From NCBI GenBank assembly GCA_905182175.1, contig CAJJAT010000009.1, forward strand, positions 1 through 64,000: 64,000 bases of DNA, given 5' to 3'. Positions 1 to 64,000 of this stretch are shown here, piece by piece. The stretch comes from Flavobacteriales bacterium UBA1494 (lineage in GTDB: Bacteria; Bacteroidota; Bacteroidia; Flavobacteriales_E; Vicingaceae). The number at the start of each line of letters is the position of its first letter. The stretch's first letter is position 1. The position numbers were made by a program, and so were the translations under genes. The notes under the pieces are model-generated. The model had not been told where the DNA came from, searched no databases, and saw nothing but the letters and a program-made list of their open reading frames with translations.

Positions 1-950
1 GCTGATCCATCACTTCCACCGTTACAACTTACATTCGTATTTACTACTGAACTTGCTACTAAAGCTGTAGGTTCTGCAATGGTTACACTTGATGTTGTTG
101 TACAGTTATTCGCATCTGAGATTGTTACTGTATATGTTCCCGCAACTACTCCTGTAATGCTTGCAGTTGTTGCTGCATTACTCCACAGATAGCTATATGG
201 GGTTGTACCTCCTGTTCCACTGGCAGTGGCTGATCCGTCTATCAAACCGTTACAACTAATGTTGTTACTTACTATACTTGCAGTTACCGAAGCAGGCGCA
301 GTTATTGTTAAACTTGATGTTGTTGTACACGCATTAACATCGGTCACCGTTACAGTGTAAGTCCCAGCCGTTAACCCTGTAATACTTGCAGTTGTTGCTG
401 CATTACTCCACATATAGCTATATGGGGTTGTACCTCCTGTTCCACTGGCAGTGGCTGATCCATCACTTCCACCGTTACAACTTACTGCTGTGTTTACCGC
501 ACTTGCTGATAATACTAATGGCTCTGTAATAGTTGTTGATGCTACTGATGTACAGTTATTCGCATCAGTAATAGTTACTGTATATGTTCCTGCAGCTACT
601 CCTGTAATGCTTGCGGTTGTTGCTGCATTACTCCACAGATAGCTATATGGGGTTGTGCCTCCTGTTCCACCTGCTATGGCTGATCCATCACCTCCACCGT
701 TACAACTTACTGCTGTGTTTACTACTGAACTTGCTACTAAAGCTGTAGGTTCTGCAATGGTTACACTTGATGTGTTGGTACATAAATTTGCATCAGTTAC
801 CGTTACAGTATAGGTTCCTGCGGTTACATTTGTTATGCTAGCTGTTGTTGCTGCATTGCTCCATACAAATGTGTATGGTGATGTTCCGCCGGTTGCTCTT
901 GCTGTGGCTGATCCGTCTGACAAACCATTACAACTTACTGCTGTGTTTAT
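1..950 (-). repeat. Tandem SprB coding repeats, period about 225-229 bp
   Basis: The box gttacaact, which encodes the SCNG start of each SprB unit on the minus strand, recurs at 21, 249, 474, 699 and (as attacaact) 928, giving spacings of 228, 225, 225 and 229 bp, or 75-76 residues. Long stretches between boxes are almost identical at the DNA level, for example ctccacagatagctatatgg in several units. Each unit reads CNG-x-DGSA, then GG-T-PY-Y-WSNAATTASIT, then AGTYTVT-D-N-C. The array continues beyond the left edge. Confidence 0.85.
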
Positions 951-3249
951 AGCACTTGAAGCTATAACAGGCGAAAAAATATTTACGACTACATCGTCTG
1001 TAGCTGTACATCCATTTGCGTCTGTAACTGTAACTGAATAAGTTCCTGAAATAGTTGCTGAAGTAGTTTGTGTTGTTGCGCTATTGGACCACGCATAGCT
1101 TGACCAACCCGCACCTGCATCTACTAAAACAGTCCCTCCACTACAAGCTGTTAATGTATTTTGAGCAAAGCTAAAAGGTGGGCTGCTCACGGTTACTGTC
1201 ACTGAGTCCACGCATGAGCCTATTCCATCAGATATAGTTACGTAATATTTAGTATTAACCGTTGGCGATACACTTATGGTAGATGTCGTTGCCGATGTTG
1301 ACCAATTATAAGTTATATTTGGAATAACACTTGTAGGAGAGGGCGTATTATTAAATACAGCATCACCATTTAGTGAAGCAGATTGGTTGTCTACTAGATT
1401 AATTGTACCGCTCCCGGAGCCCTCTTCAAAATTCCAATACCCAATAAGTCCATTAGATGAAATAGAAACCGTTTTATTATAAGTTGTTGAAATTTCAGCT
1501 GATGTTCTTGCTACATTCCAAACTCTAACTTCATCTAATTTCCCATCCCACCAGTAGTTGCCATGAAATGTTCCACCACCTATTGCTCCAATGACAGAGC
1601 CAACTGTACTATTTGTTATGGCCCCAGTACAGGCATATGTAGCTTGAAGAGTACCGTCTACATATATTTTTTTATTTGCCCCGTCGTATGTAGCAGCTAA
1701 ATGGTGCCAATTATTTGGTGTGAGTCCAAGACTAGCATGGCTTACTTGCATTGTATTCGATCCAGTTAAATGATTAGTTCTAAATTTTAAATTTCCTGCA
1801 ACGAAAAAAAGTACATATTGTGTGTTTATATCTCCCTTTTCAAAAATTCCTTGAGCTCCATTTAAGTCGCCAGTATAAACCCATGACTCAATAGTTAAAT
1901 TGTTAACGTTAAATGAATTGTCAAATGGGACTAATGCATAATCTCCATTTCCATCAAATGACATAGAGTGGTTGTTAGTAATTAATCGAAGTGTGCTTAA
2001 TTGTAGTGTTTCCCCATTACAAATTGTTGTATCATTTTGAGCAATTTGTCCATTTGTTACACTCACTACCAAGCTATCACTACCCGAACAACCAGCGTTA
2101 TCGGTTACTGTTACATAGTAAGTCCCAGAGGTTTTAACTGAAGTCGTTTGTGTAATTGCGCTATTACTCCATGCATAACTAGCCCAACCCGCTCCTGCGT
2201 CTACAATTACAGAATCTACACCACAAGAAAGAATGGTATCTTGAGCAAAACTAAAAGAAATTGGTGAAGGTTCGGTAATAATTGCGCTTGCTGTTGTTGT
2301 ACAGTTATTCGCATCTGAGATTGTTACAGTATACGTCCCTGCTGCTAACCCTGTAATACTCGCAGTTGTTGCTGCATTACTCCATAGGTAGCTATATGGG
2401 GTTGTGCCACCTGATACTATTGGAGCTAAAAACCCATCAGTATCTCCATTACAATCTAATGCGGTAAATGATGTCACTGCGCCTCCTCCTGCTAGTATAT
2501 ATAATTTACGTGTGGTATAAGTATTCGTGTTCGCCATAGTTGTCCAGTCAGTATGTACACCTGGAGCATTCCCTATACCAACCTCTCCTTGAACATTTCG
2601 AGGAAATCTATTGTACGCAAATAATGTTTGATTTGCTCCATAATTATGTACTTGAAAAGATCCGTGACAATTTGGACCACCGGCATAATAATCGTCAAAG
2701 TCATAAACTGTTGCGCTACCTCCTAAACCTGAATTTGCATTCGTCCCATAGCATTGAGACCACATCTCTATATTGCCTGTTGTAATATTGTTACCTGTTG
2801 TAATGCCAGGCTTATTGGTAAAGATGTTCATATTATTCACAACCCTATCCCAAATAACATTATTAGTTGGGCTCCTTGGCAAACCTAAAGATTTAAGATT
2901 TCCACTTGCAAAATCATCCATTGAAACCCAAATCCAATCAGAATTTAATTGCATGAAATAAGCAACTCGAGTGTGGTTAGTGTTTAGTGTATTGGCATTA
3001 TCAATCGCATAATTAATTGCATTATTTGCATAATTCCCTATTAATGGTATATCTAACTCGTAAACAACTCCATAACCTGCAGCCTCGGGCACATTTGAAA
3101 GTATTGAAGATGGAGCAGCCGTAAGTCCCGAAGGAAAAGCAGAAGTAGAAAAAGCAACAATTGGTGATGAACAGGGAGTTTGAGCACAAAGGTCGATTGA
3201 AACAAATAATAATACGCTTGCACAAAATATAGTAAATAAAAACTTCATA
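1..3249 (-). CDS. Giant SprB-repeat / LamG surface protein, 3' part missing (runs off left edge)
   Basis: The frame is open from an ATG at 3249 to position 1 (1083 codons, no stop). Residues 1-22 form a signal peptide ending in LCAQ. About 240 residues of unrecognised sequence follow, then an SprB-type unit (residues 264-316), a cysteine-bounded Ig/PKD-like unit (about 340-387), a LamG/concanavalin-A-like domain (about 425-610, starting SMSFDGNGDYALVPFD), another Ig-like unit and at least four to five near-identical SprB repeats (from about residue 767). SprB-repeat proteins of Bacteroidota are usually T9SS-exported surface adhesins with a C-terminal sorting domain, which would lie outside the window. 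Function as adhesin or glycan binder is inferred from these families. The TonB-receptor fragment upstream is on the same strand but looks unrelated. Confidence 0.85.
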
Positions 3250-3313
3250 AGGGTCGAGATTATTGGGAACTTAAACAAACAGAATACCGCTGTTCATTAG
3301 AGTTTTATTTTAT

Positions 3314-3991
3314 TCAGATTAGTTTAATTGACATACTTTTTGCCGACGCAAAACCGTGCAGCGACTTCTTCTGTAATTGAACAGTGTTTAAGGAAGAAGC
3401 AAGATCTGGCATATTTACCCAAAACACACCGTGAGATTCGGGGTCATTGAGGGACACACCATTGATGGTAACATTTGTTCTGCTGGCATCGCTACCTCTT
3501 ATCCTAGTTCCTTCATAGCCTATTCCTGTGCCATCGTCAGAAGGAGTTACCACCGACGAGGTTTGCTGCAGTAAATAGGGTGGGTCTTGGCCTAAATTGG
3601 TTTTTGCAATTGCCTCTTTTGATACATTGATTTTAACTGCCGGAGCATTGCCTGCAACTCTAGCACTACCCACCAAAACTTCATCCGACTGGTAGCTAAA
3701 TGGCTCTAAATAAAAGGTAAGTGGTTTTTTTCTTGAAAGATCAACCGTTATAGTATCCGTTTTGTAGCCAATGTTCGAAACGATTAATGACACTTTTTTA
3801 GCATTCACCCTTTTCAGACTAAACTCCCCTTCCACTTTGGTATACGATGCATAAAGCCCATCTTCTACGTTAATATTTGCTCTAATTAAGACATTGTTGG
3901 TGTTCTTATCAAGCACTTTTCCATTCGCATCGTTTTGTGCTTGAACGAAAAAAGGAAGACTTAAAAAGAGAATTGTGAACAGCTTTTTCAT
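3314..3991 (-). pseudogene. Truncated TonB-dependent receptor (N-terminal region and plug only)
   Basis: Starting at the ATG at 3991 there is a signal peptide (MKKLFTILFLSLPFFVQAQ), a carboxypeptidase-regulatory-like beta-sandwich (about residues 22-100, ending FYLEPFSYQSDEVLVGSARV) and a TonB plug domain with TRIRGSDASRTNVTINGVSLNDPESHGVF-type sequence. Full receptors have 700-900 residues; this one stops after about 225, just after NTVQLQ, where a plug normally continues into the beta-barrel. The final 15 residues do not fit the family. In the +1 frame the same DNA reads ARFCVGKKYVN-stop, which resembles a receptor C-terminus, so an internal deletion of the barrel is possible. It cannot work as a transporter without a barrel. 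A longer GTG/ATG-started version to 4063 is possible but would place the signal peptide internally. Confidence 0.75.
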
Positions 3992-4248
3992 TTTGATGTT
4001 TTTATTATGAAATACACACTGCCGATAACCAGTTTCGGAAATGATAAATCCACTTAGTACCATTCGCTCGCGTTATTCGAAATCAGGTTCAACGGGTAAA
4101 CCATTCAATAAATTAGTTTGGTTTTCAAAACAAAATTAGTCTCTGTTCAATCCCTTATTTCTTATTTTACCATAAATGACTGCCATAAAGTACATTTTGA
4201 AATTCCAAAACATATAAAATAAAGTAGATTTGATCTTTTTCTAAATAA

Positions 4249-5331
4249 ATGACGATTTCACTTTCTTTTTTTGTTGTATTGTTTCTGGGCATCATTGTTT
4301 ATCGCTCAGCCAGTTCAAAGACTGCTCACAACAAAATCTATTTGTCTTTTTTCATGGGCCATGTCGCTCTGAATTTTTTGTTATGTTTTTCAGGACTTCT
4401 ATTGTTCATGAAACTGGTTGTGTTTCCAGGAATGATACTTCTTTTAATTAAACAGCTGAGTTTGATATTTCTATTACTGTTTTCAAAAGCTATTTTTTTA
4501 AAGACAACTCCAAATGTGCCCAAAGTAATTATCTTGATTTTTTTAACATGTCTTACACTTTTTGTTTGTAATTTCTTGGGGTATCGGTTTTTGTCGCCAG
4601 TTCATTTAGGAATAAACCCTGGCTATCAAACAGACACGCTCACAATACTATATCGGGATGCCACCGTTTTCACTTATTTTTCCAGTATCATTATAGTGGC
4701 CTTAATAGCGTATGATTTTAGGGTTGCATTGAAGCACTTTAAGTTGCAAACAAATCAATCAAAGACCTTTGTAAGGTATTTAACTCTCTACGTTTCAATC
4801 ATAATGTTTAACCTCTTATTTTTAATTAGTTCACAATATTATTTTAAGGAGCATATTGGTGCTAAAACGCTCACTATTTTAAGTCGAATGCTCTTGATGG
4901 TTGAGTTTTTATTTCCTTTTATAATTCCTAGCTTTTTAACTAGCGTAAAAAAACTTAATTTCTCTGGACTGGTGGGTTCTGATTCGGCTCATGAAAATGA
5001 AACCTTAATCCACTTAACACAAGTAATAACGTCTAATAAATTATTTTTAGACCCAGATTTTTCATTAGCAAAAATGCAATACCACTCAAGCGTAAGTGCT
5101 GTCACTATTAGAAATGCAATAAGAGAATCCAATTTCGATAACTTTAAAGCATTTTTAAACCACCATCGCATTTTTCATGCCGCGTCACTTATTGATGGAG
5201 GCTATTTAGCCAAGCACACTATAATTTCGCTTTCTGTTGATTCAGGATTTAAGTCGCCTGTCACATTTTTTAGAGCCTTTAAATATCAAAAAAAACAAAC
5301 ACCCTTAGCTTATGCCACTCATAATGGGTAA
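4249..5331 (+). CDS. AraC-family transcription regulator with N-terminal membrane domain
   Basis: The 360-residue protein has about seven hydrophobic segments in residues 1-230 (the 7TM-type sensor domain seen in Bacteroidota AraC proteins), followed by a soluble C-terminal region of about 110 residues with the AraC HTH_18 layout: a first helix-turn-helix around DFSLAKMQYHSSVSAVTIRN and a second ending in SVDSGFKSPVTFFRAFKYQ. The second recognition region (G-F-x-S-x-x-x-FFRAFK) is well kept. It probably senses a membrane or extracellular cue and controls transcription. A -7-like box TAGATTTG lies at 4225-4232, 16 bp before the ATG, without a convincing partner upstream. It is divergent from the broken TonB receptor, so its former target may be lost. 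Confidence 0.75.
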   Translation: MTISLSFFVVLFLGIIVYRSASSKTAHNKIYLSFFMGHVALNFLLCFSGLLLFMKLVVFPGMILLLIKQLSLIFLLLFSKAIFLKTTPNVPKVIILIFLTCLTLFVCNFLGYRFLSPVHLGINPGYQTDTLTILYRDATVFTYFSSIIIVALIAYDFRVALKHFKLQTNQSKTFVRYLTLYVSIIMFNLLFLISSQYYFKEHIGAKTLTILSRMLLMVEFLFPFIIPSFLTSVKKLNFSGLVGSDSAHENETLIHLTQVITSNKLFLDPDFSLAKMQYHSSVSAVTIRNAIRESNFDNFKAFLNHHRIFHAASLIDGGYLAKHTIISLSVDSGFKSPVTFFRAFKYQKKQTPLAYATHNG

Positions 5332-6254
5332 GTCGTTTCAGCCCCGTTAGCTGTTTCATATAAAAGCGATAGAAATTGCAGAATTCGTTTCGAAAACAAC
5401 TCAATTGGGTATAATCTCAGCTTTTCGGCACCCCTTGTGTGTAATTATTTACAAAGTTGTATTGTTTTTTGCTGTTGAAGTTATTCCAATACAAGATTTA
5501 ATCGGGTTTCATTTAAACCACTTATAGTGGAGTAGTTCGGGTTGATATTTTTCAACTCCCCCTCAAAAGGGTCAAACTGCTCCCGTCGATTTTTCAATGC
5601 TTTTTTCTCTCTTAAAGAACCTTCTTCATAATGTTCTATCTGTGGAAATAAGCAATTTGTTAGTTTAGCAATTGTGTCATTCATACCTGTGTGGTCTCGA
5701 CACTCCGATGCCACTAAAAGTTGTGTCTCATAGAAGCCTGCCGAGTGGACAGTGCGCGTTTATAATCCGTCAGTATAAAAACTGGCAGGGTTAATGTTCT
5801 TCTTGAATCTAAAATACATAATTATAACAAGTTTTCGAAACCACTCTGTTGTTTTAAAGATTCTTCATTTTTTCGAGCCATTTAACATTTAGTTTCTGCT
5901 ATTAATTTACATTAATCGTGCAATTCTAGATAATTATTTTTAATTTTAAATGTGTATCTATCTCTTTATAAGCAAGTTTAGAAATAAAGGAGAAATGTTT
6001 TCGGCTTAGGTGTTTTTTATAAAATAAAGGCTGTGCCGTGTTCTTTTAAGCGCAGGTTTTTACCTGTGAGGTGAGAAGAAAATTTGGTAGCTGTCACCTT
6101 TGCGATATTGAGTCGGGAGATTCTAAATTATTTTCTGTTGGGGGTGGTAACTAAACAGGGTAGATTATTCTAGTAAAGTATAGTGAGTTTTGTCAAAGCT
6201 CTTTTACTACAAATAATTCTAAAAAGCTCTGTGGTGGGGAAGATGTGGGGAAAC
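5332..6254. other. Long region without a secure gene
   Basis: No recognisable gene. A 77-codon minus-strand frame at 5481-5714 (GTG start) reads like ordinary protein near its end (DPFEGELKNINPNYSTISGL) but matches no family I know; it may be a small gene or a fragment. A perfect 5-bp stem with a four-T loop, caggtttttacctg, lies at 6053-6066 but has no terminator-like T tract. Confidence 0.4.
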
Positions 6255-6289
6255 AAAAAAGGCAATCACCTATATAATAGGAAATTGCC
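6255..6289 (-). terminator. Rho-independent terminator of the tRNA-Arg gene
   Basis: Read on the minus strand, GGCAATTTCCTAT-TAT-ATAGGTGATTGCC forms a stem of 11 pairs interrupted by one 2x2 internal loop with a 3-base loop, followed directly by TTTTTTG. It lies 11 bases beyond the 3' end of the tRNA and is the strongest intrinsic terminator in the window. Confidence 0.85.
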
Positions 6290-6300
6290 CTCTTATATTG

Positions 6301-6374
6301 TGACCCCGACAGGATTCAAACCTGTAACCGTCAGAGCCGAAATCTGATATTCTATTCAATTGAACTACGGGGCC
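6301..6374 (-). tRNA. tRNA-Arg, anticodon UCG
   Basis: The 74-base minus-strand sequence folds into a cloverleaf. The acceptor stem GGCCCCG pairs with CGGGGUC followed by A73. The anticodon stem UCAGA/UCUGA encloses the seven-base loop UUUCGGC, giving anticodon UCG, which reads the CGA-type arginine codons. The T arm ACAGG-UUUGAAU-CCUGU is standard. The 3' CCA is not encoded, as is usual in Bacteroidota. The gene is head-to-head with porZ, and an intrinsic terminator follows. Confidence 0.93.
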
Positions 6375-6400
6375 AATAAAGGATGCAAATATAGTAGTAA

Positions 6401-6429
6401 TTGGATACAATATTTTACAACTATCTTTG
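6401..6429 (+). promoter_or_regulatory. Bacteroidota-type promoter of porZ-recO
   Basis: The exact -7 box TATCTTTG (6422-6429) follows a -33-like TTGG (6401-6404) after 17 bp. The expected transcript start is about 6434, a few bases before the ATG at 6441, so the leader is very short. This also argues against any start inside the tRNA gene. Confidence 0.65.
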
Positions 6430-6440
6430 TTTTATTTTAC

Positions 6441-8789
6441 ATGATTATGAAAATAACTGTTCTAAGCTACACCTTTCTTCTTTTTTGTCTATCAGCCGTT
6501 GGACAACTCAAACCTATTGGAAGCTGGACAGACCATCTTCCGCTAAACAGAGGGACATCCATTACGTCTGATGGCACATTAATCTACGCCGCCACTGCAA
6601 CTGGATTTTTTACATTAAATGTCGATGACAATTCCATTGAAAAGTTTACAAAAGTTAACCTTCTTAACGATGTTGAAATCTCGCAGATTGCCTATTCCGA
6701 TGAAAGCAGAACACTCATCGTTGTTTATGATAATGCTAACATTGACCTGATATCAAACAACACCGTTACCAATATTCCTTTCATCAAACTTAGCAGAGAA
6801 AAAAAGGACATTAATTCAATTACCATAATTGGAAATTTGGCATATTTATCTATGGCATATGGCATTACAGTTATAAACTTAGAGCGCAGAGAGATAGTTG
6901 ACACCTATAAGTTCGGAAGTAATGGAACTGAAATAAATGTGACTTCCGTAGGCGTATTTCAAAATAATATCTACGCAGGTACAAATTCAGGAATCTACAT
7001 AGCAAGTAATAACTCAAACCTATTAGACTTTAACTCTTGGACTAAATTACCTGAAAAGAACAACAGCAATATAAAAGCAGTATGGTCAAACAATAATAAA
7101 CTAAACTTTATATTTGAACAGGGATCAGCAAAAGACAGTATACTTCGTTTTGACGGTACCACATTTGCTATAGATAATAATTTGTCTGGTTTTGACTTTA
7201 CCTCTATTTCACAAACAACAGGAAACAAATATATACTAAACTCAAATGACTCGACCTACATTTTTGAGAACTCAAGAACCATTAGAAGATTTCAAAAAAA
7301 TAACTCAAACGTACTAGGATCGTCATTAATTGGCGATAGGCTTTTTGACATAAACCAATTTACGCCTTTAGTTGAAGTTTCAACAACTAACGGCTCAACT
7401 GTGCAAGGAATAAAACCAAACGGTCCACAAATTGCAAATATCTTTGATCTAGATGCCGAAGGTGGCAACCTTTGGATTACAAATGGCGCAATTGACGGTA
7501 CCTATAACAATAGATTTGATTTAGCTAAGTTATCCAGCTTCGACGGAACTAACTGGACAAATTACAGTCACGGGCAAAGTATTGGAATTGATAATATTTT
7601 CGACATCGTCTCTGTTACCATAAACCCTAATAATAGCAATGAAGTATTCTTCGGATCATGGGGTAGAGGAATTGCACATTTTACAGGACAGACCCCTTTT
7701 AAAATTTACCAAGACACCAATACGCTTTACACAAATAATTTTAATCAACTCTCTTCCGCTATCCAACAACGCGAAAATTGGACAGCAGGTTTATGGGTTG
7801 GAACTGGAGAAGGCTCGTTCGACCAGGAAGGAAACTTATGGATGACAAACACCTACCAGAAGAATGGATTGCTAGTAAGATTAGTGGATGGTAGTTGGTT
7901 TAGCTATAACCTAGGAAACCTATATTCCTCTAACGAAACAGCTATGTTTGACATAGCTATTGACGATAATGGTTACAAATGGCTTGCAATGGCTAAGGAC
8001 AACGATATTATTGTTTACGACGACAACGGTACAATAAAAGATGTATCAGACGACAGATCAATACGTTTGACAAGAAGTGTAGGTCTTGGAAGTATCCCAG
8101 GACAACGAGGTATAAAAATTGAAAAAGACAAGGACGGATTAATTTGGATAGGCACATCTGACGGCATTGCGGTACATTTTAACCCAGCTGGGGTATTTGA
8201 TGGTGATTACGATTTTGATCGGATCATCTTTTTTGATGGCGAAAACAACGAAGTCGTCCTTCAAAATTCTATTGTAACAGAAATAGCAGTGGACGGATTT
8301 AACCGCAAATGGATTGGAACTGAAAACTCGGGGGTGATTTTACTATCTGCAGACGGTAAGGAGACCATTCTTGAATTTAACGAGGACAATAGTCCTTTAC
8401 TATCTAACACGATCAGTGCGATTGCTGTCGACGACGAATCAGGTGAGGTGTATATCGCAACATCAAAAGGACTAGTATCATACAGAGCAGAAGCCATTTC
8501 TGGTGCAGAAAACTTAACAGATATTACTATTTATCCCAACCCTGTTCGCCCAGAATACAAAGGAAGCATTGCTATTAGTGGTTTATTAGATCAGTCTACA
8601 GTTAAGATTACAGATGTACACGGAACCCTTATAAATGAATTAAAATCAGAAGGTGGCCAAGCTTTGTGGGATGGCAACAACCTTAGTGGACGAAGAGCAT
8701 CTACTGGAGTGTATTTGGTCTTTGTTAGTGGCAGTGATCAAAGTCAAATACTCCGAACAGAAGTAGGAAAAATATTGTTTGTCAATTAA
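6441..8789 (+). CDS. porZ: Type IX secretion system protein PorZ (beta-propeller with sorting domain)
   Basis: PorZ is a cell-surface component of the T9SS attachment complex that helps attach A-LPS to secreted cargo. The protein (about 782 residues) has a signal peptide ending AVGQ and then the typical PorZ opening (GSWTDHLPLNRGTSI, followed by the ISQIAYSDESRTLIVVYDNANIDL-like strand). Two seven-bladed propeller regions of two-component-regulator type follow, with repeated W-x-GT-x-x-G motifs, and then a C-terminal type A sorting domain (YPNPVRP, then WDGNN, SGRRASTGVYLV). The in-frame extension to 6360 overlaps the tRNA and is rejected; ATG at 6441 or 6447 fits the promoter. The stop overlaps recO by one base (TAATG), so the two are translationally coupled. 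The porZ-recO pairing is common in the phylum. Confidence 0.88.
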   Translation: MIMKITVLSYTFLLFCLSAVGQLKPIGSWTDHLPLNRGTSITSDGTLIYAATATGFFTLNVDDNSIEKFTKVNLLNDVEISQIAYSDESRTLIVVYDNANIDLISNNTVTNIPFIKLSREKKDINSITIIGNLAYLSMAYGITVINLERREIVDTYKFGSNGTEINVTSVGVFQNNIYAGTNSGIYIASNNSNLLDFNSWTKLPEKNNSNIKAVWSNNNKLNFIFEQGSAKDSILRFDGTTFAIDNNLSGFDFTSISQTTGNKYILNSNDSTYIFENSRTIRRFQKNNSNVLGSSLIGDRLFDINQFTPLVEVSTTNGSTVQGIKPNGPQIANIFDLDAEGGNLWITNGAIDGTYNNRFDLAKLSSFDGTNWTNYSHGQSIGIDNIFDIVSVTINPNNSNEVFFGSWGRGIAHFTGQTPFKIYQDTNTLYTNNFNQLSSAIQQRENWTAGLWVGTGEGSFDQEGNLWMTNTYQKNGLLVRLVDGSWFSYNLGNLYSSNETAMFDIAIDDNGYKWLAMAKDNDIIVYDDNGTIKDVSDDRSIRLTRSVGLGSIPGQRGIKIEKDKDGLIWIGTSDGIAVHFNPAGVFDGDYDFDRIIFFDGENNEVVLQNSIVTEIAVDGFNRKWIGTENSGVILLSADGKETILEFNEDNSPLLSNTISAIAVDDESGEVYIATSKGLVSYRAEAISGAENLTDITIYPNPVRPEYKGSIAISGLLDQSTVKITDVHGTLINELKSEGGQALWDGNNLSGRRASTGVYLVFVSGSDQSQILRTEVGKILFVN

Positions 8790-9487
8790 TGTTACTAACG
8801 AGTAGAGGAATTGTTTTACAGTCATTCAAATACGGAGAAAACTCTTTAATAAGTAAAGTGGTTTCCCGCGACAGGGGCGTTATTACTTTGCTCTCGAACA
8901 AAACAAAAGCGAAAAAAAACAAACAAGGCAACTTCTTTGAGCCGCTTTCCGCTATACAGTTTGTTTGCTACATTTCTAATAAATCAGATTTTCACAGAGT
9001 TAAAGAAATCACCTATAACAATAGCATACCTCTCGCCCCTGATAGCGTGACTGTGCACGCAGTGCGCTTCTTCCTGGCGGAATTTCTTTCTAAAGTCATC
9101 AGAGAGCAAGAGCAAAACTTTACTCTTTTCGACTTCATTGAATCACGGCTATCAGAAATGAACACAAGCCCAGAGATACCATCATTTTTTCACATTAAAT
9201 TCATTACAGAATTAATGGATATCTTAGGAATTCAACCTTATCTAAATGAAACAGATGTTTATTTAGACCTACAAGAAGGAGAAGGTTGCTTCTCTAGGCC
9301 GACCCATTCGCACTTTTTCAACAAGCAAGAAATAGAATTATACTTATTAGGAAAAAATAACCCAACTATTTTAAAAAAAAACGAACGTAGCCTATTGTTA
9401 AATTTGCTGCTTACTTATTACGATAATCAACTCGGAGGCATTGCCAACATTAAATCAAAAGCAGTGTTAGAAATTGTATTTGAATAA
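8789..9487 (+). CDS. recO: DNA repair protein RecO
   Basis: RecO loads RecA onto SSB-coated single-stranded DNA together with RecR and also anneals strands. The length of 232 residues fits the family. The N-terminal OB fold begins LLTSRGIVLQSFKYGENSLI, matching the family pattern of an early G-x-V-L-x-x-x-x-Y-x-E-x-S. A helical C-terminal part has the RecO-like segment LLGKNNPTILKKNERSLLLN. The start codon overlaps the porZ stop by one base. No full zinc-finger cysteine set is visible, only one cysteine around GEGCFS, as is frequent in Bacteroidota RecO. Confidence 0.87.
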   Translation: MLLTSRGIVLQSFKYGENSLISKVVSRDRGVITLLSNKTKAKKNKQGNFFEPLSAIQFVCYISNKSDFHRVKEITYNNSIPLAPDSVTVHAVRFFLAEFLSKVIREQEQNFTLFDFIESRLSEMNTSPEIPSFFHIKFITELMDILGIQPYLNETDVYLDLQEGEGCFSRPTHSHFFNKQEIELYLLGKNNPTILKKNERSLLLNLLLTYYDNQLGGIANIKSKAVLEIVFE

Positions 9488-9512
9488 ACAACAACACTTC
9501 CCACGTCTTCTC

Positions 9513-10718
9513 ATGTCTAAAGAAAAAGCTTTACTGTTAACACTTGCTGTTATTCAATTTTCCCACATTACTGATTTCATGATTTTGATGCCTCTTGGTC
9601 CTCAATTGATGAAAGCTTTCAATATCCTCCCCAGCCAGTTTGCCTTACTTGTTTCCACTTACACTTTTTCAGCAGGTATCTCCGGCTTTATAGGCGCTTT
9701 CTTTATTGATCGCTTTGATCGCAAAACAGCCATTCTAACTATGGCTTCAGGATTTGCCATAGGAACACTCGCGTGCGGCTTTACTGACACGTACTACGAA
9801 TTGTTGATTACTCGCTCTGTGACTGGGTTATTTGGTGGTGTAATGGGTGCTTTAATTCTATCGATAATAGGAGACGTAATTCCTAATAAACGACGAGCAG
9901 GTGCCATGGGAATGGTTATGGCAGCATTTTCGTTTGCTTCCGTGGTTGGTGTGCCTGCAGGTTTGTTTTTAGCAGACTTATCTGATTGGCATGCACCATT
10001 CATGGTACTAGGAGGAATCGCAATACTTACACTTTTGCCAATAGTCATTTTTATTCCAAGCATGACGGAGCACATAAGCAAATGCAATACAAACCCTACT
10101 CCTCTCGAGATCATCAAAAACGTTACGACCAACAAAAACCAATTACTTGCATTAGCTTTTGGAAGCGTTATCATGTTTAGCCATTTTTCAATAGTTCCAT
10201 TTATTAGTCCTTACATGACGACTAACGTTGGATTTGCCGATTCTCAAATCAAATATATTTATCTAATTGGAGGAGCGTTAACAGTTTTTACAGCTCCTCT
10301 TATTGGTAAAATGGCTGACAAATATGGCCGTTCTAAAATATTTACCGTTACTGTGTTAATGGCATCCATTCCAGTTTTCTTAATGACCCAAATTGGCGAA
10401 ACACCCATTGAGTTAGTTTTGGTGATCACCTCTATGTTTTTTGTTTTTGGGGCAGGACGCATGGTACCTTCAACGGCCATGGTTACTTCTTCTGTAAAAC
10501 CTCAGAATAGAGGTAGCTTTTTAAGCTTCAACGCCTCTTTTCGACAATTAACAAATGGCATCGCTGCATTTGTTGCAGGCCTAATTATTACAATTGGAGA
10601 GGATGGGTTGTACCACAACTATGATTTGGTTGGATATTTTGCAATAGCCATGGGAATCCTTTCTATCTTTATAAGCAGAAAAATTAAGGTAGCTGATGAT
10701 CCTGCCATCACTAGCTAA
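9513..10718 (+). CDS. MFS transporter (AraJ-like drug/sugar efflux type)
   Basis: A 401-residue protein with 12 predicted membrane segments in two halves. The cytoplasmic loop between helices 2 and 3 carries major facilitator motif A (FFIDRFDRKTA, the D-R-x-x-R-K core), and a second copy appears in the C-terminal half (IGKMADKYGRSK). The opening FSHITDFMILMPLGPQLMKA is typical of the AraJ/YdhP-like proton antiporters. The substrate cannot be told from sequence. The ATG at 9513 lies 25 bases after recO and begins the hydrophobic region at the usual distance; a TTG/ATT-type start at 9474 inside recO is less likely. The 3' end overlaps the convergent DUF4837 gene by 8 bases. Confidence 0.85.
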   Translation: MSKEKALLLTLAVIQFSHITDFMILMPLGPQLMKAFNILPSQFALLVSTYTFSAGISGFIGAFFIDRFDRKTAILTMASGFAIGTLACGFTDTYYELLITRSVTGLFGGVMGALILSIIGDVIPNKRRAGAMGMVMAAFSFASVVGVPAGLFLADLSDWHAPFMVLGGIAILTLLPIVIFIPSMTEHISKCNTNPTPLEIIKNVTTNKNQLLALAFGSVIMFSHFSIVPFISPYMTTNVGFADSQIKYIYLIGGALTVFTAPLIGKMADKYGRSKIFTVTVLMASIPVFLMTQIGETPIELVLVITSMFFVFGAGRMVPSTAMVTSSVKPQNRGSFLSFNASFRQLTNGIAAFVAGLIITIGEDGLYHNYDLVGYFAIAMGILSIFISRKIKVADDPAITS

Positions 10719-11724
10719 CTATTCTTACCGTTTTAACTATCGCTTCTAATTCTCTCAAATACTCTCTTTTATCGAACTTTGGAGCAAAAACAAAGGCATC
10801 TAACTCTATTACTCTGTTGTTTTTCTCATCAACTAAAGTGTAATGCAAAAACGGCCCACCCATAAAATCGTTCTCCATGTTCCACAATCCTCTATATTCC
10901 ATTGAATAAACACCATTTAGATTGACTTCTTTTGTCATTGGCGTGTACTCTTCGTAAACAACCATGTAAGAGCTGTCAACAGATCCCTGTATCATCTCTT
11001 TTGTAAATTTATTCCTATACGAAATCATAACGGTCGAATTAAAAATAGTGTCCGTGATATAAGGCCTAACGTATACACTTATGCCTTGTAAGATTTGATG
11101 TTGTCCAATAGACTTTTCTTTCTTCAACCAAAAGCCGTTGTCATTTTTTGCCATTTGCATAAAACCAGGAGGAATAGTCAATGTAACCTTATAACTCTCT
11201 TCTATCTTTTTCATTACTTCTTTTTGAGGCTTTCCCCTATGTTGCCTTTGAAGTCTACTTAGTTCTCTTTCGTTGAAATAATCTCTAATCGTTTGAACGT
11301 TTTTCGTAAGTATTCTAGCAGCATCAATATCACTTGCCGCAGTAATTTGTATTAGCAATTGATCTTTTGCCCAAACGTCATCTTCAATGTTGATGGCTGT
11401 TTTCTTCCCTTTTCCAATACTTAGTTTCAGAACATTTCTGCTTCTTTTTAATATGGATTGGAAAGCTTTGGTTGGAACTGTTGAAGCTCTGAATTGATTC
11501 TCTTGCTGTGGCAAGCCATCAAAAGCCACAGAAAAAATTTCATTAATTGCTATCCCTGTTGCCCTGTTTTCATAAAAAGTGTCCACCACAATTAAGACTT
11601 CTCCATACTTTCCAGAACTGCTGGGCAAAAGACTCTTATCCCCATCTTCCGTTTTTATATTCCCGCAAGCAACCAATATAGCTCCCGCGCTAAAAACAAC
11701 AAAAAATCTTACTAATTTATCCAA
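10711..11724 (-). CDS. DUF4837 family lipoprotein
   Basis: The 337-residue protein matches the Bacteroidota family DUF4837. It has a lipoprotein signal with lipobox LVAC (Cys20), then the family opening SSGKYGEVLIVVD and a middle part with FRASTVPTKAF. It should sit in the envelope; the family has no established function. The start is TTG at 11724, overlapping the end of the lytic transglycosylase gene by 8 bases. No ATG is available before the lipobox, so TTG is the only sensible choice. It is the last gene of the tatA-gatA-mltD operon, and the overlap suggests coupled translation with the peptidoglycan enzyme. Confidence 0.85.
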   Translation of the reverse strand: MDKLVRFFVVFSAGAILVACGNIKTEDGDKSLLPSSSGKYGEVLIVVDTFYENRATGIAINEIFSVAFDGLPQQENQFRASTVPTKAFQSILKRSRNVLKLSIGKGKKTAINIEDDVWAKDQLLIQITAASDIDAARILTKNVQTIRDYFNERELSRLQRQHRGKPQKEVMKKIEESYKVTLTIPPGFMQMAKNDNGFWLKKEKSIGQHQILQGISVYVRPYITDTIFNSTVMISYRNKFTKEMIQGSVDSSYMVVYEEYTPMTKEVNLNGVYSMEYRGLWNMENDFMGGPFLHYTLVDEKNNRVIELDAFVFAPKFDKREYLRELEAIVKTVRIVS

Positions 11725-13198
11725 GGCTTTTTACTTTTACTTTCATTCCAGGCTTTAACCGCTTGAAATTTAAATTACTATTTAATTTTTTTAGATCATT
11801 TACTGATGTCCCATTGTACAGTTGCGCTATATCCCAAAGCGTATCACCAGACTTTACAACATGTACTTGATAATTTCCACTTTTAACAGATTTTGGCACA
11901 GACCCTTTTTTTACCACAGCTCTAGGTGTTGTAGACTTACCTGTAGTATATACTTTTAATTTATCCCCAATTTTTAAACGAGAAGAACGAAGGTTATTCC
12001 AAGCCATCAGTTGTCTAACAGTTACACCATGCTTTTCTGCGATATATCCTAGAAACTCTCCGCTTCTAACTCGGTGAACAATCAATTTAGGCTGTGCAAT
12101 TATTTGTTTAGCCTTTCCCGAAATACTATCGGAAATTTCTTTCCTGCGTAAATCAGCATAAATATTTTTCTCATTCGTTAAAAACAGTCCAATTTTATCA
12201 GTAGGTAAGCACAATGTGTTAGAACCTTCTTCCAAGGTTGGAATATAACTCAGCTTATATGCAGGATTATAAAACTTAATTTCCTTTTCATCCATTTTTA
12301 AATAATCTGCCAATTGCTTGAATGAAAAAGCGTTTCTTGTTTCAATTGTATCAACAGCGTCGACATAAAGCAATGTATTTGACGCGTATATTTTGTGATC
12401 GTTGGCATGATTCATCATGTAATTAACAGCAATAAAAGCAGGGACGTAGCCTCTTGTTTCTCTTGGTAAAAATGGCCTAATTTTCCAATAATCCTTATGC
12501 CCTCCCGACCGTCTAATCGCTTTATTTACATTTCCAGGACCACTATTATAAGCAGCTAAAACCAAATTCCAATCTCCGTACATTTTATATAAATCTTTCA
12601 TATAACTTGCCGCCGCCACGGTAGCTTTATACGGATTCATTCGGTCATCAATATATGATGTCACATTAAGGTCATACATCTTTCCTGTTCTATACATGAA
12701 TTGCCATAGACCTTGCGCGCCTACTCTAGATCTTGCCGAAGGATTTAGCGCTGACTCTACAATTGCTAAATGCTTTAGCTCCAAAGGTATCTCAAAACGA
12801 TCAAAGACCTCTTCTATCATTGGGTAATACAAGGGAGCTCGACCTAGTACAGAACTACTCAAGCTTTTTCTCTTATTAATGTACAAATTAATAAAAGCCT
12901 TGGTGTACCTATTGTATGTTAAATCAAAGGGGGTTGCTTCATTTAATACCTGCATTCGATCCTTTAAAATAGAATCTGGCAATTCTTGAAAATCGTTAAC
13001 TTGTAAAGTATCTTCTGTTCCTTCACAATACCGAAAACAGTTGTAAAACTTATCGTTCAATAAACTATCTATCATTGATAGAACGGCATCGTCGGGAGCA
13101 ATCGTGTAAACAATAGAATCTGTTTGCTCTACCTCGTTATCTGATGCAAAGGCGGCAACGCTGAAAAATAAGGTGAAAAATAAAAAAATTTTGCGCAT
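11717..13198 (-). CDS. LysM-containing lytic transglycosylase (MltD-like)
   Basis: A periplasmic enzyme that cleaves the MurNAc-GlcNAc bond of peptidoglycan. The signal peptide (MRKIFLFFTLFFSVAAFA) is followed by an SLT domain at about residues 130-270: catalytic Glu in IVESALNPSA, then GAQGLWQFM and AAYNSGPGNV. Two LysM domains close the protein, RVRSGEFLGYIAEKHGV-type at about 380-425 and VVKSGDTLWDIAQLYNG-type at the C-terminus. The architecture is that of MltD. The ATG at 13198 is chosen because a TTG at 13222 would add eight polar residues before the signal peptide. It sits between gatA and the DUF4837 gene. Confidence 0.9.
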   Translation of the reverse strand: MRKIFLFFTLFFSVAAFASDNEVEQTDSIVYTIAPDDAVLSMIDSLLNDKFYNCFRYCEGTEDTLQVNDFQELPDSILKDRMQVLNEATPFDLTYNRYTKAFINLYINKRKSLSSSVLGRAPLYYPMIEEVFDRFEIPLELKHLAIVESALNPSARSRVGAQGLWQFMYRTGKMYDLNVTSYIDDRMNPYKATVAAASYMKDLYKMYGDWNLVLAAYNSGPGNVNKAIRRSGGHKDYWKIRPFLPRETRGYVPAFIAVNYMMNHANDHKIYASNTLLYVDAVDTIETRNAFSFKQLADYLKMDEKEIKFYNPAYKLSYIPTLEEGSNTLCLPTDKIGLFLTNEKNIYADLRRKEISDSISGKAKQIIAQPKLIVHRVRSGEFLGYIAEKHGVTVRQLMAWNNLRSSRLKIGDKLKVYTTGKSTTPRAVVKKGSVPKSVKSGNYQVHVVKSGDTLWDIAQLYNGTSVNDLKKLNSNLNFKRLKPGMKVKVKSLG

Positions 13199-13273
13199 AG
13201 GGTATTTTAGTTGGAAACGCAAGAAATTAGGTTTTCTTGCAGCTAAACGAAATTCCTTAAATGAGAAGGTTTC

Positions 13274-14731
13274 TTAAGCTTTTTCTAATTCACTTGTTAA
13301 CGCAAACTTGTTAACGACTTGCTTTGAAAAGCTGAGCAGTTTTTTTTCATTAAAAGCACTTGTCATCAACTGAATACCGAAGGGCATTTTATCAGAACCA
13401 ATTCCAAGTGGTAAAGATATTGCAGGAATACCTGCAAGGTTTGCTTGAACAGTATAAATATCCTCTAAATACATTTTAATTTGATCATCCTTTTGGGCAT
13501 TTAAATCAAATGCCGTATGAGGCGAGGTAGGCGAAATTATAAAGTCGTAGTTTTCGAAAACTTCGTTTGTGCAGTCGCGGACCAAGCGCCTAACTTTTTG
13601 CGCTTTAGTGTAATAAGCATCATAGTATCCTGCACTTAAAACATATGTTCCTAGCATAATTCTTCGTTTTACTTCTCGTCCAAAACCTTCACTACGCGAT
13701 TTTACGTAAGTAGATTCTAAATCCGTTGCATTTGTGCTTCGGTAACCAAAATGTATCCCATCATAACGGGCTAAATTAGAAGACGCTTCTGCTGTTGTAA
13801 GCACATAGTATGTTGGTACAATTTGATCTAGATAATCAAATTTTACTTCGTCTACTTGATGCCCTTCTAACCTTAATTTCTCTATAATTTCGATTGTTCG
13901 TTTTCTTACTTCAGGATCGATTGCTTTATGATTAACGTAACAATCAAAATAAGCTATTCTTTGTTTTTTGTCTTTCTGTGAGTCAATTTCTTCAAAGTAT
14001 GGTTCTACCTCTTTTCTACTAACAGTGCTATCAAATTCATCTTTCCCTGCTATTACTTCTGTAATCAAAGCAGCATCATCAACGTTTTTTGTAAACGTTC
14101 CAATTTGATCAAAAGAAGAACCAAAGGCAATTAATCCGTGACGAGAAACTCTTCCATAAGTTGGTTTTAACCCTACGGTACCTGTAAAAGACGCCGGTTG
14201 ACGAATTGACCCTCCTGTATCAGAACCTAAAGCCGCCATGCACAAATCTGCGGCAACAGAAGCTGCTGCCCCTCCGCTGGATCCCCCAGCAACTTTATTT
14301 TTATCTAAAGGATTTTTTACCGGTCCATAGAAAGACGTCTCATTGGATGACCCCATTGCAAATTCATCGCAATTCGTTCTACCAATAATTATAGCATCTT
14401 CTTTTAACAACCTTTCAACCACAGTTGAAGAATACAGCGATTCGAATCCTTCTAACATTTTTGAAGAAGCCGAAAGCTTGTGTCCTTCATAGCAAATATT
14501 ATCTTTTATTGAAATAATGAGACCTGCCAAAACTCCAGCCTTCCCTTCTTTTATTTTAGCATCAACTAGAACGGCTTGTGCGCTAGCTGATACATCAAAA
14601 GTTTCAACAAAAGCATTAATATCTTTCTGATCCTTGATTCTATCTAAATAGTGTTCAACTAATTCTACACAAGTTACAGTATAACTTTGTAAATCTTTCT
14701 GAATGTTTTTCAGCGAAGTAAAGCCTTTCAA
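13274..14731 (-). CDS. gatA: Asp-tRNA(Asn)/Glu-tRNA(Gln) amidotransferase subunit A
   Basis: GatA supplies ammonia from glutamine to convert misacylated Glu-tRNA(Gln) or Asp-tRNA(Asn) within the GatCAB complex. The 485-residue protein has the amidase signature with the Ser-cisSer-Lys triad: Lys76 (SIKDN), Ser151 (GGSSGGAAAS) and Ser175 (DTGGSIRQPAS), with the 75 and 24 residue spacings of known GatA. The C-terminal SLPLGIG and PFGIQLM motifs are present. The start is TTG at 14731: the codon three positions upstream is an in-frame stop and no ATG occurs before residue 92. It follows tatA by 13 bases. GatB and GatC are not in the window. Confidence 0.95.
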   Translation of the reverse strand: MKGFTSLKNIQKDLQSYTVTCVELVEHYLDRIKDQKDINAFVETFDVSASAQAVLVDAKIKEGKAGVLAGLIISIKDNICYEGHKLSASSKMLEGFESLYSSTVVERLLKEDAIIIGRTNCDEFAMGSSNETSFYGPVKNPLDKNKVAGGSSGGAAASVAADLCMAALGSDTGGSIRQPASFTGTVGLKPTYGRVSRHGLIAFGSSFDQIGTFTKNVDDAALITEVIAGKDEFDSTVSRKEVEPYFEEIDSQKDKKQRIAYFDCYVNHKAIDPEVRKRTIEIIEKLRLEGHQVDEVKFDYLDQIVPTYYVLTTAEASSNLARYDGIHFGYRSTNATDLESTYVKSRSEGFGREVKRRIMLGTYVLSAGYYDAYYTKAQKVRRLVRDCTNEVFENYDFIISPTSPHTAFDLNAQKDDQIKMYLEDIYTVQANLAGIPAISLPLGIGSDKMPFGIQLMTSAFNEKKLLSFSKQVVNKFALTSELEKA

Positions 14732-14744
14732 TAGATGCTATTTT

Positions 14745-14936
14745 TTAGTTCGACTTATTTGGTGTGTTGTCTTTATCGTCCTCATTGGTTGCATCTTTAA
14801 ACTCCTTGATGCCTTTTCCGACTCCTTTCATTAATTCAGGAATTTTCTTAGCGCCAAACAATAAAATCACAGCAACTACTATTAATACAATTTGAGTTGG
14901 GCCAAACATTCCTACTTCGAATACGGTTGTTTCCAT
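14745..14936 (-). CDS. tatA: Twin-arginine translocase subunit TatA/TatE
   Basis: A 63-residue protein with a single N-terminal membrane helix after FGPTQIVLIVVAVILLFGA, the FGxxKxPEL hinge (LFGAKKIPELMKGVGKG) and a short amphipathic helix with a charged tail (KDATNEDDKDN), which is the TatA/E plan. TatA oligomers form the pore for folded Tat substrates. It is the first gene of the tatA-gatA-mltD-DUF4837 operon and has a good promoter 15 bp upstream. TatC is not in the window. Confidence 0.92.
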   Translation of the reverse strand: METTVFEVGMFGPTQIVLIVVAVILLFGAKKIPELMKGVGKGIKEFKDATNEDDKDNTPNKSN

Positions 14937-14951
14937 GCTTAAAATTTAAAT

Positions 14952-14980
14952 CAAAGATAACCAAATAAAAAGAGCCCAAT
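14952..14980 (-). promoter_or_regulatory. Promoter of the tatA-gatA-mltD-DUF4837 operon
   Basis: On the minus strand ATTG (14980-14977) is followed after 17 bp by the exact -7 box TATCTTTG (14959-14952). The tatA ATG begins 15 bases downstream. The -7 box and the 17-bp spacing are the same as at porZ. Confidence 0.6.
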
Positions 14981-15005
14981 TCACCCAATTGCTTGCCCAA
15001 TTAAA

Positions 15006-15013
15006 TACTTTTG
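15006..15013 (+). promoter_or_regulatory. -7 promoter box just before the FAD oxidoreductase gene
   Basis: TACTTTTG matches TAnnTTTG exactly and ends four bases before the GTG start, implying a leaderless or nearly leaderless transcript. The -33 partner is weak (ATTG at 14988, spacing 14), so this is less certain than the tatA promoter. Confidence 0.4.
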
Positions 15014-15017
15014 AGGT

Positions 15018-16079
15018 GTGGAGAAAAAAGTAGATTACCTTATTGTTGGGCAAGGCTTAGCAGGAACTTTTCTAGCATTTCAACTTATGCAAAAAGGAAA
15101 GAGCGTTTTGGTTGTAGATAAAGGTTTAAAGTATGCTTCGTCTAGAGTTGCCGCAGGTGTTATAAATCCAATTGTTTTAAAAAGGTTTACAATTACTTGG
15201 CGCGCAAAAGAATTCCTAAAATACAATCCTTCATTCTATAAAAAGTTAGATACTTACTTGGGCAATCAATACCATTTTGACCTTCCTTTGAAAAAACTCA
15301 TTTCTTCTCAAGAAGAGATTGACTTTTGGGAACACCGCTACCACAAAGAAAATGTGAGTGATTTTATTAACAGAAAATTAATAGATGCTGGAAACGAAAT
15401 ACTGCCTGCACAAAATTTTAAAGTAGGTACTGTAAAACAAGCGTCTTGGCTTAATATTGGAGAGCTGCTTCCTGATTTCCGGAGTCGTCTAATTCAAAAT
15501 AATTCGGTTTTAGAAGAAGACTTCGATTTTTCCTTCCTACAAAAAAATAGCTACAAAAAAATTGAATTTAAAACTATTGTTTTTTGCGAAGGAGCGCGAG
15601 GTAAATACAATCCTTTATTTAAAAACCTGCCTTTTAGTTTAAATAAAGGGCAACTAATGACTGTTAAAAGTGATCAATTACCAAGTAATTGCTTGTTAAA
15701 GAAGAAGGTTTTTATATTACCGGCAGCAAAAGGAGAATTTAAAATTGGCGCCACTTATTCTTGGAAATGGGATACAAGCTCTGAAGCAGCGGAACATCAA
15801 ATTGAAGAAGAAAAAACAGACATGCTAAAATCTTACATGAAAGAGATGACGTCGGCTAATTATACTGTTAGCAAAATTGAAACCGGCATACGTCCATCCA
15901 TAAAAGACAGAAGACCAATTATAGGACAGCATCCTGATAAAAAAAATGTTTACATTTTTAACGGATTGGGTAGCAGAGGTTGTTTTATGGCACCCCTGTT
16001 AGTAGATGAATTCATAGGTCACGCAGAACATGGAACAGCACTACATCCCGAAGTGAATCTAAACAGATATAATACCTAA
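15018..16079 (+). CDS. FAD-dependent oxidoreductase (DAO / glycine oxidase-like fold)
   Basis: A 353-residue protein with an N-terminal Rossmann motif for FAD (YLIVGQGLAGTFLAFQL, the GxGxxG core) followed by an acidic residue at the end of strand 2 (VVDKG). The C-terminal part has the DAO-family segment GIRPSIKDRRPIIGQHPD and the FAD-closing NGLGSRGCFMAPLL, as in ThiO/DadA-like amino-acid oxidases and MnmC C-terminal domains. The substrate is unknown. The start is GTG at 15018 with no ATG available upstream in frame. It converges on the response regulator with a 4-base overlap. Confidence 0.82.
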   Translation: MEKKVDYLIVGQGLAGTFLAFQLMQKGKSVLVVDKGLKYASSRVAAGVINPIVLKRFTITWRAKEFLKYNPSFYKKLDTYLGNQYHFDLPLKKLISSQEEIDFWEHRYHKENVSDFINRKLIDAGNEILPAQNFKVGTVKQASWLNIGELLPDFRSRLIQNNSVLEEDFDFSFLQKNSYKKIEFKTIVFCEGARGKYNPLFKNLPFSLNKGQLMTVKSDQLPSNCLLKKKVFILPAAKGEFKIGATYSWKWDTSSEAAEHQIEEEKTDMLKSYMKEMTSANYTVSKIETGIRPSIKDRRPIIGQHPDKKNVYIFNGLGSRGCFMAPLLVDEFIGHAEHGTALHPEVNLNRYNT

Positions 16080-16822
16080 GCTAAATTTAATCGTTTAAAC
16101 AAACTCTCTCTATAAGAACCTCCTATTGGAATTTTTTTATCTGAATTTTCTATAATTACAATTGAACTATCAATGGAATTAATTTTATTTAAATTGAGAA
16201 TAAATGATCGATGCACTCTCATGAATATTTTTACAGGAAGTTTCTTCTCAATGTCCTTCATCGTTGAATGGATAGTGAATCTCTCTTTTTCTGTATGAAT
16301 TATTACGTAATCTTTCAGAGCTTCAACAAAAATAATATTTGAATTTTGAACTTTTACCAATTTAGAATTGAACTTCACGTAAATGTATTCTGAGGAGATT
16401 GGAGCGTTTTTAAAACTTGAGGATTCTACACCGGCAAATTTCTCTTTCTCCTTCTTAAATTTATAGAGCGCCATTTCAATTGACGTTCTTAAATCAATTT
16501 CCTTAAATGGCTTAATTACGTAACCATAAGGCTCTGTAATTTTTGCTCTTTCTATCGTTTTTTCATCAGCATATGCTGTTAAAAATACGACAGGTATATC
16601 GTAATCTTTCTTAATTCTTGCGGAAGCATCAATGCCGGAAATATTTCCAGCAAGCATAATGTCCATTAAAACAAGATCAGGTGTATTCTCTTCTAGGAAT
16701 GTTAAAGCTTTTTCTCCTTTAGAAAACGAGGCCAATACCTCGTATCCAATTTTTTCCAAACACACAGAAATGTCCTTGGCAACAATTGCCTCATCTTCAA
16801 CAATTAAAATTTTAATTTTCAT
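16076..16822 (-). CDS. LytTR-family response regulator
   Basis: A 248-residue regulator. Residues 1-120 are a receiver domain with the acidic pair in VEDE, phospho-acceptor Asp54 (VLMDIML), Thr82 and Lys104 (YVIKPF), all intact. Residues 145-245 are a LytTR DNA-binding domain (YVKFNSKLVKV, FVEALKDYVIIHT, MRVHRSFILNLNKI). Such proteins bind direct repeats in promoters. The ATG overlaps the TGA of the upstream sensor kinase (ATGA), so the pair was made as a unit; that kinase is now broken. If the regulator still works it needs another phosphodonor or acts unphosphorylated. Confidence 0.92.
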   Translation of the reverse strand: MKIKILIVEDEAIVAKDISVCLEKIGYEVLASFSKGEKALTFLEENTPDLVLMDIMLAGNISGIDASARIKKDYDIPVVFLTAYADEKTIERAKITEPYGYVIKPFKEIDLRTSIEMALYKFKKEKEKFAGVESSSFKNAPISSEYIYVKFNSKLVKVQNSNIIFVEALKDYVIIHTEKERFTIHSTMKDIEKKLPVKIFMRVHRSFILNLNKINSIDSSIVIIENSDKKIPIGGSYRESLFKRLNLA

Positions 16823-19800
16823 GCTTCGTTGTTTATTGTAAAGCTGATGGTAAATTTAGTCCAATTATTTCGCTCTAAACGTAATTCTCCTTCCATTTGT
16901 TCCACTAAAGTCGAAACAAACTAAAGTCCTAATGTATCTGTATTTTAAGCAGTTATCTCTTCCGAAAGACCCACCCCATTATCTTCTAAAGAAAGCGAAA
17001 TTTTTCCCGATTTACTAGTCAAATTAATATCAATTCTTCCATACTTCATTCTTTCAAAGGCATACTTTAACGAATTAGAAATTAGTTCATTCAAAATTAG
17101 GCCGCAAGGAATTGCGTTATTCAAAGATAGGAATACTTGATCTAAAGAAAAAACTAATTCGACCGAAGTATTTGATAACTCATAAGTGTTAACTAAACTT
17201 TCAGCTAAATCTTTAATATAACTTGAGAAACGAAAGTTCGATAAATTGGTAGTTGTATATAAGCGCTCATGTATAGATGCCATAGCTGCAATTCTATTTC
17301 TACTCTCTCTTAATACATCTAACACACGTCTATCAGTAACATAGACACTTTGTAAACTTAAAATACTAGAAATAACCTGCATGTTATTCTTCACCCTATG
17401 ATGAACTTCCTTCAATAGAATTTCCTTTTCTTTTAATGAATTTGTTGACTCATCTTCATTGCGTTTTTTTGTGTAATATCATGTCCGATTCCTAAAATTT
17501 CATCGATTTCTCCGTTTTCCCCGAAGATTGGATTTACATATAATTCCCTAGAATATATCTCATTTTTAGCATTCTTACGCTCAATTTCGAACTGAGTAGA
17601 TTCTCCATCAAAGGATTTATTGAAAATTGGTTTCCAAAAATTATCATCAATTTTATTCTTTTTGCGAGCGACTTTAACTAACTCAAAAAAATGATCGAAA
17701 ATTTTTAAATCAACGTTATAATTGTGCTTTATATCCTTTAAAAATATTTTATTAAATGAGGTAAACCTATATTCCTTGTTAATTGTAAAAAAATAATGAG
17801 AACTACTTTCTATTAAGGAGCTTAATTTTGAAGCCTGCTTTTTTATTTCTGACTCTTTAGCTACCATTTCGGAAATATCTCTGGTTATTCCCATAATTCC
17901 TAAGAACGTTCCATCGTTATTAAAAAGTTGACTTGCTAAAAGTAATGAAGGAAAAACACTTCCATCCTTACGTCTCATTTCTAACTTCCCAGAGTAAGAT
18001 TTAGAAATCTTTAATTCTTTAAAAATGTCTTTTCCCTCTTCTTCATCTCTTAGAAGTAAACTAAATTATTGCTGAATAAACTCTTTCCTATCGTATTGAA
18101 ATTGTGCCTTAGCAGCATAATTCATTTTGTTAATCCTGCCATTAACATCAGTGGTAAAAATTATATCTAAAGAACTTTCTATAATAGCCTCTGAATAAGA
18201 TTGGGAATTTTGCAGCCGACGTTGAATAATTCTATTTTGCTCCAATTGAAATCGTAAACTGTCATTTATCTGATTCTTGTTTTTCCGCTTTTAATTTTCC
18301 CTCTTCAACTTTTTTGCGATCAGATATCTCTACAAAAGAATTTAGTAAACATTCTTGCCCCTCAAATTGAATTTTTTTTGCAATGGACTCAACGAAGATA
18401 AACTCTCCGTTAGCATCTATTAATTCGAGTTCTCATAACGATACAAGCTCTTTGTCTCGAATATTTGCCTCACTTTCTTTAAGAATTTGAAGCTCCTTTA
18501 GTTTGAATATGTTAGATCTATTTAACCCTATTATTTCCCGAAAAGATTTATATTTTATATAAATCTCCAGCTCTCTGATTGGCAAAAACTACCTTATTTG
18601 CTTTAAATATTAGTATTCCAAAAATGGTCAGGTTTATTAAATCTTTATATTTTTTTTCACTGAGTAAAATTTGCTCTTTGTGCTCTAGTTCTTTTTGAAC
18701 ATTTTGGCCGCTACACATTAACACTCTTTGTCCAAAATAAACTCCTTCTCGTATGTGTAATTTTTTAGGGAATATAGTTCCATCTTTTCTCTTACTCCAC
18801 CATAAAATGTCCTGATCTTTACCTTCCCATGCCAATTGTATAATTCGCTGTGTTTGCAAAGAATCCATTTTCGTTAAATCTGCTAAAAAGTCTGGAGTCC
18901 TTCCCATTATTTCTTCTCTACTTTACTTGTATTCTTTTTCTAAGGAATTACCTACATCTACAAATTCATTATTTAAACCTAAAATATACCTTAATTCAAA
19001 TGAGGTGATAAATGCATCTTTATACGATTTTAAAGAAGCCTTTAAAGAGCTTTCAGATTCTATAAAATTTTTAATGTCAATGACCTGACCTAATAATTTA
19101 GCAGAAATATCATCTTCATCCTTTTGTACATTTATCTTTAATAAAATATGAATTACTTGACCATTTTTTTTCTTGAATATTGTCTGTAACTCAACGAAAG
19201 TTTTTTTTCTAAAAGCAGGTTTTTAATTAATTTTTTTTCTTCCATACTGGATTTATTTCCTGAGAAAAAACTCATATTCTTTCCTGTAAACTCATTTTTT
19301 TTATACCCTAAAAGAAGTTGAAATGATTTATTAGTTTCAACAATATATCCATCTAAATCTCTTATAAATAAACCTATAGGAGATTATCTAAAGAGCGTAG
19401 AATACTGATATTGGTTGTAAACTGCTTTTTTCTCCAACATTTTTCGTTGAGAAATATCTCTAGCAATGCAAATTAAAACATCTTCACCAAAATACTTTGA
19501 CTTACGTACGATTGCCTCAATAAATAAAATAGTTCCACTCTTAAAAATAATTTGTTTTTCAAATAATTGGGTTTCACCTAACCAAGCTTTAGCTTGAATA
19601 ATTTTTCTCTCTTTACTATAATTTCTGTAATCTAATGCTGAATACTTTATACCAACAACCTCACTTTTAACAAAACCTAAAAAATCTAGGTAAGTATCAT
19701 TAATATCTATTATTTTACCATTTTTATTTACAATTGATATTAACGAAGGATTAGTCTTAAATAAATTTTTATAACTCTCTTAATTAATTATTTTTAGCTT

Positions 19801-20661
19801 ATTGAATTCAAGTGTTTCACTTAACTCAATTCTATCTTTAAATTCTTCAATTTCAATTAAATAATATAGCTTATTTTCGAGTTTAACTTGTTTTTTGTCT
19901 ACCCTTATTAAACTTTGATCCGGTAATTCAATTGTTTTCTTTTCACCGCTTTTTAACGCTCTAAATATATATTCACCACCAATATTAAGTTCGCTTACAT
20001 CAAAATGTTTTTTACTTCTACTCTCGCTAAAATCTAATAATTGTTTCGCTTTCTAATTTGCATCAATAAATGTTAAACTTTCTCCTTTAAACAAAAGCAA
20101 AGCATTTGACGCGTTATTAAATACAACATTTAAGTATTCACTTCTATCTCTGTTTTTATTTTTACTTGTACTTCTAGCGTACGCTATTAAAAAACCACTT
20201 AACCTTAAACTAATATAAGCGAATGCAATAAACCACAAAGAAATGTTTGTTTCAAATCTTAGAAAAAAAATAGTGAGTAACCATATAATTACATTCAGTT
20301 TAATATAAGTTTTAATACTTGAAAGTGAAAAGCAGTATAAACCATAAGTGATGATTAGTAAATAACATGACTGTGCCGAAAATTGATTTAAATAGACAAC
20401 ATAGAGTATTAAATAAAAGCCTGTTATGTTAGTAAAATTTTAGAAAATACGGAGTATTTTTTTAAAATTTGTTAAAAACGATAACACACAAATAAATAGA
20501 AAAACAACAGATAACCCTACTCCAATAGAAGTATTTATTTCCAATTCTGTCAAAGTATTTACAAAGGCTGAAAAAAATATGCAAAATAGTGCAGCAAATA
20601 TAATTTCCAATCTAATGAGATTGATTGGAATGCTAAAAAACTTAGATAAACCTACTAACAC
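16819..20661 (-). pseudogene. Multi-PAS sensor histidine kinase, heavily interrupted
   Basis: Read across breaks, one kinase of about 1280 codons is visible: N-terminal membrane helices (from a GTG at 20661), about seven PAS domains (for example SPIGLFIRDLDGYIVETNKS and SREEIMGRTPDFLADLTK), a HisKA_2 H-box (KEVHHRVKNNMQVISSILSL), the ATPase N-box (LILNELISNSLKYAF) and G1 box (DNGVGL), and a final STLVEQMEGELRLERNN followed by the TGA that overlaps the regulator. In-frame stops lie at 20440 (TAA), 20053 (TAG), 19780 (TAA), 19384 (TAA), 18923 (TAA), 18433 (TGA), 18066 (TAA), 16945 (TAA) and 16921 (TAG). Frame changes lie near 19201-19208, 18545-18560, 18255-18280 and 17464-17470. The sequence between breaks remains clearly coding. 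No kinase can be made without massive recoding. Confidence 0.85.
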
Positions 20662-20700
20662 CTAGTAAATGTAGGGATACAAATAATATCAAAAAAAAAG

Positions 20701-22233
20701 TTACTCCTTATTGTATTTTATTTTTTGTCCATCAATCCTTATTTCGACATCATCTTTGTATGTAATTGTGGTCGTTTCATTTCCAAAATCATCTAACCAT
20801 CTCCATTTCCCATCTTTTTGACCAAAGCTATATACTTCTTCTTTTGTCAACTGTCCTTTTTCATTATAGTATTTATGTTTACCTTCTGGAGTGCCATCAA
20901 TGTAATTACCCTTAAAAGAAATTTTTCCACCTGGAAAACGATGTTCCCAATAACCATTTCGCTGACTATATCTATATTTCCCTTTCTCTTGATGATCATT
21001 TAATTCATAAAACCATTCACCCTCTTTCTCCCCATCAAAAAACTCACCTTGTGTAATTACAATCCCGTCAATAGTATATTCAGCTAATTTACCATCTTCA
21101 ATTCCTTTCCTAAACTCTTCTCGTCTAAGTACATTCCCATTATCGTAATACCAAATCCATTCTCCTGTATATTGTCCATTGCTATCGTACGATCCTTTTT
21201 GTTCTATTTTCCCTGTAGTAAAGTAGTATTCCCATCTACTATATTTCTTTCCATTTTTATACTCACCCTTGGATTTAATTTTTCCATTCAAATAAAACTC
21301 TTCCCACACTCCTTGTAAGACTCCTTTTTTATCTATTATTCCTTTTTTTAACAAATATCCATTTCTATAAATTTCCGTTGCTACTACTCTTCCATTTTCT
21401 CCATAAAATGTAGATACACCATCCTTTTTACCCGCCTTATTCACTACCGATGTTGACTTTGTGGTACCGTCAGAATAATAAATAATATTCACATCAAAAT
21501 CTGCTATATTTTTCTCGTCGCTTTGTAACTCTCCATTCAAATAAAGTGTTGCACTTTTTAATTTACCTTGTGCATTATATTCTTTAACATATCCATTCAA
21601 TAAATCATTTTTATACCGTTCTTCCGTTTTTAAACGTTTATTGGCAAAGTATTCTTTCCATACACCCTGTTTTAAGCCATCGTCATCCGTCTTATTAATT
21701 TGCTCGATAAAGACGATGAAATTCTTTTTATACTTTGTTATAGCCGTTATCAAACCATCAATTGTATATTCATAACCTATCCCTTCTTTTCTTCCATCAA
21801 CATACGGAACTGTTTTTTTAATTAAAATTAAAGAAGAATCTGAGTAAAAAATCTTTGATACTCCATCAATTACATCAAATGTATAGTTTTCCTCTTTTAT
21901 CAACACACAATCATCATCGAAGTGTTGATAAACTCCATTCTTCTTACCGTCTAAGTAATTGATTTTGTTTTGTATATTTCCCTTTTCATCATAAAATTTC
22001 CAAGTGCTGTCTAATAAAAAGTTCTTTCTATTTCCTTCAGATTTTCGCAATTGATTTGGGTAATAGGTAATCCAATAATGGTCGGGTTTACCATTGAGTA
22101 AAGTTCCTTCACTCGAAAGATTACCATTTTCATAATAATAAGTTTTGTAATTCTTTTTAGTAGAATCCACAAATTGAGATTTCACTAAAAAAGGAACAAA
22201 TGAAAAAATAAAAATTAATGTTTTCAACATCAT
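20701..22233 (-). CDS. Secreted MORN-repeat protein
   Basis: A 510-residue protein with a signal peptide (MMLKTLIFIFSFVPFLVKSQ), then more than fifteen MORN_2-type units, each built around Y-x-N/D-G-x-L/I, G-x-Y/F, G-K-x-x-G-x-W (examples YYENGNLSSEGTLLNGK, EYTIDGIVITQGEF, YNEKGQLTKEEVYSFGQKDG). This repeat is also found in the YwqK family, annotated as antitoxins; here the export signal and length point to a surface or periplasmic scaffold instead. No partner toxin is seen. It ends 40 bases before the kinase remains on the same strand, so it may once have shared their transcript. Confidence 0.85.
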   Translation of the reverse strand: MMLKTLIFIFSFVPFLVKSQFVDSTKKNYKTYYYENGNLSSEGTLLNGKPDHYWITYYPNQLRKSEGNRKNFLLDSTWKFYDEKGNIQNKINYLDGKKNGVYQHFDDDCVLIKEENYTFDVIDGVSKIFYSDSSLILIKKTVPYVDGRKEGIGYEYTIDGLITAITKYKKNFIVFIEQINKTDDDGLKQGVWKEYFANKRLKTEERYKNDLLNGYVKEYNAQGKLKSATLYLNGELQSDEKNIADFDVNIIYYSDGTTKSTSVVNKAGKKDGVSTFYGENGRVVATEIYRNGYLLKKGIIDKKGVLQGVWEEFYLNGKIKSKGEYKNGKKYSRWEYYFTTGKIEQKGSYDSNGQYTGEWIWYYDNGNVLRREEFRKGIEDGKLAEYTIDGIVITQGEFFDGEKEGEWFYELNDHQEKGKYRYSQRNGYWEHRFPGGKISFKGNYIDGTPEGKHKYYNEKGQLTKEEVYSFGQKDGKWRWLDDFGNETTTITYKDDVEIRIDGQKIKYNKE

Positions 22234-22679
22234 ATTATATTATAGTAGTTTTTGATTAAATTTTTAAAACAAATCTACTATTACTATTAGGGCGTTAATA
22301 CTGTTTAAACAAAATTGGACATTTGAGTTGTCAATTGACTTATTAATATAAAATAACACTTTGTTAACAAAGATAATATACTTAAGTTATTGAATAGACG
22401 TAAAATTTAGGAGCTATTAACAATTGACATTATTTTGTTAGTGCTCATAACTTTTTGTTTTAAGCACGTTAAAAAAAGTTTACAGACTGTTCATAAATCG
22501 CTGGTAAACTCTTGCTAACTTTTAGTGCTGGTATTATAAAATAATTGGTTGGTTTTTTTATTGGATTACACAAATTAAGATGTGAGAACTTATGAGTTTT
22601 GTTTGAAAGTAATTAACAGGACATGTTAACACATTACTAACAATTGATAAACTTGCAGTATAATTCAATCAAAAAACAA
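22234..22679. other. Intergenic region between divergent MORN and rpiB genes
   Basis: 446 bases, very AT-rich, with no coding frame and no exact TAnnTTTG box on either strand. It must hold the two divergent promoters. Runs such as gttaacaaag, gttaacac and attaacaattgac recur, but I see no defined operator. Confidence 0.5.
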
Positions 22680-23111
22680 ATGAACATAGCTATAGGTGGA
22701 GATCATGCAGGATTCGAGTATAAAAATTCGATAAAAGAGCATTTAGAAAACATAGGACATACGGTTCAAGATTTTGGGCCGCTAACAGAAGAAAGTTGCG
22801 ACTATCCCGATATTGCACATCCTTTAGCAAACTCAATAGCATCCGGTAAAAATACATTAGGTATTGCAATCTGTGGAAGTGGAAATGGGATTAACATGAC
22901 CTTAAATAAACATCAGCAAATTCGGTCAGCTCTATGTTGGGAAGTTAACCTAGCAAAATTAGCACGACAACATAACAATGCAAATGTGTTGGCGCTTCCT
23001 TCTAGGTTTATTTCTTTAGAGTTGGCTAAAGAATGTGTAGAATCGTTTGTTAATGAAACTTTTGAAGGTGGGAGACATGAACGGAGAGTGAATAAAATTA
23101 GATTAGTATAG
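22680..23111 (+). CDS. rpiB: Ribose-5-phosphate isomerase B
   Basis: RpiB interconverts ribose 5-phosphate and ribulose 5-phosphate in the pentose phosphate pathway. The 143-residue protein opens MNIAIGGDHAGFEYK, with Asp8-His9 binding the sugar, and has the catalytic Cys65 in AICGSGNGI. The segment YPDIAHPLA is typical. The ATG at 22680 is used because the TTG start at 22644 would add a 12-residue tail absent from the family. It is one base from the M28 peptidase gene, so the two are cotranscribed. Confidence 0.93.
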   Translation: MNIAIGGDHAGFEYKNSIKEHLENIGHTVQDFGPLTEESCDYPDIAHPLANSIASGKNTLGIAICGSGNGINMTLNKHQQIRSALCWEVNLAKLARQHNNANVLALPSRFISLELAKECVESFVNETFEGGRHERRVNKIRLV

Positions 23112-23112
23112 T

Positions 23113-24621
23113 ATGAAAAAAGTAGGTTTAGGATTGTTGTTAAGTGTATTCACATTTGTGGGCATTGCTCAAGAATACAACGAGAAGGCAGAAGAATATT
23201 CAAAAACAATAACTGCAGAGGATTTAAAGAAACATCTTTCCATTATTGCATCAGATAAATTTGAAGGACGGGAAACCGGGGAAAAAGGCCAAAAAATGGC
23301 AATGGATTACCTCATAGAAAACTTTAAATCCTACGGAATTAAACCAATTAAAGAATATGGATATATCCAAACGTTTGATTTATTAGAGCAAAAGACTGAA
23401 AATATTCAGTTGAAAATAGGAGAGGAAACGTTTGAAGTTTTGAAAGATTTTACTGTCTCGCCAAGTGTAATATTGAAACGGGCTATTGAAAGTGAAATAG
23501 TATTTGTGGGTTATGGAATAGAAGAAGGAAATTACACGAGTTATAAAGGATTGGATATAAAAGGAAAAGCTGTTTTTATTATGGATGGCATGCCGGGAAA
23601 AACTGAGTTAGCTGGGAAATGGTTAATGAAAGATAGGATAGCGTTGGCGAAGGAAAAAGGAGCGATTGTTGTTCTTTACCACAGTCTAAAGTTGAAAGAT
23701 AATTTGATAAAGTATGAGCATTATTACAGTACACCAAAATTGACCTTAAAAGAAGATGTAAAAGATAAGCAAACAATTGTAATTGCATCAACTACAGAGT
23801 TAACACAAACAATAACAAAGGCAGCAGGCCTGAGGTGGAAAAAAATACTAAGGAAGGGGATAAATTCGGAAAAAACGAAAGCTTTAACATTTCAACTAGA
23901 GGTTAATAAACCAACCGAAAAATTAACAAGTGAAAATGTACTTGCTTTTATTCCCGGAAGTGAAAACCCGGAGGAAGTAGTTGTGTTAACAGCTCATTAC
24001 GATCATATAGGGATCGATGGAGACAAGGTTTTTAACGGAGCAGATGATGATGGATCAGGAACAGTGTCCATGTTGGAGATCGCTCAAGCATTCCAAATGG
24101 CTGTTAAAGATGGGTTAAAGCCAAAAAGGAGCATTTTAATAATGCCTGTTTCAGGTGAAGAAAAAGGATTGTTAGGATCAAAATATTACACGAACAACCC
24201 TGTTTTTCCATTGGAAAATACGGTTGCAAATTTGAATGTAGACATGATTGGGCGTTACGATGAAAACCACGAGGAAGGAGACGACTATGTTTATTTAATT
24301 GGTTCCGATAAGCTGAGTAGCACTTTACACAAGGTAAGTGAAAAAGTTAATGAACTATACACAGAAATTGAATTGGATTATACTTTTAATGACGAGAACG
24401 ATCCAAATCGTTTCTATTACCGTTCAGATCATTACAACTTTGCAAAAAATAATATTCCGGTAATTTTTTACTTTAGTGGTGTCCATGAAGATTATCATAA
24501 AGAGACAGACACAGTAGAAAAAATTGATTTTGAAAAAACAGCAAGGATTGCTAGATTGGTCTTTTTAACCGCATGGGAAATTGCAAATAGAGATAATCGA
24601 ATTGAGGTTGATGGAGAGTAA
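23113..24621 (+). CDS. M28-family metallopeptidase (aminopeptidase), secreted
   Basis: A 502-residue protein with a signal peptide (MKKVGLGLLLSVFTFVGIAQ). A PA-like insertion (about residues 115-260) precedes the catalytic M28 domain. Zinc ligands are visible in order: His in LTAHYDHIG, Asp in GADDDGSG, Glu-Glu in VSGEEKGLLGS, Asp in NVDMIGR and a late His in YHKETDT. The family releases N-terminal residues from peptides outside the cytoplasm. It follows rpiB by one base. Nothing marks a specific substrate. Confidence 0.9.
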   Translation: MKKVGLGLLLSVFTFVGIAQEYNEKAEEYSKTITAEDLKKHLSIIASDKFEGRETGEKGQKMAMDYLIENFKSYGIKPIKEYGYIQTFDLLEQKTENIQLKIGEETFEVLKDFTVSPSVILKRAIESEIVFVGYGIEEGNYTSYKGLDIKGKAVFIMDGMPGKTELAGKWLMKDRIALAKEKGAIVVLYHSLKLKDNLIKYEHYYSTPKLTLKEDVKDKQTIVIASTTELTQTITKAAGLRWKKILRKGINSEKTKALTFQLEVNKPTEKLTSENVLAFIPGSENPEEVVVLTAHYDHIGIDGDKVFNGADDDGSGTVSMLEIAQAFQMAVKDGLKPKRSILIMPVSGEEKGLLGSKYYTNNPVFPLENTVANLNVDMIGRYDENHEEGDDYVYLIGSDKLSSTLHKVSEKVNELYTEIELDYTFNDENDPNRFYYRSDHYNFAKNNIPVIFYFSGVHEDYHKETDTVEKIDFEKTARIARLVFLTAWEIANRDNRIEVDGE

Positions 24622-25056
24622 AAAGAACAGCATTTTTATTGCTATTTAGAAGTACTAAGTAAAAAACTAAAAAATAGTTAAGGCTAATAAGGGTGAGCTG
24701 TTTGGGCAGACGAAGCGGCACCATACTAAATGGATGGAGTTTATATCGAGTAGAGTGGGAAACTGAAAAAATGCGAAGCGAAAAGAAAGCTTAAACTCCT
24801 TTGTATAAAGGCCGGGAAGAGTTGTATTAATAGTAGATCTTAGAAGAGACATTCTTCTTTATTATATAGTTAATAGTTAAAATTCTACATTTTTATTGCA
24901 GCTAATTCAGGGTATAAAAAACCTCGAAGGTCTGTATACTCTAAATAGTTGTTTGTATTATTATAAGGGGACAAATCTTTCGTTAAAACTATGGGATAGA
25001 AGGGAATTTATTTTTTTGAGAAATAATATACCAACACCTTGAGTAAAGAGTCGCCC
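24622..25056. other. Intergenic region, possibly with decayed coding sequence
   Basis: 435 bases with no convincing gene. On the + strand around 24715-24760 a short frame reads HHTKWMEFISSRVGN before a stop, which looks like protein but is too short to place. A weak 4-bp stem lies directly after the M28 stop (agcatttttattgct). Confidence 0.35.
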
Positions 25057-25344
25057 TTATAAATTTAATAAAGTAATAGAATTAGAACTATTATTGAATT
25101 TACTTGACACATCAAGTTCAACTTTATCTGAAGTTGATTTTTTAAATTCTTCAATCAAGTATTTTGTTCCAAAGAAGGCCGCTATGAACACCACAATAGC
25201 AAGTGCAATTTGGAACTTCACGCGAGCTGTAAAAAAGGAAGTACTTACAACACTGGGTTGATTTAATTCATGCTTACAATTAGAGCAATTTGTCGACTTG
25301 GTTGAGTTTTCCGTTTTGCACTTGTTACAACTTACCTTTTCCAT
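25057..25344 (-). CDS. Small zinc-ribbon membrane protein
   Basis: A 95-residue protein starting at ATG 25344. The N-terminus has a zinc ribbon with two CxxC knuckles (CNKCKTE and CSNCKHE, Cys positions about 6, 9, 20 and 23), then one membrane helix (FQIALAIVVFIAAFFGTKYL) and a short polar tail. This is the zinc-ribbon/TM plan of many small Bacteroidota proteins of unknown function. The ribbon should face the cytoplasm. It stands alone. Confidence 0.65.
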   Translation of the reverse strand: MEKVSCNKCKTENSTKSTNCSNCKHELNQPSVVSTSFFTARVKFQIALAIVVFIAAFFGTKYLIEEFKKSTSDKVELDVSSKFNNSSNSITLLNL

Positions 25345-25620
25345 TTTTAATTATTTTTTGCGTCTCTGAATGTTTGTATCTCTTTAGTAATGATTGTTAA
25401 GCTAAAAATGTAGAAAGAAGAAAAGCCCTTATTTAGGATTATACTGAATTGTAAATACACTATTTGTAGTGGATTTAATTAACTGTTATACTCTTCCAAA
25501 GTTTCAAACACCGGAAGAGTTAATGCAATACAAATAAAAAAGGGAGGCTTTGATTGTTAAGTGGTGTATATATATAGACAATTCTAGGCATCTAACACTG
25601 ATTCTTGCATTAGTTAGCTT

Positions 25621-26871
25621 TTATTCTGCAATCATTTCCTCTACCAAGTCTTCCGTTTCTTTTACAAAAGTGGTGTAAAATTCACCTGTACTAGGACCAT
25701 AAAACCCAGTATGAATTCTTCGTATGCTTTTGTCTTTTCCAATGAAAATTGAAGTGGGGTAACTCATTATGTGATTTAACATGGGCAGTTTTTCGGCAGC
25801 TTTGTCCTCTTTTGTCGAACCTCCTAATAAAAAGGTATAATTTGCTCCTGTTTTTTCTTGAAGGCGAGCTACGTTTTTATATGCTTTTTCTTCAGTTTTC
25901 GTTCGCTCAAAAGCAAGAGCAATAACCTCTAAACCTTGAGCATTGTATTTGTCGTATAGAGTTGAAAAATATTCAGTTTCATCCAAGCAGTTTGGACACC
26001 ATGAACCCATAATTTGAACGATTACCACTTTATTTTTAAATTGATCATCATCAAGAGAAACACTGTCCCCATTTGCGTTTGGAAATTTAAAAGAGAAGTC
26101 CCTATGGCCTTCTTTCATGAAGGTCAAATCATTTGGATTCCGAAGAGTTGCCGAGTCGTTTTTTTGAGCAATAAAGTCTTCTTTCCAATGTGTCCCAGAA
26201 TAGAACGTGCCAACCAAACCAGTGTCTGATTTTTCTGCTTCAAACAGAAAAGCATGAGAGCCGTCGAAAGTTGAAAGGAGTAATTTTTTTCCAGTAGCGT
26301 TACCTGCTAAATGCCGGTAATCACCGGTTTCTGTTGCAAAAGTTCCAGTAACTACGTTTGCTTCTTGTTCAAACAAACCAATAGCATTGCTTGGAGAGTC
26401 ACTTGAAGGACCAAAAGTAACTTCATATTTACCTGAAAAATATTTTGAGTAGTTGGTTGCTAAGTTTGAAAAACGAGAGCCTTTTCCAAAAGCAGCTTTA
26501 ACAGGAATTTGGTAGTCAGAACCTTGGTAATAATTATACCAAATGCCACTCAAGCTGGAATCGGTTTCTATTCTTAGTTTAAAGGCTGACTCAAAAATAG
26601 GGAGTTGAATGAATAAGGAATCTTTTTGCTGTTGAATTTCATCGACTACAATTACTTCTTTCGCATTGAAAATTTGCATGCGAAGGTTTCCGTTCTCCTC
26701 TTTTAAATCAAATTCAAACGGAAGAACTTTGCCTTTTACCAACTCCATTTCCATGCGCCACATTCCTGTTTTCACAACGGGTAATATGTTCAAGTTTTCA
26801 GAGGGTTTTGGATTTTCGCAGGCTGCTAAAAACAGTAATAAAATACTACTATTTAAAAAGGTCAACTTCAT
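25621..26871 (-). CDS. TlpA-like thioredoxin-fold lipoprotein
   Basis: A 416-residue lipoprotein: the signal ends in LFLAAC (lipobox Cys18). Residues about 30-250 form a beta-rich N-terminal domain with no assigned role, as in many Bacteroidota TlpA proteins. The C-terminal AhpC/TSA-like domain has the redox motif WCPNC at about residues 290-294, preceded by VVIVQIMGS, and the cis-proline region SYPTSIFIGKD. It probably reduces disulfides or handles peroxide in the periplasm. It is monocistronic. Confidence 0.85.
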   Translation of the reverse strand: MKLTFLNSSILLLFLAACENPKPSENLNILPVVKTGMWRMEMELVKGKVLPFEFDLKEENGNLRMQIFNAKEVIVVDEIQQQKDSLFIQLPIFESAFKLRIETDSSLSGIWYNYYQGSDYQIPVKAAFGKGSRFSNLATNYSKYFSGKYEVTFGPSSDSPSNAIGLFEQEANVVTGTFATETGDYRHLAGNATGKKLLLSTFDGSHAFLFEAEKSDTGLVGTFYSGTHWKEDFIAQKNDSATLRNPNDLTFMKEGHRDFSFKFPNANGDSVSLDDDQFKNKVVIVQIMGSWCPNCLDETEYFSTLYDKYNAQGLEVIALAFERTKTEEKAYKNVARLQEKTGANYTFLLGGSTKEDKAAEKLPMLNHIMSYPTSIFIGKDKSIRRIHTGFYGPSTGEFYTTFVKETEDLVEEMIAE

Positions 26872-27347
26872 TATTGGAGGATTATTACTTTTTATAAATC
26901 AGCCTATTTCTCGTAGGCAATAAATTTTAATTTTAAGCTTCTACTAACATTAATTCCCTGTATTCAGAACTTCGCTATAGATTCTTTTGGTGCTTTTTTA
27001 TTTTCATTTGTAAATGGTATCTTAATGCTTTTGATGCAGTAGAAACATAAAGTTTTTTTACTGAAACTTTATTTTAAGAAACAAGGATACTCATTTAATC
27101 TTGTGCTGTCAAAGTTATTGCCGCCGCAATTAATTAGATCCGACTTAAGTAATTAAACTCCAGTTTATTGTCAGTATGCGAAATCGGTTTGTACTGAGTT
27201 AGCTTCTAATTACAGAAAGGCTCTTTTACTTAGCGGGCTTTAATGCTATATCTATTTCAGCATTTAATGTGCTATATATTTTCAATAAGAGAGGGGGATT
27301 TTTGAAAGAAAGAGAGAAACTTTAGGTTTAAAAGTTAGCCATCGCAT
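26872..27347. other. Intergenic region with nothing recognised
   Basis: 476 bases, AT-rich, without a supported gene, repeat or hairpin on either strand. Only the promoter of the TlpA-like gene would be expected at its left end. Confidence 0.5.
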
Positions 27348-27953
27348 TTAGGCTGTTTTATTGTTTTGTTTTTCAGTTGATTCCACGTTCGTCACTCCAC
27401 CCGATACGATGAACTTCATTACATCCGAAGAAGAAGCATGAATGATGCTTATGTTTTTCTTGGGAATGATCATTACTTGACCATTTATACCGTATGAAAA
27501 GGGAAAGTAAACGGCTACTTTATCTTTGCTAATACCCATCTCACTTAAGTCACCTTTGGTAATAAAGCCCATTCGTTCTACTTCTAAGCCTTCTCCCATT
27601 TTTACTAAAACAGGCGTTTTAAACTGCTTCTTCTTTCCAACAAAAGCATTCATCAAATCTTTCATAGAAGTGTACACCAATTTGATCAATGGTGTTTTTT
27701 CCATGGCTCTGTCAAGTGGGCGCAAATAGGAAACAAAAAAATGAGAGCCTAAAAAGCCAATTAGCGTAATTCCTATTAAAATAGCAATGAGACCTAAACC
27801 AGGAATATCTAAATTTATGATTCCGTCAATTTTAACAACCAACCAAACAATAAGATAAACAGTTACACTAATCGGAACAACATAAAAAAGACCCTGCAAA
27901 AAATATTTTACTAAGGTTTTAAAAAACCGCTTATCGTTGCCTACTTCTCTCAT
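27348..27953 (-). CDS. DUF502 family membrane protein
   Basis: A 201-residue protein of the DUF502 family. Two membrane segments (about residues 15-40 and 50-78, the second ending FLGSHFF) are followed by the family segment KTPLIKLVYTSMKDLMNAF and a soluble domain with PVLVKMGEGLEVERMGFITKG. The family is widespread in bacteria and plants; its role is not settled. The ATG at 27953 is supported by the position of the first helix. It lies near the YjbR gene on the same strand, 48 bases away. Confidence 0.88.
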   Translation of the reverse strand: MREVGNDKRFFKTLVKYFLQGLFYVVPISVTVYLIVWLVVKIDGIINLDIPGLGLIAILIGITLIGFLGSHFFVSYLRPLDRAMEKTPLIKLVYTSMKDLMNAFVGKKKQFKTPVLVKMGEGLEVERMGFITKGDLSEMGISKDKVAVYFPFSYGINGQVMIIPKKNISIIHASSSDVMKFIVSGGVTNVESTEKQNNKTA

Positions 27954-28001
27954 GTATAATCTTGTTAAACTAAATTAGAGAATTCTATTAGAATATAAAT
28001 T

Positions 28002-28355
28002 TTATTGGTGATTTAAAGCCTCTTTTTTCTGCTTTGTTAGATTACCGGCAATCAAAGCATAACTATGGTTTATAAGCTCTTCTAATAACTTTTGATTTAC
28101 ATCAGATTCAATCAGTACTGTATTCCAATGCTTTTTGCTCATGTGGAATCCTTCGTTAACGCCCATAAATTGCTCCCTTAGTTCTATGGCTCGTTCAGGG
28201 TCAAATTTTAAATTAATGCTGTCTGCCTCTTCAATATTTGTTAGCGCAAATACCTTATTCATAACTTTAAAGACAAGCACCTTATTGTCAAATGGGAAAC
28301 TTTCTGTTGCTCCCTTTTTATGAATGCAGTAATCTCTGATTTCTTCAATGTTCAT
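28002..28355 (-). CDS. MmcQ/YjbR family protein
   Basis: A 117-residue protein with the family pattern: MNIEEIRDYCIHKKGATESFPFD at the start, KVFALTN in the middle, and the GFHMSKKHWNTVLIES segment (the family NK-x-HW-x-T/S-V motif). The YjbR fold resembles DNA-binding proteins but function is not established. It is two bases downstream of the TonB receptor gene and may share its transcript. Confidence 0.9.
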   Translation of the reverse strand: MNIEEIRDYCIHKKGATESFPFDNKVLVFKVMNKVFALTNIEEADSINLKFDPERAIELREQFMGVNEGFHMSKKHWNTVLIESDVNQKLLEELINHSYALIAGNLTKQKKEALNHQ

Positions 28356-28357
28356 GT

Positions 28358-30760
28358 TTAAAAATTGGCAAGGATGGATCCTGTAAAATTTCTGCCTGCA
28401 CCGTTAATCCCCGAGCTATATGGGCGATACAATTGATCAGTAATATTTTCAATACCAAATGTTAATGTAATAAATTCAGTTAAGTCGTACCGGGAATTAA
28501 CGTTAAAGGTATACCAAGAAGGTGAATAAGGATTTCCATTTTCATCGCTCGCATACAAATAACTTTTCCCTTGTTCTCCAACATTTAAGTTGTCGTATTC
28601 AATTTGGTGATTGTAAAGAAATGAAGCTTGCAATTGCAGCCTGTCTTTTTTATAGATTAAGCTAGAAAGTGTAAATAATGGAGCAACATGCCTTGATGGA
28701 CTTGAGCTGCCATTATCCAACTCTTCTGTTCCTTTTTGAAAGTTGAGTTTATTTTCAAATTTTAAACGTTTGGTTATTCTAACTTCAACTCCTGTTTGAA
28801 TTCCGTAAACCTCTGCAAAGGCGGCATTTTGAATGGACTGAATCCTTTTTAACCCTCCGTCGAAAAACAGACTATCGCTGCCGTTTAAGGTAGTATTTCT
28901 CCGAACTAAAGCATTATTTAGAAAGGTATAAAACCCTGTAATGTCAAACTCCCAAATACTTCCGAAGGTTTTTGATATTGCCAACTCCGCATTGTAGGCA
29001 TACTCTGCAGTTAAGTTGTCATTTGGCACCACAACAGAAAAGTTTTCCGAATCAAAAAGTTTGCCCATATCATCAACATTTGGCGCCCTGAAACCTGTTG
29101 ATAAATTGGCACTTAAAACCCAAGAATCTGTTGGTCTGTAAAGCATTCCCAAACTTCCGTTTAAAGCTAATTTATTGAGGTTTATTTCTTCAAATGGTAA
29201 TTGTATGAAACGTTGATCAAACTCTGCTCGCATGGCAAATTGACTAAGACGAATTCCAGCCTCTAGGCTTAGTTTTTCATTAAGTTGAATTTGGTCGGTA
29301 AGGTAAATGGCATTAGAGAACCAAAGTGCATCAGGATACCTCGTTTGAACGGATTGCTTTTCTAACGTTGCAATGTTAGTAGAAAAGCCTTCTGAGTTAA
29401 CTTGATTTACAATGCTTTCTATCCCGTAAAACAATTCGTGGCTACCACCGAGTTTTTTTGTAAAGTCTATATTGATAGAGTAGGCGGTCACCTTTTCTGT
29501 TCTAGTTCTTCTTGTCAAGCTGTTTAAGGTTCTATCAATTCTGCTTTCTTCAAACTGTTGAAAAGCGAGGTTTAGTTTTGCTTTATCGAATAGTTTTGCC
29601 TTTTTGTTAAAGGCTGTTTCCACATGATGCATTTGCCATTTTTGCGGACCGTAATTCCACTCAGCAAAACGTAAGGTTCCATTTCTTTTTTGAGTTAACC
29701 TGTCGTATCTCCCATATTCAGAGGTTTCAGAAAAATGAAAACCGTAGTTGAAACTCCAAATTTCGTTTGGCTTAAAAACTACCTTCTGCATAAAGTTTAC
29801 TTGGCTAAAGCCGCTTGGGCTTTGGACTAAATTATCGCTTGATTTTGCAATAAAATCTTGGTTGTTTTGGGTAATAACTAATGAATCTCTTTTGTAGTCA
29901 TTAGGACCGTTTTTTCCCATTCGTAAATCGCGATAGATATTGCTACTAAAACTGCTCAGAAGGCCCCACTTTTTTCCTCCAACAGAAAGCTCTGCATGTA
30001 AGCTCAGCTCTTCATTTGCACTTGCACCTCGTAACGTTGCAGAACCATTAAAAACAATGGAACTATCGGCACCTAAGGTTGGATTTTTAGTATTGAAACT
30101 CATTACCCCTCCAATGGCATCACTACCGTAAATAATAGCTCCAGGACCAAAAATAATTTCAACATTTTCCATTGCGAAAGGGTCTAGAGAAAGAACGTTT
30201 TGTAGGTTACCACTTCTAAAAATAGCGTTGTTCATGCGAACTCCATCAACAGCATACAGCAAACGATTGGTAGAAAAACCGCGAATCATTGGGCTTCCTC
30301 CGCCTTGCTGGCTTTTTTGAATGTAAACGTCTCCCGAAGTAGCCAACAAGTCTGCAGAATTTTGTGGGTTTAACAGTTGAAAATCTTTGGTTGAAATCGT
30401 TGAAATTTTTTGTGGAATATCCTTTCGTTGCTGTTTCCAGCGAGTAGCAGAAATAACAACTTCACCTACATCGAAGTAGGACTTTTCCAATGAAATTGTT
30501 GTTGTTTTTTTTACTAGAGAGGCGATTGGAATTTTTAGCTTTTGATACCCCATCATTTGAAAAACAAGGTAATTGTTGTTCTTCAACGGCTTAACATTTG
30601 CCATACCATTGGCATTTGTACTAACCGATTTTTGGCTCGGAAAACCAACCACACTTACAAATTCAAGCGGTTGCTTGGTTTCTTCGTCAATAACGATAAT
30701 TTTCTGAGCATGAGACATTAATAGAGAAAAACAAAAAACAAAAAACAGCACAAATCTCAT
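28358..30760 (-). CDS. TonB-dependent receptor, complete
   Basis: An 800-residue outer-membrane receptor. The signal peptide (MRFVLFFVFCFSLLMSHAQ) is followed by a carboxypeptidase-regulatory-like domain, then a plug domain (about residues 105-235: SADLLATSGDVYIQKSQQGG, PMIRGFSTNRLLYAVDGVRM, FGPGAIIYGSDAIGG) and a beta-barrel ending in aromatic ...FTGSILANF. The barrel resembles the heme/hemoglobin or siderophore type, but the ligand cannot be read with confidence. ATG 30760 is used because the 19-residue extension to 30817 would precede the signal. Unlike the fragment at 3.3-4.0 kb it is whole. Confidence 0.9.
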   Translation of the reverse strand: MRFVLFFVFCFSLLMSHAQKIIVIDEETKQPLEFVSVVGFPSQKSVSTNANGMANVKPLKNNNYLVFQMMGYQKLKIPIASLVKKTTTISLEKSYFDVGEVVISATRWKQQRKDIPQKISTISTKDFQLLNPQNSADLLATSGDVYIQKSQQGGGSPMIRGFSTNRLLYAVDGVRMNNAIFRSGNLQNVLSLDPFAMENVEIIFGPGAIIYGSDAIGGVMSFNTKNPTLGADSSIVFNGSATLRGASANEELSLHAELSVGGKKWGLLSSFSSNIYRDLRMGKNGPNDYKRDSLVITQNNQDFIAKSSDNLVQSPSGFSQVNFMQKVVFKPNEIWSFNYGFHFSETSEYGRYDRLTQKRNGTLRFAEWNYGPQKWQMHHVETAFNKKAKLFDKAKLNLAFQQFEESRIDRTLNSLTRRTRTEKVTAYSINIDFTKKLGGSHELFYGIESIVNQVNSEGFSTNIATLEKQSVQTRYPDALWFSNAIYLTDQIQLNEKLSLEAGIRLSQFAMRAEFDQRFIQLPFEEINLNKLALNGSLGMLYRPTDSWVLSANLSTGFRAPNVDDMGKLFDSENFSVVVPNDNLTAEYAYNAELAISKTFGSIWEFDITGFYTFLNNALVRRNTTLNGSDSLFFDGGLKRIQSIQNAAFAEVYGIQTGVEVRITKRLKFENKLNFQKGTEELDNGSSSPSRHVAPLFTLSSLIYKKDRLQLQASFLYNHQIEYDNLNVGEQGKSYLYASDENGNPYSPSWYTFNVNSRYDLTEFITLTFGIENITDQLYRPYSSGINGAGRNFTGSILANF

Positions 30761-30843
30761 AAATCGGGAACTACAATTATTGTTCCACAAAAGAAGGAAA
30801 TTAGATGTTAGTGGCAAAATAGTAAGTACGAGAAATTATAGAG

Positions 30844-32001
30844 TTAGTGGCTTTTTTTAATCCGCTCAACTACTTCAAAATATTCCAATAAATCGCTTGG
30901 AATTATAGCTCCTCTCGTTGGGTCTCGTTTTTTACCAAGTCGCACAAATACCACATTCCATTCAGGAACACTTACAATGTACTGGCCCAAAATACCTCGA
31001 GCATAATGAAATGAAATGCCCTTGTAATTTCCCAACCACCACAGGTACCCATAGTGCTCAATTAAACTTCCAGATTCATCAGGTAAATTAACAGGAGAAA
31101 TAGAAGAGTTGAAATACCCTAAATCGATCAATTGTTTTCCATTCCAACGGCCACTGTCGAGCATTAGTTGACCAACTTTTGCATAATCGGTGGCATTGCT
31201 ATAAAAACAACAATATGATCGTTCTCGTCCCTTTTCTTTGTCAATTGTCCAAAGCGCATCAGTTGAAGCCCCGAGTGGTTGCCAAAACATTTCAGCAAAA
31301 TAGTTGGAGAGCGATTTACCTGTTGCTTTTTCGATAATAAAAGAAAGTAACAATGTATTTCCGCCTTGGTATTTCCACTCTTTACCAGCGGGGACTTTGG
31401 TTTTTTTAGAAAGGGTTAAGTCGTAAACGTTGGTTCCATAATATGCCTTTGCCATAAAGCCAAATGGGTCGCCGTAGCTTTCGCCAAAATCGATTCCGCT
31501 GCTCATTTGTAGCAAATCTTTTATTCGAATACCAGAATTATTGTATTCTGGCAAAAAGTCTCCAATCAATTGATCGTCTGAGTTAATTTTTCCCTCTTTT
31601 ATTGCTGAACCAATGCACAAACTCGTAAAGCTTTTTGCCATGGAAAAGCTATTTGTTAAACTTTGTTTAGAATAATCATCATAATATTTCTCAAGTAATA
31701 CCTCTCTATTTTGTACTACAACAAAGGCACTGGTTTCCCACTTGTTGAAGAGTGCTTCTTCTTCGGCTGATAGGGTGTAAGTATTAAACTTAGAATGCTG
31801 AGGCCAGTTTTGTGGGATTTTTGCCGCTACTTTTCGGTTTATAAACTTGGGGTAGTCATCTATAGTAGGTCCTGTTTTACCCACCAAATAAGTGCTTTGC
31901 ACCGCTTTTATTAAATGGCTATTTCCCGATAAATAAAGAGAGGCACTGGCAATAAAGACTACAATAAATAAAAAGAAGAGGAATTTTAGAAAGACTTTCA
32001 T
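30844..32001 (-). CDS. Serine hydrolase of the beta-lactamase / class C family
   Basis: A 385-residue protein with an N-terminal membrane anchor or signal (residues 1-25). The class C beta-lactamase fold is indicated by the SxxK motif (SMAKSFTSL, nucleophilic Ser), the family follow-up LLQMSSGIDFGE, and the WKYQGGNTLLLS segment in place of the YxN motif. A third motif may be the HYARGILGQY region near the C-terminus. Members include esterases, D-aminopeptidases and PBP-like enzymes; no specific activity can be assigned. It lies 83 bases upstream of the TonB receptor. Confidence 0.85.
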   Translation of the reverse strand: MKVFLKFLFFLFIVVFIASASLYLSGNSHLIKAVQSTYLVGKTGPTIDDYPKFINRKVAAKIPQNWPQHSKFNTYTLSAEEEALFNKWETSAFVVVQNREVLLEKYYDDYSKQSLTNSFSMAKSFTSLCIGSAIKEGKINSDDQLIGDFLPEYNNSGIRIKDLLQMSSGIDFGESYGDPFGFMAKAYYGTNVYDLTLSKKTKVPAGKEWKYQGGNTLLLSFIIEKATGKSLSNYFAEMFWQPLGASTDALWTIDKEKGRERSYCCFYSNATDYAKVGQLMLDSGRWNGKQLIDLGYFNSSISPVNLPDESGSLIEHYGYLWWLGNYKGISFHYARGILGQYIVSVPEWNVVFVRLGKKRDPTRGAIIPSDLLEYFEVVERIKKSH

Positions 32002-32077
32002 GTTTTTAAAGGTAAGGAATGAAGTTGAAAACTAAAACCACACAAAACTTTGTATTCTTACTTGCAATCTAATGTTC

Positions 32078-32106
32078 TTTATTTCGCTAACAAAGCCGTA
32101 AATTTG
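32078..32106 (+). promoter_or_regulatory. Probable promoter of the IPExxxVDY-pyk operon
   Basis: TAAATTTG at 32099-32106 is an exact -7 box; TTTA at 32078-32081 is an imperfect -33 box 17 bp upstream. The first start codon follows 33 bases later. Confidence 0.45.
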
Positions 32107-32139
32107 CCAATCATTCAATAAAAAAAGTACTGTTCCTGA

Positions 32140-32553
32140 ATGGCAAAACTTACGTTAGAAGTTGAAGAGGATTACGATTTTGAGTTGATTGGAATTTGCA
32201 GTCATGCAAAAGATTATCGACTAAGTTGGGAAATGAATAAAGCGTTGGAGCTAGACCTCGTAAAAGGGGATAATTACGAGTTAAGTGTTAAGGGTGAAAA
32301 GCAAAGCTATTCCTTTTTTAATTTTATTGACGAGGAAAATTGGGTAGAGTATTACCTGATTAATAACCGCACAGTAAATGGTATTTTAATACCAGAGGAG
32401 AAAAAGTCAGATTACTTTTTGTTGATTAGAGGAGTATTAAGAGGCGGGCAAAAAGAGAGTTTAGTAAAAGGAATTGCCGAAATAAAAAATGTATTAACTA
32501 CTTACGAAATAGAGGTAGAAAGCTTAAAGTCAAAAAGCAATTTATTGTTTTAA
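32140..32553 (+). CDS. IPExxxVDY family protein
   Basis: A 137-residue protein of the Bacteroidota-restricted family named for its IPE-x3-(V/S)DY motif, seen here as LIPEEKKSDYFLLIRG at about residues 86-101. The opening KLTLEVEEDYDFELIGICS and the LSWEMNKAL segment fit the family. The function is unknown. It lies nine bases before pyk, and this order is frequent in the phylum, so a link to glycolysis or to pyruvate kinase control is possible but only inferred. Confidence 0.88.
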   Translation: MAKLTLEVEEDYDFELIGICSHAKDYRLSWEMNKALELDLVKGDNYELSVKGEKQSYSFFNFIDEENWVEYYLINNRTVNGILIPEEKKSDYFLLIRGVLRGGQKESLVKGIAEIKNVLTTYEIEVESLKSKSNLLF

Positions 32554-32562
32554 AAATAGAGA

Positions 32563-33990
32563 ATGAAAACTACAAAAAAAACTAAAATTGTTGCTACCGT
32601 AGGGCCGGCAACAGCCTCAAAAAAAATGCTTGAAGCAATTATTGCTGAAGGTGTTAACGTAATACGAATTAACTTTTCTCATGGGGAACACAAAGACCAT
32701 GTAGAGGTGATTAAAAGAGTTCGACAAATAAACAAAGAGCAGCAGATACACACTGCTCTTTTAGGGGATTTACAAGGGCCAAAAATCAGAGTCGGAAAAA
32801 TTAAAGAAGGAACAATTGTTAAGGAAGGAGATGTAATCGAGTTCACTAACGAGGAAGTAGAAGGAGATGGAACAAGAGCTTACATTAGCTATCAAACTTT
32901 TCCAAGAGACGTTCAGAAGGGAGAGAAAATCCTAATTAACGACGGCAAGTTAGCGTTAGAAATTATTGATACCGATAGAAAAACTACCGTAAAAGCGAAG
33001 TTTTTGAATGGAGGGGCTTTTTCTTCTAATAAGGGAGTTAATCTTCCGAACACAAAAATTTCGATGCCAAGTTTAACGCCAAAAGACAAAGAAGATTTGG
33101 CCTTTGCTTTGGAGCACAATATGGAATGGATTGGACTTTCGTTTGTTCGCTCAGCGAGAGATATTATTGAGCTGAAGCACCTGATTAAAAAAGAAGGCAA
33201 CCTTGCTCGTGTCATTGCGAAAATTGAAAAGCCTGAGGCATTAGAAGATATAGACGATATTATTGAGGAGTCTGACGCCATTATGGTTGCCCGTGGAGAT
33301 TTAGGAGTTGAAGTTCCTATGGAACAAGTTCCTATGATTCAGAAAGATTTGGTGAAGAAATGTTTGAGAGCTGCAAAGCCTGTAATTATTGCGACCCAAA
33401 TGATGGAGAGCATGATTGAAAGTATTTCGCCAACCAGGGCAGAGGTTAATGATGTTGCAAACGCTGTTTTAGATGGTGCAGATGCGGTAATGTTAAGCGC
33501 AGAAACTTCGGTTGGAGCTTACCCCATTCAGGTAATTAAGGCCATGACAAAAATTGTGGAGCAAATTGAAATGTCAGAAAGTATTTACCATTTAGAATTT
33601 CCTCCAGCTGAGGTAAATGAAGATCGCTTTATTTCAGATTCGGTTTGTTACAATGCCTGTAGATTGTCCCAAAGAGTAGATTCTAAGGCAATTGTAACCA
33701 TGACTCATTCAGGTTATACAGCCGCAAAAATATCAAGTTTTAGACCAAAGGCAGGAATTTTTGCTTTTACAGGAAACCACAGTTTACTAAACAAGTTAAG
33801 CTTGGTTTGGGGTGTACAAGGGTTTTACTACGATAAGTTTGTAAGTACCGACCACACCATTGCAGACATTAAGTATTTGTTGAAAAAAGCAGGGTATGTT
33901 ATTGAAAAAGACCTGATTATTAACATTGCAAGCATGCCAATTAACGAAAAGGGTCAGTCCAATATGGTGAAGTTGAGTTACGTAGAGTAG
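32563..33990 (+). CDS. pyk: Pyruvate kinase
   Basis: Pyk converts phosphoenolpyruvate and ADP to pyruvate and ATP. The 475-residue protein has the usual TIM barrel with inserted B domain: KIVATVGPATASK at the start, INFSHGEH, GDLQGPKIRVG, the active-site segment RVIAKIEKPEA, MVARGDLGVEVP and ATQMMESMIESISPTRAEV. The C-terminal allosteric domain (from about residue 355) is present. It is the second gene of an operon with the IPExxxVDY gene. Confidence 0.96.
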   Translation: MKTTKKTKIVATVGPATASKKMLEAIIAEGVNVIRINFSHGEHKDHVEVIKRVRQINKEQQIHTALLGDLQGPKIRVGKIKEGTIVKEGDVIEFTNEEVEGDGTRAYISYQTFPRDVQKGEKILINDGKLALEIIDTDRKTTVKAKFLNGGAFSSNKGVNLPNTKISMPSLTPKDKEDLAFALEHNMEWIGLSFVRSARDIIELKHLIKKEGNLARVIAKIEKPEALEDIDDIIEESDAIMVARGDLGVEVPMEQVPMIQKDLVKKCLRAAKPVIIATQMMESMIESISPTRAEVNDVANAVLDGADAVMLSAETSVGAYPIQVIKAMTKIVEQIEMSESIYHLEFPPAEVNEDRFISDSVCYNACRLSQRVDSKAIVTMTHSGYTAAKISSFRPKAGIFAFTGNHSLLNKLSLVWGVQGFYYDKFVSTDHTIADIKYLLKKAGYVIEKDLIINIASMPINEKGQSNMVKLSYVE

Positions 33991-34053
33991 CATCAACTTC
34001 GCCCAGCTACCCGATTAGGGTTGTGAAATGCTGTTGGATGAATGAAATACTGT

Positions 34054-34126
34054 TGGCTGAGCGGAGTCAATGGTATTCCAAACTTTCATGACTTCGGCTT
34101 CGCAGAGTTTTTGAAAAGCCGCTCAA
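34054..34126. repeat. Palindromic intergenic repeat, left copy
   Basis: Box A tggctgagcggagtc (34054-34068), box B gacttcggcttcgc (34090-34103) and box C cgctca (34120-34125) are laid out as in the copy at 34530. Boxes A and B are imperfect inverted repeats. This copy encodes the last codons and stop of the GIY-YIG frame on the minus strand. Confidence 0.65.
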
Positions 34127-34471
34127 TCTCTGGGAAAAAGGAACTTTCCGAAAAACCACTCAGTCTACTAACATTATTTCTATGACTTGTTTCGTTTAAA
34201 CAGGCTGCAAGTTTAAGGAGCGCCTCAGGCATTTCATTAACCAGCGCTTCTTCCTTTATCCGAGTCCAGCCTTGTACTTGTTTTCTCGGTAAAATGTGGT
34301 ATCAATCCTATCAAATTTTTTGACGTAAATTAGTTGAACGGGCAGTTTTTTCTCAGTATGATTTGCCCCTTCTCCGGTTTGATGCTGAGCGAGTAGCAAT
34401 TCCAACTGTTTTGTGCTGCCAGTGTAATAACAACCGTCACAACACTCTAGTATGTGCATGTAACTATTCAT
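34086..34471 (-). pseudogene. GIY-YIG nuclease family protein with a one-base frameshift
   Basis: From ATG 34471 the frame reads MNSYMHILECCDGCYYTGST, a GIY-YIG domain in the variant form HIL...CYYTGST, then KKLPVQLIYVKKFDRIDTTFYRE. After FYRE the frame closes at 34256. In the next frame it continues in good family sequence (KQVQGWTRIKEEALVNEMPE, then LAACLNE) to a TGA at 34086-34088. One missing A in the run at 34281-34284 explains the break. These short URI-type proteins (about 90-130 residues) are common in Bacteroidota and are presumed DNA endonucleases. The gene lies between two direct copies of a palindromic repeat. A sequencing slip in the A run cannot be excluded, in which case the gene is intact. 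Confidence 0.75.
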
Positions 34472-34529
34472 TCTAACGATAAAACTAATTTTTTTGAAGA
34501 ACGTATAAATTAAGGAGTGCATAACCTGA

Positions 34530-34603
34530 TGGCTGAGCGGAGTCGAAGCCATCCGTTTTTCGGGACTTCGGCTTCGCTCATATCTCGAAAAAAATTCGCT
34601 CAG
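34530..34603. repeat. Palindromic intergenic repeat, right copy
   Basis: Here tgagcggagtcgaagcc (34533-34549) faces gacttcggcttcgctca (34564-34580): 14 of 17 positions pair, with a short loop. A third element cgctcag (34597-34603) closes the unit. It lies 58 bases upstream of the GIY-YIG start codon, in the same orientation as the left copy. Confidence 0.7.
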
Positions 34604-34683
34604 TTCACCAAAAAATTATCAGTTCCTTGTAGTAAACAAAAACACAATTAAATCTATTACTTTGTAAATCTAAATAAACTACT

Positions 34684-35736
34684 ATGACAATTAACATTCC
34701 CTTATTAAAAGAAATTTGTGAAATTGCTGGAGCTCCAGGTTACGAACAACGCATTAGAGCGCTGGTAATTAAAGAAGTTTCGCCCTTAGTTGATGAGCTA
34801 AAAGTGAACAACATGGGAAATGTTTATGCCATTAAAAAAGGGAAGGAAAGTAAGCGAGTAATGATTGGTGCGCACATGGACGAAATCGGGTTCATTGTTA
34901 CGCACATTGATGATAATGGTTTTGTTCGCTTTCATACCTTGGGTGGTTTTGACCCAAAGACGTTAACTGCACAAAGAGTTATTATTCATGGTAAAGAAGA
35001 TGTAATGGGTGTAATGGGAGCAAAACCCATTCATGTTATGAGCCCTGAGGAAAGAAATAAGCCAGCAAAGACCAAAGAATACTTCATTGATTTGGGAATG
35101 AAGAAAGAGGAGGTTGAGAAATTGGTTGAGGTAGGAAACTCAATTACTCGCTACAGCGAATTAATGGAAATGGGCGATTGTGTTAACTGTAAGTCAATTG
35201 ACAACAGAGTTTCGGTTTATATTTTAATTGAAACGCTGAGGTTGTTGAAAGACAAGGAAGTGCCTTACGATATTTATGGAGTATTTACCGTGCAGGAAGA
35301 GGTTGGTTTACGTGGAGCGAATGTTTCTGCTTTAGACATTCAGCCAGACTTTGGCTTCGGATTAGATACGACCATTGCATACGATTTACCTGGTGCAGCA
35401 GCACACGAAAAAATTACCTCATTAGGGGAAGGAACGGCCATAAAAATTATGGACTCTCAAACCATTTGCGATTACCGCATGGTAGCGTACATGAAAAAAA
35501 TAGCAAACGACAATAAGATTAAATGGCAACCAGAAATTTTGCCTGCCGGCGGAACTGATACCGCAGGAATTCAGCGCATGAATGGAGGAGGGGCCATCGC
35601 AGGAGCGGTTTCGATACCAACTAGACATTTACACCAAACCATTGAAATGGCTCACAAAGAAGACATTACGGCTTCTATTGATTTATTAGAAAAGTGTTTG
35701 CTAAACTTAGATCAGTACGATTGGAGTTTTAAGTAG
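34684..35736 (+). CDS. M42-family metallopeptidase (glutamyl aminopeptidase-like)
   Basis: A 350-residue cytosolic peptidase of the M42 family (FrvX/tetrahedral aminopeptidase). Zinc ligands and catalytic residues appear in order: His in GAHMDEIGFIV, Asp in CKSIDNRVSVY, Glu-Glu in VQEEVGLRGA, Asp in GLDTTIAYD and a late His in PTRHLHQTIEM. The PDZ-like insertion spans about residues 75-165. It trims peptides in the cytoplasm. There is no signal peptide. It is monocistronic, with a near-consensus TTACTTTG box at 34657 and a cluster of repeats after the stop. Confidence 0.93.
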   Translation: MTINIPLLKEICEIAGAPGYEQRIRALVIKEVSPLVDELKVNNMGNVYAIKKGKESKRVMIGAHMDEIGFIVTHIDDNGFVRFHTLGGFDPKTLTAQRVIIHGKEDVMGVMGAKPIHVMSPEERNKPAKTKEYFIDLGMKKEEVEKLVEVGNSITRYSELMEMGDCVNCKSIDNRVSVYILIETLRLLKDKEVPYDIYGVFTVQEEVGLRGANVSALDIQPDFGFGLDTTIAYDLPGAAAHEKITSLGEGTAIKIMDSQTICDYRMVAYMKKIANDNKIKWQPEILPAGGTDTAGIQRMNGGGAIAGAVSIPTRHLHQTIEMAHKEDITASIDLLEKCLLNLDQYDWSFK

Positions 35737-35813
35737 GAAGGACCAGTAGATTTCTGATTTTGTGCTATTGAGAGCAAGCCTTCGTTTGAAGATAGTGGCA
35801 GGAAAGTTAAATA

Positions 35814-35993
35814 GGGATTGCCACGTCGGCTTCCGCCTTCTCGCAATGACTTTTTAATTGGTCATTTGCTTAAAAAAGCAACTTTGTTTAACGCTATTGT
35901 CATTGCGAATGCTGTGCAACAGAATGAAGCAATCTGGTAATCAAGGACCGGATTGCTTTACTTTATTCCGTGCAGGCTCAATTTTGGCGATGA
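35814..35993. repeat. Cluster of three related intergenic repeats (gattgc...gcaatgac type)
   Basis: Arm 1 runs from gattgccacgtcggc to tctcgcaatgac (35816-35850). Arm 2 is the inverse, from gtcattgcgaatgc to gaagcaatct (35899-35935). A third, degenerate unit runs from ggattgctttacttt to ttggcgatgac (35949-35993). The arms could form a large cruciform. This gcaatgac/gattgc motif is of the kind scattered between genes in many Bacteroidota; no gene lies here. Confidence 0.6.
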
Positions 35994-36041
35994 CTTTTCA
36001 CAACTTGACCATTACACATTCTTAACTCCACAATCAAAAGG

Positions 36042-37067
36042 CTACAATGCCGATTTAAATTGATCTAAAAAGCCTTTGTCATTTTCAGAATACAAGCGCA
36101 AATCGTTTACGTTATACTTTAGCTGAGCAATACGCTCCACACCCATGCCGAAAGCAAACCCAGAGTATATTTTAGAATCGATCCCACAGTTCTCCAATAC
36201 ATTTGGATCTACCATTCCACAACCTAAAATTTCGAGGTAACCAGTATATTTGCAGACGTTACACCCTTTGCCAGAGCAAATAGTACAGGAAACATCCATC
36301 TCTGCACTTGGCTCTGTAAATGGGAAGTAAGACGGGCGGAGTCTAATTTTTGTCTCCTTGCCGAACATTTCCTGCGCAAAGTACAATAGCGTTTGTCTTA
36401 AGTCTGCAAACGATACGTTTTTGTCAATGTACAGGCCTTCCACTTGGTGAAAAAAGCAATGTGCTCTAGCAGAAATTGCTTCGTTGCGGTAAACCCTTCC
36501 TGGCGAAATAGTCCGTATTGGCGGAGTGGAGTTTTCCATTACTCGAACCTGAACAGAACTAGTATGTGTTCTTAAAGCAATGTCTGGGTCTTTTTCTACA
36601 AAAAACGTATCCTGCATGTCTCTTGCAGGGTGTTCTGGCGGAAAATTTAATGCTGAAAAATTATGCCAGTCGTCTTCAATTTCAGGGCCTTCAGAAACCT
36701 GAAAGCCAATGCGATTAAAGATTTCGATAATCTCGTTTTTTATAATTGAAATGGGATGACGAGATCCTAGTTCGTTGAGATTGGTAGGTCTGCTGAAATC
36801 AAAATTTCCTGTATCGGCAGTATCTCCGGAACTGCTTAATTCACTTTTTAATTCGTCAACTTTTTTTTGAGCTTTGTCCTTTAACTGATTCAATATAGCG
36901 CCAAACTCTTTTTTTTCTTCTGCAGCAACATTTCGAAATTCAGCGAACAACTTTTTAATTTCGCCTTTGTTTCCCAACAATTTAATTCTAAACGCTTCAA
37001 CCTCTTCTAAGCTTTTCGCTTTGAATTTGTTTGTTTCTTGTAACAGTTCTTTTGCTTTGCTTAACAT
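36042..37067 (-). CDS. pheS: Phenylalanyl-tRNA synthetase alpha subunit
   Basis: PheS forms the catalytic subunit of the alpha2-beta2 enzyme that charges tRNA-Phe. The 341-residue protein has an N-terminal coiled coil (about 1-90), motif 2 with ARAHCFFHQVEGLYI, a zinc-like cysteine cluster (CTICSGKGCNVCKYTG) and motif 3 (FAFGMGVERIAQLKY). Length and motifs are standard. The ATG at 37067 shares one base with the stop of the upstream cyclophilin gene, so both are cotranscribed. PheT is not in the window. Confidence 0.96.
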   Translation of the reverse strand: MLSKAKELLQETNKFKAKSLEEVEAFRIKLLGNKGEIKKLFAEFRNVAAEEKKEFGAILNQLKDKAQKKVDELKSELSSSGDTADTGNFDFSRPTNLNELGSRHPISIIKNEIIEIFNRIGFQVSEGPEIEDDWHNFSALNFPPEHPARDMQDTFFVEKDPDIALRTHTSSVQVRVMENSTPPIRTISPGRVYRNEAISARAHCFFHQVEGLYIDKNVSFADLRQTLLYFAQEMFGKETKIRLRPSYFPFTEPSAEMDVSCTICSGKGCNVCKYTGYLEILGCGMVDPNVLENCGIDSKIYSGFAFGMGVERIAQLKYNVNDLRLYSENDKGFLDQFKSAL

Positions 37068-37717
37068 TATCGAATTACCTTAATTTTTAATATATAAATG
37101 TCTTTTAAAGGTCTACTTGCTCCATTTACCGGTGCGTTGCAAACCTTCTCAACTATATTTAACCCTCTCATTACTTCACCAAAAACGGTGTACAATCCAT
37201 CTAAATGTGGCGAGCCTCCAATCGTTTCGTAGGCAATTAGTTCTTTTTCGGAGTATTTTTCACCTCTTGTTTCTTCGAAACGTGGCATGTATTTTCTAGG
37301 GTATTTTCTACCGGTTACAATGTAAAATTGCGAACCGTTGCTTTTTTTCTTCGGGTTTATTTTATCTTCATTTCTAGCAGCAGCTAAAGCACCTCTTTTG
37401 TGAATGTGTTGCGGTCCAATTTCTGCTTCTAAGGTATAGCCTGGACTACCTGTTCCTAGCTTCTTATACCGAGAAGCATTTCTAGAATTAGGATCGCCAC
37501 CCTGCATCATAAAGTCCTTTATTACTCTATGAAACAATAAACTATCGTAATACCCTTTATTTACCAGCTTAAGAAAGTTTGCTTTGTGAATAGGTGTGTC
37601 GTCGTATAGCTTTAGTATAACTTCTCCTGCACTGGTTTCCATAGAAACCAAGGTTTGGCCTTTGCTATAAAAAGCGAGTGAAAGACAAATAAGAAAGACA
37701 AGTAAATGCTTGTTCAA
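37067..37717 (-). CDS. Peptidylprolyl isomerase, cyclophilin type, exported
   Basis: A cyclophilin of about 216 residues catalysing cis-trans isomerisation of proline bonds. The signal-like start HLLVFLICLSLAFYSKG is followed by the domain from VSMETSAGEVILKLYDD. Active-site motifs are FHRVIKDFMMQGGDP, SNGSQFYIV and HLDGLYTVFGEV. A lysine-rich insertion (ARNEDKINPKKKSNGSQF) is typical for Bacteroidota. I place the start at TTG 37717, directly before the signal peptide; upstream frames to 37873 would add more than 50 residues and overlap the divergent lipoprotein gene. It is coupled to pheS. Confidence 0.9.
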   Translation of the reverse strand: MNKHLLVFLICLSLAFYSKGQTLVSMETSAGEVILKLYDDTPIHKANFLKLVNKGYYDSLLFHRVIKDFMMQGGDPNSRNASRYKKLGTGSPGYTLEAEIGPQHIHKRGALAAARNEDKINPKKKSNGSQFYIVTGRKYPRKYMPRFEETRGEKYSEKELIAYETIGGSPHLDGLYTVFGEVMRGLNIVEKVCNAPVNGASRPLKDIYILKIKVIR

Positions 37718-37766
37718 AATTGTATTAAATTTGTGTGTAAAGAATTCTAGAAACTTCAACAAAAGT

Positions 37767-38144
37767 ATGAAAAAATTATACCCTACTTTCTTTGTTTTGC
37801 TCGCCGTGGCATTCTCCTTTTCATGTAAAAAAGAAATTTCGCCGGACCTTGAAGTTACTGTCGTTGACGACAATAACGACCCTGTTGGGCAAGTTTGGGT
37901 TAAAACATCTGCACCAAATGCTATTTTTGGAATTTTAGAGTCCGATGTAATTGACTCGGCTCAAACAAATATGTTTGGAAAGGTTTTCTTTTCTTACAAA
38001 AACACTCGTTTGATAGATATTGCAATTTACGCGAGGCCAAATGCGAATGTAATTGTTGATTCTGCGAGCGTTTTGTTAGAAACGAAACGAAAAGCTAGAA
38101 AAAGCACTAATACGACAGAAAAGAAGTTGGTTTATAGAAACTAA
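37767..38144 (+). CDS. Small lipoprotein of unknown function
   Basis: A 125-residue lipoprotein: MKKLYPTFFVLLAVAFSFSC ends in the lipobox Cys20. The rest reads as one small beta-sandwich (DLEVTVVDDNNDPVGQVWVK, like a carboxypeptidase-regulatory/Ig-like fold) with a basic end. The start at 37710 is rejected because ATG 37767 begins the signal. An exact -7 box TAAATTTG lies at 37726-37733. It converges with the next gene with a 4-base overlap. I do not recognise a specific family. Confidence 0.7.
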   Translation: MKKLYPTFFVLLAVAFSFSCKKEISPDLEVTVVDDNNDPVGQVWVKTSAPNAIFGILESDVIDSAQTNMFGKVFFSYKNTRLIDIAIYARPNANVIVDSASVLLETKRKARKSTNTTEKKLVYRN

Positions 38145-38485
38145 GCTAAGAACGGAGAGTCCTTCATATATTCCAAAATCCCTTCTTTAATTAACTGTTC
38201 TTGTTGGTTGTTATCTAGCCTAGGTAACTCTTTTACTACTTTCCAGTGTGGCCAAGCATCTTTGTCTCTCCCTTCAAATTCGTAAAAACCGAAAGGCTCC
38301 AAAATAACACAAACAGCAACATGAATCACCTCTAGTTTCTGGTCTTTTGTGAATTTATCAATCACCTGACCAAGTTCTTGCATTCCAATAACAAATAAAA
38401 TAGACTCCACATCTAAGGTGTCATCAAAGCGCTTGTTGATTTTGTTTGCAAGGACATCCCAATTTTTTTGAAATTCTATTTCCAT
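38141..38485 (-). CDS. Conserved hypothetical protein, Bacteroidota type
   Basis: A 114-residue soluble protein from ATG 38485. It has a helical N-terminal half (EIEFQKNWDVLANKINKRF, VESILFVIGMQELGQ) and a segment with GFYEFEGRDKDAWPHWKVV. No catalytic motif is visible. I do not recognise a named family, though its composition and length resemble small conserved Bacteroidota proteins. Its 3' end overlaps the convergent lipoprotein gene by four bases. Confidence 0.65.
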   Translation of the reverse strand: MEIEFQKNWDVLANKINKRFDDTLDVESILFVIGMQELGQVIDKFTKDQKLEVIHVAVCVILEPFGFYEFEGRDKDAWPHWKVVKELPRLDNNQQEQLIKEGILEYMKDSPFLA

Positions 38486-38805
38486 AAAAGGCAAAATTAA
38501 TGATAACCTTAGGTCTATTATTGTTTTGTGGCTTAGATTTTAGGGAGGGATAATACACGAGGCATACTTTTAATATATCTCGTCTTTCATGCCATATACA
38601 GCAGTTATGCTCAAAAGAAATAATAACGTAGTTTTTGGGTTTCTGAGAACGGTCTATTTTTTAATGTAAAAGACCTTTGTAGTAGTCAGAAATCTCGAAT
38701 AATAATTTAATACTTTAGCAACGTTTATTAATAAATTGCTAAATACTAACGTCCTGATTTTTATGAATGATTGGTTTTGATGTTAGTCTGGTGGACATAA
38801 AAAAC
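38486..38805. other. Intergenic region between the hypothetical gene and cvpA
   Basis: 320 bases, AT-rich, holding the divergent promoters of the two neighbours. The only in-frame extension of cvpA (ATG at 38767) lies at its right end. No hairpin or repeat is evident. Confidence 0.45.
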
Positions 38806-39369
38806 ATGAGTCAGATAGATATTATATTGATTATTCCTTTGCTTTGGGGCGCCGTTATGGGGTTTAAGAAAGGGCTTATATTAGAGTTAGCGTCACTTGT
38901 TGGGTTAATTTTAGGAATATATGGAGCCATAAAGTTTTCAGACTATACCGCAGAAAAGTTAGTTCAATACGCAGAGATTACTCAAGAGTGGTTGGGCTTG
39001 ATTAGCTTCTTGGTTACGTTCATAGCAATTGTTTTTGGGGTGTTTTTATTGGCTAAAATTTTAAACAAAGCGCTAAAGCTGGTTGCGTTGGGAACGGTTA
39101 ACCGAATATTAGGGTTGTTGTTTGGAACGTTAAAGTTTGCTCTAATTGTAAGCATAGGGCTTTATTTTTTCGAAAACATGAATCGCAAGTTCGAGGTTGT
39201 TGAAAAGGATTTTGCAAAAGAATCCATGCTTTACGAACCAATAAAATTAGCAACGGCCCCATTTAAAGAACTGATGGAAGACTTTGAAATTAGCAAAGTG
39301 AAAGAAAAGGCGAATGATTTTAAAAATTCGGTTGAAAAGAAAGTGGAGGATTTAGGTATTGGAGGGTAA
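38806..39369 (+). CDS. cvpA: CvpA family membrane protein
   Basis: A protein of 187 residues (200 if the ATG at 38767 is used). Four membrane segments are visible: IDIILIIPLLWGAVMGFKKG, LILELASLVGLILGIYGAIK, ISFLVTFIAIVFGVFLLAK and FGTLKFALIVSIGLYFF. The GFKKGLILEL and NRILGLLFG segments fit CvpA, a family linked in E. coli to colicin V production and envelope stress tolerance. A charged, helical C-terminal tail follows. It is monocistronic. Confidence 0.85.
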   Translation: MSQIDIILIIPLLWGAVMGFKKGLILELASLVGLILGIYGAIKFSDYTAEKLVQYAEITQEWLGLISFLVTFIAIVFGVFLLAKILNKALKLVALGTVNRILGLLFGTLKFALIVSIGLYFFENMNRKFEVVEKDFAKESMLYEPIKLATAPFKELMEDFEISKVKEKANDFKNSVEKKVEDLGIGG

Positions 39370-39515
39370 GACTAAAGAGAATATTCTTTGAGAAGGAATA
39401 AGGGATAAAAAACGAATAATAAAAAAGGAAAGCTCAATGACCAAGAAAAGCTAGAGTCGGGTTTACTGAAAAAAACAGATTTCGCGAAGTATTTTTGATC
39501 AAAAAAAAGTGACTA

Positions 39516-39552
39516 AAAATAAAATAGAACCTCTATTACCTTTCTAGGTTCT
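39516..39552 (-). terminator. Probable terminator of pgk
   Basis: On the minus strand AGAACCT (39552-39546) and its complement AGGTTCT (39532-39526) form a 7-bp stem with a 13-base loop, followed by ATTTTATTTT. It lies 42 bases beyond the pgk stop. The loop is long, so this is moderate evidence. Confidence 0.5.
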
Positions 39553-39593
39553 TTAAAATCATTTACAGCTTTATAGTTCTTTTCTTTAAAAAA

Positions 39594-40781
39594 TTAATCC
39601 TTAATCGCCTTTATTCCAGGCAACTCTTTTCCTTCCAAATATTCCAACAATGCTCCACCACCGGTCGAGATGTAACTTACTTTATCTTGAAAATTGAATT
39701 TATTTATTGCTGCGGCGGAATCACCACCACCAATCAAAGTGTAGGCTCCATTTTCTGTTGCATTAGCTATTGCTTGAGCGACTGATTTTGTTCCATTTTC
39801 GAAATTGCTCATTTCAAAAACGCCCATTGGTCCATTCCACATAATGGTTTTAGACTTTTTAATAATGGTTGAAAAGTCTTCAATCGCTTTTGGGCCAATA
39901 TCTAATCCCATCCATCCTTTTTTAATGGAAGTGTTTTCGCTTTCACCAATTTCTGCATCGTTGCTAAAAGCGGAAGAAACGATAGAGTCTACGGGTAAGC
40001 AAAGGTTTACATTTTTCTTTTTTGCTACATCTAAAATTGTTTTAGCTAAATTTAATTTATCTTCTTCAACTAAAGAGGACCCTATCTCGCCGCCCATAGC
40101 CTTAAAGAAAGTGTAACTCATTCCGCCACCAATAATTAAATTGTCAACCTTATCGAGTAGCTTCTCGATGAGTAAAATTTTGTCTGAAATTTTTGCTCCC
40201 CCCATAATGGCAGTAAACGGACGTTCTCCGTTTTCTACTATTTTTTGAGCTGCCTCTAATTCATTTTCTATAACGTAACCAAACATTTTATCGTCAAAAA
40301 AGGAAGCGACAACTGCTGTGGAGGCATGAGCCCTGTGCGCTGTTCCAAAAGCATCGTTGATGTAAACATCCCCTAAATCGGCTAGTTTTTTAGCAAAGGA
40401 AGGGTCTCCGCTAGTTTCTTCGGAGTAAAATCTCAAGTTTTCGAGTAATAAAACTTCCCCAACACTCAGGGTTTTTGCCGCTGTTTCAGCAACCTCACCA
40501 ATACAGTCTTCAGCAAACATTACAGGAACTCCGATTTTTTCACTTACTGCAGAAACAATATGCTTCAAGGAAAATTTATCTTGTTTTTGACCTTTTGGCC
40601 TCCCTAAGTGCGACATTAAAATAACAGAACCGCCACCTGCAAGAACCTTTTTAATAGTTGCCACCGCTGCGTTAATTCTAGTCGTATCTGTTACCTCAAA
40701 TGCATCGTTTAGCGGCACATTAAAATCGACTCTAATTAGTGCTTTTTTGTTTTGAAAATCAAAAGTTTCTATGTTTTGCAT
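39594..40781 (-). CDS. pgk: Phosphoglycerate kinase
   Basis: Pgk transfers phosphate between 1,3-bisphosphoglycerate and ADP in glycolysis. The 395-residue protein has the substrate motif [15 protein letters not shown], the basic patch [21 protein letters not shown], the hinge and nucleotide motif [12 protein letters not shown], and the C-terminal [12 protein letters not shown] with [18 protein letters not shown]. The ATG at 40781 is used; the frame to 40808 adds nine residues not found in the family. It is divergent from holB. Confidence 0.96.
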
Positions 40782-40812
40782 GAGGTTCTTTTTAGCAATG
40801 TGTATCAAAGCA

Positions 40813-40820
40813 CAAACTTA
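40813..40820 (-). promoter_or_regulatory. -7 promoter box of pgk
   Basis: TAAGTTTG on the minus strand is an exact match to TAnnTTTG, 31 bases before the pgk ATG. I see no good -33 box at 17-20 bp, so the assignment is moderate. Confidence 0.4.
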
Positions 40821-40841
40821 ATATTTCTTGTGCTAAATCAT

Positions 40842-40870
40842 TTTGAGTAACAAAAGAAGATTTATCTTTG
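40842..40870 (+). promoter_or_regulatory. Promoter of the holB-ricT-gldH-pbp1A operon
   Basis: TTTG (40842-40845) is followed after 17 bp by the exact -7 box TATCTTTG (40863-40870). Only four bases separate it from the holB ATG at 40875, so the transcript should start at or next to the start codon (leaderless). Confidence 0.65.
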
Positions 40871-40874
40871 GTGT

Positions 40875-42029
40875 ATGCTTTTTAAAGACATCGTTGGTCA
40901 ACAAAATTTAAAAAATAGGTTAATTCAAACCGTGAACGAAGGGCGAATATCACATGCCCAATTGTTTGTTGGGAAAAGTGGCTTTGGAACGCTTCCATTA
41001 GCCATTGCTTATGCACAGTACATAACTTGTAAAAACAAACAAGAGGGTGATTCTTGTGGAGCCTGTACTTCTTGCATTAAATTCAATAAGCTTGCTCACC
41101 CAGATTTACATTTTTCTTTTCCGGTAAGCACAAACAGCAGTGTTAAAGCAAAGCCGGTTAGCAATGATTTTATGCAAGATTGGCGAGAGCTGAATCTTCA
41201 GAAGACATATTTTGATTTAGACGAATGGCATGAAAAAATTGACATTGTTCAAAAGCAAAGTTTAATAAGCGTTCACGAGAGTCACGAGGTGATAAAAAAA
41301 TTGACCTTAAAGCCTTTTGAGGCGGAATATAAAATGTTACTGATTTGGAAGGCGGAGCACATGAATGCGTCCGCGTCGAATAAATTATTGAAGCTAATAG
41401 AAGAACCAACGGGCAAAACGATCATTATTTTAATTGCAGAAGACGAAGAGGCCCTGTTAAAAACAATTACTTCAAGAACACAGCTGATTAGAGTTCCCCC
41501 AATTGCGCAAGAGGATATAAAAAAATACCTGGAGCAAAAAGAACAAATTGGGGTTGAAAAAGCCAATCAAATTGCCGCTTTGGCAGAAGGAGATGTATTG
41601 GTTGCTGATGAAAAGTTGCACTATTCGGAAGATCAAGAAATGTTTTTTAACTTGTTTGTGACTTGGATGCGAGGCTGCTATGAAGCAAATGTTGAAAAAA
41701 TGCACACTTGGGTGGAGCAGGTTAGTGATAGAAAGTTTGGTAGGGAAAGACAAAAACGATTCTTAGAATATGCGTTAGAAGTAATGCGCGAGGGAATGAT
41801 TAGGAATTATTCAGAAAATGGCTTGCAGCGATTTGATGGAGCAGAAGGGAATTTTATGAAAAAATTTGCCCCTTTTGTGCATGAAAACAATGTTTTTGGC
41901 ATCATGGAAATACTAAACGAAGCTCACTACCATGTTTCTAGAAACGCCTATGCAAAGATTCTATTTATGGACATGTCGATGAAATTTGCAAACCTGCTTA
42001 AAGTCAAAAAACGTACATTTGTGAGTTAA
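40875..42029 (+). CDS. holB: DNA polymerase III subunit delta'
   Basis: A 384-residue clamp-loader AAA+ protein. It opens MLFKDIVGQQNLKNRL. The P-loop is degenerate (GKSGFGTLPLAIAYA instead of GxxGxGKT), as in delta', which does not hydrolyse ATP. A zinc-binding knot is visible (Cys in ITCKNK, then DSCGACTSC). The sensor region TSRTQLIRVPP corresponds to the SRC motif with Thr for Cys. It heads the operon with ricT, gldH and pbp1A. The start fits a leaderless promoter and the family N-terminus. Confidence 0.92.
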   Translation: MLFKDIVGQQNLKNRLIQTVNEGRISHAQLFVGKSGFGTLPLAIAYAQYITCKNKQEGDSCGACTSCIKFNKLAHPDLHFSFPVSTNSSVKAKPVSNDFMQDWRELNLQKTYFDLDEWHEKIDIVQKQSLISVHESHEVIKKLTLKPFEAEYKMLLIWKAEHMNASASNKLLKLIEEPTGKTIIILIAEDEEALLKTITSRTQLIRVPPIAQEDIKKYLEQKEQIGVEKANQIAALAEGDVLVADEKLHYSEDQEMFFNLFVTWMRGCYEANVEKMHTWVEQVSDRKFGRERQKRFLEYALEVMREGMIRNYSENGLQRFDGAEGNFMKKFAPFVHENNVFGIMEILNEAHYHVSRNAYAKILFMDMSMKFANLLKVKKRTFVS

Positions 42030-42089
42030 GGGTTTTACCCAAATTATTTAACTACACTAGTGCATCTGCACTACAGAATATAAAAACAT

Positions 42090-43445
42090 ATGGGCTGTGC
42101 TACTTGTTCAAACAAGATAGAAGGTGTCCCAAATGGCTGCAAATCCAATGGAAGTTGCGGCAATGGGGGATGTTCCAAATTATCCACATTTAACTGGCTT
42201 TCTAACATGTCGTTACCGGCAAATACAGAACCTTTTAACTGTGTAGAAGTTCGATTTAAGAATGGAAGAAAAGAATTTTTTATCAATGCAGACAAGCTAA
42301 GTTTATACGAAGCCGATGTTGTAAAAGTTGAAGCTGAGACAGGTTACGATGTTGGTGTTGTATGCTTAACAGGCGAGCTGGTTCGCTTGCAAATGCAGAA
42401 GAAAAACATCTTTTTGCAAAAGGCGGACTTGAAAAAAATTCACCGAAAGGCAAACAACAATGATGTAGACAAATGGCTAGAGGGTAGAGCAAAGGAAACG
42501 GAAGCGATGCTAAAAGCAAGGGCTATTGCGAATGAGTTGAAACTTCGGATGAAAATTTCTGATGTTGAATACCAAGGAGATTTGTCGAAATCTGTGTTTT
42601 ATTACACTGCTGACGAGAGAGTAGACTTTAGAGAGTTGATACGAAAACTGGCAGAAAGTTTCAAAGTAAGAATTGAAATGAAGCAAATTGGAATGCGACA
42701 AGAAGCAGGAAGATTAGGTGGAATTGGTTCTTGCGGAAGAGAGTTGTGTTGTTCTACATGGTTAACAGATTTTAGGTCTGTTTCTACTTCCGCAGCTCGT
42801 TATCAGCAACTTTCTTTGAACCCCACCAAGCTAGCAGGACAGTGTGGCAAGTTGAAATGTTGTTTAAATTTTGAGCTAGACACATATGTGGATGAACTAA
42901 AAAAATTTCCGGATACAAAGCTGAAGTTAAAAACTAAAAAAGGAAATGCTTTTTTCCAAAAAATGGACATTTTTGCCAATAAAATGTGGTACTCATACCA
43001 AGATGAGCCTTACGAGTTCCATGAAATGAGTGTAGATCGCGTAAAGGAGATTGTAGCGATCAACAAGAAAGACGAAAAGGTTGACAATCTGAAAGACTTT
43101 AGCAACATTTTTGTTGAAGAAACTCCTCAATATGAAAATGTTGTAGGGCAAGACGATTTAACTCGTTTCGACAATCAAATGAAGCAAAAGAAAAGGCGCC
43201 CGAAGAAAAAATCGGGAAACAAGCCTGCTCAAGCAAATGCTCAAGGAGGAAACAAACCACAGCAGGCAAACAAATCCCAACGAGTAGGGAATAATAACCC
43301 GAATCAAAGCAAACCCGCTCAAGCAAAGGGGCCTAACTCAAACGAGAACAAGGAGGGAACTGCTAAGAAGAGACCATTTAAAAAACGCAGACCAAACAAC
43401 AGGAAGAAACCGAGTGGAGATGGGTCAAATAAACCAAGTGAATAA
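42090..43445 (+). CDS. ricT: PSP1-domain protein RicT (YaaT-like)
   Basis: A 451-residue protein with a cysteine-rich start (MGCATCSNKIEGVPNGCKS, then GSCGNGGCSKL), a PSP1 domain at about residues 55-290 (IRKLAESFKVRIEMKQIGMR, GGIGSCGRELCCSTWL, GQCGKLKCCLNFE) and a long basic, Gln/Asn/Lys-rich tail from about residue 365 with repeated QAN/NKP motifs. In Bacillus, RicT with RicA and RicF forms an iron-sulfur complex controlling RNase Y maturation. The Bacteroidota role is not established. Its stop overlaps the gldH start (TAATG). Confidence 0.85.
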   Translation: MGCATCSNKIEGVPNGCKSNGSCGNGGCSKLSTFNWLSNMSLPANTEPFNCVEVRFKNGRKEFFINADKLSLYEADVVKVEAETGYDVGVVCLTGELVRLQMQKKNIFLQKADLKKIHRKANNNDVDKWLEGRAKETEAMLKARAIANELKLRMKISDVEYQGDLSKSVFYYTADERVDFRELIRKLAESFKVRIEMKQIGMRQEAGRLGGIGSCGRELCCSTWLTDFRSVSTSAARYQQLSLNPTKLAGQCGKLKCCLNFELDTYVDELKKFPDTKLKLKTKKGNAFFQKMDIFANKMWYSYQDEPYEFHEMSVDRVKEIVAINKKDEKVDNLKDFSNIFVEETPQYENVVGQDDLTRFDNQMKQKKRRPKKKSGNKPAQANAQGGNKPQQANKSQRVGNNNPNQSKPAQAKGPNSNENKEGTAKKRPFKKRRPNNRKKPSGDGSNKPSE

Positions 43446-43915
43446 TGAAAATAAGGAATTTCATATTCGTTTTTAGTGCAATAGTGACCTTGGTAGGTTG
43501 CGATAGTTCGACTGTTTTCGAGGAAAACTTGAGAATAAAAAATGCAGCTTGGGAGCGCAATGAAACAGCATTTTTTGAGTTTGAAATAAAAGACAGTACG
43601 GCCATTTACGATTTGTACTTGAACTTTAGACATGGAGGAGACTATCCTTATCAAAACATCTACTTGTTCATTAAAAGCAAAAGTCCTTCTGGGCAAATCG
43701 CAAGAGACACAGCACAAATGATATTGGCAAACAATAAGGGCCGGTGGATGGGAAAAGGAATCGGGGATATTTTCGATTACCAATTTCGATTTAAGAGGGG
43801 TCCGTTGTTTCCTGAAAACGGGAAATATTATTTCGAAATTGAGCAAGCAATGAGAGAAGAGGTGCTTGACAACGTAACAGATATTGGGATAGCAGTTAAA
43901 AAAGTAAATGAGTAA
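43445..43915 (+). CDS. gldH: Gliding motility lipoprotein GldH
   Basis: A 156-residue lipoprotein: the signal ends in TLVGC with Cys19, typical of GldH. The family segments are present: AWERNETAFFEFEIKD, YDLYLNFRHGGDYPYQNIYL and GRWMGKGIGDIFDYQ. GldH is required for gliding in Flavobacterium johnsoniae, probably in the periplasm or inner face of the outer membrane. Position between ricT and pbp1A matches the usual order in the phylum. Three bases separate it from pbp1A. Confidence 0.92.
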   Translation: MKIRNFIFVFSAIVTLVGCDSSTVFEENLRIKNAAWERNETAFFEFEIKDSTAIYDLYLNFRHGGDYPYQNIYLFIKSKSPSGQIARDTAQMILANNKGRWMGKGIGDIFDYQFRFKRGPLFPENGKYYFEIEQAMREEVLDNVTDIGIAVKKVNE

Positions 43916-43918
43916 GCA

Positions 43919-46354
43919 TTGAAAAAAGAAAAACGTAGTTATGTAAAGTTGGCAAGTCTTTTTTGGCTGTGCGTTGTTGTTCCTGTTTTATTATTTGTGT
44001 TGTTAATGTTCTCAGCAGGAAATGCTTGGTTTGGTTTTGACGCGTTACCAAAAGTGGATGATTTAGTGAATCCGAAAAGTAATTTAGCAACCGAGGTATA
44101 CACAGCAGATGGGAAGATTTTGGGAAAATACTTTTATCAGAATAGAGTGAATGTTGATTACAACGACATTTCACCATTTGTAGTAGAAGCATTGATTGCT
44201 ACAGAAGATGAGCGTTATTACAATCATTCTGGGATTGATTTACAAGGACTAGCGCGAGCAATCGTTTATTTAGGAAAGAATGGTGGAGCAAGTACAATTA
44301 CGCAGCAGTTGGCAAAAATGCTGTTTTCAGGAGTTCCACCTTCAGGGTTAGGAAGGTTACAGCAAAAAGTTCAAGAATGGATTATTTCTGCTCAATTAGA
44401 GCGATTGTATACTAAAAATGAGATTATAGCGATGTACCTTAACCGGTATGATTTTGTTAACAATGCAGTTGGAATTAAATCTGCAGCCCAAGTATATTTT
44501 GGAACCTCTTCGGATAGTTTGAACATTGAACAATCTGCCATGTTGGTCGGAATGCTTAAAAACGCATCTTTATTTAATCCGCTAAGAAGAGCAGACACTG
44601 TAAGACACAGAAGAAATGTTGTGTTGGGACAAATGTTGAAAAATGAGAAGATTACCAAGACAGAGTTCGATAGTTTGAAAGTTATTCCATTGGAAATAGA
44701 GTATACGAAAGTGGATCACAAAGATGGCATTGCTCCCTATTTTAGAGAGATTTTGAGGGCAGAGCTCAAGAAAATTTTCAGAGAAAAAGACAGCGAAGGA
44801 TTGCCCGTTTTGAGAAAGCCTAATGGAGATGCTTATGACTTGTACAGCGATGGATTGAAAATTTATACTACGCTGAATTATAAAATGCAAGAATATGCAG
44901 AATATGCTGTAAAAGAACATTTAAGCTACCAACTGCAAGGCGCTTTTTTCAGAGAATTAGCAAAGAAAAAGAACAATCCATTTAGTTCAGATTTAAAACA
45001 ATCTGAGATTGATAGAATTATGAATTCTGCGATTAAAAGAAGTGAACGTTACTTGATCATGAGTGGGAAACAGTGTTCAAATTGCGGTAGACGAGGAAAA
45101 ATTCTTTCGGAAGAAGAGATTGATGGAGAGTTGATGACGGTTTGCACAGCAGAGGATTGCGAGCATCAGACTAAAAGGTACAATAACGATAAAATAATGG
45201 AATCTTTTGATACTCCAATTTCGATGAAAGTATTTTCTTGGAAAGGAGACATAGATACCGTCCTAAGTCCAAGAGATTCAATAAAATATTACAAAAGCTT
45301 TTTACAAGCAGGGTTGATGAGCATGGAGCCACAATCTGGCTACATACGTGCTTGGGTTGGTGGAATTGACTACGATAACTTTGCATACGATCACGTGAGA
45401 CAAGGCAAGAGGCAAGTAGGGTCAACCTTTAAGCCATTTATTTACGCCATGGCAATTGAGGCAGGGTTTTCGCCGTGTTACGAATTGCCGAATGTTCCGT
45501 ATACGATACCAAAAGGAACTTATGGGCTGCTAAAAGATTGGTCACCGGACAACTCAGATAGAGAGTACGGTTATAACGTATCGTTAAAGTATGGATTAGC
45601 CAACTCTATGAATACGATTACTTCTTGGGTAATGAAACAATTTGGACCGCAAGAGGCGGTAAAAATGGCAAGAGATTTAGGAATTACTTCGGACTTACCT
45701 CCGGTTCCTTCACTGGCGCTTGGTGTTGCTGACGTTTCTGTTTATGAAATGGTAGGAGCTTTTGGAACCTTTGCAAACAAAGGAGTATATACCAAACCGC
45801 AATTTTTAGCTCGAATTGAAAATAAAGAGGGGGAAGTTATTGTGGAGTACATTCCGGAATCGCGAGAAGCATTGAGTGAAGAGAATGCTTATGTTATGCT
45901 AAAATTAATGGAAGGGGTGACCTCTTATAACTATAATAAAGACCTCAAGAAAAATACAGCAGGTACAGGAATTCGGCTAAGGTTTCCAAAGTCAGAGCAA
46001 AGGCCTTATGCGGGGATTTCTTATCCAATAGCAGGTAAAACAGGAACAACACAAAACAATTCAGACGGTTGGTTTATTGGCATTACACCGGATTTGGTTA
46101 CAGGTGTCTGGGTTGGAGCAGAGGATCGTTCAGTGCGTTTTGATCGAACTGCTTTAGGACAAGGAGCCAACACGGCGTTGCCAATGTGGGGTTATTACAT
46201 GAATAAAATTTACGCCGATTCAACTTTACAAATTTCAAAAGAAGAATTTGAGAAACCAGAAAATCCGCTTTCAATTGAATTAGATTGTGAAAACTATGGA
46301 ACTCCAACGGACTTTGGAACAGGAACAGGTGGTGGAGTTAATTGGGATAAATAA
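43919..46354 (+). CDS. Class A penicillin-binding protein (PBP1A-like) with cysteine-rich insertion
   Basis: An 811-residue bifunctional peptidoglycan synthase: membrane helix (about 15-38), glycosyltransferase family 51 domain (catalytic Glu in IATEDERYYNHSGID, GASTITQQLAKML, QEWIISAQLERLYTKNEI) and a transpeptidase domain with SxxK (GSTFKPFIYA), SxN (SMN in LANSMNTITSW) and KTGT (AGKTGTTQNNSDGW). Between the domains, about residues 380-412, lies an insertion with CSNCGRRGK and, about 20 residues on, CTAEDC, a possible zinc ribbon. The start is TTG at 43919, three codons after the gldH stop and preceded by a stop in frame. It is within the holB operon and nine bases before the CoA transferase genes. 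Confidence 0.93.
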   Translation: MKKEKRSYVKLASLFWLCVVVPVLLFVLLMFSAGNAWFGFDALPKVDDLVNPKSNLATEVYTADGKILGKYFYQNRVNVDYNDISPFVVEALIATEDERYYNHSGIDLQGLARAIVYLGKNGGASTITQQLAKMLFSGVPPSGLGRLQQKVQEWIISAQLERLYTKNEIIAMYLNRYDFVNNAVGIKSAAQVYFGTSSDSLNIEQSAMLVGMLKNASLFNPLRRADTVRHRRNVVLGQMLKNEKITKTEFDSLKVIPLEIEYTKVDHKDGIAPYFREILRAELKKIFREKDSEGLPVLRKPNGDAYDLYSDGLKIYTTLNYKMQEYAEYAVKEHLSYQLQGAFFRELAKKKNNPFSSDLKQSEIDRIMNSAIKRSERYLIMSGKQCSNCGRRGKILSEEEIDGELMTVCTAEDCEHQTKRYNNDKIMESFDTPISMKVFSWKGDIDTVLSPRDSIKYYKSFLQAGLMSMEPQSGYIRAWVGGIDYDNFAYDHVRQGKRQVGSTFKPFIYAMAIEAGFSPCYELPNVPYTIPKGTYGLLKDWSPDNSDREYGYNVSLKYGLANSMNTITSWVMKQFGPQEAVKMARDLGITSDLPPVPSLALGVADVSVYEMVGAFGTFANKGVYTKPQFLARIENKEGEVIVEYIPESREALSEENAYVMLKLMEGVTSYNYNKDLKKNTAGTGIRLRFPKSEQRPYAGISYPIAGKTGTTQNNSDGWFIGITPDLVTGVWVGAEDRSVRFDRTALGQGANTALPMWGYYMNKIYADSTLQISKEEFEKPENPLSIELDCENYGTPTDFGTGTGGGVNWDK

Positions 46355-46363
46355 AGATAGCTG

Positions 46364-47059
46364 ATGAAAAAAGTTGTAAAAAATGCTGAAGAAGCAATTC
46401 AAGGAATTGAAAGCGGAATGACCTTAATGTTGGGGGGTTTTGGTTTGTGTGGAATTCCTGAGAAATGCATCGAGGCATTATCAAAAAAACCAGAAATAGG
46501 CAATTTAACGTGTATTTCTAACAATGCAGGAGTAGATGACTTTGGTCTTGGGTTGTTACTTAAAAACCACCAAATCAAGAAAATGATTTCTTCTTATGTT
46601 GGCGAAAATGCGGAATTTGAGCGTCAAATGTTGAGCGGCGAATTGGAGGTGGAACTAACACCTCAAGGAACATTAGCTGAGAAGTGCAGAGCAGGAGGAG
46701 CAGGAATTCCTGCATTTTTTACGCCAGCAGGTTACGGAACCGAAATTGCAGAAGGGAAAGAGACAAGAGAGTACAACGGAAAAATGTACATTTTGGAGGA
46801 GAGTTTGGTTTCTGATTACTCAATAGTGAAAGCTTGGAAAGGAGATACAAAAGGTAACCTAGTTTTCAAAGCAACGGCAAGAAACTTTAACCCTGTTATG
46901 GCTATGGCGGGAACAGTAACTATAGCAGAGGTAGAACATTTGGTAGAACCAGGAGAATTGGATCCAAATGAGATTCATACTCCAGGAATATTTGTTCACC
47001 GAATATTTGAAGGAAAGGATTATGAAAAAAGAATAGAGCAAAGAACCATTAGTCAATAG
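46364..47059 (+). CDS. scoA: 3-oxoacid CoA-transferase subunit A
   Basis: The alpha subunit of a succinyl-CoA:acetoacetate or butyryl/acetoacetate CoA transferase, which moves CoA between acids in ketone body or short-chain acid use. The 231-residue protein has the family motifs [49 protein letters not shown] and [15 protein letters not shown]. The ATG follows pbp1A by nine bases and the beta subunit gene begins 30 bases later. Confidence 0.92.
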
Positions 47060-47089
47060 AAATACGAATCTTTTAATTACGAATTACAA

Positions 47090-47743
47090 ATGCTAAAGAA
47101 AGAAGATATTGCTAAACGGATTGCGGAGGAATTAAAAGACGGTTGGTACGTGAATTTAGGAATTGGAATTCCAACATTAGTTGCGAATTACATTCCAAAA
47201 GGAATTGACGTTACACTTCAGTCTGAAAATGGCTTGTTAGGTATGGGTCCTTTTCCAACAGCGGAAAATATAGACGCTGACTTGATAAATGCTGGCAAAC
47301 AAACGATTACTACGATGCCGGGTTCCGTCTTTTTTGACTCTTCTGACAGCTTTGCTATGATTAGAGCAGGAAAGGTACAGTTAACCGTTTTAGGAGCCAT
47401 GGAGGTGGATCAAAATGGAAACATTGCCAATTGGAAAATACCCGGCAAAATGGTAAAAGGCATGGGTGGAGCTATGGATTTAGTTGCTTCTGCAGAAAAT
47501 ATTATTGTTGCAATGATGCACACGAATAAAGCTGGAGAAAGTAAAATATTAAAAAAGTGCTCACTGCCGCTTACAGGTGTGAATTGCGTTACTAAAGTTG
47601 TAACTAACTTAGCAGTATTAGAAGTTAAGGAAGGAGCCTTTCACTTACTAGAACGAGCTCCGGGCGTTACTGTTGAAGAAATTCAAAACGCTACAGAAGG
47701 AGAATTAATAATAGCTGAGGAAGTTCCCGAAATGAAAATATAG
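47090..47743 (+). CDS. scoB: 3-oxoacid CoA-transferase subunit B
   Basis: The 217-residue beta subunit. It carries the nucleophilic glutamate in LQSENGLLGMGP, which forms the glutamyl-CoA intermediate, and the follow-up segments NLGIGIPTLVANYIP, GSVFFDSSDSFAMIRAG and ANWKIPGKMVKGMGGAMDL. It pairs with subunit A upstream; the two act as a heterotetramer. It is the last intact gene of the operon before the decayed membrane protein. Confidence 0.93.
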   Translation: MLKKEDIAKRIAEELKDGWYVNLGIGIPTLVANYIPKGIDVTLQSENGLLGMGPFPTAENIDADLINAGKQTITTMPGSVFFDSSDSFAMIRAGKVQLTVLGAMEVDQNGNIANWKIPGKMVKGMGGAMDLVASAENIIVAMMHTNKAGESKILKKCSLPLTGVNCVTKVVTNLAVLEVKEGAFHLLERAPGVTVEEIQNATEGELIIAEEVPEMKI

Positions 47744-47780
47744 TCTCGATAAAGCATTAGATAACAGTTTTTATTATAAA

Positions 47781-49524
47781 ATGAAAGTAGTTTTGCGAAA
47801 CTTATCTCTTTCCTTCCTCTGCTATTTGGGTTAGTAGTCGGGTTATTTTTTGTAACCTTTCAAATACTTCGATTTGACTTAGCTTTTTGACCTGGAAACT
47901 TAGGAGATACACGTTTAAATATCTACTTTTTAGAGCACGCCCATCAGTATTTTTTTACTGATAACGTGCCTACAGAAAGATATTGGAATGTCCCATTTAT
48001 GTACCCTCAAGAGGCTATCATGATTTTTTCAGATAACTTATTAGGAACGTCTATTTTATATAGTTTTTATAGGGTTTTAGGGTGCGATGTTTATTTAGCA
48101 TTTCAACTTTGGATGGTGTCGATAACCATTTTAAATTATTGTTGTGCCTATCTTTTTATAAACTATTTGATCAAGAATAAATTTGCAGCAGCATTAGGTG
48201 CCTTTATATTTGCTTTTTCTGTTGCATTGGTATCGCAGTATTCTTACCCTTAGGTTTATGCAAGGTTCTGCGTGCCTCTTGCATTTATGTTTGCTGTAAA
48301 ATTTCAAGAGACTCTTAAAACCAGACATTTTTTTGGATGGTATTTTTTGTAGTTTATTTGGGGTTTATGCTAGCTTTTCCTTTGGCAATATTTTTTGCAA
48401 TCGCAATTATAACAAGTGGGAGCAAGGTTATTTCAAAAGTAAGTTTGAAATATCTAGCAAAATCAGGTATATTTTTGATTATAAACATTTTAGTATTGTT
48501 GCCTTTGGTGATTCCGTACATGAATAGTCCAGCTAAGGTTAGGCCAAATGGAGAAATCGTTTATAGAAAGTTTGAAGAAGTGATTAATACGATTCCAACG
48601 ATTCAATCTTATTTATTTATCAATCGAGAAACAATATTTTGGGAGCCCCTTAATAATGTTGGTAAGCATCTTGATTTGTGGTGGAATCACCAGTTGTTTC
48701 CAGGAGCAACTGTCATTACCGCTATTTTTTTCTTGATTTTTTATGGATGTAAAAGAGTTTTCAAAAGAAACCAATTTTCCAAAACATTGTGGGCGATAGG
48801 GTTTTCAGGTATAATTACATTCTTGTTTTATTTGCGATTTGACGATAATTCTCTCTATAGTTTATTGTTTGAAATACCAGGATTCAATGCCGTAAGAGCT
48901 TTAAACAGAATAATTAATGTTGAGTTGATTTTTCTGGCTTTGTTTGGTGCAATTTCGTTTTGAGTTGTATCGAGAATGGTTAAATACAAATGGCCTTTAT
49001 TTGTTCTTATTTTAACTTTTATGGTTGCAGATAATTTTTTGTATGGTATTGGGCTGGGTAGATTTAAAAAAGATCGGGCGAAGGAGAGAGTTGACCTAGT
49101 TAGAGAAAAGATGAAAGGGCTAACTCCTCAAACGTTAGTTTCAGATAAACCGATTATATCATCAGGTAGAAAAGCGTGGCTTCAAATAGATGCTATGATA
49201 ATTGCTCAAGAGTTTGGATTAAAAACACTTAATGGTTATACCGGAAACGTTCCTACAGGTTATTAGCAATATGCAGTATTTAGCAGCATTGGGAGGGAAG
49301 TATGGAAGAAGAAAAAAGATCTAAAAGATGATATTGTAGTGATAAGTGGCATTAATGACCCAGAAATTGAACGCATAAGTTTAAAAATAAGGAGTAGTGC
49401 TCCCTGGTTAGAGAGTATTCGAAAACAAGCAATAGAGAGAAATATTTCTCTAGATGAAAATATTATTAAAAACACTAGTTGGATAATCAATCAGAACCAA
49501 CAAAAAAAGACAATAAACAAATAA
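47781..49524 (+). pseudogene. Decayed polytopic membrane protein (GT-C / YfhO-like)
   Basis: One protein of about 580 residues is visible across breaks: a start ATG at 47781, then AKLISFLPLLFGLVVGLFF, the conserved PGNLGDTRLN loop, MYPQEAIMIFSDN, several membrane helices, and a soluble tail ending NISLDENIIKNTSWIINQ. It resembles GT-C-fold membrane glycosyltransferases or YfhO-like proteins. In-frame stops lie at 47888 (TGA), 48251 (TAG), 48961 (TGA) and 49264 (TAG). Frame shifts lie near 47791-47794 (T run) and 48343-48348 (T run), each explained by one missing T. Domain and codon character remain good between breaks, so decay is recent. Its C-terminal tail matches that of the AlgJ-like protein at 54.97 kb. 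Confidence 0.75.
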
Positions 49525-49578
49525 ATATTCTTTTTTTTGCAGTCGACTGCGCTTGAAATAACTGTTTGAACACTAAAT

Positions 49579-50292
49579 ATGAAATTATCCATACTAATCC
49601 CGGCATATAACGAGGAGCGTACCATTCAGTTTATTTTAAATAAAGTAAGAGATGTTAAATTGCTAAACAATATTGAGAAGGAAATTATAATTGTGAACGA
49701 TTGTTCTACTGATGGAACCGTGCAAGCAATAGAGAAATATGCTGCAGCAAATCCTGAAATGAGCATCCAGTTACATAGCCAACCAAAGAATAAAGGGAAA
49801 GGGGCGGCCATTCACAAAGCAATTGAGCTAGCAACAGGGGATTACCTTATAGTTCAAGATGCAGACTTAGAATATGATCCCCGAGAGTATAATGATTTAT
49901 TAAAACCTATAATAGAAGGTTTCGCAGACGTTGTTTATGGATCAAGATTTTTAGGTGGGAATCCACATCGAATTTTGTTTTTCTGGCATTCACTAGGGAA
50001 TCAGTTTTTAACGTTTCTATCAAACATGTTTACAAACTTAAATTTGACTGATATGGAGACCTGTTATAAATTAATGGATAGCAAAATGGCCAAGAGTTTA
50101 AACTTAGTTGAGAATAGATTTGGGTTCGAACCCGAGCTGACCGCTAAGCTTTCTAGAGTGCCGAATGTTAGAATTTACGAGGTAGGAATATCCTATTACG
50201 GCAGGACGTATGAGGAAGGAAAGAAAATTGGTTGGAGAGATGGGGTAAGGGCTATTTATTGTATTGTTAAGTATAGTATATTCAAAAAGTAA
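49579..50292 (+). CDS. Glycosyltransferase family 2 (dolichyl/polyprenyl-phosphate sugar synthase type)
   Basis: A 237-residue protein opening [20 protein letters not shown], with [30 protein letters not shown] and the metal-binding QDADLEYDP (DxD-like). The later [13 protein letters not shown]-type and [14 protein letters not shown] segments are typical of the DPM1-like GT2 group, which makes polyprenyl-phosphate sugars as donors for membrane GT-C enzymes. No transmembrane helices follow. Its stop overlaps the next gene by one base (TAATG). Confidence 0.9.
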
Positions 50293-52562
50293 TGAAAAAC
50301 GTTATTTCCTTTTTTGTCATAATAGGATTAACGAGCTATTTCTGCTACAAGAAAGTTGAAACTACTTCTTCATTTGAAAGAGGGAATTACGGAGTGATAG
50401 ATTGGGATAACTTTGGGTATTACATGTACTTGCCTGCAACGTTTATTTATGACGATTTAAAATTAAAGGACAATACTTGGGTGGAAGAAGCTCAACGCAA
50501 ATACAGTTTATCATCAAATTACTATCAAGCACACGTAATTGAGAATGGTAATCATATTGTCCAGTACACAGCTGGTATGGCATTTTTATACAGTCCTGCA
50601 TTTTTTGCTGGTCACCTAGCAGCAAAACTAACATCGTATCCGGCAGACGGGTTTTCTCAGCCTTACCAATTAGCACTGTTATTACAGTCGTATTTAATGG
50701 TTTTTTTGGGTCTTTTCTTTTTGCGAAAGTTGGCTCTTTCTTTTTTTAGTGATAAACTATCTGCGCTCCTTATATTTTTACTTTGCGTCGGAACAAATTA
50801 CTTGCAAATTGTTCCTGCAAATGTTTCATCACCACATGTTTATTTGTTTGGCTTCTATGCTGCTCTGCTGTATTTAATACACCTTTGGCACAAGAAACCG
50901 GAGCTTAACTATTCGTTTTTAATCGGTCTTCTTTCAGCTTTGATGATACTAAGTAGGGCCAATGAGTTGTTGTTCTTGTTGGTTCCTGTTTTGTGGCTTG
51001 GAGGGCAGTTTAAAACCTATCAACAGAAAGGTTTATTTTTTTGGAATAATAAAAAGCACATTATTGCGGTAGCAGTTCCTTTGGTGTTATTTGGATTAGT
51101 GCAGCTTACTTACTGGCATTACACAACAGGACAGTGGATCTTCGATAGCTACACCAACGAAGACTTTAAGTTCTTAAGTCCATACTTGAAAGAGTATTTG
51201 TTTAGTTATAAAAAAGGATGGCTCCTATACACTCCGATTATGGTAATTGGGTTAATAGGTTTATTCATCACCGTTAAGAAAAACCGAGGAGTTGGTTTGC
51301 CAATACTCTTATTCATGTTGCTGAATATTTGGGTGTTGAGTAGTTGGGATTGCTGGTGGTATGCAGATAGTTTTAGTCAGCGTTCCATTGTGCAGTGTTA
51401 CCCTATTTTTCTATTGCCATTTGGGTACTTCATTCAAGAGCTAAATCTTTCTTTCAAAAGAATCAAGGTACCTGTTATTATTCTTTTAGCTGTAATTGTT
51501 GTCCTGAATGTATTTCAAGTTTGGCAATTCGAACAGGGAATTATTCATTCACAGCGAATGACAAAAGAATATTACTGGAATATAATAGGAGAAACAGACT
51601 TTTATCACGCGAATAGAAGGTTATTAGATCCTGACAGATCTGTTGATTATTTACCTGAAGAAAAGCCTCAGAAGCACAAAATAATTTACAGTGAGACATA
51701 TAGTGATCAAAGTGATGTTGACGTAATGGTAGATGGGCGCTACCATAAAGAGGAAGGCAGCTTGACATTATCGAACGAGAATAGAAGGAGTAAGATCGTG
51801 CAGTTTGCATTTAGTGACATATCGGATACCACCTTTAGTTACCTTATTTCAAGAATACGATTCAAATCAGAATATGATGCTAAAGTAAATCCTTTTGGCA
51901 TCGAATTTAATATGATAGATGCCAAAAGTGGCAAGAGCTACCGTCGAGTATATCGAGGAGTTGAAAATATTGATAGGTTTGAGAAAGGAAGCTGGGGTAC
52001 ATTGGATTTAGTTGTGATTCCTCCTTTCATGAGAAATGAAAATGATAGCATACGGATAAATGTATTTGTAAAGGGGAATGAGCCTGTTAAAATCGACAAC
52101 TTTTCCGTTGAGGTTTTTGACCCTTCCTTTCTTCCGAGGTTAGAACAACTAACTTATTACAACGATTACAACACATTAATAATTGGAAACTGGTCTAAGT
52201 CTTCTTCAATTTTGGAAGAAAAAGGCTACGAATGGGTAGACTCTACTCACCAATACAGTTCAACTTTATCTTTGCCAATTTCTGAACTTGACGGGCGCAA
52301 CTCTATTGAAGTAGAGTTAAACGCTAACTTAAAGTACAATTATTCAGGAGGAGGAGTTATCGTAAGTGTTGGCAACGAGAAAGAGAGTTATTTTTATAAA
52401 CATTACTCTCTCGAAAGAAAAGGAGAAGATTGGGAGCTGGAACGTTTTTCTTTTAACTTGCCTATGGGTTTACCTGTTGAAGGAGCGACATTAAAAGCCT
52501 ATGTCTGGAACAAATCAACTGCCCCGATATTTATTAGAAATATAGCAGTCGTTTGTAAATAA
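50292..52562 (+). CDS. Large membrane protein, GT-C-like, with C-terminal beta domain
   Basis: A 756-residue protein. Residues 1-410 contain about ten membrane helices. The first periplasmic loop has acidic residues (VIDWDNFGYYMYLPA, then YDDLKLKD) as in GT-C glycosyltransferases that use polyprenyl-phosphate sugars. Residues about 450-756 are soluble and beta-rich, with two jelly-roll-like halves (FSYLISRIRFKSEYDAK and ISELDGRNSIEVELNANL). Translation is coupled to the upstream DPM1-like gene, which could make its donor. The exact acceptor is unknown; the GT-C role is inferred from topology and context, not from a certain family match. Confidence 0.65.
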   Translation: MKNVISFFVIIGLTSYFCYKKVETTSSFERGNYGVIDWDNFGYYMYLPATFIYDDLKLKDNTWVEEAQRKYSLSSNYYQAHVIENGNHIVQYTAGMAFLYSPAFFAGHLAAKLTSYPADGFSQPYQLALLLQSYLMVFLGLFFLRKLALSFFSDKLSALLIFLLCVGTNYLQIVPANVSSPHVYLFGFYAALLYLIHLWHKKPELNYSFLIGLLSALMILSRANELLFLLVPVLWLGGQFKTYQQKGLFFWNNKKHIIAVAVPLVLFGLVQLTYWHYTTGQWIFDSYTNEDFKFLSPYLKEYLFSYKKGWLLYTPIMVIGLIGLFITVKKNRGVGLPILLFMLLNIWVLSSWDCWWYADSFSQRSIVQCYPIFLLPFGYFIQELNLSFKRIKVPVIILLAVIVVLNVFQVWQFEQGIIHSQRMTKEYYWNIIGETDFYHANRRLLDPDRSVDYLPEEKPQKHKIIYSETYSDQSDVDVMVDGRYHKEEGSLTLSNENRRSKIVQFAFSDISDTTFSYLISRIRFKSEYDAKVNPFGIEFNMIDAKSGKSYRRVYRGVENIDRFEKGSWGTLDLVVIPPFMRNENDSIRINVFVKGNEPVKIDNFSVEVFDPSFLPRLEQLTYYNDYNTLIIGNWSKSSSILEEKGYEWVDSTHQYSSTLSLPISELDGRNSIEVELNANLKYNYSGGGVIVSVGNEKESYFYKHYSLERKGEDWELERFSFNLPMGLPVEGATLKAYVWNKSTAPIFIRNIAVVCK

Positions 52563-52740
52563 GGGAAGTGTAATCAGTAGAGTACTGATGAGTTAAAAAA
52601 AGGGGAACGTGCAATCTGTTAAAGTCTTGAAAAGTACAAAGAGCTCCTTAATATTGCTTTAATGACAATCGGGTTAACAGTAAATAGCTAAAAATGAAGG
52701 TCTCAATAAAATCTATTTCTTTGCAAAAAATTACTACGTT

Positions 52741-53466
52741 GTGACAGTTATAATTATTCCGTGTTTTAACGAAGCTAAAAGGCTTCCAATTGAAAGGTTT
52801 GAAACTTTTATTAAGAGTAAGTCTTTAGAAGTAGCATTTTTGTTTGTCAACGATGGAAGTACGGACGACACAATAGGTGTGTTAATGCAATTGAAAAGTA
52901 AGTTTAATGATCAGGTTGAAATCTTAGAGTTAAAACAAAATGTTGGGAAGGCAGAAGCCATTCGGCAAGGCATGTTGACAGCAAAAAAAGAAAACCATCA
53001 TTATCTCGGGTATTTTGACGCTGATTTAGCGACTCCATTAGACGAAATAGCAAGGTTATTAGAGTATACAAAAAGGAACGTAGTTCCGTACATTGTTATG
53101 GGAAGTAGAGTTAAGTTATTTGGGTTTTCCGAAATAAGGAGAAATGTAAGTAGGCACTATATTGGAAGAGTGTTCGCTACAGTTGTGAGCAATATGCTTC
53201 GTTTACCGATCTATGATACACAATGCGGAGCAAAGCTGATTCATTCAAAAGTTGTATCTACGTTATTCAATGAAAAATTTTCTTCAAAATGGATGTTTGA
53301 TGTAGAGTTGTTTTTTAGATTAAAAAACAAATACACTGATTTTGAATGTAGGATAATTGAGATTCCTTTAAAAAAATGGAATGATATTGCGGGGTCTAAA
53401 ATTCCATTTTCTTATTTCTTGCAGGCTCCGCTTGATCTCTTGAGAATATATTTCAAGTACAAATAG
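52741..53466 (+). CDS. Glycosyltransferase family 2
   Basis: A 241-residue GT2 protein. It opens VTVIIIPCFNEAKRLPIERF, with FVNDGSTDDTIGVL, NVGKAEAIRQGML and the metal-binding YFDADLATPLDEI. The later VMGSRVKLFGFSEIRR and YDTQCGAKL segments are typical of the DPM1/DPG-type group. The start is GTG at 52741. It is separated from the membrane protein by 178 bases, so it may have its own promoter, but no exact -7 box is visible. Confidence 0.9.
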   Translation: MTVIIIPCFNEAKRLPIERFETFIKSKSLEVAFLFVNDGSTDDTIGVLMQLKSKFNDQVEILELKQNVGKAEAIRQGMLTAKKENHHYLGYFDADLATPLDEIARLLEYTKRNVVPYIVMGSRVKLFGFSEIRRNVSRHYIGRVFATVVSNMLRLPIYDTQCGAKLIHSKVVSTLFNEKFSSKWMFDVELFFRLKNKYTDFECRIIEIPLKKWNDIAGSKIPFSYFLQAPLDLLRIYFKYK

Positions 53467-53563
53467 GCTTTTCGGTAAGGTTTCAGTGTGTTTTATTAGG
53501 CACAATAATTTCTGTGTTTAAGTTAAAACTAAGTATTTTAGCAATAAAGAAATAATAGGATAA

Positions 53564-54976
53564 TTGGTATTTAGTAGTTTAATCTTTCTTCTTCTTTTTC
53601 TACCAATTTTTTTAATAGGGTATCACCTTGTAGAAAAACGATATAAAAACAGCTTTGCGTTACTGTTTAGCCTACTTTTTTATTTTTGGGGCGCACCTAA
53701 CTTTATATTAATTGCCATAGGTAGTATCATTGTAGATTACTATCTAGTTGCATTCATTTCGAGATTTAAAGCGAGAAATAGACTCGTCATGCTGTGGGTT
53801 TCCATTGTGTTTAATCTCTCGTTTTTACTCTACTATAAGTACTTTGATTTTTTTATTGAAAATTTGAATATAGTCTTAGAAGGAGGACATACATACGACA
53901 TTGCGGCTATTATTTTACCCATAGGGATTAGTTTTTTCACCTTTCAAAAAATTAGTTATTCGGTTGATATTTATCGAAAAACAGCTCCCCCTCTGAAAAG
54001 CTTACTTGATTATTCTCTGTACATAATGTTATTTCCGCAGTTAATTGCAGGACCAATTGTTCGGTACAATGAAATTGCAGATCAGCTTAATAACAGAGAG
54101 TTTAGGAATTACAACGATCGTATTTATGGTCTGTATCGATTTGCTATTGGTTTGGCAAAAAAAGCAATAATTGCCAATGTTCTTGGAGAAAAAGCAGATC
54201 TAATTTTTGGATTAGAGTCTGTAGACTTAAACTCATCAGTAGCTTGGTTGGGCATAATTTGTTATACGTTTCAAATTTACTTCGACTTTTCCGGGTATTC
54301 AGACATGGCCATAGGTCTTGGTCGAATGATGGGGTTTAAGTTTCCAGAGAATTTTAACAGTCCTTATATTTCGCAAAGCATTACAGAGTTTTGGAAGCGA
54401 TGGCACATTACTTTAGGAAGTTGGATGAGAGATTATTTATACATTCCACTTGGAGGGAATAGGGTAAGTAGCAAGGTGAGATTATACAGTAATTTATGGT
54501 TGGTGTTTTTGATTTCAGGCCTATGGCACGGAGCATCTTGGAATTTTGTTCTTTGGGGGGCATATCACGGGCTGTTTCTAATTTTTGATAGGTTGTTTTT
54601 GAATACTCTTACCAAAGGCATAGGAAAACTTGGACGAGTCATGATCACCTTTCTTGTGGTACTATTTGGATGGGTATTGTTTCGGACTGAGAATTTGACA
54701 GCGGCAGTAGACTATTATTCCGCACTATTATCGTTTGATTTTCAAAATATTTACCTTTTTGTTAGTGCGAAATTTTACAGAGTGTTAAGTGTTGCTTTAA
54801 TCATGAGTTTTTTACTTTTTTCAGATCGAATAAAGAACATGTACAGCCGATTTGTTGATTCAGGTGCATTTCAAAATCAAATCATAAAGTCGGTTTTTGC
54901 TTTGTTTTTAATTACAATTTGTGTGGCAAATTTGGCAGGTTCAGGTTTTAACCCTTTTATATACTTCAGATTTTGA
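53564..54976 (+). CDS. MBOAT family O-acyltransferase (AlgI-like)
   Basis: A 470-residue polytopic protein of the AlgI/DltB type that moves acyl groups across the membrane for O-acetylation of extracytoplasmic polymers. The signature segments are PIGISFFTFQKISYSVDIYR, FPQLIAGPIVRYNEI, YFDFSGYSDMAIGLGRMMGF, PYISQSITEFWKRWHITLG and the catalytic His in SGLWHGASWNFVLWG. The start is TTG at 53564, with an in-frame TAA immediately upstream, so no earlier start is possible. Its TGA overlaps the start of the AlgJ-like gene (TTGA). Confidence 0.94.
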   Translation: MVFSSLIFLLLFLPIFLIGYHLVEKRYKNSFALLFSLLFYFWGAPNFILIAIGSIIVDYYLVAFISRFKARNRLVMLWVSIVFNLSFLLYYKYFDFFIENLNIVLEGGHTYDIAAIILPIGISFFTFQKISYSVDIYRKTAPPLKSLLDYSLYIMLFPQLIAGPIVRYNEIADQLNNREFRNYNDRIYGLYRFAIGLAKKAIIANVLGEKADLIFGLESVDLNSSVAWLGIICYTFQIYFDFSGYSDMAIGLGRMMGFKFPENFNSPYISQSITEFWKRWHITLGSWMRDYLYIPLGGNRVSSKVRLYSNLWLVFLISGLWHGASWNFVLWGAYHGLFLIFDRLFLNTLTKGIGKLGRVMITFLVVLFGWVLFRTENLTAAVDYYSALLSFDFQNIYLFVSAKFYRVLSVALIMSFLLFSDRIKNMYSRFVDSGAFQNQIIKSVFALFLITICVANLAGSGFNPFIYFRF

Positions 54977-56457
54977 TAAATACAAAACGGAACATAATAA
55001 AGGCAGTGTACATTGCTATTGTATTGGCCCTCCTTATTCCTGTAGCTCAGTATAACTTTAATTTTGTTGAGTTAGAGGACCTGAGTGGGAGCTATAAAAA
55101 GGAAAAAATTAAAATTCCTGTACTTAGTTTAAATAATCTTAAGAGTGGGGATTATCAGAAGTTGTCAAGTAAATATTGGAAGAATGAACATGGGTTTAGA
55201 AACTTTTTTATTCGGTTAAACAATCAAGTTAATTTTTCGCTTTTCGACAAGGCAAATGCTAACGGTACTATAGTTTGCAAAGACAATGTGCTGATTACCG
55301 AAGGGGATATAAAATCCTACCTTGGAAAAGACTTTGCGGGAAAGGCACGAATCGACGAAATGCTTGACAAGGTAAAGTTCATAGACGATACTTTGAAAAA
55401 GAGAGGGATCTCTTTCTTTTTTATAATTGCTCCGAGTAAAGCTTCGGTTTATAAAGATAAAATACCTTCAAAATATTTTGAAATATATAAATCAGGCACA
55501 ACGAATTATGATTATTTCATAGCAGGAGCCAAACAAAGGAATTTAAAAGTATTTGATACAAAAAAGATTATTTTGGAAGACAAGTCCTTTTTTGACTATC
55601 CGGTTTTTCCAAAAAACGGAATTCATTGGTCGGGAAATACTGTTGCAAAAATTTCTGATACATTAGTTGATTTTTTAGCACATGAAATTGGGTTGGAGGT
55701 TCCAAGTATTGAATTGACAAAAGGGGAAGAAACGATCTTAAATTACCGTTTTACTGATTACGACATTGGAGAAGCCATGAACCTATTGTGGAATATTTCT
55801 GATGATGTTCTGCATTATCCAACCTTACGCTTTTCTGATAGCAAGCAAAATAAGCCAAATGTTTTGGGCGTAGGCGATAGTTTTATTCAAAGTTTTTATG
55901 GGTTTTACCCAATATTAGATTCTGTTTTCTCAAAAAAATCTAATCTATGGTACTACAATAAAACCCTCGGCTGGCCACAAGAAATAGTTCGTTACGGCAT
56001 AAAGACCTTTCAATTAGATTTAGAGTTGGAACTCGAAAACAGGGACTGCGTGATATTAGAAATGACGGAAGAGAATTTAAAAATGACGGGGTACGGATTT
56101 ATTGAAGATGTATTTGATCATTTTAAGGGAAAGCATATAATTACAGCGGGAAAACAGTCATTGTATAATAAACTTGCATTGGACTTAGAAATTGATAAAC
56201 AAGCCAAAAAAATGGCATCAATAGTAGGGTATAGTATTCCTCAAATGAAAAAGTCTTTAATTAAGGGCAAAATAAAAAACGAGTGGCTGGTTGATTTCGA
56301 TTATGAAGCTGAAGTACAAAAAGTAATCGTGGCTATTAAATCTACTCCAACTTGGCTAGCGGGTGTAAAAGAAAAGGCGATTAGGAGAAATGAGTCTCTC
56401 GATAAGGCAATAAGGGGTGACGCAATGTGGGTAGTAAACAAAAAAATTGGGGAATAA
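54973..56457 (+). CDS. AlgJ/AlgX-like SGNH-type O-acetyltransferase partner
   Basis: A 494-residue protein with an N-terminal membrane anchor (about residues 8-28) and a periplasmic domain. The segments FRNFFIRLNNQVNF, SFFFIIAPSKASVYKDKIP, GIHWSGNTVAKI (His-Trp) and the nucleophile block GVGDSFIQSFYGF are those of the AlgJ/AlgX/DHHW group, which transfers acyl groups delivered by an MBOAT partner to sugars. The C-terminus has the tail PTWLAGVKEKAIRRNESLD, shared with the pseudogene at 47.8 kb. The start is TTG, overlapping the MBOAT stop by four bases, so the pair is coupled. Confidence 0.85.
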   Translation: MINTKRNIIKAVYIAIVLALLIPVAQYNFNFVELEDLSGSYKKEKIKIPVLSLNNLKSGDYQKLSSKYWKNEHGFRNFFIRLNNQVNFSLFDKANANGTIVCKDNVLITEGDIKSYLGKDFAGKARIDEMLDKVKFIDDTLKKRGISFFFIIAPSKASVYKDKIPSKYFEIYKSGTTNYDYFIAGAKQRNLKVFDTKKIILEDKSFFDYPVFPKNGIHWSGNTVAKISDTLVDFLAHEIGLEVPSIELTKGEETILNYRFTDYDIGEAMNLLWNISDDVLHYPTLRFSDSKQNKPNVLGVGDSFIQSFYGFYPILDSVFSKKSNLWYYNKTLGWPQEIVRYGIKTFQLDLELELENRDCVILEMTEENLKMTGYGFIEDVFDHFKGKHIITAGKQSLYNKLALDLEIDKQAKKMASIVGYSIPQMKKSLIKGKIKNEWLVDFDYEAEVQKVIVAIKSTPTWLAGVKEKAIRRNESLDKAIRGDAMWVVNKKIGE

Positions 56458-56484
56458 AACAAGATAAAAAAGGGAACTATATCT

Positions 56485-57036
56485 TTACCTCAACTTACCG
56501 ACTAACTTAAAGTAGTCTTTTAAAGAAGTGTGCAATGAGGCTTTCTCTCCTTCGCTTAATGGTGTTTCCCCGGTGAAAGAAACAATACTTGTTTCAGCTT
56601 TTCGGTCTAGTTGCTTAAAAAGTTGAGCTGCAAAAACAAAGTGACTTCTATTGTCTTCGCCAAGTAATTCAAATTCTCCGTTAGTATCTTCATATTGCCA
56701 CTTTATTGTAAAGTCGTTGAATTTAGAGTCTACAACAATGTAACACTCATTCATTAACCAGTTACTTACCAAAACGAAGCTTAAATTATTTAGGTGTGGG
56801 TCAAACTCTCTGCTACCAATTTTATACAATATAAAATTAGCATCATCTCTAACTTCGTTTGTGTAAAAATACGAGCGGATATTTTTAAAATAAAGTTGGC
56901 CTGAAGAGGAGGTCGTGAAATCAATTTCTTTTAAATTAATTTTTTTACCTTCTGGCCCAAACACTGCAAAAGCAGTCACAAAGACGATAGTCGTTGCAAT
57001 AAAATAAATAAAAACTCTCTGAAGTTTATTTTTCAT
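56485..57036 (-). CDS. Membrane-anchored hypothetical protein
   Basis: A 183-residue protein from ATG 57036. One N-terminal helix (RVFIYFIATTIVFVTAFAVFG) anchors or exports it; the rest is soluble and mixed alpha/beta with LYFKNIRSYFYTNEVRDDAN and EFELLGEDNRSHFVFAAQLF. I do not recognise the family. It faces the AlgJ-like gene (convergent) and is divergent from crtZ, with only 58 bases between the two starts. Confidence 0.6.
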   Translation of the reverse strand: MKNKLQRVFIYFIATTIVFVTAFAVFGPEGKKINLKEIDFTTSSSGQLYFKNIRSYFYTNEVRDDANFILYKIGSREFDPHLNNLSFVLVSNWLMNECYIVVDSKFNDFTIKWQYEDTNGEFELLGEDNRSHFVFAAQLFKQLDRKAETSIVSFTGETPLSEGEKASLHTSLKDYFKLVGKLR

Positions 57037-57094
57037 AATATTATAACAAAAGGGCTTCTCAAATGTTACAAATTCTAAAAGTAAATTTACAACT

Positions 57095-57559
57095 ATGAAT
57101 ATAGCGCTTCATATTATGATCACTCCCGTTACCTTTGGTGCGATGGAATTTATGGCTTGGTTTTCACACAAGTATATTATGCATGGTTTCCTTTGGGTAT
57201 TGCACAAAGATCACCATCAGCCTCAAAAAGGGTGGTTTGAAAGAAATGACACCTTTTTTATTTTTTACGCAGCAATAAGCACAGGCTTATTAATTGCTTG
57301 GGGTGAAGGCGTTTTTGAATACGGTTTGTCGATTGGCCTTGGAATTTTATTTTACGGAATATCTTATTTTGTTGTTCATGATGTATTCATTCATCAGAGA
57401 CTAAGTTGGTTTAAAAGAACTGATAACAGATATTTCAGGGCAATTCGTAAAGCACACAAAGTGCATCACAAACATTTAGGAAAAGGAAAAGGGGAGTGTT
57501 TTGGAATGCTAGTAGTACCCACAAAATACTTTAAGGAAGCGGCGAAAGTTAGACGGTAA
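57095..57559 (+). CDS. crtZ: Beta-carotene hydroxylase CrtZ
   Basis: A 154-residue integral membrane di-iron hydroxylase that turns beta-carotene into zeaxanthin. The histidine motifs are in place: HKYIMHG, LHKDHHQPQKG, VVHDVFIHQR and HKVHHKHLGKG. About four helices match the fatty-acid hydroxylase fold. Flavobacterial yellow pigments commonly rest on zeaxanthin. It overlaps the convergent DUF429-like gene by 11 bases. Other carotenoid genes are not in the window. Confidence 0.94.
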   Translation: MNIALHIMITPVTFGAMEFMAWFSHKYIMHGFLWVLHKDHHQPQKGWFERNDTFFIFYAAISTGLLIAWGEGVFEYGLSIGLGILFYGISYFVVHDVFIHQRLSWFKRTDNRYFRAIRKAHKVHHKHLGKGKGECFGMLVVPTKYFKEAAKVRR

Positions 57560-58136
57560 TAGTGCCTTCTTTGGCATCTCCAAATACCATTGCAGACTGC
57601 ATTTCGTGACGTTTTGCAGAATAAAGGCACAAGAGTGAGTCAAAATGATGCCAAGTTTCAACTTTTTCGTTGTCAAACATAAAACCACTAATTTCCTTTA
57701 ACTCTTCGCACAAAGCAGCAATTTGATGGCGGTCCTTCTTATAGTTTTTCTCTTTAAGCTTAAGTACATCTGCAAGTTTTGACGGGTAGGTTTCAACAAC
57801 CTTAACTCCAAGTTTGGTAATTTCAACTGATAGTTTCATCGCTCTTGCGGTTAATCCACCTAAGAACATTGGAGACATTGCTCCAGTAGCTTTATCCGCT
57901 TCTCTATAAAAATAATCTCCATTCGGAACATCCTGGGAGTAGATTTTTGGTAGAGAAAGAGGTGCATCAAAGTACGCAAGCCATACATTTTCGTTGACTT
58001 TAATGAAGTCAACTATGAATTGATCAGCGTCTTGATTTTTTGCAGAAGCAAAAAAATCTACTTTGTTGTGGTCGTACATTCGAGCTATTACCGTTGTTCC
58101 TGCTAATTTTGCTCCGTAATCTATTCCAATAATCAT
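57549..58136 (-). CDS. DUF429-like predicted nuclease (RNase H fold)
   Basis: A 195-residue protein from ATG 58136. The opening MIIGIDYGAKLAGTTVIARM, with an Asp followed by a glycine turn, is typical of RNase H-like folds and the DUF429 family. Further acidic points are YFDAPLSLP and the late HHFDSLLCLYSA. Conserved VVETYPSKLADVLKL fits the family pattern E-x-YP. A nuclease role is predicted from fold only. A longer start at 58166 would add ten residues before the core strand. Confidence 0.7.
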   Translation of the reverse strand: MIIGIDYGAKLAGTTVIARMYDHNKVDFFASAKNQDADQFIVDFIKVNENVWLAYFDAPLSLPKIYSQDVPNGDYFYREADKATGAMSPMFLGGLTARAMKLSVEITKLGVKVVETYPSKLADVLKLKEKNYKKDRHQIAALCEELKEISGFMFDNEKVETWHHFDSLLCLYSAKRHEMQSAMVFGDAKEGTITV

Positions 58137-58225
58137 AAACGTATGGTTGGTAAAGTCAAACAACAAAAAGACAAAAAATGTTCGATAAATTAAAACTTTA
58201 TTAATTGCTCGGAGGTTTACAAAAC

Positions 58226-59770
58226 ATGAAAAAGACGATAAGACTAATACTTGGAGATCAATTAAATCAACACCATAGCTGGTTTTCTGAGGTAAACGAA
58301 AAGGTAACTTATGCAGTGATGGAGGTGCGTTCAGAAACAGACTATGTTCAGCATCACATTCAAAAAGTACTCTCCTTCTTTTTGGCTATGAGGGCTTTTG
58401 CTGATGATTTGAAAGCTCAAGGACACCAAGTTGTTTATTATAACTTAGACGATCAGAGCAATCAGCAGAGTTTTTCGTTAAATATTAAAACGATTATAAA
58501 AAGCGGCGGATTTGAGCGGTTTGAGTACCAATTGCCGGATGAATTTAGGTTGGATGAAGAAATGAATAAGTTATGTACTTTTTTGGACATAGAAACTGAT
58601 GTTGTAGATTCAGAGCATTTTTATACAGGTCGTTTAGAAATGAAGGAGCTTTTCGATAAAAAGAAAAGCAAAGGTTGGTTAATGGAAAGCTTTTATCGAG
58701 AAATGCGAAAAAAGCATGATTTACTGATAGATTTGAACGACAAGCCGATTGGTGGGAAATGGAACTTTGACCAGTCTAATCGAAAGAAATTGCCCAAAAA
58801 CCACAAACCAATTGCCCCAAAATTATTTCAAAGAGATGTTAGTGAATTGGTTCAACTTTTAGAAAAGCATGGTGTAAAAACGATTGGTTCAGTGGATCCT
58901 AAAAACTTTGTCTGGCCGGTTACTCGGAAAGAAGCAGAAGAAATGCTTGACTTTTTTGTAGCGGAGTGTTTGCCGCTATTTGGCGATTTTCAAGATGCCA
59001 TGACGGTTGGAGAGTGGAGCTTGTACCATTCTCGCCTTTCTTTTTTAATGAATTCAAAGATTCTCTCACCAAAGGAGGTAATAGATAGGGTTGTTGAACA
59101 TTGGAAGGAAAATCAAGAAACAATCGATATTTCTCAGGTGGAAGGTTTTGTGCGGCAAATTATAGGATGGCGCGAATATATGAGAGGTATTTATTGGGCA
59201 AAAATGCCAAACTATGAGCAGGAAAATCAATTAAATCATACAAATAAGCTACCTGAGTTTTACTGGACAGGTAAAACGAAAATGAACTGCATGAAGCAAT
59301 CGATTCAACAATCATTGCAATATTCATATGCGCACCACATTCAGCGACTAATGGTTACAGGTAATTTTGCGCTTTTGGCAGGAGTTGACCCAAATGATGT
59401 TGATGAATGGTACTTGGGAATATATATTGACGCAATACAATGGGTGGAGCTGCCAAACACTAGAGGCATGAGCCAATGGGCAGATGGAGGCCTAGTGGCC
59501 ACCAAACCATATGTTTCTTCCGCGAATTATATTGATAAAATGAGCGATTATTGCAGCAGTTGCTATTACTCGAAAAAGGAGAAGGTAGGAGAGAAAGCTT
59601 GTCCTTTTAACAGCTTGTATTGGAATTTTATAGATCAGCACATTGAAAAGTGGGAGAAAAACCACAGAATGGGCATGATGGTAGCCAATTGGAAAAAACA
59701 AGATCCCGAACAAAAAGTAAAAATATTAGAACGTGCTCAACATGTATTAGATAACATAAATACTATCTAA
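58226..59770 (+). CDS. Iron-sulfur (6-4) photolyase / cryptochrome (FeS-BCP, PhrB-like)
   Basis: A 514-residue flavoprotein of the FeS-BCP group. It opens KKTIRLILGDQLNQHHSWF. Four cysteines that bind a [4Fe-4S] cluster are at the family spacing: one in KMNCMKQSI, then 88 residues later YCSSC, then 12 residues and KACPFN, as in Agrobacterium PhrB (350, 438, 441, 454). Other FAD-domain motifs are GWREYMRGIYW and NTRGMSQWADGG. It repairs (6-4) photoproducts with light or senses light. ATG 58226 is preceded at 58211 by ggagg, one of the few Shine-Dalgarno-like sequences here. Confidence 0.93.
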   Translation: MKKTIRLILGDQLNQHHSWFSEVNEKVTYAVMEVRSETDYVQHHIQKVLSFFLAMRAFADDLKAQGHQVVYYNLDDQSNQQSFSLNIKTIIKSGGFERFEYQLPDEFRLDEEMNKLCTFLDIETDVVDSEHFYTGRLEMKELFDKKKSKGWLMESFYREMRKKHDLLIDLNDKPIGGKWNFDQSNRKKLPKNHKPIAPKLFQRDVSELVQLLEKHGVKTIGSVDPKNFVWPVTRKEAEEMLDFFVAECLPLFGDFQDAMTVGEWSLYHSRLSFLMNSKILSPKEVIDRVVEHWKENQETIDISQVEGFVRQIIGWREYMRGIYWAKMPNYEQENQLNHTNKLPEFYWTGKTKMNCMKQSIQQSLQYSYAHHIQRLMVTGNFALLAGVDPNDVDEWYLGIYIDAIQWVELPNTRGMSQWADGGLVATKPYVSSANYIDKMSDYCSSCYYSKKEKVGEKACPFNSLYWNFIDQHIEKWEKNHRMGMMVANWKKQDPEQKVKILERAQHVLDNINTI

Positions 59771-59867
59771 GAGAGTATCATATTAGTAATATGGAACCTC
59801 TATCTTCCCGTTAGCTTTATTAAAGTTAAACTTACAGTTCAAATCCCAAAAAAATAAAAAACATAGA

Positions 59868-60716
59868 ATAATAACTCTGTTACTATTACTAGGACCGGCA
59901 TTGTCGGATGCGCAATATTCTGATTTATTCTTTTCAGAATACATGGAGGGGTCCCCCAATAATAAGGTGTTAGAGATATATAACTCTACTTCAACTTCAA
60001 TTGACCTTAGTGATTACATGGTTTACCGTAAAAATAGGGAAAGTCTTACTCCTGGTTCCACTTTCTCCTCAAGGTATTTTAGCGTCCACTTCTGTGCATG
60101 TTATAGTAAACTTCTCATCAATACCCTCAACTGTTTCGAGGTCAGAGACCACCAGTTCGGTTACTTCGTTCAATTGGGATGATGCTGTTTGGATGAAAAA
60201 AATATCTACAGGGGACACTTTAGATATCATTGATGTTATGGGACTTGATCCAGGTTCAAGGTGGACTGTTGGTTCGGGAAGCACTCAAAACACGACGTTG
60301 GTGAGGAAGGTTTCGGTATTTGACGGTCAAGTTGATTGGGCTATTGGAGCAACTGAATGCGATGTTTTTTCTCAAAATACAGAAGACTCACTAGGAACAC
60401 ACACAAAAAATCTTTGCCCTTCGTCTGCAACATTTACGGTGGCAACATTTTAGGGCGCAAGCCATTCACGCACAGGGTTTCTGCCGGATCGGATACTTCA
60501 ACGGTTACTGGCTCTTGGACATACACTTATTCGTGGAGCAATGTTGCAACAACAGCTTCAATTACCGTTTTCGCAGCAGGAACATATACGGTAACTGTAC
60601 CTGATGGATCAGCCTCGGTGGGTGAGAGTACAACGATTTCAGAACCAACAGTAAGCGTGCCTTCAATTTCGTTTAATGCAAGGTTTTCAGCAAGCGGAGC
60701 CTTTGATGGTGCGTAA
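59868..60716 (+). pseudogene. Remains of a lamin-tail-domain / SprB-repeat surface protein
   Basis: Three frames together read as one secreted protein. A signal-like start (IITLLLLLGPALSDAQ) has lost its ATG. Then comes a lamin-tail-type domain: YSDLFFSEYMEGSPNNKVLE in one frame to about 60040, continued after a one-base shift as LSPQGILASTSVHVIV, WDDAVWMKKISTGDTLDII and DWAIGATE. A TAG at 60451 and another shift lead to an SprB-like unit (TYSWSNVATTASIT, then AGTYTVTV) that stops at 60714. Similar proteins of the phylum are T9SS cargo. The piece of SprB sequence matches the style of the repeats at the left edge of the window. Confidence 0.7.
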
Positions 60717-61298
60717 ACTGTTTTATTTGTTTTGATCCAAATACTCTAGTCTTAATTTTATTGAATTATCTTCCTTTGGTCGAAGACGGCTTCTACACAA
60801 AATTTCAAATTGTAAGAATAAAAGGTTGTTTTGATGCAAAATAGAACGGATTCGGTTGCTGTTGGATGGCCTTAAGCTAACTCTTCGATGTTAAATGAAA
60901 TTCAGTTTAGTAGTTTAAGAGCAGGAAGTTTGTGATTGATATTTGGGTTGCTTTTGTAAACTGTTCATAGCATTAAGTCAGGAATTTGAAAAAGCCAAAG
61001 GAAAGTTTAGAAACGATGATATCGTTTTTTCTCAATTGGGATAGACTAAGAAAAAGAAAAGTGTATTAATTACACCGGAAATCACAAAGCGAACTACCAA
61101 AGTTTCTAGATGAGCACTGGACTTAACGAATCAATAAGGGAATTCACGTTTGTAGAGTCTACAATTGAAGATCTTACGATGTTTGCGATCAATTTCCCGC
61201 TCTTGCTTGAATAGACAAAAAGGAGTGGTTTCTAAATTAAACGTTAACCAACGGGGAACACCTGAATTTGATAAAAAATTAAAAAAGGTGTTGAAAAA
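60717..61298. other. Region without a gene, perhaps decayed coding sequence
   Basis: 582 bases with no open frame of interest. Short protein-like pieces on the + strand (VEDGFYTKFQIVRIKGCFDA near 60775 and QEFEKAKGKFRNDDIVFSQL near 60980) are separated by stops, so this may be the 3' remainder of the broken gene to its left. Confidence 0.4.
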
Positions 61299-64000
61299 TT
61301 AGTCCAATTGACTTGCTACAGTAACGACGTTTTTAAACAGTTCTTGATCACCATTTAAATTAAATGCTTCAAATAGCACAACGTAAACACCTATTCTTGC
61401 CTTGCTATTTTCATCTGTTATCCCATCCCAAAAAAAGCTACCTTCAGAACCCAATAGTTCATTATTTATAAGCTTTTTGATGAGCCTCCCATTGCGGTCG
61501 AATATGGAAACACTTGCGGCAAAACCGGGAGCGTTGAATTTATAGTTTACTGTTAGGATATCTTGAAAACCATCGTTATTAGGGGAAATAATTTGAGGAT
61601 CTAAACTTACTGTGCCGCTTGACCTTGGATTGGTAAAATCTTGAGAATTTTTATAACCCGGAGTTGCAAAGCCTACCTTTTCTGAAGCTGAATGCCAGTT
61701 ACTTTCATCCAAGCTTTCACGTTCGCTGCTAATGCGTTCTAAAGAGACTCCGTCTTCATCAACTAACAAAGCAAAATGATAATCGTCTTTGTATTCTACT
61801 TGGTCAATTTGCTCTTGATTCGAATTGAACAAGTAAACTGTGCCTTCGTCATCGTTGTAGGTTGGTAGGTCCTTTATCTCAAGAATATTGTCGGCTACAC
61901 TTAGAGGGTATTGCTGAATAATGTTTGCTTTATTCTCTGTGAGCACGATGTATTCTTTAGGAAAAACAAGAACAGGAACTTCAGTAACGATTTTTAGGTT
62001 CGCTATTGTGTCGTCTTGAAAGTTGGCAATTTGCCAGTACTCCAAAGTGATTACTTTTTCAGAACGATTGTACAGTTCTACAAAATCTACACTTCCATAT
62101 CGGGAATTAAATAGAATTTCATTTATTACCAAGTCGTTACTGTCTGCGTTGTCTGGTAAGGCGATGAATCTTGCATTTTCTTCAACGGCATTGCCTGAAC
62201 AATCATTTGCGTCTATAACTGAAAAGGAATAAAAGATACCCGAGTCTAATGGAGCATTGAGAGTTAATATTAATTCTTCGTAATCAGGAGCAATTGCACT
62301 TTTCGATTTCAGGTTAATTGCCGGAGATAAGGCATAGGTTGCAGTTTGCAGAGACACACTGTCCATTAGCTCATTAAATCTGACTAAAAGAGTTGTGTCG
62401 TTTAAAATTAAAACGTCTAACAACTTTGGTGCAACATGGTCAGGCAACGTGTCAAATGTGCTGTTTTGTGAGCCGGGAGTACCACCAATCGAGTTTGCTG
62501 CTGCTATAAAATTAGCCCTACCAATACAATCTGTAAAAGGGTTGATTAGCTCTAAGGTAAACCCTCCACCTTTTTTTACATCGTCTCTAAACCAACTTTC
62601 TTTGTAGTTTACAAAGTCAATTTTTTGACCATTATTGTCTTGCAATGTAATGTTGTCTTCGGTGTTATTTAACGAAGGGAAACTAGCCGGACCTTGAACC
62701 GTACCATAATTAGAAAAATCTGCAACTGCTGATTGAGAGCAAAGGATTAAATACTCACCTGGTTTAATTATTTGCGAAGTAAGTGTTGCGTTAGCCGATG
62801 CATCTGATAAAATCCAGCCGTCAATATTGAAGGCATGGGCTGAGGCATTAAAAAGTTCAATAAATTCATAAGCCGGTAAACCATTGCTTGGGTCAGTGTC
62901 GGGGTAGAGCTCATTAATTACCAAATCTCGGTATGTGGCTATGCTTGGAATAAGAAATTCAAAAATATCAGTACTGTTTTGAATATTATTTCCATTACAA
63001 TCTCTAATGTTATCAACTGAAAGGGTGTAAATAATGCCTGAGTCCAACGGAGTTAAAAGAGATACTTTAATTGATTGAAAATCTGGGGTAACGTTGTAAA
63101 CGAGCCCCACGAGTATGTTCTGATTGATTTGGAAGATGGCAGAAACAACAGTGTTGGTGTCTATGGACTCATCAAACTCTAAAAGAAGGGTGTCTCTGGT
63201 TAATACTTTTACGCTAACAAGTAGCGGCCCAACTTGGTCAGGAACAGAATCAAATGTTGAGTTAATGCTTCCCGGAGTTCCCCCAACAGTATTTGTCGCT
63301 GCAATAAAATTACTAGCTCCAATGCAATCTGTGAAAGGGTTGATTTGTTCTAAAGAGTACCCTCCGTCATCCTTGTTGTTATCCCGATACCAAGAGTCAG
63401 TGTAATTAACAAAATCCACTGTTTGTCCTGTATTGTCTCGCAACGTAATGTTGTCTCCGGTATTGTTAAGTATTGGAAAACTAGTTTGACCTTGGACAGT
63501 AGCAAAGCTCAAAAAGTCAGCTGTAGAAGCTTGAGGACAAATAATCAAGTATTCTCCTGGGCGTAAAATATGATTGCTCAAGATGGAGCTGCTAGTTCCG
63601 TCAGAAACGACCCAATTGTTTAAATCAAACACTTTGTTGGAAGTGTTGAATAGCTCGAGAAACTCTGCATCGGGCAAACCATTACTTGGTGAGAAATCTG
63701 GATATAATTCATTTATAACAATGTCTCTATAAACGGCAGTCGCAGGAATAAAGTAAGTAAAAGTCAAGGCTGAAGTTAGCATCGTGTTACCTGCAGTATC
63801 TTGCACCTTTTGCACGCTTACAGAGTAGCTGTTGCCATTTGTAAAGACTGTAGAAAAGGTGAGTTCCACCGAACTACTGTCTACGCCTGTAAAGCTTGCT
63901 GTTGAGGGGTTTCCTATAGATTGATTTACGGTGTAGTTGTTCAGGTTTAATGCAGTAACGACATCTAGCCTTTCATTAAAAAAGATTTTAATTTTGTTAT
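61299..64000 (-). CDS. Large lamin-tail / Ig-like surface protein with CHU_C C-terminus, 5' part missing
   Basis: The frame is open from the right edge to a TAG at 61299 (about 900 codons visible). It contains Big_5/SbsA-like Ig domains (IKIFFNERLDVVTALNLNNY; LLLEFDESIDTNTVVSAIF) alternating with lamin-tail domains. Two of these are near copies with a period of about 0.8 kb: YRDIVINELYPDFSPSNGLP near 63735 and YRDLVINELYPDTDPSNGLP near 62938; a third, shorter one begins DLVINEILFNSRYGSVDFVE. The protein ends with a type B sorting domain of the gliding-motility CHU_C kind (ISPNNDGFQDILTVNY, FDRNGRLIKKL, FFWDGITDENSKARIGVYVV). It is probably a T9SS-exported, cell-surface or secreted protein. 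Confidence 0.88.
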   Translation of the reverse strand, partial: NKIKIFFNERLDVVTALNLNNYTVNQSIGNPSTASFTGVDSSSVELTFSTVFTNGNSYSVSVQKVQDTAGNTMLTSALTFTYFIPATAVYRDIVINELYPDFSPSNGLPDAEFLELFNTSNKVFDLNNWVVSDGTSSSILSNHILRPGEYLIICPQASTADFLSFATVQGQTSFPILNNTGDNITLRDNTGQTVDFVNYTDSWYRDNNKDDGGYSLEQINPFTDCIGASNFIAATNTVGGTPGSINSTFDSVPDQVGPLLVSVKVLTRDTLLLEFDESIDTNTVVSAIFQINQNILVGLVYNVTPDFQSIKVSLLTPLDSGIIYTLSVDNIRDCNGNNIQNSTDIFEFLIPSIATYRDLVINELYPDTDPSNGLPAYEFIELFNASAHAFNIDGWILSDASANATLTSQIIKPGEYLILCSQSAVADFSNYGTVQGPASFPSLNNTEDNITLQDNNGQKIDFVNYKESWFRDDVKKGGGFTLELINPFTDCIGRANFIAAANSIGGTPGSQNSTFDTLPDHVAPKLLDVLILNDTTLLVRFNELMDSVSLQTATYALSPAINLKSKSAIAPDYEELILTLNAPLDSGIFYSFSVIDANDCSGNAVEENARFIALPDNADSNDLVINEILFNSRYGSVDFVELYNRSEKVITLEYWQIANFQDDTIANLKIVTEVPVLVFPKEYIVLTENKANIIQQYPLSVADNILEIKDLPTYNDDEGTVYLFNSNQEQIDQVEYKDDYHFALLVDEDGVSLERISSERESLDESNWHSASEKVGFATPGYKNSQDFTNPRSSGTVSLDPQIISPNNDGFQDILTVNYKFNAPGFAASVSIFDRNGRLIKKLINNELLGSEGSFFWDGITDENSKARIGVYVVLFEAFNLNGDQELFKNVVTVASQLD

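Follow-up and report, generated by a model that had tools for sequence, protein, structure and literature searches.

The window analysed here, a 64,000-nucleotide stretch of DNA from Flavobacteriales bacterium UBA1494, carries a small minus-strand gene with a GIY-YIG domain (PF01541, E 1.7e-8; start at 34471) between pyk and an M42 peptidase gene. The gene is framed by two copies of a palindromic repeat, and the features of the locus are as follows.

33991..34683: whole insertion, between pyk (end 33990) and the M42 peptidase gene (start 34684); in sister species the two genes are <30 bp apart
34048..34132: left copy of the repeat, decayed, on the downstream side of the gene, with box A at 34054-34068, box B at 34090-34103 and box C at 34120-34125
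34086..34283, minus strand: second frame past the frameshift, KQVQGWTRIKEEAL...SAKPKS-stop, with its last codons and stop within the left repeat (translation)
34256..34471, minus strand: first frame, encoding the GIY-YIG domain (MNSYMHIL...YRENKYKAGLG-stop), with Leu in place of the catalytic Arg (translation, Pfam, alignment)
34524..34615: right copy of the repeat, on the upstream side of the gene, an inverted pair of hairpin cores plus box C (alignment with left copy, single-stranded DNA fold)
34528..34553, minus strand: intact cognate-type hairpin in the right copy, GATGGC-TTCGACTCCGCTCA-GCCATC; its core matches the subfamily's TTCGRCTNCGCTCA
34566..34580, plus strand: CTTCGGCTTCGCTCA, the other core in the right copy, its stem decayed (core found by script)
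34597..34602, plus strand: box C (CGCTCA) of the right copy (sequence and alignment)

A first-pass annotation, made from the sequence alone, had described a unit of about 73 bp on both sides of the gene in the same orientation. This is borne out by box A (TGGCTGAGCGGAGTC), of which the window has just two matches, at 34054 and at 34530, both on the plus strand (chance expectation 0.01), and by the alignment of 34048-34132 with 34524-34615, in which the order and orientation of boxes A, B and C are identical. The suggestion that boxes A and B can pair also holds, because direct sequence comparison shows box A to be nearly a copy of the reverse complement of box B. Folded as single-stranded DNA, the right copy gives z = -2.9 and, at 34528-34553, forms the clean hairpin GATGGC-TGAGCGGAGTCGAA-GCCATC; the left copy, at z = -1.0, is decayed. 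A further dispersed-looking palindromic repeat, of the GTCATTGCGAA...GAAGCAATCTGG type, lies behind the M42 peptidase gene at 35817-35970.

The first frame of the gene reaches a stop at 34256-34258. The other frame includes KQVQGWTRIKEEALVNE...LAACLNETSH as well as KQVQGWTRIKEEALVNEMPEALLKLAACLNETSH and ends with SAKPKS-stop at 34086-34088, within the left repeat copy; translation thus confirms the earlier proposal that this copy encodes the C-terminus of the corrected frame. The frameshift itself is confirmed by the homologue in genome G045, which has LHQLAACLNETSH at the position matching KQVQGWTRIKEEALVNEMPEALLKLAACLNETSH. In addition, the catalytic Arg of the 'LELRL' motif is Leu in the window copy ('LELLL'), the only such case among 12 aligned homologues. 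The window copy, previously suspected to be dead from its frameshift, therefore bears two independent lesions and is indeed dead.

Sites lacking the gene were sought in relatives, as the first-pass annotation had advised. The pyk/M42 peptidase spacer, 693 bp in the window, measures <30 bp in two genomes of the same genus (G002 and G003), without repeat or gene, and is likewise short in three more distant relatives; therefore, both the gene and its repeats are absent from the sister site. It should be noted that this empty site, a spacer without a hairpin, shows presence and absence of gene plus repeats, not their route of arrival. No target duplication was identified. Direct repeats predominate across the gene, inverted scores being mostly modest and weaker than the direct ones, and framing of the kind known from IS elements or MITEs, with terminal inverted repeats and a short target duplication, was rejected. 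Free-standing GIY-YIG homing endonucleases, such as the seg type of phage T4, offer another comparison. Like them, the window gene is a small stand-alone GIY-YIG gene that lies between conserved genes and is absent in relatives; unlike them, it is flanked by whole repeats, and its neighbours appear to have no split recognition site.

A scan of the genome collection with the window's nuclease subfamily gave 80 loci from named genomes, mostly Bacteroidota, together with Ignavibacteria, Calditrichota and one Planctomycetota record. At 75 of these 80 loci, at least one hairpin with the core YTTCGR-n-CTCAR and a paired stem is found within 500 bp of the gene; palindrome and GIY-YIG gene are thus associated in other genomes too. 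The core, TTCGR-n-CTCA, is mostly TTCGRCTNCGCTCA, and its stem co-varies. Hairpins number 2.7 per kb within 500 bp of the gene and 0.16 per kb at distances above 1.2 kb; the 400 kb of background sequence has 0.005 per kb, about 540 times less than the first figure. The subfamily hairpin is nearby at 12 of 15 window-clade genes, 16 of 94 others and none of 44 genes of a clade associated with tRNA genes. Among 216 cases, collected with a 14-nt core (whose constancy is imposed by the search pattern) and no stem required, Watson-Crick pairing reaches 96% at the closing pair and 95, 97, 81 and 77% at the four that follow; with partners shuffled, the same five pairs score 55, 40, 48, 57 and 42%. The stem positions use several pair types and the observed rates lie above the shuffled ones, which indicates that the stem sequence varies while pairing is kept. 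A looser hairpin search returned other cores too, e.g. TTCGAGAACCTCA.

As to the spread of the subfamily, plasmid and phage homologues are <60% identical, and there is no sign of the subfamily riding on them. One nuclease from a Candidatus Kuenenia MAG (Planctomycetota, L276) matches a Flavobacteriales nuclease at 92% identity over 79 aa, which may reflect either transfer or MAG contamination.

Framing by direct repeats is not confined to this subfamily. For each small GIY-YIG domain in the window genome and 20 relatives, the 700 bp on one side were compared with the 700 bp on the other, with 600 random sites of the same genomes as background (95th percentile 15, maximum 31). The direct-repeat score exceeded 15 in 44/68 loci of this first set and 31 in 30/68; in a second set, from a class-wide search, the counts were 59/86 and 50/86. 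For the Bacteroidia combined, a direct repeat above the random 95th percentile is present at 103 of 154 small GIY-YIG genes. Random positions are mostly coding, and other small ORFs from the background stretches are the better control, although 7% of them (5/67) still score above 15; among larger ORFs the count is 3/200. UvrC and DnaQ-UvrC genes, which encode GIY-YIG domains too, score at background.

About a third of the small GIY-YIG genes have no direct repeat. Flanking repeats are absent from a GIY-YIG gene on a Bacillota plasmid, where its neighbours are a tRNA1(Val) methyltransferase gene and rsmI, as well as from another on a Legionella plasmid; the framing rule therefore fails for some small GIY-YIG genes. 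Many copies are frameshifted or contain stops, copy number swings among close relatives, and some of the ORFs, that of the window included, end inside the repeat. At one locus (L145, G117:C48) the GIY-YIG ORF runs through the repeat into an apparent downstream nucleotidyltransferase gene, giving a fused frame of 387 aa. Stretches of N of about 100-320 bases lie close to the GIY-YIG genes at L080, L081 and L216.

The relation between nuclease and repeat was assessed by a Mantel test of nuclease identity against flank similarity over 5753 pairs (non-tRNA loci, different genera), which gave rho 0.23, the best of 500 shuffles reaching 0.07. A flank score of at least 18 is found in 20% of the pairs with over 60% nuclease identity and in 0.2-0.4% of those under 40%. 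A tree of 153 domains, built on few columns and with many open forks, contains one eight-member clade with canonical CGTC REPs at 7 of its 8 loci; two more CGTC loci lie elsewhere in the tree. These REPs (stem of 8-9 bp starting AT, loop of 4-5 nt) number 23 copies at 9 nuclease sites vs none in 400 kb of background. Nine CGTC hairpins surround a GIY-YIG gene (direct-repeat score 115) on a Sinorhizobium meliloti pSymB plasmid, and a GIY-YIG gene on a Sphingomonas plasmid has the TTCGACTTCGCTCA core on either side. In a 2013 survey, no dedicated transposase was known for CGTC REPs and no transposase genes were adjacent to them (Di Nocera 2013, PMC3733652). Our literature search found no paper pairing GIY-YIG genes with REPs.

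Palindrome cores also occur without such genes. Copies of a related core, TGAGCNNNGTCGAAG, are most numerous in G049 (215) and G029 (113), neither of which has a small GIY-YIG gene by match count; copies are therefore able to persist or spread without the nuclease. Across genomes, the correlation of one core with the GIY-YIG count is modest (rho 0.34), presumably because every nuclease clade has its own repeat. In the window genome, the dispersed copies mostly have a different, worn stem, and the window gene thus need not be their partner. For the copy at G000:C8, no dispersed repeat was found over the genome, the repeat being essentially local. Among the part of the loci examined, only a few dispersed cores of G000 lie within terminator loops; core copies were seen within apparent transcription terminator hairpins at L011, L023 and L029.

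Cores without GIY-YIG genes, together with RAYT-like genes in 94 of 119 genomes, would suit a passenger role, in which ordinary REPs are spread by RAYT transposases or other means and a dispensable GIY-YIG gene merely collects them. Against this, repeat type tracks nuclease phylogeny (75/80 loci for one core, 7/8 of one clade for CGTC REPs), such repeats are rare at other small ORFs, and a RAYT is unnecessary, given that G049 has no RAYT match despite its 215 cores. We regard a passenger role as highly improbable. On the evidence of G049, RAYT was also rejected as the hidden enzyme.

In a sister clade, the repeat is derived from tRNA genes. A tRNA gene lies within 400 bp of 24 of the 73 first-set sites, which include five UvrC or DnaQ controls, none of them near a tRNA, vs 26 of 4000 random positions. 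Mapped on the tree, the tRNA label requires 10 changes vs 38.6 when shuffled; tRNA isotype requires 19 (when shuffled, 30 on average and at least 26), and subclades follow isotype. Together with the Mantel test, this clustering of label and isotype answers in the affirmative the question of whether repeat type follows nuclease phylogeny. In this clade, part of the tRNA gene and its terminator is duplicated behind the ORF, which can end inside the copy, and within the duplicated fragments the anticodon arm or T arm often holds a perfect palindrome. At L216, L177, L169, L215, L219 and L091, a perfect palindrome (e.g. TCCCGATGCATCGGGA, TCCGCCTAAGGCGGA) splits the tRNA gene copies behind the GIY-YIG ORFs.

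In the window genus, the unit carried by one tRNA-Asn gene looks intact in G004, is decayed in the window genome and is missing from G001; G005 has a second tRNA 3' end at this gene and no nuclease gene. Tandem arrays occur as well: G110 has ten GIY-YIG copies with identical scores and 457-bp spacing behind a tRNA-Met gene (L165, G110:C9:904500-911500), and other arrays are present in G099, G068, G105, G013 and G012. Both the existence of tandem arrays, in which repeats and genes alternate, and the G005 locus could be read as products of slippage, by which hairpin and gene were duplicated in tandem and the second gene was lost, the nuclease having no role. We consider this very unlikely, as it explains neither the specificity of the repeat for a nuclease clade across genera nor the rarity of the pattern at other genes.

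Rather, we think it fairly likely that the window locus represents a small selfish element, now dead, of the form repeat-nuclease-repeat (R-G-R), whose nuclease would cut its cognate hairpin and which would spread via its repeats. The proposal builds on the observed R-G-R architecture, co-specificity, hairpin covariation, empty site, tandem arrays and decay, from which we infer recognition, single-strand cutting and movement through R. In such a unit, G would be a single-domain GIY-YIG nuclease of about 100 aa, and R a hairpin repeat specific to the nuclease subfamily; for the window's subfamily, R would consist of the core TTCGR-n-CTCA on a co-varying stem and would usually come as inverted pairs, and in the sister clade tRNA gene fragments would serve as R. 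The nuclease most likely recognises its own hairpin in single-stranded DNA, during replication, repair or uptake, and would then nick or cut it. Repair or recombination via the flanking R could multiply R, duplicate R-G in tandem and occasionally seed R-G-R at a new site. The single-strand step is suggested by hairpin covariation and by analogy to RAYTs and to the Ssn nucleases considered below.

The arrangement is best read as one that may work like REP-RAYT with another enzyme. REPs and REPINs are associated with RAYT tyrosine transposases (Nunvar 2010, PMC2817692; Bertels 2011, PMC3116915; Di Nocera 2013, PMC3733652) and, like the repeats described here, are short extragenic hairpins, often in inverted pairs, that cluster at a dedicated enzyme gene and are dispersed elsewhere. 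Here, however, the enzyme between the repeats is a PF01541 GIY-YIG protein and not an HUH/Y1 one, the repeats flank the gene in direct orientation, and tRNA-fragment variants exist. No GTAG tag at the hairpin foot, a REP-RAYT feature, is conserved among the hairpin contexts listed. Canonical CGTC REPs flank GIY-YIG genes of one clade as well as the S. meliloti pSymB gene, whereas the window hairpin belongs to another family, with core TTCGRCTNCGCTCA and no CGTC, TGTC or CCTC tag. The first-pass annotation had seen the logic of REPs and RAYTs with a GIY-YIG enzyme in their place, and the cognate hairpins at 75/80 loci, the empty site, the match of repeat to phylogeny and the dead copy support it, spread driven by the nuclease being the probable rather than the observed part.

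A second system is closer in its enzyme. Chenal and colleagues are said to have described, in 2025, Ssn proteins of Neisseria as site-specific single-stranded GIY-YIG nucleases with a cognate repeat, NTS. In Neisseria, Ssn and NTS have a role in tuning DNA uptake or recombination. This system shares with ours a single-domain GIY-YIG nuclease and a cognate repeat in many copies; the loci described here differ in their direct-repeat framing, tandem arrays and decay, in the empty site and in the existence of a tRNA-isotype clade. The window-type nucleases are probably near the Ssn nucleases. Nuclease and repeat could also be a pair that serves the host. The enzyme would then be a site-specific single-stranded DNA nuclease, and its hairpins, dispersed as marks over the genome, would tune uptake of DNA or recombination; those close to the gene would simply be a local cluster of sites. 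The co-specificity data fit such a pair, and CGTC-type REPs, a class reported in Neisseriae (Di Nocera 2013, PMC3733652), flank one nuclease clade. However, the many frameshifted or stop-bearing copies, the swings in copy number between close relatives, the tandem arrays and the duplications of tRNA fragments look selfish, and we judge a host-serving pair unlikely.

In Bacteroidota and some other bacteria, small GIY-YIG genes are framed by direct copies of a tRNA gene fragment or of a hairpin repeat of their own, and similar repeats go with related nucleases. This suggests that the enzymes act as partners of short palindromic repeats, some of them so far without a known enzyme, and perhaps spread them. 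More tentatively, it is possible that small GIY-YIG nucleases make up a broad class, each specific for a hairpin or a tRNA, that drives mobile units of 350-700 bp; the class would include the missing dedicated enzyme of CGTC REPs and a clade with isotype-specific tRNA insertion in each subfamily.

CGTC REPs are a widespread superfamily reported to be enzyme-less (PMC3733652), yet here they flank GIY-YIG genes. Because they do so, and because nuclease phylogeny predicts repeat type, the question of a repeat spreader becomes directly testable, and the test needs an enzyme of about 100 aa and an oligonucleotide of about 26 nt. With one hairpin core per clade, these enzymes would offer a natural collection of nucleases that differ in sequence specificity. 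Provided that the units move, few autonomous mobile elements would be smaller, and the tRNA clade would represent a new use of tRNA genes as insertion sites without an integrase.
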